DNA from: Liolophura sinensis
Lineage: Eukaryota; Mollusca; Polyplacophora; Chitonida; Chitonidae
Reading direction: 5' to 3'
Assembly: GCF_032854445.1 (NCBI RefSeq)
Contig: NC_088298.1
Coordinates: forward strand, 9,785,504-9,849,503
Length of the DNA: 64,000 nt
The notes below the pieces were generated by a model. It was not told the origin of the DNA. It ran no database searches and saw only the letters and a list, made by a program, of their open reading frames with translations. Made by a program: the position numbers and the translations under genes. Of this stretch, positions 1 through 64,000 are shown one piece after another. Position 1 is the first letter of the stretch. The number at the start of each line of letters is the position of its first letter.

Positions 1-248
1 AATATCTTTAAATGCACACAACTCACTTAAAAAAACAAATGTAACTGGAGCTATGATGCAGGGCGGATGAGGATTGCAGCGCGAATGAAGGTTGAAGATA
101 TCACCGGTGTTGCCTTCGCGGTGCTACAAAACATACCTTAATATTTATGAGTTACATTAAATGAGACGATTGTTATTTAAATACAGACGGTGTAGTTATC
201 TCATCTCTTTTAAACATTTACGTACCACTTAACTGCAGTTTATCTCAC

Positions 249-356
249 CTCAATGTAAGCCGTGTAAAACGGAAAGTGAAAAGGAACACGGTAGTAATAC
301 ACGTCTTCCAAGGCGCTTCGGTATGAAGGCAGAGTGGACATGAAAGCGTAGATTTG
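249..356 (-). CDS. DUF885 gene exon 13b (second of two tandem alternative exons)
   Basis: This exon is 108 nt, phase 0 to 0, with acceptor ttctag and donor gtgaga. It begins QIYAFMSTLPSYRSALED and ends FPFYTAYIE. Same length, same phase and same start and end residues as exon 13a. The first half differs strongly, while the second half (YYYRVPFHFPFYTAY) is identical. Both copies are open and have intact splice sites, so neither looks like a pseudo-exon. Confidence 0.83.
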
Positions 357-2322
357 CTAGAAGAAATCAGTGGAGAAAAATGTTAATATCTATCGGATAG
401 ATAGCACCTTGAAGGCTTTCTCTCACCTCTGTGTACGCCGTATAGAATGGGAAGTGAAAAGGGACGCGGTAATAGTAATCCGTGTCCATGGTGCGTCGGT
501 AGAGAGGTAAGGCTGATTCCAGGGAGTAGATTTGCTGGAAGGGAGGAGTTGAGGCAGACATATTACAAAGGTTCCTAGGCTGTATAAATATAACATTTGT
601 GCGTAAGTGTAAGTTGTATACGGGGCGGTCTGCCACTAGCCTGGGGATGGTCGTGGATTTTTTCCCAGTGTCGGCCGGGTTTCTTCCCACCATGACGCTG
701 GTCGACCTCGTGTAAGAGTAAAGCATCGATCAAAGAAATAAATATCCAGGAAAATATGGATAAAATACATGTGGTAATGATTATTGAAGCAATTAACATC
801 AATCCACATTTGTGTGGGAGACAAAACATGTGCCTCAAGGAATAATGAAAAGTTCGTGAGCAGTGTGTTCACTCTACATAGAACGGAGTTTCTTATGCAG
901 CAAACTGCCTAAAACATCCTTTTAAAATGTGCCACCGGACAGCAGGTAGATTTGACTTATACTTTAAGTGATGTAAGATACAGGTGGTCTATTGTCTTGG
1001 CGGAACAACACATTGCGAACTATGGATACTAATCCCAGGTTGATTGCAACGGATCTTTAAACTGTAAAGAAGTTTTCCACAAATCCGAAATGATCAGAAC
1101 TTAAACTTTATGGAGGAAGCTGAAGTTCATAACACATACCTGTAAATGATGACCGGGTACAGTTTCGTGGAGGCTGAGGGCTGCCATGCCGAAGAAATTA
1201 CTGTGATGGTCAAATAAAGAAAAACAACTCTTAAGTCCATGTTGTATTGTTTCTGGATTGGTTGGTTTTTTTACGAGAACTCATGGATTACATTATGCAG
1301 CTGCAGATACTAAAGGATTGTCAGAAAGTCTTCCTGATAGCACTTTTGAATAACCTGGTGCATAAACTGATTGGTAAAATGGATTGAAGATTGTATAGTT
1401 GCGCAGTACAGTCCGATTGAAACCGTCTTAACCAGACAGGCTGGTGGAAACAAAACCCGGACTTAATGTCATCCGCCCATCCAGGTGGATGTGTATTCGA
1501 ACTCAATGATTAAAAATGTTAGATGTCAGGAGTAAAGGAGTCCAGATGGCTTGATCAGACAAATGCCATCACGAGCATAACCATACACAAAAACTGACAT
1601 ATTACACACAGTACAAATAAATATTGATTCATTCGTAACGTTTTAGACATTTTTTCACTGACGTAAAGCATCTAAGCGGAAGGGCCAGGGTTTGAACACG
1701 AGACCTTTTTCATTAAGGCAGTATTCTAGGAGATCGATATTGAGCTCCACCCTACACTACCTCTTGAGACGCATATCCCAACAATAATCCCACACGTACA
1801 CAATACTACAAAAAAGACACATTCAGTCTTGCTAAATGCCAGCAGCATGGAGAGAAAACCTTGAGCAGCGACGACAGTGTGATAGCCGGCAAATGGTCAC
1901 ACGCAACCAGCAAAACACGGCGTCTTTTCAGTTTACCTCAGCTAGGATTTTACTCCAACTGTTCATGTAAATTCCTAAAGACTAGCAAATTCCTCGAGGG
2001 CCATGGCTTAAGCAGATTTAGGTAAAAATATTTTGAAAAATGCAATGACGTTAATTAAAATTTATTAGACGTTGCCTGATCTAGAATTACCCAAATTGGT
2101 GTGTTGTCATCAAATATGGAACAATATCAGTGACATGTTTCAATACTCACACTGTCTCTGGGTGTTGAAGGTTGACCTGAAATACACCGGGTCTTTTCCC
2201 GTCCGCGGATCCGGCGAAATAAACACCCCCTGGGCCATCGTACTGCATAGGCATTACTCTGTGAGGGTAGAAGGCGTGGTGATTGGTTCGCTGATTGATT
2301 GATTGATTGATTGGTTGGTTGG

Positions 2323-2384
<62 letters not shown>

Positions 2385-5300
2385 CGGATTACCTGGCTGG
2401 TAGATTGACGAGTGCTTGACGACTTCATTGATTGATTGATTGATTTACTTGTAACACTGCCAAGGTTATGCCTGGAAAACTGTCTAGAAATGGGACAATG
2501 AAAAGTATGTCCATGTCATACTGAGCGGAATCTCAAATGGAAAACCTTATTAGACAGCATAAATAGGTCTCTATGAATTCCATTAGAACGTTTCATGTTT
2601 GTTAGCTGCCCATTTTCGGGTTTTAAGTTCGTTAGCACCGAAAATTACACCCAACAAGATATCAACTTACTTGACAGGCAGGTTTGGTATGTCTTTGAAG
2701 AGCTGTGTCAACTTGGGTGTGATTCTGTTGAAGACAATGTTATTAAACCTCGCGAGAATCTCCTCCTACAAAAACGAGAACGGAGATGTGTACTTTGCAT
2801 ATTTAGTACAGGAATAAACCTCACTGTTATTTAGTGAAGTGAAGTTTCTGACTTATAATGAGTAATTATTTATTGATTTTAATTAAACTTTGTTCAACAG
2901 AAGACTCTCACAAAATCACAGGTCTTTCTGCAGATCTATTAGTGGCGACAAGTCAGTATAGGTGAAGGGGGGAGGAGGACTTCAGCATTTACATGAAAAG
3001 TTAGAATAAAACCCTAACTGAGGTGCACTGACAAGAAGATTTCATCTGGTACGTGTGACCATTTGTCAGTCATCACACAACTCTCAAGACTGTAAGTCTT
3101 GTATTAATATTTCTGCATTCAAAGTGTGATGATAGCCTGTACCTGCTTCTCTGGTCTTTACCCTGACTGATGTAAATTGACAAGAGGCCGTATTTCACCG
3201 CTTACATGTGACCATTTGCCAGCTATCAAACTGTCGTAGCTGCTCTGTTTTTACTACGTATGTTGTACGTCTTTAATTACAACAAAGGAATTCACTGTAT
3301 CCTCTGACCTCACTGTTCTGGTCTTACTCTCTGTCCTGTACGTCTGTATATAGTTCTGTTACCTTTGACGAAGTGTGGAATTGAGGGTCAGCCTTCAGCT
3401 GGTCAAACTTCTCCTTAATGCTCCCGGTGAAATTTTGTTTGTTGAAAATCTGGAAAATAACAGTACATGGGATTCAACATAACGATATTATGAGTAATTC
3501 GCGATGATAAATGATGGATTATCCCTTTGGGCAATAAATGAATGTTGTTAAACTGGGACACAAATGAGTGTCATTTGGAACACTAAATGTTGTTTTCATA
3601 CATAATTCACGTAATGCATTATAAGCGCTCGTCTAAGGCATTCATGACTCGATCTAAAAACTTGTACATTGCATTTAAAAAATCGTCATTAATATCAGAT
3701 GGTATTCTTGTCTACGAAATACAGTTAAGTCAACAAAAGAGGGTTATCCAAATTCATTAACACGTGACTTCCACCATGCGTACATAGAATTCTGTAGACA
3801 TATTAACACACCTTGCGCATGAGCGCTGCTATACGTGCCACTTCCTTCAAACCCTTTTGGTGAACCTCATCGGGTGTCATGTGGACAGACAGGTGCCATG
3901 TGAGCGCTGCTTGGTAAAACGCTGCGCCATTGGTGAAGGATGAGACGCCGTATCCGGGCCTAGTGTGAAGAACGTACTCCTAAATAAATACAATAACAGC
4001 ATTTGAGACAACCTTCAAAAACAACTGAAGCGCCATCAACGCGTGGGTGCTACCAGAAATAGTTGATAGTGTCGTTTTATTTTCTGTTAAAAGAGCAATC
4101 AGCAACCGACTGCACTAAAGCTTCTGATTGAATCTAGACGTCAAAACATTCATATACCCATCGCCAAGAATAACTGAAGTATGAGGCCCTCGTTGAAAAC
4201 AATGCTGTGGTAAATAATTAAGAGTTTTTTACCCTTCAGAATCCTACTTTCAAAAGCAAGGCCCTATGTGACAGTTTTGTTTAACTCCCTCTCACAAACT
4301 ACAAGAATAGAGCCAAAAATTAATGTACAATTATCCAAACAGCTGGGATGATCACACTTAACTGCCTGCTCACAAACTCACATCCACAATGAAATCCTTG
4401 AGTCTCTGATAAGCTGGAATGATGCTGTTCAAAACCGTGTTTCTGGCCTCGGAAATCAACGTGTTCCTAAAAAGAGACAGGTGGATCATTAATATATCAC
4501 GAGTATCAAGGTAAGTTTTTCCATTATAAACTGCATGCTAAAATTCACACTACAGCTTATAGAATACATGATCTAACAATGCTGCTATACACTAGCAGAT
4601 AAAGCCTGTAAATAAAAAGAAACAAAGAAAAACACAGATGGAGTTTGATATGTACAAAGTGTTTCTTCCGACCTTTTTGACCTTTGGCATGCTTGAGAAA
4701 CGTAGTGTACTGCATATTCTTCTAGCGTGACAAGAACAAGCTGATGCAAAACCAACTTGTGAATATCTACGTAAGGATATTTCCACATACCATAGAGTTG
4801 TAGTAACAACGCTGCTTAATTTAATCCGAGTTCTTAGCCATTGGAAAAGCCAAAATCGCTCATACAGCCCTTGTATTGTGACCGTTCTGTGCCACAAAGC
4901 AGCTACTGTTGCGGATTTATATTTAAATCCCCCAGGTGTTCAACCCGCATGCCTCAACACTCTGAAGGCACCAACTCTGTACCATCATTTAACCTAAATA
5001 TATCGTTTGGAAATATCACCCAATGAACTGACGACATCCAAATTTGAATATTACGTTTGCTGGTTTACCGTAGATGCCTAACATTTTTGGTGTGAACATA
5101 CAGGCCATGGAAGGAGTGGCGCAGTGATACATAAGCAGCACTGTCATGAAACGCCGCTATGAATTTTAGTCAGTAAGGTTTTATGGCATTTTTTAAATAG
5201 TTTAAAAGTAAAAATGTCGAACACAATTTCACTTGAAAAGGCCTCAACCTAGCATAGAATAGGTTGTTTAATTGTTACTGCGTATTTTATATCTGCGGAT

Positions 5301-8300
5301 GATTTTGGTAACATTTGCTGTAATATAAATATCACGACTCTTTCTTGACCTTCCAAAGCCGGTTGTCGTCATACGACTGGAAAAATTGTTAAAGTGCACA
5401 TATAGTCTGCCACTACATATTCATAGAAAAAGGGATATGGGACACAGTCATCACAGAAAAATACGTAAAAAATTGTATAAAGTATGAAGTTCAGCACTGG
5501 GGATATTACACTGGCGGACAATTCACTGCAAGTTGTGGAAGCCCTGATGAACTTGGCCAATCACTAGCATTGAAAGTGTCACGTGATAATTGGCTGTCAC
5601 GCCAAAAAACCTATTAGCTCTCGATTGTCAGTCTGGTTTGTTATAGTGGACAGACAGATATCGATACAATAAATTGGATTTTTCGGTTGCATTAAGTGTT
5701 AAACTGACATTTTGGGTCACACATTTATGAGGGGAGAAATGAGAAAAGCTGCCCGTGTCATAATGCGTACATATTGGGCAAGAGACTGTAGTAACTTGTC
5801 AGGGCGAGCTGGCCAGAGACCGCCTCGGGAGAGTTGTTGCTTGAAAAAAAAATATACTATTGCATTATTTTTCTTCAGCAAAGTCAGATTTATTACGACA
5901 ATATCTTCCCAAAATCGGCATGAAAGAGTTTTATAAATCAGAAGGACCTGCGGTGTTGGTAACTTCCCTGAGGTCGGTACCGCTAAAACACGACGATTGT
6001 GCCCCTGAAGATCGCTATGACTGAGTGCCAAACTAAAAGAAACATCGGCCCTTTGAAAAAAACAACAGAACTGAACTCTTTGCTTGGGTATCAGGCGTTT
6101 CTGTTTGTATTTTCTCATTGTCACATTGTTTAAAGGTACGGGATGGCTTTGTGAAAGTCTCTCTAGATAGCTACAACATGGCCAAATGGCGACACCAAAC
6201 GAGTGGCTAGATACTGAAGATCATTTGCTGTTTATTTCGTTGATAAGAGGTGTACATTTTTTTGATAATATTTTTAGAACATCTCTGGAATACTAATTTT
6301 AGGAGTTACTTCAGATTTAATGGTTGACTTTATGTTCACTTTATGTACGACGTTAAACCCTAAGCACTCACTGACTCCAAAGCCAGAAACAAAAAGCCAG
6401 TAGAACTACCCAAGTGAATTACCAAAAAAGTATACATCTAGACTAATACAAGTCACATAACAAGTCATTAGTGACATACCGTAACCAACTGAAGTATACA
6501 CACAATTTAAGGGCACAAATGAATACATTTTCAACCATTGCGAGTACGACTGGCTTTAAATCTTAAAGCAGGAACTTACTTGTCCGTGTCCGACAGTGAC
6601 GAGTTATCGACTCGTTCTTTATAGAGAGTAAACCACTCTCCCTGAAGACCTGCCGATATGATCTTGTCTATCTGACCAATGACCAATCCCTGGGGGTAGA
6701 AAACAGAGCGTAAATGTGGAAACTTGTGTTAATATACATGTATGTAAATGTATATATGCTTGGGTTTTACGTTTGCACTCAAAATGTTTCAGTTATATCA
6801 CGACGAAAACGTCAATCGATGTGTGTTCATACATATTGTCTTCTTGTGGCAGAGCGAGTCCATGTCGCTATGTCCCTACCAACAACGGAGTGTCGTGCCG
6901 AATACACCAGATAAGGCATCCAACCCAGCCAGGGCGAGTCCATGTCACTATGCCCCTGCCAACAACGGAGTATCGTGCCGAATACACCAGACAAGACATC
7001 CAACCCAGCCAGATTATTCTGACGTCAGGCCAACCAGTCCGGTTTCCTTGCTCTAACCTCTCAGTGCTGACCGCCAAGCGAGGCAGCAACAAGTACTATT
7101 ACCAGTATTTGATATGACCGAGATGGGTTTTACCACTAGATTTTCGAACCTTTCCAGGGTAATGTGAACAGCCAACCCATTTCGTGGTACGTTGGACAAT
7201 ACTACGGTGGTCTTTTATCTCTGTCTAAGGTAATTTATTTTTCTGATCGTTCTTAGGAACATATTTGTGACTAATATGCCGACTGGAACGCGTTCTTGTT
7301 TATCGGTGTAGCACATCCCCAGTCAGCATGAACCCGTTAATAAATCGCTTAGAAAAGCAGCACCGTTCAAATATATCATTCCAGTCTCACCCAATTTTGC
7401 GGAAAACCGGTATCACATGTGTAATAACTCTAAGCATTCATACGTTTTTATGATAACAACAGACATACACAGAGGAAGAAAAAAATCTGTGGTAGTGATT
7501 AGGGCATTATGGGGGATGTATTCGTATTCTAGTCAAAAGGTATGACCGTGCATTAAAATCGACGCATCCTATAGAAAAAGCCCAATAGTTCATACGTAAG
7601 GGCCAACCATACTTAAATAATTGATTATAATAAGCATTTCTATTTTGGGAATGCTTCAATATATATTAATTATCCGACAATGAAGTAACTATCTCGAGAC
7701 AATTAAAAACACTAGATCCAGTGAAACTCGAACCTAGGCATCTACCGCTCTCCCAACTGGACTATCAAGCCAGATGGGAACGGCTCGTTTACTACACAAA
7801 TTTTCAAAACCACGTCAAACCTTACTTCTATAAGGTGTAAGTTTTGAAGTTAAGCCAAGTCAGATTTTCGAAAGTAACTGCCATCATAATTAGCGAAAAC
7901 ATCAACAAATATATTGAATATATATATATTCCAACACTGAAAATTACTCTCCCCAGTCAGTTTCTGTGCGTTCCTATTTACTGAAAATATGTATTTAGAT
8001 ACGTTAAACCTACACTCCTGACATAATAAAATGCTGAAATATCGAGTCAAAATGAACCTTTCGTTTTTCGGAGTTACGCTACTTGTGTATTACGTGAAAC
8101 TTATCAGTGGATCTACTGGGTTTATATTTTGTTTCTAGATATTTCGGCGTCAAAGTATCATGGATGAAGTGGCTTCTGAGAATGCACTATTGTTCAGATG
8201 GTCAAACCAGACCACTCACTCACCATAGACACATTGTGGTTGGTAAACTGTCGAGATATGGCCCCTCTCATTAGCGTTATCATATCGTCTATCTGAAATC

Positions 8301-11300
8301 AAAAGCAAAAAAAAGCCAACAAAAGCCAGGGAGATTGATACTCCTGTCAAATAGGTGTGCGGTAATGAAAAGAAACGTCTGGGTATACTCTGGAAAATAT
8401 TGATGAAACCTCGATGTCATCGGAAATCAGATATGATTGCATGTATTTCTTTCCTCGGAATAGTGGCGCGGGGACAGTTATTCTCTTCCGCAGTCACACG
8501 AGACAAATGATTGTTCTCCAGCATTGCCGATGGTGTTTTCCGGCTGACAGATTGGAACCTGTAGTCTTATTTCTGACGTATGTATCTACAAAACTCTAAC
8601 GATACTACGCTGTCTTTTTCCATACAACACGGAAAGAAGAAAAGGTTACAAATTTAGGCGTCGAATCATATATAAAATGAGATTTTCTTCTTTAATGACC
8701 AAATCAGTTCTTTTTTATTTGTCTTTTCTTCACTAGGCTACCTCACCAAAGTGGTTCCCAGTTCCACTTTCCGCCGTTAGTACAGAGATTTCTAAAGCCC
8801 AGTGAAAATGAAGCGATTACAATCTGGGAGTTTCGAGTTCGAACTCTTCTATCACTAAAGGCATCGCTAAGGTCTACTGTATCATGGGACCTGTCAAAAG
8901 CGTTTGGCAACTACTCATGTTACTATAACATGAGCGTCTGAAAAAGTTTCCCAAAAAGTAATGTAGATTAAAACAAACGATGAAGAAAATCGAGGAGCTG
9001 AACGTTCGTGCACTGGAGAAGTTTCTGAAGGAAAGAGGTGTCACTTGTGCCTGTGGAACACGATGAGACAAGTGATCGGTGATTTAATGCCTACAGAAGC
9101 CTAACATTTTTCACAAGTCAGATAATAGAGGAGGACTGTTTTTATCTTCAACGACAAAAGAGTTCGAGGGCCGTGGGTTTCCGCCGGGCTCTGCCCGGTT
9201 TCCTCCCGCCACAATGCCTGCCGTCATGGTATAAATGAAATATTCATGGGTACTGTGTGAAACATCAATCAAATAAATAAATTTACCTGGTCAGAGAGAC
9301 CCTTCATCCGGGAGAGAAAGTCGATGAAATCTTGTCTTGTGTCAAAAGGACAAATATCAAACCGGTATCCAACATTCAGCTGGGGACCTTCGAGGAAACT
9401 CACGGGATTTCCTACAGAATATCTGAAGCACAAAAACAGAGAAAATCCTTGTTTATTTGGATTGCCTTGTACACTTTACAAACGAACATTTTCGCATATA
9501 TATCGTCGTTTGGATTTATCGGCGGAAACAATTAGGCCGTGGTGGTTCTGTTGAATTGAGAAGAAGGGCGGGAGAGATGGGTAATGATGTAATGATGGGA
9601 GAGGGGGAGATGGCTCTCGGCAACCACACGTCGCCTAAAGATTTTTTAACGTAAAATTTACAGCAGTTGAACATGAACAAGCCACATTGATAGCGGCCTT
9701 ATGTGCAGTGATCAACACCTCAAGAAGCGGAATTTGGTCAGCTAAAAAGTCAAAAAATTAATCTGTTGATTTCAATAGAAAGTCTGTTGTCTGAGTGAGG
9801 CTAGGATGTATTCTGTTATTATAACATAATATTCTGTCATATTCTGACACCATACCCTGTCAGTGTAATAAAATAATAAAAATAATCAATTAATAGAATG
9901 TGTGTGTTCTATTCAACAGAACAATCTGCTGCAATAGCAGAATACATTATAGCATCACTCAGGCAACAGATTTTCTGTTAAATCTAACAGATTAACTTTT
10001 TCAGTGTGTAATTGCCAGAATTAACATGAACGCCATTCCAAATATCACTAACGGCTAAAATTGTTGATCATACTCATGTGCTTTACAACATAGATTGATT
10101 CCGGGAGAAACTCCGATCAAACTTGTGGCGTACAGCGCACTACTCGGGCCGCGAACATCTTTGGATGTTAAGTCATGAGCTCAAAGGCATGCCCCGGGAT
10201 TATAATGCCGTCTCACGCTTAACATGAACTGTCCTAACTTGAGATCTTTTTTCTATATTTACTCAATTAAAAATTCCAATGGCTAGTCATGTTATGTTAG
10301 CACATAAAACTGGCATGTAGATATGAAAAAATATGTTCTATGTTTACAAGGCAGTTTTAGATTCAGGGACTGTTTCGCAAAAACCATTTTGAGCTTAAGT
10401 CCAAAATTTTAATCCTCTTTATAAAACTAATAATAGCAAAATATAAACAAAATTTTACTGAAATTGTAAAGGGTTTAATGTGGATTAACATTTTAGGCCA
10501 AGTCCAAAATCGCTTTGTGAAATGGACCCTACAAGTTGCTTCGCTTGGATTTCAATTTGCCTTACCCAGCCCTACTTCTACACCCTTCAAAACGGGGTAC
10601 AGGGATAAAAAAAAAGTAACGAAATGATTATCATAACCATACACTTACAGATGCCAGTCATATCCATCCACGTAGGTCTGTAACATGTCAGTCAGGATAA
10701 GGTAGTTAATAGAGTCGTCATAAGACATGGCGGAAAATGATGGTCGAGTCTTCACTTCGGTCAACCTCCGTAACAGTCCCACTATGTAGTCCTGTAATAA
10801 ACATTGCTCCACTGTATTGGCCGACTCAAAATCAACCTACCTAAGGATAAGGAAGAACTAGTTTCTCTTTCTGATTTCTTTCTCGTGTGTCATGTGCGAC
10901 AAGAAGGAAGCCACAAAACACATTTTTTGATGGAATATAAGTGCTTCTAAAGCTAATCAATCTCCATATGGCGGATGTATTCTTCTACAGCTGTTTAACA
11001 GCAGAATTCTCTTTTGAGATTACATATCAGTTCCTTTATTCGTAATCGTCCCATTTATCTATAAGGCATATTTGAAAATATATGTGCTTATGTCTTGTGC
11101 AGATAAATAAAACATAAAAATTAGGATTACCAGCAGAGCGCGCAGCTGGAAAGCTATAACACATTATATAGTCCGTAATGAGTAGTTTGGTTTGAGATTG
11201 TGCAATTTATTTTCCACTCTTAGAAAATTTTTGGACTTCTCATCTTTATTTGAGGAATTTGTCAGCCTTCACACATTGTGTAAAGCGTGTCGTTCCCATT

Positions 11301-13505
11301 AGTAATGCTGTAAGGCTTTAGCATTATCTCATTACGTAACGAGCACAGGTTTACAGAATTAGTGCCAATAGCAAAGCTTAGATATGAATGAAGGGGATTT
11401 TTATCTATTTGTTATGTTTTCTGAAGTAAGTAACAGTTATAAGATGTCACATTATGACAGAGTATAATCTTCGAGGGGCAAATCATTGAGAAAGTTGTAA
11501 TCTGTAGTGATCACGTGACATGTTATGAGAGTTTATATCACTTAACATGAACTGTTTACAACACTATAATATTTCATACTTCGGATTACTCTTCTGTTGA
11601 AGATATTCACACATTTTACAGTACAACAGAAATATTTTCTTCGACTTTATCCAGACTTTGTTACATCTGTTCTTTCACAATCAATATTTAGAAGCTATAA
11701 ATATATTCTAAAAATTGGGCTATTAAGCACATTAAACATCTTTTTTGATGAATATATGTTTCGGGATTCGCAATATGCATGTGCGTTTCGGAGCTCTCGG
11801 CACACATTACGAAAGCATTTGATGTAGTGCGCGATAGAATGGTTGCGTGGTTCATAAAACTTAGTCCCTTTATGATTGTTTTCCCTAATCACTTTACCTT
11901 GTTGGCTGTGTATATGGTCATGTTGTAATGGTCCAGCTGGTCGTTGTACAGATTGACACCGGCGAATGTGGCGAATTCTGGCGCCTGTCTCATCCGCCAT
12001 GCCCAGAATTCATTCTGAACCGTGCGCACTTCCGCTGCGACGTCGTCTGAAACAGGAATACTAGTTTTCTGATAATACTAGATAACATTTGTTTTTCTCT
12101 TTCTTGCATTTGTTTTTTGAGTGAATAATGATTGTTTCTTGCATGAGCATATTAAACATAACAGGGTTTTTAGAGTGTTCTATAATGAGACAGTATATTT
12201 CAATTTTCTTGTATTATATTACAGATCGAACTCTATTATTTGTTTTGGGGGTATTAAAGTATACATTTTTCATGGGAAAATTGATAAATGTCTTGTTTTA
12301 AGTGGCTTGATCATAGTCAAGCAAAGCTGACTATATATGTTGTCTTGCATTATCCTGCCGTCAAAATAAGATGAAGTCAAGCAGCAAAACTGTTAAAGTA
12401 CATGGAAGCAGTGGGAAATAAGGTAGCTGTGTTTGTTTTGGTTTTTATTGGGTTTGCTCCACACATAAATCCTATCCCCACCATCTATATGTAAGTGATA
12501 AATCCCTGGATGCGGATTACTAGATTTTTTTATCTATATCGCGGCTGACAGACTGCAGACTAACCGTAGTCTGCCAGAAACTTACGAATTGTTCTGAGAT
12601 TCCTCCTACCATATAATGATGTTCGCTGTCGTATAAGTGAAATATTCTGGAGTACGGCGTAAACACACCAGTCCAATAAATAAATAAATCAGGATATGGC
12701 CAGCAGACAAACAATTCAATATGATTTTGTAAATATGACTAAACTGTAAAAAAAATCCCGTTACCCATTTGAACGAAAATGTTCCTGTTATATTACAAAT
12801 TTAATATTAAAGTGTATATTACCTCAGGGTATCTTTTTAATAGCTTTAGCCGTAGAGTTTCGGCTGAATAAAGGCCACTACTCCCCTCCCCCCCACCCCG
12901 ACCTCCACCACACTTAGTCCCCGCACCAGGACACCTGGTGTTTGAGAGCTTCTCTTCTGATTATTATTGATTTCGAACATCCTACTTTGGTTTATGGGCA
13001 GTGTACTAAGTTGAAACATAACGTATTCTTAATAGACCCCACCCATGACATTGTCTATTTATTCAGAGTATTATTTCTGTAAATATTTCCTCAAATTTGA
13101 GTTGATTTTTAATGAGTTGAATTAAATAATAATGAACTAAGGATTTCCTTTTAATCTTCAGGTACTCTAAAAAATTCAGTTAAATTTAACACAAAGCCTG
13201 TTGTCTGTGTGAAGCTGGACTTTATTCTTTGATTGCAGCATATTATTCTGTTATATATACATGTCTCACATCTATTCTGTTAACTCAACATAATTGTACT
13301 AGATTATCAGGATATTATGTTAAAACATTTTTTTCAGTGTAAAAGTCGTGTATTTGCATATGGACAACAATTTTGTATATACTGACGTATGGGTAGAAGA
13401 TAAGGCTAAACGACCCCGTTTATATCTTCATGGCTCCTTACCTTCAAGACTATGCAATGGCACGGTGGACACGAGCAGCAGGCTAAGGCAGATAAGCAGA
13501 TACAT
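249..13505 (-). CDS. secreted DUF885-family protein (predicted metallohydrolase), 3' part beyond window
   Basis: Thirteen coding exons, listed in transcript order: 13505-13442, 12046-11898, 10791-10649, 9422-9287, 8292-8224, 6689-6580, 4466-4382, 3979-3812, 3449-3363, 2765-2671, 2258-2151, 1200-1140, then 534-427 or 356-249. All have AG/GT borders and phases match throughout (1383 nt, 461 codons). The start is the ATG at 13505, followed by a hydrophobic signal peptide (MYLLICLSLLLVS). DUF885 hallmarks in order are FWAWR...PEFATFAG (residues 35-50), TRPGYGV near the middle, LPVKVMPMQY, DGKRPGVFQVNL and HETVPGHH (416-423). The expected GWxLY-containing C-terminal part lies left of the window. 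DUF885 members are widespread in bacteria and occur in animals; the HExxPGHH motif suggests a zinc site, but the substrate is unknown. Introns carry SINE tails and D repeats; no exon is interrupted. Structure is certain to within a few splice choices; enzymatic role is inference. Confidence 0.88.
427..534 (-). CDS. DUF885 gene exon 13a (first of two tandem alternative exons)
   Basis: This exon is 108 nt, phase 0 to 0, with acceptor ttccag and donor gtgaga. It starts QIYSLESALPLYRRTMD and ends in FPFYTAYTE, directly after exon 12 (PGHHLQ). The family normally continues GWxLY after this point. Its twin, exon 13b, lies 70 nt further along the transcript. Both versions are 36 codons and match at 24 of 36 residues. 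Confidence 0.85.
628..745 (+). mobile_element. old SINE A tail fragment
   Basis: Diverged body (ggggatggtcgtgg, ggtttcttcccaccatgacg) and tail ending aaagaaataaat, in the intron between DUF885 exons 12 and 13a. Confidence 0.6.
1140..1200 (-). CDS. DUF885 gene exon 12 with HETVPGHH motif
   Basis: This 61-nt exon has acceptor atcacag and donor gtatgt, and encodes NFFGMAALSLHETVPGHHLQ. The motif occupies 1169-1146. In DUF885 proteins this HExxPGHH block is the most conserved segment and the probable metal site. A nearer AG (gcatggcag) would break the phase with exon 11, so the acceptor at 1201-1203 was chosen. Confidence 0.87.
1862..2130 (+). repeat. repeat family D, type copy and list of copies
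   Basis: About 270 bp: gcagcgacgacagtgtgat, aatggtcacacg, gtcttttcagtttacctcag, aactgttcatgtaaat, then aatttattagacgt and ctagaattacccaaa. Plus copies: 1862-2130, 14273-14400, 14913-15140, 20462-20570, 30190-30385, 38972-39090, 45302-45450, 46655-46880, 50790-51025, 54530-54770. Minus copies: 2970-3245, 27715-27865, 29900-30115, 30570-30800, 32745-32890, 35640-35850, 35930-36120, 43115-43205, 59040-59215. No tRNA-like head and no obvious inverted ends were seen. Confidence 0.85.
2289..2385. repeat. (GATT)n microsatellite beside the exon 11 acceptor
   Basis: Tetranucleotide GATT repeat with a few GGTT units, and a second short block at 2427-2444. On the gene strand it reads (AATC)n and ends about 27 nt before the acceptor of DUF885 exon 11 (exon starts at 2258), that is, in the branch-point region. 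Confidence 0.95.
6820..7145 (-). mobile_element. SINE B copy with an 80-bp internal duplication
   Basis: Reverse SINE B body in an intron of the DUF885 gene. The segment starting gcgagtccatgtc at 6854 is repeated from 6934, a period of 80 bp, with a few differences between units. Open frames here are repeat-derived. Confidence 0.75.
7726..7780 (-). repeat. tRNA-like SINE head fragment
   Basis: The minus strand reads ttgatagtccagttgggaga then a B-box-like ggttcgagtttcactgg. It has tRNA-derived boxes but no convincing acceptor stem, so it is taken as a SINE head rather than a tRNA gene. Confidence 0.45.
9160..9284 (+). mobile_element. SINE A tail fragment next to DUF885 exon 4
   Basis: Body and tail (ggctctgcccggtttcctcc ... 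caatcaaataaataaa) ending within a few bases of the donor of DUF885 exon 4 (exon end 9287). On the gene strand the donor gtaaat runs straight into the (TTTA)n of the SINE tail. Confidence 0.8.
9749..10005. mobile_element. MITE-like foldback with ~60-bp terminal inverted repeats
   Basis: The left end (aattaatctgttgatttcaa ... ggatgtattctg) and the right end (cagaatacattatagc ... aacagattaactttttca) are inverted matches over about 60 bp. Diverged relatives at 13165-13342 and 26400-26578. No transposase. Confidence 0.75.
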
Positions 13506-14439
13506 TCTTTCTGTAAAACATAAAAACAATATCTGAAGAAAAAAACTTATTGTAAATCTTTGCGACTTCGATGCTCATGCCAAGTTTTCTGAATAACCAC
13601 ACATACTCTATAGACACACGTCGTTATTTTAGTTGAAATAATAGCTGAAATGTTTTTTTGCCATCAGAGTACAGAATCATAAAAATCACCGGTAGGCTTA
13701 ACAGACTTTCAACATCACATTGTCCGGATTCCACTCCATTCAGCAGACTATTTAACGAAGAGACTAAACAAGTATTTGACAACATAGTTTTGTTGTTGTT
13801 TGCTGAACTCAATACAAGATTACCTGTTTCGCTTCAAGATATGATGTAAATGAGCACTATGCTTGTTTAAAAAAAGAGACCGTCCTGCCAGCCTGTAAAT
13901 TATGTACTTGACTGCCTGTCACTGTATTATGAAGGTCAATGCCTTCACAAGAAACCGCATTTCTTGTTTGTTCCATAAATACATTATCTTTGCACTAGAC
14001 GGCCTTAGTCTACTAAGAAGCGAGAAGAATGTCATATGTTATATTTGCATGATAAGATAGCTTATCTGCATGAACTTTGGGATCAATTCCTCGTTCATAA
14101 GACAGAAGGATAACCTTTTCATTTCAATATAATCTGAACCGTCACAAAAGTTACCATCAAACTGATGGGTTATTCACATGAATGGATCATGGGGCTTGTC
14201 ATGTTGAGTGAAGGCAAGCGATTTCCAATATGCTTCATGTACGGCCACCTGAATGCTCACGGACAGTTAAACCAGAGCAACGACGACAGTGTGATAGTTG
14301 GTCACACGTAACCGGTTAAATCCGGCCTCTTGTCAGTTTACCTCAGTCAGAGCTTCATTCTAACTGTTCATGTAAACCCTTTCCTAAGATGACACTACGA
14401 ACGACACTTCTACATTGTGGTTTACAATCTAGGCGTCAA

Positions 14440-14720
14440 AACATTCACATACCAGCTGTCAACCAAAGTGGTCGTTCCAGGTCAATAATCACAAGGCAAC
14501 TCCCAAACGATGTTTAACACAAACTACCAAATATATGCGTGGAAGTAGAGATTCGTGGACTAGCCGTCAACGAGGGTGAAAGTTCCGGATCAATTATCGC
14601 ACGACCAATTCCCAAAATATGTTTCACCACAAACTTCCTAAAGGAACAAAGAAAGCATATAAACTATGAAAATGATGTAGATTCATGTAAAAAGAAGCAG
14701 TGAACAGTTTTTAATGATGT
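14440..14720 (+). repeat. repeat family E
   Basis: Contains cagctgtcaaccaaagtgg, ggtcaataatcacaaggc, then a second similar half from agccgtcaacgag. Related copies at 21305-21510 and 25560-25665. Half-unit is about 110-200 bp. Not recognised. Confidence 0.65.
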
Positions 14721-15162
14721 TTCAAAGACGCCAATAAATAAAATTAATGTCCAAATTGTGTATCATGCTAGCTATAAGTTGTCGATAATCAAAATCTATA
14801 TCTGGGTTGCGCTTTGATGGCAACTGTTCATATATCCAACGCGGCGATCTAATCCAACAGTTCGAATTAGATATGGTGTAATTATATCATTAAAGGCTTA
14901 CAGCACAAAGAGTAAAACCAAAGTAGCGACGACAAGTGGACACGCGTAACCGGTGAAATACGGTCGCCTGTCAATTTACTTTACTGCTCATTTAAATGCT
15001 TAGACATTAGTAAATTACACGCTGCATAGCACCATAGCAAACTTGGGTAAAAAAAACCAGCAGTGATGTTAAGTGCAATTCATTAGACGTTAATGGTTTA
15101 GAATTACTCCAAATACTGTGTGCTCCTCACATTTGACATAACAACTTAATTTGCAGTAGAGG

Positions 15163-15505
15163 ATCGCTTCGGTGGCCTAATGGTTAGATCGTCCGCCTCG
15201 AAGCCGGGATCAAACCCGGATTGGGTCATACCAAAGACTTTAAAATTGGTACTTGTTGCTGCCTAGCTTGGCGCTCAGCATTGAGATGCTAGAGCAACGA
15301 AACAAGACTGAGTTGGCCCGGTGTCAGTATAATGTGACTAGGTGTGTACCATGCCTGGTGTCTTGGGCATGATACTTCAGTGGCGGCAGCACTTTGGCAG
15401 CATAGATTCGCTCTGCTACAAGAAGACACAGTGTATGCACATGTACCTCGTCGTCATATGACAGAAACTGTACGCCGTAAAACCCCAAGCACACATACAT
15501 ATAGT
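15163..15505 (+). mobile_element. SINE B, near full length
   Basis: tRNA-like head (cggtggcctaatggttagat ... gggatcaaacccgg), body with gtgtcagtataatgtgac, and tail cgtcgtcatatgacag with a degraded caagcacacata end. Confidence 0.85.
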
Positions 15506-15607
15506 CAGCAAAATTATAAACGCACGAAGCGATTTTATATTGTTTTCTCCTAATATTAAATAACGTGTTAACTCAAAAATTACGGTAAGTAGATTATTCA
15601 TTATCAG

Positions 15608-15800
15608 TTGTGGTTTCAATTTCCACCAGATTTTCACATTTTAGAGCAATAATGCCGGGGCTATGGCAACGTGAAACCAGAGTGTTTTCGGTAATTACAG
15701 CTCACAGCCATGTCATTACCCACCACGCTGTTTTCACTCTGCCATAGCTCTTGGACTATTGCCCTAAAATGTGAAAATTTGGTGAAAATTGAAACCACAA
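15608..15800. mobile_element. MITE-like foldback with ~65-bp inverted arms
   Basis: The left arm ttgtggtttcaatttccacc ... gggctatggca and the right arm tgccatagctcttgg ... ggtgaaaattgaaaccacaa are inverted copies. A SINE A is attached directly at the right end. Confidence 0.8.
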
Positions 15801-16075
15801 TTTATTTATTTATTTTATTTATTTGATTGGTGTTTTACGCCGTACTCAAGAATATTTCACTTATACGACGGCGGCCAGCATTATGGTGGGAGGAAACAGG
15901 GCAGAGCCCGGGGGAGACCCACGACCATCCGCAGGTTGCTGCCAGACCTTCCCACGTACGGCCGGAGAGGAAGCCAGCATGAGCTGGACTTGAACTCACA
16001 GCGACCGCATTAATGAGAGACTTCTGGGTCATTGCGCTGCGCTAGCGCGCTAACCGACTGAGCCACGGAGGCCCC
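15801..16075 (-). mobile_element. full-length SINE A
   Basis: Reverse-oriented copy from the (TTTA)n tail to the tRNA-like head ending in gccacggaggcccc. Flanking aaaccacaa / aaacaacaa may be a 9-bp target duplication with one change. It abuts the right arm of a foldback element at 15608-15800. Confidence 0.92.
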
Positions 16076-16214
16076 TAAAACAACAATTGGTAATGAAGAC
16101 TTACCCTAATTGTTGAGTTAATACACTATTTAATACTAAGAGGAAACAATATAAAATTACGTCATAGGTTTATATTTTTGTTGAGTACATATATTTCGCA
16201 GTTAGAGTACTCAC

Positions 16215-16256
16215 GATGGACACGAGGAACAGTCTAAGGCAGGTAAATGGACACAT
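16215..16256 (-). pseudogene. vestigial duplicate of the DUF885 signal-peptide exon
   Basis: The minus strand reads ATG then CPFTCLRLFLVSI followed by gtgagt. It aligns to exon 1 of the DUF885 gene (MYLLICLSLLLVST) including the shared nucleotides for LR/LS and LLLVS. It ends early: its donor-like gtgagt replaces the bases that encode VPLHS in exon 1. The reading phase at the break is 0, whereas exon 2 needs phase 1, so splicing to exon 2 would be out of frame. Probably the remnant of a partial tandem duplication; a non-coding alternative first exon is possible. Confidence 0.6.
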
Positions 16257-16529
16257 AGTTTTCAGTAGTACTCAGAGTGTCCGTCAATATAAAACCTGAT
16301 TCTCCCTTCATGCTCCAATGAAAACCGTTCTACCTCGGTTCTTCTCGACCATAATGATCTGTACTGAGACCGTCCAGCCTGTTGAACGGAAAACACTGAA
16401 GCAGTTGAACGTCAATTTGACACTGAAACATGACGTCAAAAGTCTTGATAAAGAGTAAGAGTTTGTAACGGGGCGGAAGAGTAACGCTGCTACCCACGAA
16501 GGTAAAAAATTGTTCCCTGTATATTGCTT

Positions 16530-16880
16530 TATTGATTTGCTTGGTGTTTTACGCCACACTCAAGAATATTTCACTTATACGGCGGCGGTCAGCATATTGG
16601 TGAGAGGAAACCGGGGAGAGCCCGAAGGAAACCCATGACCATTGTGTTCCCTGTATAAATAAAAAATACAGATGTACCGACAAAGAAGACTGTGATCTGT
16701 TTATTTATCTGATTGGTGTTTTACGCCGTTCGCAAGGATGTTTCATTTATGCGACTGCGTTGAGCATTGTGATGAGAGGAAACCTGAGAGAACCCGGGGG
16801 TGAGGCCCACAACAAACCACTCGTTGCTGGAAGAACTTTCCACGTACGACTCGAGCCAACATAACCACCGGACCGGTGAG
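16530..16880 (-). mobile_element. two truncated SINE A tails in series
   Basis: Reverse tails at 16530-16645 and 16698-16880, each starting with (TTTAT)n and ttggtgttttacgcc. Both are diverged and lack heads. Confidence 0.8.
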
Positions 16881-17399
16881 AGGCTCCAATAATGTCATAT
16901 TTAACATGCATATAAACGGAGACAAAGAAACCAGTCATTACAGTAAACAGTTCAACCAAAAGTTTAATATCCTTTTATGGGGGTTATACACAGATTTCAG
17001 CCCTTCGGTGTTACTTTTAACACGTGAGCATACAGCTTTTTAATTTTGGATAAGTCTATGGTATTGACTCCCCATAAAAAAAGATTGCTCACTTTTTACC
17101 GAAATATGTATTTAACAAGTCCACACGGGCATGTTTAATCTTGCCAGCTTCCCTTGTGGGAGGTGGGAAGCAATAATGGTTTAAATTCATCGACTGAATT
17201 TTGTAAGGGATACAGCAAACTTTTTGGAGTTTTTCTTTCGCCATATATCCACTGATGTCAAATGTTTTGTATTGCTCTTTCTTTTGTTTGGTGAATCAAT
17301 CAGAGTAGTAATTTAGAGCCCCCTAACAAGTCAAGTCATATGATATGCAAATGATTATGTAACTCATTTAGAAAAAAAAACAGAATACGACTTTAGCAG

Positions 17400-17985
17400 G
17401 CGAGTTATACAGGCGAGTACAAAATTCGCATGTTGTGCAGGCGAATACCGAACAACTGGCAAGCTATACAGACGAATACACAACAATTACCAAGTTATAC
17501 GGACGAATACAAAACAATTACCAAGTTATACGGACGAATACACAACAATTACAAATACACATAAATTACTAAGTTACACAGACGAATACAAAACAATTAC
17601 CAAGTTATACAGACGAATACCGAGCAATTGACAAGTTATACAGACGAATACACAACAATTACCAACTTATACAGACGAATGTACAACAATTACCAAGTTA
17701 TACAGACGAATACACAAAATTACCAAGTTATACGGACGAATACAAAACAATTACAAAGTTATACAAATGCACATAAATTACAAAGTTACACAGACGAATT
17801 CAAAACAATTACCATGTTATACAAATACACATAAATAACTAAGTTACACAGACAAATACAAAACAATTATAAAGTTATACAAATACACATAAATTACTAA
17901 GTTACACAGACGAATACACAACAATTACCAAGTTATACAGAACACTAAACACAATTACCAAGTTATACAGACGAACACACAACAA
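17400..17985. repeat. 31-bp minisatellite
   Basis: About 18 units of consensus caagttatacagacgaatac followed by acaacaattac, with shorter variants (aaatacacataaattac). AT-rich; open frames inside are repeat-derived. Confidence 0.93.
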
Positions 17986-18739
17986 TCTCAGTAAGTTAAC
18001 AAATCTGACCCGCCTGGTGTTAGTTTGAAATGATATCCTGGAAAAGTATCAAAATTGTTATATTTTGCTAACCATATATTTTGGCTTTGGGTTTTTTTTC
18101 TTTTTGCTTTTCTGTTATCATTATATAAATAGAAAATTAAGCAGGTAACAAGTCAAAGAGAAGCAGGTGTCAGTTTTCAGTGTTGCAGGGTGATGAAATC
18201 GTTGTGCAAACGCCATAACCAGGAATATTTCGCTTAAACGATGGCGGCCAGTGTTATTACTGGCTGAAACCAGAGTGCTCGGCGAAAACCACCAACATTT
18301 GGCGAGTTGCTGACAAGCACCTTGTTGTCAAAGAATGTTAGGTTGGGTAAAAGGCCACACGATAGACGGCTTCTTGTCACCAAATCCCCACATCCAGTCA
18401 AAACTACAAAATCATTATGACAAGCCGGGTTTGAACCGCACCTTGTGTGTGCCCTACGATTGAAAAACATTCGCTATAACTAATAGACTGTAACCTGCTA
18501 GCCTAGTTAGGTTGTCAAATGAAGAAGATGACAGCTCTGTATGTACGCGTATACGGGTCGGTATAACAAATGTCAACTATAGCAGCTGTTACAACATAGG
18601 CCATCAAATCAATCTTCATATACATACAGTATGTCACAGTATCTACACCATCTCAATGTTGAGTACAATCTATAAAGTCGCTGAAATTTGTTTAGATAAT
18701 TGTATAAACTGTCATTTCATATCTCCGGTCGTTTGTGGG

Positions 18740-18870
18740 AAGGTCTTACAGTAACCTGCGGATGGTCGTGGTTTCCACGTGCCCGGTTTCCCCCATCATA
18801 ATGCTGGCTGCCGTCCTTTAAGTTAAATATTCTCCAGCACGGTGTAAAGCACAACTCAAACAAATAAATA
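18740..18870 (+). mobile_element. diverged SINE A tail fragments (this and other positions)
   Basis: Body and tail with many changes (aacctgcggatggtcgtgg ... acggtgtaaagcacaa). Further short or diverged SINE A fragments are at 12530-12690, 18205-18440, 20340-20445, 25296-25341, 29793-29890, 41395-41510, 41753-41785, 44620-44765, 45000-45045, 46188-46330, 48917-49010, 49545-49605, 52078-52146 and 55775-55965, in both orientations. Confidence 0.7.
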
Positions 18871-19621
18871 TCATTCCATAATAAATAATATCGATAGATT
18901 CTGAGACACCAACGGAAAAGAAGTAAAACAAACCTGTTCTTTGTCTTTCAGCCTATTAGCCGCTTCTCTCATACGAATTAGAAAAACCCTGGTCACCGCT
19001 GTTGTAATTGCAAACCGGCTGAAAGTACGTCCTGCTTTGCGTACTTAGGTTCGGAGGAAAGTCACAGAGGGAATTGCTGATCGGGATGTCTACCTGCTGT
19101 AGTCCGTTTTGCTCTCTTGTCCGACTGGTTCAGTGATACAAGAGATCGACGCTCTAACGACCTGTATCCCGAACTGGCAGCCAGAGTGTTCTATAACTCA
19201 CACTGGGAGTGGTGTGCTCGAGGCGCTTGTTATTGCAAGTTGACTGTATATACGACATGGTGACAACAGCAACGGCGTGTAGCCAGACAGAGCGGAGAAT
19301 TCACCAGCTGTGTTAAATTGCCCGCGATAATCGTCCTCGGAATTAAATATGGAATTGTCCTAGTTGTGTAATTACCGTTGTGCCGCTGGCCCAGCGAGGG
19401 TATTTGAACACGGGTAAATGTCATGGCCTGTCGACGGGGAAAAGTATAGCATTGATAAGTCGGCAATAATCTAACAATAATTTGATAAAGTCGCATCGTA
19501 CAATCGATACAATGGTGCCTAATGGACCTCCCCCTAGATTCATGTATAACTTGAAAATATCTCAACAGGTGGAAAATCTATTTTATTAGAAGTAGCTTAG
19601 CCTACATTTATGCTGGGAATA

Positions 19622-19745
19622 TTTTATTTATGTATTTGATTGGTGTTTTACGCCGTAGTCAAGAATATTTCACTTACACGGCTGAGGCCAGCGTTATGGT
19701 GGGAGGAAACCGGGCAGAGCCCGGGGGAAACCCACGACCATCCAA
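19622..19745 (-). mobile_element. SINE A tail fragment
   Basis: Reverse copy: gattggtgttttacgccg through ggaaaccgggcagagcccgg to acgaccatcc. Head absent. Confidence 0.85.
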
Positions 19746-21740
19746 AGGTTTATGCTGGGAATAGTAAATGAACTTTATTTTCCAAGGTCGCAATTTATTC
19801 AGACCCAGACCCAACACCTCGTGTTCTCTTTCCCGTAGATCAATGGCCCATTTACTGTTGTAATCGTACGGTAATGCGAACCTCTCTTCCGCAGCTATGA
19901 AACTCATTTACTCGGTCAATTGAGTTAACTCGTTGTAACCTCATTATTCCCCACTGCAGAGGCTGCTAGGCCGCACAGCGCGTAAGAGCTTCCCTGTGGA
20001 GAACTCAGCCAATCCATAAAATACATCATCGGATTCTGTAACCCGGATGCTGGAGATCATGTGGTCGCCATAGCACGGGCTACAATAAAATGGTCACCAC
20101 ATGTTGAAGTATAGAGAAGAAGGCATATGATTGCCACTTCATCGGCATCAATTACGCCATGCATGTACCATAAAACATCACGTAAGCTCTGCGGAAAAGC
20201 CCAGACTTTGTGGAAAGCTGAAAATTATACTGATAGAGTTCTATCTATTGAGCCCCGAGTTTTATTTTTTTACCTAAACTGGTCTTTTGGCAGTTTACTT
20301 TCGGTATTGTTTCACCGTCGGACGGCCTGATGTGGGACTTAGGTACCTGACTTACTATATATGGCGGGTTTCTCCCCATCATATTTCTAGCCATTGTCGT
20401 CAAGTATTCTTGAAGGTGGAGTAAAATACCAATCAAATAAATGAAGAAATAAACTTATAGGCTGCCCAGAATGGTGGCTTAAGCAGGCTGGTAAAAAACG
20501 CAGTGATGTTAAATGCGTTTTTCTAAGACGTCATAGGTCTAGAATTATTTAAAACCCTGTGTTATGACATTTAATAAACGTGTGAAATCAACATAAAAGG
20601 ACAAAGCCTCGGGAAGGCTAAGTTCACAAGCCGAACAACCAGCAAAGCAGACGCAAAGAACTCTAACCAAGGCAATCAGTTACGACAATTTTTGTTCAGG
20701 AATATTTACAGATATCAAAAAGAATTTACCTGAGCATGTTTACGAATTCTTGGGGGGAAAGAAACAGGATTAATTTTCAGGGTAATATTCTCTGAAATAC
20801 GTCCATTACCGCAGAGGACCGTTGAAGAGTTTTATCATCATGAGAACAAATAAGCACAAATGGCAATAAAAGCTCTCTGCCTTTATCTGTTGTATTGCAG
20901 ACGAATAATTTAACTAGACACTGCACAAGTATCCGTTTCGTTGACACCTATGCCAATTCTGTTATGTTTTTTTCTGTGACTTGTCTGTCTGCATGTTTGT
21001 GAGCTACTTTATGTGAAAAGATTGTACGGATTGCGATGAAATCTTATACACAGGTTGGCCTTGGGTTGAGGACGAATTTGTGTGCAGGACACCAAGCTCA
21101 ACTCCTTACCAGTTCACAACAAACAATTTTGGTAATAATTCTCATGGTTTCTTCTCTTGACACTGAAATCTTTTTATGGCTGGTCTCGGTATACATTTTC
21201 ATCGGGATGCAGATCTGACGTCATTGAAATCGCACATCCTAAGGGATGTTTTACAAATATATGACGGCGTGCCTTTATTTATGCACTTCATTTTCCTTTA
21301 ACAACATACTCGAAAAAAGGTTTCACTTGTGCGATTCTGTGGGTCGAAACAGCCGTCAACCAACGAGGACGTTCCGGCTCAGTAATCGGAAGGCCAATTC
21401 CCAAAAACGGCGTATAACATAAACTACCAAAATAACCGAGAAAGTATATAAAGTACGAAAATAGGATGGAATCATACAAAGAGAAGAAGTCAACAGTTTC
21501 CAACGATGTAGGAAAGAAGCAAGCTACATTTAATTTAATTTAATTTAATTCTTTATTTATTTAACGAGGATTTCTCACAGCCTAATGGCTACTACGAAGA
21601 TCTCCTCAAAGCAACAATTAACAACATAATAACTAACGAAGTACATACATATAAATATGCAAATACATATTACAGATAACGGAATATAAGTTGAAATAAA
21701 TTAATTATTATTTACAATGTTAACATCGTTATTACCATTA

Positions 21741-21935
21741 CCATGGTTACATTTATTTATTTATTTATTTATTTGATTGGTATTTTACGCCGTAATCAAG
21801 AATATTTCACTTATACGACGGCGGCCAGCATTATGGTCGGAGGAAACCGGGCAAAGCCCGTGGGAAACACACGACCATCCGCAGGCTGCTGGAAGACCTT
21901 CCCACTTACGACCGGAGAGGAATCCAGCATGAACC
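21741..21935 (-). mobile_element. SINE A, truncated, in the 3' part of the LINE
   Basis: Reverse-oriented SINE A tail and body, from (TTTA)n and gattggtattttacgccg to the cttacgaccggagagg region. The tRNA head is missing. A short repeat accatggt lies on both sides and may be the target duplication. Confidence 0.85.
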
Positions 21936-23196
21936 ATGGTCATCAAACCTTTCTGTATCATTGATGAATTTATGCACATATTGAAAAACAAGTTTATTAT
22001 CTTCGTAATTTAGAGCCAAACAAAAGTATATTACATATATATCGTGACCATTGTAGAATAAAAACAGAATAATTTACACCTGGTGAAATAATTTGTGTGA
22101 GAGTATATAGCATGTGGTTCCTATGGGTGGCAAATTGAGAGTAAATAAAAAAATAATGAAAGGTATCTTCACATGTATCATTACAGTAATGGCAAGTAGT
22201 ATCTTCGATAATATTATACTTAAAAAGGTCTGCCCGAAGAGCACTGAGTCCCATTCTCATTCTGCAGTGCTGGACAGATGAAAAGTTGCTAAAGTCATTA
22301 TATAACGATATTAAATCACTAGACGCAGTAATAATTGATGGAGATAGAAATTTTCGAAGTTCTTTAATTGAAGAATGGCGAATATGTTTAGGTAAATTAT
22401 TCCAGTCCTTAGTTGTTTTCGGGAAGAAGGAAGATTTATATATACTGAGGCAGCATCTAAATATACGTAAATTTTCATTATACCTTAAGTTATATGCATT
22501 ATACTCTGTTGATCGTCTTGATAATAGGGACTGTAGGTAAGGCGGGAAAAGTCCATTTACAATTATAAAAAATAGCAGAATCCTATGCTGTCTACGCCGA
22601 ACATATAGTGGCGTCCAACTGAGTTCACTCAGCAGAGCTTTATCCGATGTACGACGCATTCCACTCGTACAAACTAAAGCCGCGAGCCGTTGAACATTTT
22701 CCAGTTTTTGGGAAAGCGCAATACTACAGTTATCATATAATATGTCGCCATACTCTATTGTAGATCTAATGAGGCTATTGTATAAAGTTATTAAACACTT
22801 CCTTGTTAATATCCTCTTCACTCTATTTATAATACCTAATTTCTTATTACATTTATTTACCAGTGATCTTATGTGTTCGTCCCATTTACCATCGTGCTGT
22901 AGAATGATACCAAGGTGTTTATGGTACTGAACGCTCTTCACTTCAATACCATCTAAATACAGTTTTGGGTACATCGGGTTCATTTTTAAGGAAACAAGTA
23001 AGTATACAATTTTCTGTGCATTGAATGTTATCAACCACTGTTTGGCCCATTGTGACAAGCGACCTAGATCTCGATTTATTTTATTTTCAGATGTAATAAA
23101 CTCAGTCATGTCTTCGGACAAAGATGTATCATCAGCAAAAATACTGATATTACATTCAATGTTCGCATTTATGTCATTTACAAAAATCAGGAAAAG

Positions 23197-23470
23197 GGGC
23201 CTCCGTGGCTCAGTCGGTTAAAGCGCTAGCGCAGCGTAATGACCCAGGAGTCTCTCACCAATGCGGTCGCTGTGAGTTCAAGTCCAGCTCATGCTGGCTT
23301 CCTCTCTGGCCGTACGTGAGAAGGTCTGTCAGCAACCTGCGGATGGTCGTGGGTTTCCCGCGGGCTGTGCCCGGTTTCCACCCACCATAATGCTGGCCGC
23401 CGTCGTATAAGTGAAATATTCTTGAGTACGGCGTAAAACACCAATCAAAAAAAAAAAAAAAAAAAAAAAA
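23197..23470 (+). mobile_element. full-length SINE A inserted in the LINE reverse transcriptase
   Basis: tRNA-like head (gcctccgtggctcagtcgg... gagttcaagtccagc as A and B boxes), central body, tail ggcgtaaaacaccaatc and poly(A). Flanked by a perfect target duplication acaaaaatcaggaaaag (17 bp) at about 23180-23196 and 23470-23487. Recent insertion by appearance. Confidence 0.93.
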
Positions 23471-26400
23471 CAAAAATCAGGAAAAGAAGCGGTCCTAGAA
23501 TGGAGCCTTGTGGAACTCCACTTTGAATAGAATATATATCTGAATCTACTCCGTTTAAACAAACTTTAATTTTTCTATCAGATAAATAATTCTTAATCCA
23601 TGTCAGTAATGAGTCCCCAACACCAAACTGGCTCAATTTAAACAAAAGACCCTCATGCCAGACTTTATCAAAAGCCTTGCTTACATCTAGGAAACCTAAA
23701 CACGTATCATTACCGTTATCCAGACTTCTGTATACATCGTGTACAATTTTAGTTAACTGACATATTGTCGAGTCGCCATGTTTAAATCCAGAATTATTCG
23801 ATATTAGAAGGTTATGGTTAATACAATATTCATACAAGTGCTTATATACTACTTTTTCTAGGACTTCAGAGAGAGAGGGCTGTAGAGAAACTGGTCTGTA
23901 ACTTGACATATCATGTCTGTCTCCCTTTTTAAAGACAGGGCATACTCTAGATATTTTCCAATCTGATGGAAAGACTGAAGTGAGAAATTAAATAGCTTAG
24001 TGAGGTAAGGTGCTATATTTTCCTCTGCATTTTTTAGCATGAAATTACTAATTCCATCAGCACCAGAAGTTTTCCTAATATTTAGTTTGGACAGAAAATC
24101 CGCTACTTCCCTTTCACTTGTTTGTAACCGTTAAGGCGTGCAGCAGTATAATAGGTGAATGGAGGTAAAACTGGTATTACTGACGGAAGAGTTGAATGGC
24201 TTGCAAAAAATCTAACGAACTCATTAGCTTTCCCAGTACCACTTGATACATTTTTATCGTTAACGATTAAAGAAGGAAGAGGTGGTTTCCTTTTTGAACC
24301 CAGCAGAGATTTCATTATAGACCAGTAAGACTTGGCATCTAAATTGGGATTAGAAAGTTTCCCCCTTAGTTTTTCACCATATCTTAATATCGCTTTTCTC
24401 TTACTGGTATTAGCTTCAAGCCTAGATATATAAAATCGAAATCTGTCTTCCTCTGACTTAGTCCTCTTAAATTCTTTAAAACATCTATTTCTTATTCGTA
24501 ATTTATAACGAACATCATTTGTCATCCATGGTTTATCTCTTGGTCGTATTGTTACTTGCTTATTTGTTTTTGCTTCCGCACAAGAAGATAAAAAAAAAAG
24601 ATTGTTGTAAACATACAGTTTATCATCCATATCATCGAATATGTCACACACGGCTTCCCAGGGAGTGGTAGAGATAACTCACTGAAGCTGTATTAAGTCA
24701 GCACATTTAAAATCCCATGTGTGTCTTTTATATGCTCTTGGTTTATCATTTACCAGAATATTTAAGGTACAATATACAGAACAATGGTCAAGGTTGACCA
24801 TTGGCGAAGCTACTCCATATTCAGTCACATAACCGATACTATCTGTTATGATTAAATCTAAAATATATGAAGTTCCATTGCTATATCTTGTGGGCTCATT
24901 AATTAACCAAAATAAATTTTTACTTGTAATAATATTAAACAACTTCATTTTTTGTTCACTCATTTGGACCAATCAACACGCCTGTCATTAAAATCACCCA
25001 TAATTATCAAGGCGTCTGGGTTTTCTGTCGGAGCTGAATTGAGGCTATTGTCTAAGTTAACTAGAAACTCATCCTGTGTTTGTGAAGACTGGTTCGGGGG
25101 ACGATAGCCAACCGAACACAGTATATATTTATTAGATTGTTTGACTGAAATCCATTCAATTGGATTGGCTATTCTAGGCGGTTGCCGTCAGATTAATGGG
25201 TAGAGGAAACCGGAGAGCCCGGAGTAAACCACCGACCTTTGACAAGTTACTAACATACTATTTTACTATCGATCTATTATACATAAGCACTATTTAGCTG
25301 GCCGCCGTCGTATAAGTGAAATATTATTGAGTACAGCTTGAACGTCAATTAACGGCTACACCAGCTTGAAACTACGCAAAAGGCCACACGTTCGTTATCA
25401 ATCGCTTATTGTCACCAAATGTCACAAACAGTGAAAGTGAGAGAATATAAACATTCTCCAAGTCGGAACTGTAACTCCCACATCGTGTGTACTAGCGAAT
25501 GAAATGTATGACGGCAAGTGGAGTTTACTGCCACAAAATGAGCAACATAATATGTGCGACGAAACAGCCATTCGTATACCAGTCGTCAACCAAAATGAGA
25601 CGATCCATGTCAATAATGGCAAGGCCAATCCATCTAAGCATGATAGCCATCACTCTAAGAAGAACTAAACTTATAACAATTTTTGATTGTGTAATATAAA
25701 AAATTTTATTTTATTAAAAACAACAAGTCGTGGAGATGCTTCCACACTGTCATTTATATCCAGTAATACTTATTATTAATAGATGATATAGATGAGAATT
25801 CATGTTCTCCTGAGGTTTATTTACAACACCAGTGTACATATCAAACCTATACACATCCTCAAAGGCTAAAACTTTTTTCTCACATCAATTACCCATCTTA
25901 AAAATAAACATTGTCAAATACCCGTGCATAGAGGAAATCTCCGCTTGTTGCTAACCAATACAAATCTGTGTACTCTCTTGTTCACGTTGTCGTGTCTAAT
26001 GCATTTATACTTATAAAATGTCCACACGTCTTTGCGATCCAGTTCGTTTTCTAAAACGTGGAATAATTTATCTCATTTCGTTGGTAAGTTTAAAAATGAA
26101 CTGGACGTTTGAACAAAAGTATAAATATGACCATTAACTCCCCTTACAAACACTTGCCTTGTATTTTGGGCCCCTCGTTTTTGGCGGTAAATGAGATCCG
26201 AAATAACATGAGATCCGAAACACGATACATGGGTTGCACAGACAAACTTCTGCCATATTACAATAATCCTTTCCAGAACTTCTGAAGTAAACTTCGATTT
26301 GGTTTTCCATAGTATACAGTATCTCTCAAGACATAAAGTCTGACACGTGTACAACAAGTTCCCAGTAATGGAAGGTAACATGTCCTCTATAGACCAAGAA

Positions 26401-26690
26401 CACCTGCAGCAGATTATTCTGTTAAACATAACACACATATTCTATTACTTGAACGTAAAGATACCATCAGACTAACCGGATATTGTATTGACTAGGACAG
26501 AGTATTATGTTATAATAAGAAAAATCAGTCAGAAAACAGACTTTCTGTTAAAATTAACAGATTGGATTTATCTTAATGTAGTGTCTTGAAACCAGAGTCT
26601 ATCAGTCCTCTTTATACAAGCTAAGCTACGGCGTCAGCGTTGGAAAGGCTTTGGGAACGACCATCTGTCAGGTGACCGGATCTGACATCA

Positions 26691-36775
<10,085 letters not shown>

Positions 36776-36844
36776 AGAAATTGCTTTATGATGAAAGCAA
36801 GTGTATCGTCTTTGTCAATGTGACGATGATGGCTCAAGAACCGC

Positions 36845-36853
36845 ACTTTTATA
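36845..36853 (-). promoter_or_regulatory. TATA box of astacin gene A
   Basis: The minus strand reads CTATAAAAG about 70-80 nt upstream of the ATG at 36775. A start site about 30 nt downstream would give a 5' leader of roughly 45 nt. No intron acceptor is needed between this element and the ATG. Confidence 0.55.
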
Positions 36854-38059
36854 GTTTCGCAGACAGTAACCCTCATCACCCATTTGTGTTAATTACCCAT
36901 GTCATAGCGTCATTCTGACTAGACGGATGTTTAAAGTATGCTATTAGCCTGTTATGGTATAATCTACCGTGTATGTGTCTAAATTGACCATGGTCATGAA
37001 GGGGGTCATTTGATGTTGTGATAAAGATCCTATTGTCCGAGTATTACTATACCCACATCATTTTATCTGGTGTAAACTCACAAATCCGCATATCACAGTC
37101 CATGTTAATCGCCCCCATTGTAAATCAAGTGCCAGCGGCTGCTCGGCATCTTCGGGACATTTCCGTCTATTTCCGGAAGAACAGGGCCACTCGGCTAAAC
37201 TTTAATGTCATCGGTGTGAAATTTCTACTGTCGTGATATCAATAAGCCGCGGCGGCCATGATGTCATTCTTTTTCACTTTAAAACTATGTACACCCGTCG
37301 TTTAATAACCGCAAAATATAAAACAAAATATTGCTGTTTAACATGTGGTTATTCATCAAATGTTCATCTAGTATTTTAAGAAAAGATCTCAGAAAAGAGC
37401 CAGCTAACCAGCTAGTTTACATTGTGTAAACTATTTTCATAAATATGAAGGTGCTCTAGTTATGATGTCGTTCTGATAACGCTGCTGAGTCAAACAAGTA
37501 CTAACATATATATCTTACGCTGTTACTTGTCTCTCTGATAAGTGGTAAGAAAATCATACTTCAAAAACATTTTCGGCAAAGAAAAAGATAACAGCAAATC
37601 CAATCGATTTTTGACTGTTAATGTTTTAGAGCAGTCTAAATAATTACCTTTCACAAAAAATCGGCCTAATATGTGAACGTGCTACCAATCCAAATGGGCA
37701 GAAAATTTTCTCAAATTTATAAAGGGTATATAACTTTTTCACATTTTTCCATACTATGTATATAGCAATGTTAGGAGTCTACTATTTTTTGGTAAATACA
37801 GAAAATTTAACTGAAGGAGAAAATATGTTATTTGGACAAAAAAAATCTCCGATGTAGTGTCTTAAATAAACACAAGAGTCAAACACTAGTTTTATTTAAC
37901 AAGATTTGTGTGAATGTTAAGACACTTCATATTTTTAGACTGTATTTTGTTTATCTCTTATTGCATATCATGTCCATATGAAGCCTTGTTCATTTGCATT
38001 ACATGCGGATGGGAATATAATGCGAATAGAACTGGGGTTTCGCAGCACACGATTATATG

Positions 38060-38441
38060 ACGAACAAGGGATGATGTTGCTGGCAGACCTTCCTCCTTAC
38101 AGCCGAAGAGGAAGCCAGTATGAGATGGACTTGAACTCACAGCGACCGCATTGGTGACAGACTCCTGGGTCATTACGCTGCGCTAGCGCACCAACCAACT
38201 GAGCCACGGAGGCCTCTTATTTAACTTATACGACAGCGGCCAGCATTATAATGGGTGGAAACAGGGCAGAGCCCGGGGGAAACCCACGACCATCCGCAGG
38301 TTGCTTGGAGACCTTCCCACTTACGGCCGGAAAGGAAGCCAGCATGAGCTGGACTTGAACTCACAGCGACCGCATTGGTGACAGACTCCTGGGTCATTAC
38401 TCTGCGCTAGCGCGCTAACCAACTGAGCCACGGAGGCTCCT
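38060..38441 (-). mobile_element. two adjoining SINE A copies, reverse orientation
   Basis: The first copy (38060-38213) retains the head and part of the body. The second (38214-38441) retains the body and head, both ending in gagccacggaggc. Neither has a full tail. Intergenic between gene A and gene B. Confidence 0.88.
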
Positions 38442-40417
38442 CGAGATAGCACAGGAAGCAATCATCAGGTGTATATTGGAGACAGGTTTGTTTGCTAATT
38501 TACGGTAACATAAGAGAAGCAAATTCACTTTAGTCTGAATTAAGAGCTGTTAAATGTTGAGTCATATTTGAGGGGAATTCGGGATTTATTTCCGAGCGGC
38601 TTCCGTAAGTTCACACGACCGCCCAGGTCATAATCCAAGCCACCTCTGACAAATAGCCTATATATGCATCCGTAGTGTTCGTCTCTACTTCCCACCGGTT
38701 AGTTTAATGAGTAATACAACATCCGCTGCAAAACAGAGTCCGTTGTATCTGACGATTTCCATAAAGTTTAAACACTGCAAATGACTGACAAAATTCCTTC
38801 CGAAGGATAAACGGATGAAAATATAAATATGATCTTGTAATTCTCCATGTAAAACTTTAGTTCCCAACCACAAATCTTCATATAAATACAGATGATGAGG
38901 AGTTCAAATATTACACCATGAATGTAATAACTAGCATTCATATAAAACACCTACGGCACAAAATCACAACCAGAGCAGCGACAACAGTGTAACAATTGTC
39001 AAATCGTCACACAAAACCGCTGAAATAAGGCCGTCATTTATCGCAGTTAAGGTTTTATTTTAAGTGCTCAGGTAAGTGCTTAAATTAGACCGCATAATTT
39101 TGTATAACTTTTCTTTCAGTGCAGCTTTTAGCGCCCGGTTAAGCGGAATTAGATACAATTATGAAGCAGACACCCAGAGATTCCGGGCACTCTATCCATG
39201 TTTATCTTCCGCAGAATTATACTAATCATAAAACTTAAGAAACATAGAGTGCAGGTGTTTGATGGAGTAACCTTGACACACCAGCTTTTTGCAATGACAG
39301 CTGATGACGTTGATTGTAATCGTCACATAACACACGGGATCTAACAAATGTGTAAGGTGCGATATGTACCAGCAGATAACTCGATCAGATACGAAACAAC
39401 ACAAAACGCAAACTTTATCTGTACCCCATTATTATGAAGCCATTGTGTCAAGTTTCGATTTAGTGCAAAGTTTCAGTTGAGTATGATGAACCGTTTTACC
39501 AAAGTTCGGAACATGTTTCGTGAAGGACGGGGTAACGACCTATAATGCTCCGCCAGTTACCAGTATGGTTTTATAAGCTGATTTTAGAGACATGCACACT
39601 ACAATAATCTTAATATCTAACATGTTTGCTGCACTGAGACACTCGTATAACTTTTCCCCCTGTTTAAACAAAGCGGTTTAAAGCTCTCACTGTTCTCTAT
39701 TGTAGAACGTCACAGGATTATAGTTATATATACATATGTGCTCATAAAACAGTTAAGTATGACACTAACACTGCAGCGTTACGACACAGTTAATAATGTG
39801 TTTTACACTGCTGTTTTCTTTGTGGAGACCGCCCTTTTCCCATAATCCTATTAGAGTGTCCACTCGATTAAATGTTACGCAAGACCCTTTTCACAAATTC
39901 GTGCTGAATATACACAGTGACAATTGTAATTGATTATTGAGGCTTATTATAAGGGTATTCATCATTATGTAAATCGGACGACAGCAGTGTTCCCATGCGG
40001 CATCATGGCTAAACGTCGCTAATGTCATAACAGTTCTATAAACACCGTACTTATTCCTGTCTAATTAGGATTCATGGTTTAATAGATATCGGCTCTTTTA
40101 AGTGAACGTGTAATGGCAATGCCTACGTAATGACGCGGTATAAATTAAGTCATAATGGTGGCTGACAGATGTTAATCTACCATCCGTGTTCTCCGCATTC
40201 CATCAATTTGGCATTGGTTTGGTGATGAATAGATTATGATAGCATAGCTTATTACCCATCGTTGGTAGGCACATCTCTTCCCACACAGCTATATAGTGGG
40301 CGGGAAAGATAGTGCGACTGTTGTTACAATATATTCTTCCCCTTTTTCCAACTATCAAACAGTCGCCCATACTCTAATTTTACTGACCATTCATCCTATA
40401 GTCGTCTATATCACAAA

Positions 40418-40735
40418 GGGCCGAGCAAACCCGGGTCGGGTCATACCAAAGACTTTAAACATGGCATTTGATGCTGTTTCGCTCGTCACTGGAAGCCTAC
40501 GCACAATAAAGCCCGTATGAGTTGCACTGAGAGGTTAGAGCAAGGAAACAGGACAGGTTGGCACGGTGTATGTAATATAATGTGACTTGGTGAAGTTTTG
40601 TATCTGGTGTCTTCGGCATGACACTTTAGTAGTGGGAGCACTTTGGCGGCATGGACTTGTCCTATCACAAGAAGGCACAGTATATATACATACACCGATA
40701 TCGACTGAAAAATTGTTGATTATGGCGTGAAATCC
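40418..40735 (+). mobile_element. SINE B copy
   Basis: Body and tail of family B (gggtcataccaaagacttta, taatataatgtgacttggtg, gactgaaaaattgttgatta). Head largely missing. Confidence 0.75.
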
Positions 40736-40828
40736 GCGTCGTCCTGTAATGTGCTCTTTCTGAGAATGGCTAGAAATTTAACGTATTTAACCAACTAATC
40801 ACATTTATCTGTCTCTTCTATTGTGATT

Positions 40829-41055
40829 GATTTATTTATTTATTTGATTGGTGTTTTACGCCGTACTGAAAAATATTTCACTTATACGACGGCGGCCAGT
40901 ATTATGGTGGAGGGAAACCGGGCGGGGCGCGGGGAAAAACAACGACCATTCGCAGGTTACTGGCAGACCTTCGAACTTACGGCCGGGGAGGAAGCCAGCG
41001 TGAACTGGACTTGAACTCGCAGCGACCGCATTGGTGAGAGGCTCCTGGGTCATCT
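40829..41055 (-). mobile_element. SINE A lacking most of its head
   Basis: From (TTTA)n and gattggtgttttacgccg to cgcattggtgagaggctcc; the tRNA-like A box is gone. Confidence 0.88.
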
Positions 41056-41631
41056 TTTTTATAAAAGCTCCGATATAAGCCTATATTTGGACTGTAAATT
41101 GTCCACGATGTGATGAAAACAGAAACGCTAATGCCGGAACCCAAATGAGGTGACGCCTACCAAAGCGATAAACAGTGATATGTTTCATGGCAGTATTTCA
41201 CAACTGTGAAAGTTTGTTTTTACTTGCAAAAATGTGTTTATCCTGGTTTGTTTCATCGACGAAAATGGCCACCGTTGTATGAGTGAAATATTGTTAATAA
41301 TAAATCAATCAATCAATCGATCGCCTGATCCTCAATCGTCTTTATAAGAGAATGGCAACCTACATATTTGGTGTTTTACAATCAGTATATAGTCCATATA
41401 TTACTCACACAATGCCACGATCTGCCCACCATAATGTTGGCTGCCGTCGTATACGTAAAATATTCTCGAGTATGGCGTAAAACATTAATTAATTAAATAA
41501 ATAAATGTTGACATCGAGGCAAGGGTCACTCGCCGCCACTAGGCAGACACAAGTCTACTTTGGACTTGTTGCGAATTAATACTATGACTAAATACCGCGA
41601 AATGAACATGATAATATCTTGATATTACGCA

Positions 41632-41755
<124 letters not shown>

Positions 41756-41944
41756 TTGAGTATGGCGTAAAACACCAATTAAATCAATTTACTGTTCTTT
41801 CAGCTGGGTGTACAAATTAACCATTCATTTAGGTGTTTACAGAGGTGAATGCAGGTGAGCGTAGTAAACTCTTAATAGAGATGGGTTCCACTCCGTGTAA
41901 TGAAAGTAAACATGTTTGACTTTTAAAAATTCAAAATGGTAAAA

Positions 41945-41950
41945 TTTATT
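41945..41950 (-). promoter_or_regulatory. candidate polyadenylation signal of astacin gene B
   Basis: AATAAA on the minus strand about 135 nt after the stop codon at 42084. It is the nearest canonical hexamer. No equally clear hexamer was found just downstream of gene A. Confidence 0.4.
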
Positions 41951-42083
41951 TAAAATATATTATATATCGACACCCGATGCCAATCCTAGCCCCGAGGGAC
42001 AAGTGCTGGTATTGAGCGCGCCTATAGTCGTTATTTTTCATAATAGCAGGAACCACCGGGATGTATACGTTCTTATACAGCCT

Positions 42084-45054
42084 TTAACAAAACCCGCACG
42101 ACTTCTTGCAACTGCGTCCCATGTACACCCTGCTCCGTGTACAGTAGCCAGTCTGGGCCCACTTCGGACATCGACTCAGCTGGTCCAGGCAGTTCTCCTT
42201 CTCGGACTCTGGTAAATGAAGGAATATAATAAAAAGGAAAATAATAAAAAGGAAAATAATAAAAAGGAATATCTAGTAAATTCCACGACATGGTTTTTGG
42301 TAACAAAGCGACAAAAGTAACAAATATGTTCTGTTAAAAATCAAACCTCACAATTAATCATAATTTGACAGAGGATTAGAGAGCATCCCAGTCGAAAAAT
42401 AATGTTATCTAAGTTTTTAATCTATTGTTTCACTAAAAACAAAGAACTTTGGAACATATGAACCGCCTTCATGAATCATATTTATAGTCACAAATCCTAT
42501 GGCGTCTTTTTTTTCACTAATTTGTTCAGCTTTGAGTCGATTTATTTCAAGCGTTATGCAACGCAAAATGTCAGTTGTTATATACCGACAAAAACGGCGT
42601 CTGGCATCATTTGAACCTTTACAGTAATAGTCAAAATGGTTTATAATAAAGTGTCGTCTGCATTTATTTCTGTACAGAAACTGTAAACAAAAAAAAGACT
42701 AGTGAAGTCTAGCGAGCACAAATAAATGTGCCCAACAGTTCTTTATTCATTTGATTGATGTATTAAGCCAGCTTCAAGAATATTTCACAGCGATGTTGAG
42801 AGGTTTGTGAATCACTGCATTGCACTAGCACGCTAACAACTAACTCGGCGACGGAGGTACACTGGACAAGGCATTCTTATGGATATACAACTTCCTAACA
42901 CGACGTTTCGATGTAGTTACTAACATAATTTAGCTGAAAACGATGTTCGTAACTACATCGAAACGTTGTGTTGATAAACCAAGAAGTTGTATATCCGTAA
43001 GAATGCCTTGTTCAGTGTACTTCCGCCCCAACTTCTAAATGTCACTCAAACAAGTTATTCGCCCACGGAGGTCTCATACAGCAACTGTTTGTTTATTTAT
43101 TTTATCAGAGGCTGTGACTTCAATAATTTCACCCGTTACGCGTTCCCATTTGCCAATTACAACACTGTCGACGATGCTCTGGTATTACTCCTTATGCTCT
43201 TTCTCTATTACATAATCTTATAATCTTACCAGTTTTGTACTGCTTGATCATAGACCGTAGGTTGTTCTCACTGGGTGTGGTAGTCTTTGTGTCCACGCAG
43301 GTCTGGCAGGACTTGGGACAGTTGTTCTGCAGATATGTTCTGTAAAGTCCGTTAGAACAGTAACCGCGAGACTTCCAGAAGCGACAGTTTTGGTTTAAGT
43401 CTTCACACACCTCTGGCAGGAAATAATATAGAGAAAATTTAGTGCTGTTTCTTCTATCAAAAATAAACACAGACATACATAGTTCTACGGGCTCAAATGT
43501 GTGCGTGTGCGTGTGTCTGTATGTCCGTATCTATGTATGTATGCATACATGCGTGTATGTATGTACGTATGTAAGTATGTATATATGTGTGGGTCGGTCA
43601 GGTTGAGTCCATGACGCCACTGAAATATTATGCAGAAGACACCAGACATGACACCCAACACACCCACATTATACTGCCAACCAGTCATGTTTCCTTGCTC
43701 TAACCTGTCTGTGTGCTTTATTTCAGTTTGAATGTTGCCATCACATCGAAAACCATTCACTGATTTCTAATTCTAATATGTTCTCGCTACAAAAAATAAT
43801 CATTCATTTCTTGCTCTAACCTGTCAGTGCTTTTGACTCGAGCAGGATGTATTGTGAGCATTAGTGTGAACATACTTCAAAGCTTAAGGAAACACAGTTT
43901 CACCTCAATGATAAGGAAAAACGTAACTGCCAGCTAACTGTTTTGGGAGACGCCATCTTTATGTCAAATGTAACTCACCGACCAGATAAAGAAATAAACA
44001 CTTTCAGGCATATGCGACCTTCTCGGGTGACCTATGAAGGCGCAAGTGTTGTGATTAAGACATACAGCAACTTTATCGATCAGGTGCGGCGAGATCAACG
44101 CTTTAGGCAAATGAGTCAGTGGGAGACCCCCCCCCCCCCCTCACCTCCCCCCTTCCGGTCGAACAATTAAGTTCTTACCATCCACAGCATTATCCTCACA
44201 GTAATCGCACGACTTCTTGCAGTAATATCCCATAAATCCCTTGTTTCGGCTACATTCCCCGCGGAACTTCCAGTATGAACAGCGGGGGTTCCGGTCTGTA
44301 CAGGGCAAGACAGGACGTGATGTAGTGACACGTAGTGTTGTTTTCGTTTTCTTTGTACTCGTCGGCTTGGTTGTTGTTGTTGTCTTGGTGTCGGGATTCT
44401 CATCACCGGAGCAGATTTGGACCGGATTTCCTGGGCAGTAACAGCGACAGTCCTGCCCGAGGAACCCAACACCCGGGCAAGTTTTCTTCGGACAGCGCTC
44501 TGATGACATAAAGTAGAAGAGATGGGTAGATAGTACTGGGGGAATTTGGTAAAACCTGTTATACACTGAATGTGTATAACCACTACCAAGACTTCCAGTG
44601 CTGTGCAGGATCGTCTTCGCCGTATTCAAGAATGTTTCACTTCTACGACGGCGGCCACCATTATAGTGGAAGGAAACCGGGCTGAACCTGAGGGAATCTT
44701 ACGACCATCTCTAGGTTGATCCGTAGGCCGCTGACAGCCGGAGAGACAGCCAGCATGAGCTGGACTTTAACATCAAGAGTCTTGATGCAACCATCTAAAA
44801 CACGGACCTAACACTGATAACACAATCCTAAGCAAATATACAGCGAAAAACATGAGCAAAGTCAAAAAAATACTTTTCAATCTGAGAAAAGCAACATTAA
44901 AAAACACCTCCAGTGATTGGTTGGTTCATCGACAAACACTGGCTGCCCTGACGTAAGAAAACTGAGTGGGACTTGTTTGGTGTCCTATTTAAAAGTGTAA
45001 TATTCTTCAGTACGAGGTAAAACACCAATCAAATAAATAAATATTTAAATAAAT

Positions 45055-45114
<60 letters not shown>

Positions 45115-48100
45115 ACAAAGAACCAAACTAATAAATAAATGAATGACAAGCTTAGCTCCTCTGATATGCAGCTGTCTGTATTAGTAAAAACATGAGGTGG
45201 AGAACTGTTGCAAACTTTACCTACACCATATAACATATGAGGTGGAGAACTGTTGCAAACTTTACCTACGCAATATAAAAGACTACAGTTTAAAGATTAT
45301 CGCCAGAGCAGCGACAACAGTGCTCTAATTGTCAAATGGACACGTTGAAATACGCCATCTTGTCAATTAACCTCACTTTAATAGGGTCTGAAGTTAGCTG
45401 CAATATATAGACGTCACTCGTCTAGGATAACCCAGAGCTCAGTTCTTGTTTACCTGCGCAGTCATACATAATATTAGCCAGTTTGACATCCCGGAAGCTG
45501 AGCTGTTTTGCATGTCCCATGACGTGCTGATAACGCTGATCTTTGGCGATGATGGTAGGTAAGCCATTCACGGAAAAAGCCTGGAATAACTTCAGTGTGT
45601 TAGTACACCAAGTTCTTATATATTATAGATTAATACAAACAGTGACATATTCAGACGACTAGCTACACAAATCAACCTACGGTGTATGGTTACTTGGTTG
45701 AGAGCTTGACCGATATTCCCTGTGAATTCTAAACTTTTCATTTGTTGATTGCCCCTACTGATTAATGTCTGCTTCAATGGGAGACTCAAGGACTTCATAT
45801 GCGTTTTATGAACGCACGTACTCTGATAAAAACTGTGCAAAATTAAGGACAGAATAAATGACTTCAAAGTCTTGATACAAGCAGGAAGGAGTTTTACGAG
45901 TTCCCCATTTATTGGTATCTGTTGTCTTAACATTGTAACGCACATGTTCACTAAGGTAGATGGGAAAATTCATCACAGAACGCAATGTGAACGGGTAAAT
46001 AACGCATAAAAGGATAAACAAATGCAATTAATGCAACCGTACATGGGATATAATATTAGATTTGAGCTCGAAATTCTTAGCATTACATGGCTTCGCGACA
46101 GTAAAAAATATCTATTTATATAAATGTTATAATTTTCCAGCGCTATTCAAATGGAGAAAAGACAAAGACTCCTATTCATTCAAAATCACAAGTAGGTTTT
46201 CCACGGGCTCTGCCCAGCCCCCCCCCCCCCCCCCCCCCCCGCCCTCTCTTTCCCCACAAATAATCTGTCGTAGAAGGGAAATGTTCAATAATCTTCAGTA
46301 CGGCGTAAAACACCAACCAAAGAAATAAACAGAAGCAGATATGTATATATATATATATATATATATTTCAACAAACAAAAATAACGACATACTGCGTACG
46401 GTTACCTTTTCACTGTAATGCATGATACTCTCGTAGTCATACGGTACGTCATAGTTGTCGACCGTTCTGAGCGGGTACCTGTTGAAGTTGTAGAGAAGAT
46501 TTGACGGAATGTTCTGCTCCTGAATAGTGACGTAAGCGTCACGATCTGGTCGCGTTTGCTCGTGCTGGAACCCCACCGCGTGACCAAGCTCGTGAACGAC
46601 GACTTGTTCCTGGAGGAGAGGGGACCAAAAAGGTTACATATATAATGACAGAATGGAGAGCATCGACGACAGTGTGATGTCGAATGATCCCATGTAAATG
46701 GTGAAATACCGCCTATTGTCAACTTACCCCAGTTAGGCTTGTATGGTACTCATGTAAAAGTTTACATAGTAGCAATCTGTGCGAAAAACGACTTCAGCAG
46801 AATTGGGAAAAACATGAAGGCCGTGATGTTCGTTGCAATTTATTAGAATCTAGAATTAATCAAAATGCACTGTTTTTTTTTTTGTCACGTTTAGTGAACA
46901 ATAACATTAAAACAATAACAGACAAATCAATGAAAAGAAAAAAAAAACACCTGTAACTAAAATACATGCGCGTCATCTGCACATTCCAAATATGATTTCA
47001 TGATTTTTTTCCAGTGAACAAAATGCAGACAAAACCCACTGTGGCTAGATTTGAACAGGTGGTCACAGTGACGACACAGATGATTAGTATGGCATGATTG
47101 GTCCAAAAAGACCACCATAGAGTCTTTATTTGCACTGTATTCACTGTGAGAAAATGTGAAAGGAAATCATAAAAGCCATTTCCGGAAATGGTCTAATAGA
47201 TGACCCATACTTGCATTAAAGGTGGTAATTCTCCAGTTAACTGCCATTAACTATATACTTATATCAACGTCTTGCTACTTAGGTACTAACTTATCAGGAG
47301 TACGAACCCTTTAACATCATGACAGCCCATATATACTACATGCGCTACATGATCAAGTTAAGCGTGATCCAGTACCGAATTTTGGGGTCGCATGTGCTTC
47401 GTTTTCATAATTGATCAAATGTACACTGGGAAACTATTTTGAACCAGCTGGAGGTAAACCGCATCGAGGACAGGGTGATCGCAGTTAAGGCCACACCAAT
47501 TTAACTTGTTGCTTTATGGGAAGAATAAAAGAGGGTTTCAGGTCGTACTTAACAATTTTTAAGTTATATGACGACGAGGGGTCATTAGGTATCTGTACAT
47601 ATATTGTGTCTTCTTGGGGCAGGGCAGGTCCATGCCGCCGAAGTGCTAACGCCACTGAAGTTTCATGCCAAAGACACCAGACATGACACCTCACCAAGTC
47701 ACATTATACAGACACCTGGCCAACCAGTCCTGTTTCCATGTAATCTCTCAATACTGAGCGCCAAGAATGAATGATTACGGTTTAACGTCACATTGCTAAG
47801 CGCCAAGAAGTAATATTTTTAACGCCTTTGTTATGACACCACCCGAACTGGGTCTCCGGTCTGCGGACTTCGAGGCGAACGGCCTAACCGTTAGGCCACC
47901 GAAGCGGTTTACGGCTAGAATAAATTTTTCGACGGAGGGTATAAAATAAAATCTTGAAAATCATCTAATTTGTGGAATATGTGGACTATCCGGAAAGTTG
48001 TAGACATATTTAAAAACACAACAACAACAAAATAAAGAAATAAATAAAATAAAAATTATGCAGATCGGACTAAATAAAACGGTGGATTTTCAGTTCTATT

Positions 48101-51100
48101 TTCATCCTAGGTTTAGAATTTTTGACGTAGGCTCGTTCGTGAAACACAAAATAAAATTGGTGTCGCCTAACTATCAATACGACACGAAGCATTATTCTGT
48201 CCTCTGATAAATCGTCATGATGCTCCGCCCCGATAGCACAGTTGGTAGAGCGGCCGCTTCGGGAGCAGTAGATCCAGGATCATCCCTGGGTCGAGTCACA
48301 CCTATGACCTTGGCGGTCAGCATGAATTGGATAGTGCAATTGGTTGACCCGTATCAGTATAATTCTCGGGCGGGGAGGCTTACTTGCCTTCGGAGAGCCG
48401 TCTCAGTGAAGCAGCACTAGATAAAAGAGCGGTGGAAATCCATCCTGCAACAAGGAGGCACATTAAATGCGCTCCAAGGATTCCTTCGTCGTCATATGAC
48501 TGAAAAAATGTTAAGTACGACATTAAATCCAAAGCACTCACTAACTCACTCGTCATAATGAAGTCTGTGTCAAATTGATCTTTTATATTAAGATGACCGC
48601 TTTCACTAACAGACACTGTACAGTGTGTGTAAAGTACACAGGAATGGACAAATGGGATGGGGGCTCGCGACTTTGTCCAAACGATACTTCTCCATGAGCT
48701 GCTCGATGAACGACTTCGGCAAACTGTTGTAAGGGAGATAACTGCACTTACCAGGCGACATCCACGACCAAGCATCACTGGCTGCGTTCCGCCGATCATG
48801 CCGACGTAAGAGGAACAGCTGGTAAAGTTAAGAAATTCCAACATCATACAGAAATGAAACTAATGAAACAAAATTTAATATATCGTAATTGTAAATAAAA
48901 TTTAAAGAATAAAAATAATTTGATTGGTGTTTTACCCTGTGGTCAAGAATATTTCACTTACACCACGGCACATCGCATTATAGTGAGAGGACAGCAGAGA
49001 TGCCTAGGGAATGAAAATAAATCCTAGTAACCTACTGACTGTTGCACACTCTGTGATTGATTCGTTGTATGCTACATGACCCTCTTTAGTGCACAAGATT
49101 TACTTAATGAACATTAAAAGGTTTAATTCGGAGCTACCTTTTTTCAAAGTTAAAATCACTAATATTACGGATGACTGAAAAATAAGACTATAAAATTCTA
49201 TTTACCACACGCCCATTCATCGTCAATAACTATTATTAAATGCAAGGCTAAGGTATATAAAAGAACTTAAAATAAATTCTGGTCACGGGCCGGGTTATTA
49301 GAGAAATGGAAATGTCCTACCCGCCGCCATTTTGAATCCTAATCTTGTTGCGATCAGAGGCTGTGGCGGGCAGGAACCTCACACATGTGTGTTTCTCCCA
49401 CACGTTAAAAGCTGACTGGATGACAGTACGATCGTAACGACCTGTACAAAAAAGGAAAAAACAAAAAAAAAATACCCCGATGTACAGAAGATCTCTGTAA
49501 GTCAGTTGCTGTATTGATATCGGAAGTCTTCTAACTGAATTTCTGTCCGCCGTCGCATAAGTGACATATCATTAAGTACGGTGTAAAACACGGATCAAAT
49601 AAATTTAAACTGAATTAAAATACTGGACACGTATTTTATTCAAGAGTACTTTATATTTATATAACAGCGGCCAGTGTTACGAGTCGATGCAGCCGATCTC
49701 TGCCAGACAGACTTCCTGACCTAAAGCTGCAGTCGAAGCAGCGAGACCTGGATTCGAACTTGCAACCTCAGTGGTCACAGGACTGATCATAGATGTAAGT
49801 CAGTTATTTGCCAAAGGATGGTAGTTTCCTCTAGACATCCCGTTCAACTTAACCCAACTGAAATGTTCTTTAGCACGATGTCCATCTTAAACCAGTCGAT
49901 CAATCCATCCTGCAAGTAGATGTATGCATGTCAAATTTCCTAAATGTCTGTGAATCATGGATGAAAAAAATGACATACATTCTACCTGCCTTTGGTAATG
50001 TCTAGCACGTACAACCTACAAATATAGTCTTTTCATGTACGATAGCTGTGAGAAAATGCTTCCGAATCGCAAATTCGACATTGACTGGCCTCATTGGTCT
50101 TTCAAATGTATAACCTGCAAACAAAACTGTTTAATGCTTGAACTGTCAGTAGTTGCCTTCAAATTGTGGTTTAAGTCAATATGTAATGCATTGCTATTCC
50201 CCTTTTGTGGGAAAGTTTGTCAAGAACATGCTAATAGTCGGTGGTTTATACCGGGTAATTTACTTTCCTCCACTCATAAAACTGTCCACGATCGTATAGC
50301 TAAAGAGTTCCTCTGTATGGAACTTGACAACGATAAAATAAATAAATAAATAGTGTGTGGGAAATTGACTACTCTCTGTAAGAATTGATGTTTTACATTA
50401 CTTTTAGATACAGTAAGATTAAACGGCTGACCGTACACTAAATAACTTACTAAAGACTCCATTTTGGAACTCATACGGTATAACCTTGTTCGTCCATCTG
50501 TAACGAGAGCTTCTAATCGCCTTCCTCTTATGTCGAGTAAAGCCTCTGGGATAAATTAAACAGAATAAATTTTCTTGTCAGAAAAGGTAATCATATAGAA
50601 AAATATGATATTTTGATGAAAGCATTTAATGTTGAAGACGGTGTTGCGGAAATTTGTTGGACAAAATCTATATTCGCTAATCAACTAAACACACAAGTCA
50701 TCTCCAAGATTTATAACAAACAAAAACCGTCTCATTGATCAGGTCAGCTTATTGGTTGTACCTAAAAAACCGGCCACCCTCGACCAGTAGGGACTGAGAC
50801 CGTGTAAAGGTTTGCGAGGTGTACTGGTCTTTATTTCAGTCACCTCATTTGGGGTTTTATTCTAACTGTTCAGGTAAATGCTTAGATATTAGTAATGTAA
50901 GGGCCTCTAGCACGACGGCTTCAGTAGCGGGTAAAAGGGTCAGATTAAAACAAATGCAGTTATATTAATTGAATTTCATTAGACGTCAGTAGTATAAAAT
51001 TACTGAAAATGCTGTGTTTCATCAGATGTAATGAATGTTTACATGAAAACCTTGCTAAGGAACAAGCCCCAATTAGCAGAATCCTATTTTATGGAGGCAT

Positions 51101-53424
51101 AAAATACAGAAGACTATAACGTGGGGAGCAAAAGGAGAGCAGCTAAGACATTATGATAGTTTGTAAATGGTCTTCAGTTCGCAAAAAAAAAGAAAACAAG
51201 GTTAAACAGATATGTACTTACGCCTGGTACAGGAGAACGTCTTGCCATTGTTGACGGGTCAGCATAATGTCTAGTTCGACCCGAACGTCTCCGGACTGGC
51301 CGTACAGCAAACCAAACTGATCAGCTGGTAAACAGAAACCATGATCGATTAAAGTTACAATCACTAGAAAATTAGCAAAATGGGACAAATAACAATTTAG
51401 AGAGAAAATCTGTGATTCTGTTAGGAGCTTCACAATTGTTGAGCGACAGTAATGAAAACACAAATATCAGATTCATGAATTTCAGTTTTGTACACGAAAA
51501 GATTACAATATGTGTGTTAGAGTGAGTGAGTGCTTGGGGTTTAACGTCGTACTGTGTGTTAGATGTATTTGGTAATACTTACATGCAAAGTCTAGCCATT
51601 TCAAAACAGAAACAAACAGAACTTGGTACATGGCGAGATTGGCTTAACAGGCAGGAAATAAAGACTGTACGATAAAGGAAAATTTTTCTAAGAATATTGA
51701 ATATTGTAGACTTTTAATTATTTCAGACATCGCCGTTTTCATACAAAGGGAGACAACTCTTTCCTTCATTGTGTACTGTTAAACAAGATTATGGCCGAGC
51801 AGAGAGCACAGACTATGGTTTGGTTGCATTCAAATGTGACATTGCTTATTTTCCCTATATCTGTTTATGCTTTCATGAAACCACAAGAAAACTTACAGCT
51901 CTGGGCAGCATTTGCAATCATTTCATCTATGGATGCGGGAGAAGTCAGTTTCATTAGCTGAGAAAAAAAAAATTAAGTTGTGAATTTCATTGTAACCTGT
52001 AAAGAGACCATACCGAAGATTTTTGGCAAAAAGCTATATTTGCTACTCAAACATTTTTTCACCTTTTTTACAATGTGGCTTATTTATTTGATTTTTGTTT
52101 TTCACGTCGTACTCAAGAATATTTCACTTATACGACGGCGGCCCGCATGACAAAAGTAGATTACTGCCTTTCTAAAAAATATTAATCGCTGGCCTGTACT
52201 AGTTATAGTGTTACAAGTAATAAGTTGGAAAAATTATAACACGACACGTTTTATACACGTTAAGAATTTTGTCACCGGTTTTAAACGGTAACAAGTGCAC
52301 ACACTGGGCTGATATTTCGTGAAAGACAATTTTTGAGCTACTCTAAATAACAAAACAATTCGACTGCATTTGCGCTGATCGATATTTTTGCCATTTATAA
52401 TCCCCGTTATAGTATCTTTAACATTACACAGGACACTACCACTTGCCAAAGAGTCGTTTTGCACCAAAAATGTTAGGTGATGTTTTATCTATTTCGTTAT
52501 TCGTTATTACACTTTCTCTCATGTCGGAAACATATTTTATACCAAATTGTGAGATGCAATTCGCGGCAAATAATAAATCTGAAAAAAAAAAACAGCTTAA
52601 AAAATATATTTGATCAAAACCGGCGAATCTTTCAATAGGGTTGTTTCTCGTTAATATGTAACTTTTGCTCACACAGCATGAAATGAAAAAGTTAGGAAAA
52701 TGGTCTCTAAAATATTTTTATTTTTTTCCCCACTGAATTAAAGGCAGCAAATTGTAATTGTAATTGTTCCAATTGTAAAGTAAGGTTTATGAACCATGTA
52801 CTGACAGTAATAATGTACTTTGATTATCACATTACTAGAGCATTAATTATACGTGCGCCTAATAAAAGCTATTATAACGTTAACAACTTTGTTTAGAGTG
52901 GAAATACTGTGACGTCAGAGTACCCAAACACCAGCTAAATGACTCATATTATTCTCCAGGAAATTCAAATACCTACGTGCATTAAACTCGTTAAAAAGGT
53001 AAACAAACACCATAACTGAAAGCGTTTTAGGCAAAGCCTTTACTTGCATGTCTATCTAATGGGCTTTACTTCACTTTTAACTTTCTATCCTTTGAAGGCA
53101 TCCTTGTACTGATCGACTGCTTATTGAACCCATCAGACATGAATCCCGCTTGCTCAAATCCTCTCTATATGGGATGATCTGACAACAACCTTCGGATGGC
53201 TATGGGTTTCCCCTGGGCTCTGTCAGGTTTCCTTCCACGATAATGTTGGCCGCCGTCGCGTAAGTGAAATATTCATGAGTACGGCTTAAAGCTCAATCAA
53301 ATAAATAACTAAATCTCGAAGAAATGAATTTACAGGCATTCAAGTTCTAACTCACCTGAAACAGCAGAGAAAGCCATAAGATTGTTAACCTGATGCTGCT
53401 CGGTAAAAATGTGAACAGATCCAT
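42084..53424 (-). CDS. astacin metalloprotease with three ShKT domains (gene B)
   Basis: Eleven exons: 53424-53356, 51957-51897, 51324-51222, 50545-50451, 49441-49321, 48818-48752, 46609-46406, 45580-45454, 44499-44179, 43412-43230, 42208-42084 (TAA stop). Total 1476 nt, 491 aa, phases consistent. Signal peptide (hydrophobic LTILWLSLLF); propeptide ending RHKR (82-85); mature region SSRYRWT. Zinc motif [19 protein letters not shown] with H178, H182, H188 and base E179; Met-turn SIMHY with Y237. Then Cys-rich ERCPKKTCPG to C312, a T/K-rich linker, and ShKT domains at 349-383, 392-428 and 457-491, the protein ending on the last cysteine. Exons of 61, 121, 204, 127 and 125 nt match gene A exactly. 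A cttacag lies directly before the ATG, so a non-coding upstream exon is possible. The exon 5 donor is the weak gtagga. Function: secreted protease, biological role unknown. Confidence 0.92.
42850..43025. repeat. inverted-repeat PLE terminal remnant with decayed hammerhead-like core
   Basis: Two arms of about 75 bp in opposite orientation flank a short centre in the last intron of astacin gene B. Each contains caaggcattctta...atatacaacttc and a block around tacatcgaaacgt. On the plus strand the right arm reads ctgaaaa, a 6-bp stem cgatgt/acatcg, then aaacg. This resembles the hammerhead ribozyme core (CUGANGA, stem II, GAAA) found in Penelope-like element termini, with one core position changed. 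Confidence 0.55.
43590..43720 (-). mobile_element. SINE B fragment
   Basis: Reverse body (gttgagtccatgacgcc ... ttccttgctctaacctgtc) in intron 9-10 of astacin gene B, beside a (GTAT)n-like tract at 43500-43585. Confidence 0.7.
44127..44151. repeat. poly(C) tracts in gene B introns
   Basis: A C-rich run lies 28 nt downstream of the exon 9 donor of gene B. A second run (about 20 C) is at 46212-46231 within a SINE A remnant. On the gene strand these are G-runs. Confidence 0.9.
44179..44499 (-). CDS. astacin gene B exon 9: Cys-rich segment fused to ShKT1
   Basis: This 321-nt exon carries the EGF-like cysteine cluster (C285-C312), the Thr/Lys-rich linker and the first ShKT domain (C349-C383). 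Gene A encodes the same part in two exons of 111 and 204 nt with an intron of about 740 nt between them. Confidence 0.92.
46406..46609 (-). CDS. astacin gene B catalytic exon 7
   Basis: This 204-nt exon, phase 0 to 0, encodes residues 173-240 with HELGHAVGFQHE, RPDRD and the Met-turn SIMHY. Donor gtaacc, acceptor cctccag. Substitutions against gene A are mostly conservative. Confidence 0.95.
47548..47908 (-). mobile_element. SINE B copy with an internal LINE-tail-like insert
   Basis: Reverse copy from cttaacaatttttaagttat to the head ending taggccaccgaagcgg. A segment near 47765-47800 (gaatgattacggtttaacg) resembles the LINE 3' end and breaks the body. Confidence 0.75.
48223..48545 (+). mobile_element. 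SINE C, full length
   Basis: tRNA-like head (gatagcacagttggtagag ... ggatcatccctgggtcgagt), body with cgtatcagtataattctcgg, tail tcatatgactgaaaaaatg, aagcactcactaactcac. In intron 6 of gene B (downstream of exon 6 in transcript order). Confidence 0.85.
53165..53315 (+). mobile_element. SINE A tail fragment in intron 1 of gene B
   Basis: Body and tail (acaacaaccttcggatgg ... gtacggcttaaagctcaatc, AAAT-rich end), just downstream of the first coding exon of astacin gene B. Confidence 0.8.
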
Positions 53425-54019
53425 TCTGTAAGAAGGCCACAAGCTCACACCGAGAATGCAGTCAGCTATACTGGCAGACAGGCGCTATGCTAAGTAATTT
53501 TCTTAGGTACCTCATAGTTAAAATTAACCAGTAAGACCTAGCGCTGCTTTACAACTTTGCGCGGTAGATTAAGGTCATAATAGATTCAGTATTCTGCTAA
53601 GACCACATTCAATAGTTCTAATTTCAACACGGTCGTTTTCTAGGGAGTAGAAGAAATCAGCCGACTTCTTAAAGTCTTCCGCATACAGAAATAACCCCAG
53701 TGTCCGGCCTGTTTTAAGTACGAAAAGTTTGAGAACATTCCTCTCATGCATTTAGTGGGAAAAAAATAGATACAGGAAAAAGCGTTTGCGTTGTCGCGGT
53801 AAAGCCTGCTTTGATATGTATGAAGTCTATGTAAATAGGTAACTTCGTCGTACCATTGGGCAGAAAAACCATTGAGTCATCCTATGAAAAGTTACTACAC
53901 TTGTGAACATTTATCAACGCTAAGTAATGGTGCTAAGAAAGTGAAGAATGTCTCAAAGACATGCTAACCGGAACTTTCACGGAGCATACAACCTTAGGTC
54001 TTTAACTTTATGATTTACA

Positions 54020-54256
54020 AGGGGCCTCCGTGACTCAGTTGGTTAGCGCGCTAGCGCAGCGTAATGACTCAGGCGCCTCTCACAAATGCGGTCGCTGTGA
54101 GTTCAAGTCCATCTCACGCTGGCTTCCTCTCCGGCCGTACGTGGGAAGGTCTTCCAGCTCTGCCCGGTTTCCACCCACCATAATGCTGGCCGCCGTAGTT
54201 TAAGTGAAATATTCTTGAGTACAGCGTAAAACACCAATCAAATAAATAAATAAATT
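54020..54256 (+). mobile_element. SINE A with clear target duplication
   Basis: Head ggggcctccgtgactcagtt, tail ggtaaa-type ending cagcgtaaaacaccaatc and (AAAT)n. A short internal deletion removes part of the body after gggaaggtcttccagc. Flanked by tttatgatttacaa at 54005-54019 and after 54255. Confidence 0.92.
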
Positions 54257-54310
54257 TATGATTTACAAATATTTGTTACTGGATGAAACTATTATATTGT
54301 TGTATGTATA

Positions 54311-54355
54311 TATACAACTTACTCTCCATAGTAAGTACTGTAGTATTATATATAT

Positions 54356-54440
<85 letters not shown>

Positions 54441-54528
54441 ACTTACTCTCCATAGTAAGTACTGTAGTATTATATATATATATATATATATATAATACTA
54501 CAGTACTTACTATGGAGAGTAAGTTGTA
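54311..54528. repeat. three-copy hairpin element in (AT)n
   Basis: A 37-bp block (acaacttactctccatag, taagtactgtagtat) appears at 54313-54352 and 54437-54474 in direct orientation and at 54491-54528 inverted. Copies 2 and 3 form a long hairpin with an AT loop; each block also contains the inner palindrome acttac/gtaagt. Confidence 0.9.
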
Positions 54529-55009
54529 ACAGTCTGATACAGTTGGTAAATGGACACACGTACCCGGCGAAACACGGTCTCTTGTCACTTACCACAGTTA
54601 GGGTGTAATTCTAACGGTTTGTCTAAATGCTTAAAGAGTACCTGCAGCAAATAATAGCAACATGGACTGTCCTTAGCATCAAGACTTAACCACATTTCGG
54701 TGGGAAAATATATAGTGATGTTAATTGTAAGTCAGTCACTTAAAATGTTGTGTTGTCAAGTCTTATCGGACATAGAACCAAGGCGTCACTCTCAAGGCAA
54801 GCGATCGGAGCATAGCCAATAAATAAGCTGACTCGAATTCAACTTTCGCAGAATCCGAGGCCGCCTTAAATCAAAAGTTTAATTTACGCATAACCCGTTA
54901 TTTATTTATTTCTAATAACATGTCAGAGATATTTGTAAAATGTTTATCTACCAACTGCTTCTCCAAAAAAAATGACCAGCTTCTCTAAAAAACACACCCA
55001 ATAATTGAA

Positions 55010-55375
55010 TTAATGAATGAGTATGGCTTAACGCCACATCAGCAATATTTCAGCCATATCGTGGCGAGGAAAAGCGAAAACACGATACGGTTAAGGTTTT
55101 CGATATGATGGTGTGAACATCAAAAGTGAAACAAAAAGTACGGACAAATTTAAATTCAGATAAAAGAAAAATAAGAGTTAAAACTCGAAAATCAGCATAT
55201 TTTAAAAATAGTTTATCTAGAAATCTATATGTATATAACTGTTTATCTATAAATATTTACGACAATTAAAATTTATATTTTACGATGTAGGCCAATGGAC
55301 TTCAAATAATTTATGACAACATCGCCAGCGATGCTGTCAAATAAATCATATATAGACTTGAGTGTGCACCCAATA
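55010..55375 (-). mobile_element. 5'-truncated copy of the same RNase H LINE (3' UTR only)
   Basis: Matches 61240-61580: tggcttaacgccacatc, atatttcagccatatcgtgg, tgacaacatcgccagcgatg and caaataaatcatatatag in the same order and orientation. Only the 3' UTR is present. Confidence 0.85.
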
Positions 55376-56889
55376 TTTGAACAAAGACGATTAGCTAAAA
55401 ATACAAACGTCTGAATTTCATCCACAAATTTCGGTCATGAGCACATTCTGATTCCCTGATGTTAAACACGTTTCCACTCATTCACATCACAATGACCCTG
55501 TGGCTCTGAATACGGCGAACATTTCATCCCGTCGCACGTAAGTGTCACTACATTAGATTGGATAGTCAGGTCACGTGTACTCTAAGTGAAGTCCAAAGTT
55601 TCGCGAGCAATTGCAAGATTTAGCACAAATAGTAACTGCATTTACGGATTGACTGGAGACTGACACCAATTCTGTAGCTGTATTTGTTAAGAAAAGGTAT
55701 TTTTACATCAAGAAAAAAATCACCGGCAGGTGGTTGACGACTGCTGGTTCAGGTCTGGTAGTAGTGCGTGTGTATGTGATTATTTATTTGACTGGTATTT
55801 TCACTCCGTACTGAAGAATTTTATTTATTTTAATGGTGCTTTACGGCGTACTCAAAAATATTTATTGTATTATTGTGGGAAGAAAATGGGCAAAGCGCGG
55901 GGAAAACCCACGACCATCCGCAGGTTGCTGCCAGATCTTCACAGAAGGGGGAAGCCAGCATAAGCTGGGGAAGAAGGGACGGGGCATGGAAAGTGGACAA
56001 CACTAATTATTTACAACTTCTATCAATTTGTCAAAAATTACACAATAATATACTCGCATCTCGTAACTACTCCGTCGTAATGGTGACTCATAGGCATTTG
56101 TCTGGGTAACTATGGAGGGCATTTACATGGTTATCAGCTTTATTTCGGTCAATGACCATTACACCGGTGACTTCTAATAAATTGCTTCTAACTTTATTGC
56201 CTTTTGTTTTCCGAAACAGACGCGAACACATTATTTCTTTCATTCGCTTAATTCGGATATTTGCGCGTATTTTTAATGCTGCGAGACAAATAGCAGTATC
56301 GTTCAGTATTGAGTTATACACTGTAAAAACTGTATGTAAAAGTACAGTACAAACTGATGTTAAATATACTGTGCATTCCAGTGTTAGTCATTTTGCATCC
56401 CTGTTTGGTGCGATAATACATTAGTGCGATACATGGTTCGGTGGTATAAATCTATAAATTGCCATCGATTTACAAATATTTGTGTTTTCACAATGCATTT
56501 TGCTGAAAGACTTCACACCATGTTTCACTGTAAATAGGAAACATAATTTTTCACGTTCATTTCATGCAATCGTGCCTCTGTGTTTGCATTATATACTGAT
56601 GCCTTACAGTTCTTAATGAAGTTTCTAAATTCTTGTACTATTTATAAAATTTTAACACCTTGCAGCCTACTTTGTGAAGCAAGCCAATTCAGTTTAACCG
56701 AACTCTAAGGCCAAACCGGTAGCGTAAGTGTTTATCTCAAATCTGAAAATCTAAACTAACAGAAAGGTTTTGGAACACTTTAGTTTTGAGACAGCTTGGT
56801 AGGTTTAGACCGAGCCGTAGAACTGAACAGAATAAGAACCAAAGACCTAACTCTAAGGCTGCAGCCGATCAGAAGTTGAAAAAAGTGCG

Positions 56890-57132
56890 ACTCTGATGCA
56901 GCGCTGTGGGTGTATCTGGCCTACTACTGACTGCATAGTACCCTCCCTCTGCCGCGAGATGTCTCTAAGTTTTGGCAGCAATTATCTCCCCTACTTGAGC
57001 AGTGATGGATGGCTTCGATTAAGACGCGCCGCTCTTACGAGAATATTGGAACACGCGGTCGCTCGGAGCATGCGCAGTTGAGACCAAAAAATCGCGGAAA
57101 GCTGAGAAGTGGAAACAAGCGCCAAACAAACG
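56890..57132 (+). promoter_or_regulatory. candidate promoter and non-coding first exon
   Basis: A locally GC-richer segment with gagcatgcgcag (NRF1-like) at 57067, ending in acaaacg followed by gtaagt at about 57131. It could be the start of a plus-strand gene whose coding exons lie right of the window. The open frames here are not recognisable. Confidence 0.25.
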
Positions 57133-57727
57133 GTAAGTCATCTATTTGCTGCCAGTGTAGACTTGAGTTGTGAGGAGCCCAAAAGCCTACATGTGGTTTT
57201 TACGATTGACCTACGTTTCAGTGTCAATTGTGTCAGTTACAATTTAGGTCTGTTGGGAGGGGGGGAGGCATTGCAACAGAGTGCATTCCAATACACCCAA
57301 TGTGAGATTTCCTGATGGTGGAAGAAATTATCGTTCGGCTCACGAACAGTACACAGACAACACGTCTGTCGTAACCACCAGGCTGAACGACAGTCGGCTC
57401 GGGAACGGCAAACCGGCCACTGTGATCAGCACATAGAACTCAGATGTACCTTCGGGTAGGTTTGTGAGAACGTGCATATCGATAGTGTAAAATCCCTGGT
57501 ATGCCATTTAAAATATCACATTCGACAGGGCGATTTGATGCAGTGCCCATTTTTCTACTGTTCAAGAAACTTTAACTTTGGAAACTTTTCGCACAACGCG
57601 AAATCATGGGATCAAATCAGATCTGGAGCTGTTGTCATGTTATCACAGTATCAAGTATATTTCTTAATATCCTTATTAATATTTGGCTGAGGAGATTTTC
57701 TAGTAATTTAACAGATGTATTGTAGAA

Positions 57728-57965
57728 CAGTGAGTGAGTGAGTGCTTGGGGGTTTACGTACTTAACAATTTTTCAGTGATATGACGACGTAGGAATTCGA
57801 AGAGTGCATGTAATATGCCTCCTTGTTGCAGGACGGATTTCCACCGCTTTTTTTATCTAGTGCTGCTTCACTGAGACGCCTTACCCAAGCCAAATAAACG
57901 GCCCCGCCCGAGCCATTATACTGATACGGATCAATCAGTCGTTGCACTATCCTCACAATGCTGAA
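57728..57965 (-). mobile_element. SINE C fragment with a partial duplicate
   Basis: Reverse tail (gtgagtgagtgagtgcttgg) and body to tcaatcagtcgttgcac. A 60-bp piece (tgcctccttgttgcagg ... agtgctgcttcactctg) recurs at 58000-58060. A lone tail of the same type is at 51519-51555 and another at 6330-6375. Confidence 0.75.
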
Positions 57966-58369
57966 CTATATTTCTGTGCGCATATCCATGGTTTACTCTG
58001 TTGCCTCCTTGTTGCAGGGCGGATTTCCACCGCTTTTTTATCTAGTGCTGCTTCACTCTGTTGTGACAACCTGTAATGACAAGTACTAATATAAAAGTCA
58101 TACAGCACTTTCACTTTATCTTCATTTCTGCATAATTTTCTTTGAAAAGTTCAGTTGTCACAGATTGTTTAAAGAAAGTTTGACTCTATATGTACTCATT
58201 TGCCAAATAAATAACATTCTGTTGTACTATATCATGTTTTTTCGTTCTGTCGTGAAACTTTCTAGTGATATTTGTGGGAACCTTGATCATGTTGTCACCC
58301 CTGTCCACTGAAGTGGAAAGTTTAAATTTGATTGTCTTGAGGCCTGTATCCGACTTACAATGCATGATC

Positions 58370-58637
58370 GGGGCCTCCGTGGCTCCGTCGGTTAGCGCGC
58401 TAGCGCAGCGTAATGACCCAGGAGCCTCTCACCAATGCGGTCGCTGTGAGTTCAAGTCCAGCTCATGCTGGCTTCCTCTCCGGCTGTAAGTGGGAAGGTC
58501 TGTCAGCAACCTGCGGATGGCCGTGGGTTTCCCCCGGGCTCAGCCCGGTTTCCACCCACCATAATGCTGGCCGCCGTCTTATAAGTGAAATATTCTTGAG
58601 TACGGCGTAAAACACCAATCAAATAAATAAATAAATA
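58370..58637 (+). mobile_element. full-length SINE A
   Basis: Complete copy from ggggcctccgtggctccgtc to ggcgtaaaacaccaatcaa and (AAAT)n. Confidence 0.93.
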
Positions 58638-59215
58638 TAACGCAAGGTCAGGGAATGGCTGCTAGTTTATTAAAGTACCTGGCTTACCTCCGGACTCTCC
58701 AGTTTCCTCCCACAAATACTAGCATCTGTTTTTATCTTCGTACAGCATGAACACCGATCAGACATTCTAGTAGTATGGGAGACATTCCCGGTGAAGTTGC
58801 GAGTATTGTTTGTAAATGTACAAATTGCCATGCCGTTAATCTGTGTAATCTATCTAGAGATCTACAATTCAAAGTTAAACTGGAACAAGTTAAAAGTTAA
58901 ATGTTTTGAAGTGTCAGGTTTAGTTACAAGTTCATGACTCAGAATTTTTAAAATTTGAAATTAGAAAAATGAATGACATAACACCAAATATAACACTAAA
59001 TGCGTTTCAATTTTATAATTATTGTTTTTTTTCCCCTAATTCTGGCGCTAGGAGGCTAGTGATTTGCTACTTTTTAAGCATATACACGAACAGAATAAAA
59101 CCCTAACTGAAGAAAATTAATAAGATACCATATGTTAACCGTTAATTGTGACCATTTGCCAACTATCACACTGTCGCCAATGCTCTGGTTTTACTCGGTA
59201 TCCTGTTGTCTTTGT

Positions 59216-61237
59216 TTACTAAGCATAACATAAGGCATCACACGGTTCGATATAGACCAAATGACAAATCACCCAAGATAGTATAGATTGTCACCAAGCA
59301 TCGTGTGTGGGAATATTCGTAGTAGTCACATGATCTGATTACTGATCAATGATAGTTTCGTAGTTGTGTTTTATGAGACCAGTATACAAGCTGTTATAGA
59401 AGTACCCTAAACTTTTAATTTTTGTTGTTCATTTGTATTTAATTCAGTGAGCGTGAGCGTGAGACTGATTGATTGTTAAGTCAACGTTAGAATGCGAAGG
59501 TATGTCGGCAGTGTGCGGTGCTCGTTGTAGTGCACCATCTGTACTGTCACCACAAGGTCACGTTGACTGAACGAAATTGCATTTCTGTGTTTGTCTCATC
59601 CAAAAGTAAATTTTAATTCATATGTAGATCATGTCATAAGTAGTCAGAGTGAAGATCTGCGTAGGTAAAATCATACAAGTAACTGTAATTGTACGGTTAT
59701 GTTGATAAGAATGATAGCCGACCGCTCCACTGTAAAACGAGTCCAGTACGTAGAGTGCACGTTCAAGGGCAGATAACTTTTGTTTACACTGTCGTCTGTA
59801 TACTATGCATGTATTGCACCGTTTCAATGTTAGTACTCGTTGAATGGTTAATTATTTCTTTTGTATAAGAATTAACACCAAAACACAAAATAACAGAAAT
59901 CCAGTTCATGTTTTATTAATTACTTGTATTGTAATGAATTCAGTGAAATCGGTAATCTGTAAGCAAATAAGTAAGGCTCCCAAGAAACCAAGCCAGAATT
60001 GTCTGTCAGTGTAGAAGTACAGTTCACCCACAGGTTGAGAGCTGTAAGCCTACATGATGTAATAAAGCTTCAGAACCGTATCAGCCATGGTTGCCGTCCT
60101 TTCCTCAATCTACCCACGCTCTTACACGTGCAGACAATATCCATCGAGTAGATCAGTCATGTTACTTAATATCTGTATTAGCCACTCGACATAATATACA
60201 TTGTAAGTAAAACATCGTCTTCGACTAAACTATTGTCAAACACGGTGCGGATTTCAACATCATCACATGCCAACACAACGTATAGATTATCAACAATCGC
60301 TGTGCTACAGCGGATTATCGCCAAACATCGCTGTTTGTCACTAAATATAGATAATAGTGCTGCAGCAGACTGTCACAGAAGTATCGTGCATGTCTCAATT
60401 AAATCAGAGTTACACGTTTGCAACTAACTTTGTTGGTGACAGATGGAGTTGAACACAGATCTCGTGATGCAAAATCCAGCATTCTACAACCATCAACCAG
60501 TTTTTGGCAATATATACAAAAGAAAACCAAACTTCATGTCAAAGCTCCCTTTCGCGAATGTAAAACTCTTATCTGATGAAGTACCTGGAACGGACGAGAG
60601 TATTTATAGGATGGCAGCATGGCTATGTAGTCAGAAATTAAAGGATACATGCCACATGCCTGCTTGCAGAAAGAAGCCTTAGCCTAAGGGAAATGTCATC
60701 GTTCTTTTAGTGAACGGCTAAGGTAACCATCTACTTTTATGAATCTACATTAAAACAAGATTAACTAATGGGAGGTCTTTCCGCCTTTATAAACCAGAAA
60801 AATGAGGGCTTTATTCTTTATACGGATATACTGAAAAGAGATATGCGAAGACTTTTTAAGGATATAGCGTCGAAATTAGACACACATGTGATGGGGAGCA
60901 CGCTCTCTGTTACCTCCATGGTAACGTGTGGCCGGTTAAAGAACATCTAACAAAGCGCCTGAGAGTACTCTTATCCGAAGCGCAATTGCTGGTCACACTA
61001 AGACACATCGCTTAAGGTCTTCACGGCATATCGGAATCCATAACAATGTGTGGAGACGACACTGTGTGTGCCACTCTGCCTGCGATAAATTTTCCAGGGA
61101 TTGACTCTCAGTGAAGAACCCCTTAAGATTTTCATAAATTGCTTTTCCCAGGGCGCTAGATGACATGATTACAATACAGGAACCACTCCGTGACGAGGTG
61201 AACGGTGTGCCGGAAAGGCTTCCTCTCCTTAAATGTT
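59216..61237. other. unrecognised right-hand region
   Basis: Short open frames at 60233-60427 and 60443-60682 on the plus strand lack recognisable motifs and splice partners. No SINE was seen here. 63190-64000 is likewise unassigned, with a donor-like aaaaggtgagt at about 63495 after an AT-rich upstream segment. Confidence 0.4.
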
Positions 61238-62720
61238 GAAGAATGAATGAATGAATGATTATGCTTTAACGCCACATCGGCAATATTTCAGCCATATCGT
61301 GGCGAGAGCAAGATGAAAACACGAGGCGATTGAGGTTTCCGATATGGTGGTAAGAGCATCAAAAATGAAACAAATATTTGGACATGTTTAAAACAGATTA
61401 GAATAACCAAAACAGTTAAAACTGGAAAACCCTCATTTTAAAAATAATATATCAAGAAATGTATATATAACTTTATCGATAAATATTTATATCTTATGAT
61501 AAAGGCCAATGGCCTTCAAATAACTGATGACAACATCGCCAGCGATGTTGTCAAATAAATCATATATAGAGTTGACTGTGTAGAATCTCTGACGAACTTG
61601 GGCAAAGTCCCGATGTCAACCAAGATATGTTTGATGCCATATTGGGCATCGCATCCAACACACTCGGGAGGACTGCTCCCATCTAGTATGAAATTGTGCG
61701 TTAGGCGACACCTTGTTAAGACTACTTGGTCTCTACGAGACTTTTCGCATAGCATGAAGTTTATTATGGACCTGCAAGTTCCATTCACCCTGCCAAAGGC
61801 AACGAATATATTTAAGAATATTGGACCTCATGTCAGTATAAGGGGTTTTTATCGTTGATATGGGTTTATTTATGGCAGCTTTCGCCTCCCTGTCTGCGAC
61901 TGTGTTTCCATGGATACCAATATGACTTGGTATCCAGCAGAATATGTCTTTACCTTTTCTAATTAGTTTCCTATGTATAACTAAAATTTGCAGGATCAAG
62001 GGATTTTTAAATTTGTTATTCTGTATTGCCAATAGGCAAGAGAACGAGTCAGTGCATATCATTGCCCTCTGGGCATGCCCAGAAGAAACATATGATAGGA
62101 GTATAGCTCTGGCCTCGGCAGAGAATTTTGAAGAAGAGGGTGGAAGACGAAAGGAAGACACTCGCTGCTCCATGACAGCCGCAGCCGCAACCCTGTCCCC
62201 ATCCTTCGACCCGTCAGTGTATATAAATTTATAATCCATATAATTAGCTTTAATTTCAGCTAAACCTTGCTGAATTATAAGAGGAGTTATATTCGATTTA
62301 TTATATTTACGTAGATCAAATATTAGTTTAGGTTGTGGAAGAAGCCATGGAGGAGACTCCGGAAAAGACACAGGAGCTATGTCCTCCAGCTTGATGTTAG
62401 CTTCCACAATATGGTCCTATATACGAAGACCGAACGAAGGGATCGTGTTAGGATATTTATTATATTTGTCTACATATAATGGATTGAAAACACAGTCGTA
62501 GGCAGGGTTTGTTGGATGTCCTTTAAGCTTTGTAGCATATTGAAGGCTAAGTTTTATACGTGGGTTATAGAAAGAAGGCTCATTTGCCTCCACGTATAAA
62601 CTGTCTACTGGTGAGGTTCTAAAAGCACCAAGGCTGAGCCTCAAACATTGGTGATGAACAGGATCCAACATTTTAATATACGACTTCCTAGCGGAATAAA
62701 TGTTGAAGATGTCTGTCACT
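61238..62720 (-). mobile_element. 3' half of an RNase H-bearing LINE, degenerate
   Basis: The minus strand encodes the end of the RT region (62719-62417), one in-frame TAG, then an RNase H domain (about 62300-61800) with YTDGSK, SAEARAILL, CTDSFSC and NTVADREAK supplying D, E, D, D. A frameshift near 61745 leads into REKSRRDQ/LTRCRLTH and a CxxC-type motif. The 3' UTR ends in ggcgttaaagcataatcatt with (ATTC)n at about 61240. 5' truncated near 62720. Probably I/Jockey-related. Confidence 0.85.
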
Positions 62721-62870
62721 CAAATTTAAGGTTAGTTTAAGAATGCCTGGAGGACCATTTAACTAATGTGTTTTTAACCCAGGTTATCAAGAATGAAAGC
62801 AATAATATCATTATTAAGTCTAAAAAAGATAACAAAAGAAGGAAAAAATAAACTGGGTCATAAAATTACT

Positions 62871-63186
62871 GTATGTCCCAGGTTTAAGTGAAAAACTAAG
62901 GCCTATATTGCCGAAGAAAGACTTTCAGGTAGTTTCCGTTATACGGAAAACATTGCATAATATTTTAACAAATGTCAAAGATATTGAACCTCACAAAAAT
63001 ATAGAAAACATCATCTACAACACAGTCCGTAAGTGTGGAGGCGGATGCATTGAAGAGACTGGTAGGCCTCTTTGTCACAAAATGAGGGAAAATAAGAAAG
63101 CTGTTCAGACAGTTGAAGTTATTAAATTTGCATCAGCTGAACATAGCTGGAGATGTATCAAAGTATCATCTACGGAGCCACATTAG
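62871..63186 (+). pseudogene. Penelope-like element fragment, GIY-YIG endonuclease end
   Basis: Plus-strand frame reading YVPGLSEKLRPIL, then RKTLHNILTN, IIYNTVRKC, GCIEETGRPL and a KMRENKKAVQ...SAEHSWR stretch. This order matches the RT-to-GIY-YIG end of PLEs, where YIGETGR and EHKKAV are typical. The YIG is replaced by CIE, so it is decayed. It begins immediately beside the truncated LINE. Confidence 0.65.
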
Positions 63187-64000
63187 AAAAAAAAAACGAA
63201 AAATTATGGAGGTGTTTTTAGTTTTGTTATAAATACAACCCTTTACTCAACACACACTAGCATTCATATCAACAATATCTGGGATAAGTTTATTCCAAAA
63301 ACGTAACTTCATTTCAGCCGTATTTCTTTACCGTAATAATTTTACATTTGCCCACTGAGATTAGTTAGTAATAGTTATGGCATGATCACATGATTACTAC
63401 AGAGGGGCGAATAAAAATAGCTAAATAGGGGGCAGGAAACCAGCCACCATTTCGTGGGTGCTCCACATTCCCTCGCCAAAAAAACGAGAAAAGGTGAGTA
63501 ATGTACAGTTTGTCAATAAATTAAAAAGTTGTATGGGATGCGTTTTCAACAAGTTTTGATAAATCTCTGTCTAAACATTAAAATTACACGTGGTTTTAAT
63601 TATTTTTGAAGTGATTGGATATCATTACTCGGTTGCCAGGCTTCACCTTTCTTCACCTTTCTTCACCTTTGTTCACATGGTTGTATCACTTCATTTGGTT
63701 CATTTGATGTTTTACCTTCGCATTTCAGTTTTAACTATAACATCCTCTCCTGTTCACCTTACAGGGCGACTTTAGAGATTTTTGAGAAGTTTGAATTTCT
63801 TGTAAGTAATGTTGATACCAGAGGTATCATTTTAAGGGCTCTGTGTGCTTCTCAAAGTGCATTTTTACATAACAAACTTTAGAAGAAATACATGTGCAAT
63901 GCCACTAAGGACATTTTGTATTGCACAAATGACTTATGTTTTACATTTATAGCAAACTTCAGTGCTTTTCTTTTTCCTGATTAAACAAACGACAACACAT

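Follow-up and report, generated by a model that had tools for sequence, protein, structure and literature searches.

Tandem, probably mutually exclusive exons beside the predicted metal site of a molluscan DUF885 gene

Results and discussion

A gene of the DUF885 family (gene A), on the minus strand of the window (the whole 64,000-nucleotide stretch of DNA analysed, contig C4:9785504-9849503, in a searched genome of 609 Mb), contains two exons of exactly 108 nt, or 36 codons, each. Mutually exclusive splicing of these two exons, A1 and A2, is the best explanation of their arrangement and in our judgement a highly probable one, and one gene probably makes two versions of the enzyme. We propose that one coding exon was duplicated in tandem and that both copies were retained as mutually exclusive alternatives, each mRNA carrying A1 or A2 between the exon with the HExxPGHH motif and the EGW exon. 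The two proteins would differ only at 12 residues, in the segment running from just after HExxPGHH up to the EGW glutamate, and its divergent first half would most likely tune substrate preference or activity.

Structure of gene A and its exon pair

A1 occupies positions 427..534 of the window and A2 positions 249..356, with an intron of 70 nt between them (357..426; all on the minus strand). Their translations are QIYSLESALPLYRRTMDTDYYYRVPFHFPFYTAYTE and QIYAFMSTLPSYRSALEDVYYYRVPFHFPFYTAYIE, respectively. Both exons are in phase 0 at both ends and have GT-AG splice sites; the acceptors are CCTTCCAG and CTTCTAG, and the donor is GAG/GTGAGA in A1 and A2 alike. The upstream exon (1140..1200, minus strand) ends in LHETVPGHHLQ, with the donor GTATGT after 1140. 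The downstream exon, found in the genome beyond the window and 1.3 kb past A2, reads GWGLYAE... after TTTTACAG, also in phase 0. A1 and A2 share 24 of 36 residues and differ at 35 of 108 bases; in codons 20-36 the identity is 16 of 17 residues, and in the first 19 codons 8 of 19. The preliminary description of this DNA had claimed two phase-0 exons of 108 nt, 70 nt apart and with good splice sites, matching at 24 of 36 residues with a nearly invariant second half and a divergent first half, all of which is borne out by the translation, the splice-site reading and these counts. With one copy as tblastn query the other was recovered at an E value of 9e-15, the next-best match in the window lying at 0.01 to 0.026. 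An assembly artefact or a recent copy was rejected because of the number of differing bases and because the synonymous sites of codons 20-36 are saturated.

The visible exons of gene A, spliced via either copy, give a stretch of 340 residues. The product matches positions 173-505 of the 532 positions of the Pfam DUF885 model (PF05960) at 7e-101 with A1 and 2e-99 with A2, and the respective scores of 339.8 and 334.8 bits exceed the curated cut-off of 32.4. With A1, it also matches the solved lipoprotein structure 3o0y (4e-64). Further DUF885 exons of gene A, with ends set by eye, lie on the minus strand at 2151..2258 (VMPMQYDGPGGVYFAGSADG...), 2671..2765 (EEILARFNNIVFNRITPKL...), 3363..3449 (IFNKQNFTGSIKEKFDQL...), 3812..3979 (EYVLHTRPGYGVSSF...) and 4382..4466 (NTLISEARNTVLNSIIPAY...), and one more C-terminal exon is also present. 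A profile built from 16 prokaryotic relatives located two possible N-terminal exons with approximate ends on the same strand, at 11901..12044 (profile positions 29-76, i-Evalue 0.0022) and, as a weak match, at 9281..9412 (positions 123-166, i-Evalue 0.75). A dispersed repeat (GTTTTACGCCGTACTCAA...CAGCATTATGGTGGG...) is found in DUF885 introns (L012:1119-1269 and 2026-2172), and by eye it also stands at about 600-730 of the window and in other DUF885 introns.

The HExxPGHH motif and the EGW glutamate are present in all five DUF885 genes found in this mollusc, and in our reading of the alignments the two together appear to define the family. The preliminary description spoke of a predicted metal site next to the exon pair. 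The motif does stand there, and the site is a prediction only, HExxPGHH taking the place of the canonical HExxH. In the papers examined, the only pointer to metal binding or metallopeptidase activity is computational: in one DUF885 protein a zinc site of two histidines and one glutamate is predicted, the glutamate not being named (PMC12572635). The EGW glutamate is plausibly the third metal ligand. Every copy has this glutamate as its final codon and would thereby complete the motif, while specificity could change through the divergent first half; the two isoforms may thus not be equal in activity or specificity. In the parts of the literature examined, DUF885 proteins have no established function; one mollusc paper names a DUF885 domain for uncharacterised transcripts of a gland (PMC11359391). 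As the preliminary description had supposed, no description of alternative exons in the family was found among the papers listed by searches of a full-text literature that covers few subscription journals.

Several other features were noted on the minus strand of the window. An exon of an astacin metallopeptidase gene lies at 46406-46609 (PF01400, E 1.5e-26), and an open frame with a ShK domain at 44144-44698 (PF01549, E 5.8e-7), less than 2 kb away on the same strand, is perhaps part of the same gene. A reverse transcriptase frame at 23448-23987 (PF00078, E 1e-22), likely from a retroelement, is neighboured by long frames at 22000-23217 and 24106-24678, and an RNase H frame at 61736-62416 (PF00075, E 9.5e-8) is perhaps another retroelement.

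Paralogues in the same genome

Eleven matches from a family search that may miss diverged genes, together with tblastn, were assigned to five DUF885 genes, A to E. In all five, the segment exon lies between the same two introns and in phase 0. Gene A, in the window on contig C4, has two segment exons of 36 residues each, and gene B, on contig C12 near 10.26 Mb, also has two, of 36 and 35 residues (108 and 105 nt). The remaining genes have one segment exon each: 35 residues in gene C (contig C12 near 10.31 Mb), 37 in gene D (contig C13) and 36 in gene E (contig C12 near 19.64 Mb). The copies of gene B, B1 and B2, occupy the same position as A1 and A2 and are parted by an intron of 63 nt; that a paralogue repeats the arrangement is what most deserves attention in this finding. 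Close relatives without an open second copy had been named beforehand as evidence against exclusive use, and among the four same-genome paralogues one has the pair and three do not.

A genome-wide search with A1 listed only A1, A2 and C; since B1, B2, D and E escaped it, it is not exhaustive. When the regions of all five genes and the window were scanned in six frames with a profile of the seven segment exons, no third copy and no relics of the exon came up; the next match after the seven, downstream in gene A (i-Evalue 0.047), looks like chance. The intron before the EGW exon of gene B contains a long minisatellite (L011:6292-7977; TRF periods 121, 182 and 303, with units of about 60 nt by eye). 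Its sequence is similar to the acceptor and opening codons of the adjoining EGW exon, and its units carry an acceptor-like CTTACCAG. Elsewhere in the genome, at G000:C8:37880506-37891931, there are eight tandem haemocyanin beta-sandwich matches to PF14830, a haemocyanin model typical of molluscs, which mark the genome as probably molluscan.

In 79 of the 80 prokaryotic relatives compared (the best 80 of 576), a glutamate stands eighth after GHH. This residue is glutamate in A1, methionine in A2 and leucine in both B1 and B2; C, D and E likewise have no glutamate there, D having one two residues later. Read without gaps, A1 is the only one of the seven mollusc exons that carries it. At this position A1 is, on the alignment, the exon most like the prokaryotic relatives, and in lacking the glutamate A2 does not stand out from the other mollusc exons.

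Selection on the two copies

Substitutions between the copies were counted by NG86, and the rounded counts were used in the Fisher tests. In codons 20-36 of A1 and A2, 10.0 of 10.2 synonymous sites differ and 1.0 of 40.8 non-synonymous sites (p 9e-10). For the first 19 codons pS is 0.63 and pN 0.35, where the constraint is not significant alone (p 0.07); over the whole exon pS is 0.78 and pN 0.19 (p 1e-7). The corresponding values for B1 and B2 are 0.94 and 0.39 (p 6e-7). Both copies of A and both copies of B are under purifying selection. In simulations that left one copy free of constraint, 24 identical residues with no stop arose in 19 of 3,000 runs under the lowest divergence setting and in none of the 3,000 under each of three higher settings; the observed base identity of A1 and A2 (73 of 108) falls between the two lowest settings. 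From the saturated synonymous sites and this simulation we infer that both copies most likely have been in use.

Segment length and the short introns

Patterns holding EGW or LHExxPGHH yielded 576 confirmed stretches. In the best 80 of these, all from prokaryotic relatives, the distance from the end of HExxPGHH to the EGW glutamate is 25-27 residues without exception. Both motifs were required in this count and are hence selected for; the spacing was free, with 5 to 90 residues allowed. The same segment of the mollusc DUF885 genes has 37-39 residues with one exon and would have 73-74 with both. The Pfam score is 205.5 bits with one copy, 191.5 with both and 170.1 with neither, the drop with both copies being modest.

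The intervening introns of 70 nt (A) and 63 nt (B) compare with a minimum of about 198 nt among 72 other measurable introns of the genome, in a survey of approximate lengths that is blind to introns short enough for the search to read through. The minimum is about 198 nt for 22 introns of myosin genes, about 269 nt for 22 of chaperonin genes (one of 23 pairs was dropped, both matches lying in one open frame of 622 aa) and about 242 nt for 28 other DUF885-gene introns, a hand-made and approximate table from search hits that covers C, D and E from the HExxPGHH exon onward.

Branch points in the two short introns are sequence candidates. The best branch-point-like A of the gene A intron is at +44 (ATTAAC), and another of equal quality at +60, though just 10 nt short of the intron's 3' end, would mean a larger donor distance. 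The gene B intron has no A between position 33 and the terminal AG, and its branch A is therefore predicted to lie at most 33 nt from the donor. Passages of two papers propose a distance of less than about 50 nt between donor and branch point as a steric limit (PMC7969005, PMC5740500), and the latter reports potential steric interference of this kind in 57 of 629 human clusters. Under the proposed steric mechanism, joining of A1 to A2 would be hindered because the intron is only 70 nt long and its branch point would have to lie close to the donor, and whichever copy is recognised would be spliced to the flanking exons.

Competing RNA structures of the docking and selector type were considered as a mechanism; measured against single-base shuffles only, the signal is weak in A and absent in B. 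In gene A, the duplex energy of the short intron with the 300 nt upstream is below that of 40 of 40 single-base shuffles, and with the 300 nt downstream below 39 of 40; the direct repeats common to both copies amount to a 12-nt element overlapping each donor, which occurs a third time at 196-207. No signal was found for the duplexes of the gene B short intron, where 25 of 40 (upstream) and 24 of 40 (downstream) single-base shuffles were as low or lower.

Alternative explanations

Inclusion of both exons, as a constitutive or regulated long form in which the 36-residue segment next to the active site would be doubled, is unlikely. The frame would stay open, because A1 and A2 are in phase 0 and multiples of three, and an intron of 70 nt can in principle be spliced, short introns being routine in some invertebrates. 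However, the segment would then have 73-74 residues, against the 25-27 of the prokaryotes (best 80 of 576) and the 37-39 of the five mollusc genes with one exon, the Pfam score is lower with both copies, and the reading would need the 70- and 63-nt introns, in a genome where the minimum among the 72 others is about 198 nt, to be removed with predicted branch points less than 50 nt from the donor. The same length, intron size and Pfam score disfavour co-inclusion within a looser cassette use, in which either exon, both or neither would be included and the form with neither would act as a non-functional regulator. Every combination keeps the frame, but the form with neither exon loses the EGW glutamate and its Pfam match starts only after HExxPGHH, and we regard this scheme as very improbable.

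It could also be that one copy is dead or rarely used, a decaying exon, and that the gene makes a single protein. Three of the four paralogues manage with one copy, and A2 lacks the eighth-residue glutamate, a weak point since B1, B2, C, D and E lack it too. Against this stand the splice sites, intact on both A1 and A2, the single replacement in the second half despite saturated synonymous sites, and the simulated unconstrained copy, which seldom or never reaches the observed identity; we hold a dead copy to be quite unlikely. Mutually exclusive splicing, the interpretation already offered in the preliminary description, fits the anatomy, the selection on both copies, the paralogue pair, the constrained segment length and the short intron. 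Exclusivity and the use of both copies are its deduced part, and the paralogues give a mixed picture, the presence of the pair in only two of the five DUF885 genes found here counting against exclusivity.

Origin of the exon pairs

In the best topology of an exon tree (37 columns), A1 pairs with A2 (support 80) and B1 does not pair with B2; the topology with both pairs costs just 0.35 log units more. A single old duplication inherited by both A and B, which would make their first copies orthologous, is disfavoured, being 10.8 log units worse (AU p 0.077). These trees favour, short of proof, separate duplications in A and B, or a single one whose copies were later homogenised. The exon ends, TE in A1 and B1 and IE in the other five, hint against independent duplications. 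The gene tree, in which 7 of the 12 prokaryotic rows lack the N-terminal part, gives no resolved branching order for A, B, C and E. Convergent tandem exon duplication is documented elsewhere, for example in passages on ion transporters (PMC9741552) and in the account of mrp-1 in part of PMC7434440. A bolder and rather doubtful possibility is that the same active-site-proximal exon was duplicated independently in A and B and kept in each as a sterically exclusive pair, which would give four interchangeable versions of a pocket segment and a recurrent specificity switch of a peptidase-like enzyme.

Comparison with known systems and significance

Mutually exclusive tandem exons are a known class. 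In passages of a human survey (PMC5740500) and of a description of 236 human events (PMC9741552), they are likewise adjacent, homologous, of near-equal length and in the same phase, and conserved residues are kept in both copies, as here; DUF885 is not named in those passages. The present case differs in that two paralogues of one genome share the pair at the same exon, and in that exclusivity is read from the sequence. The exclusive exons 6a and 6e of coq-2 in nematodes, annelids and molluscs, as described in part of PMC7434440, likewise swap a segment of an enzyme near its active site, and the derived exon there replaces residues conserved in other eukaryotes. Splicing and function were shown for coq-2 (function in C. 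elegans); that protein is an unrelated polyprenyltransferase. For exons 4a and 4b of OGDH, a passage of PMC7969005 attributes exclusion to a size-restricted intron with branch points 25-41 nt (in human) from the 5' splice site; these were mapped experimentally, whereas ours are predicted. The oyster AOX gene is also a mollusc enzyme gene with a tandem-duplicated exon, exon 10, giving two proteins (PMC5589949, in part), although terminal exons and an alternative 3' splice site are involved there and an internal exon pair here.

An enzyme family that is still uncharacterised gains tandem exons that are probably mutually exclusive, and a paralogue repeats their layout. Solved DUF885 structures are available (3o0y, 3iuk and 3u24), the mollusc segment being about 12 residues longer than the prokaryotic one (best 80 of 576). 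An isoform pair that differs only between two conserved motifs would be a ready-made experiment on the role of this segment, and the tissue or stage pattern of the isoforms would point to the substrate. The recurrence of the pair in paralogue B suggests that variety in the segment is useful, and recalls the convergence described in passages on ion transporters (PMC9741552) and mrp-1 (PMC7434440).
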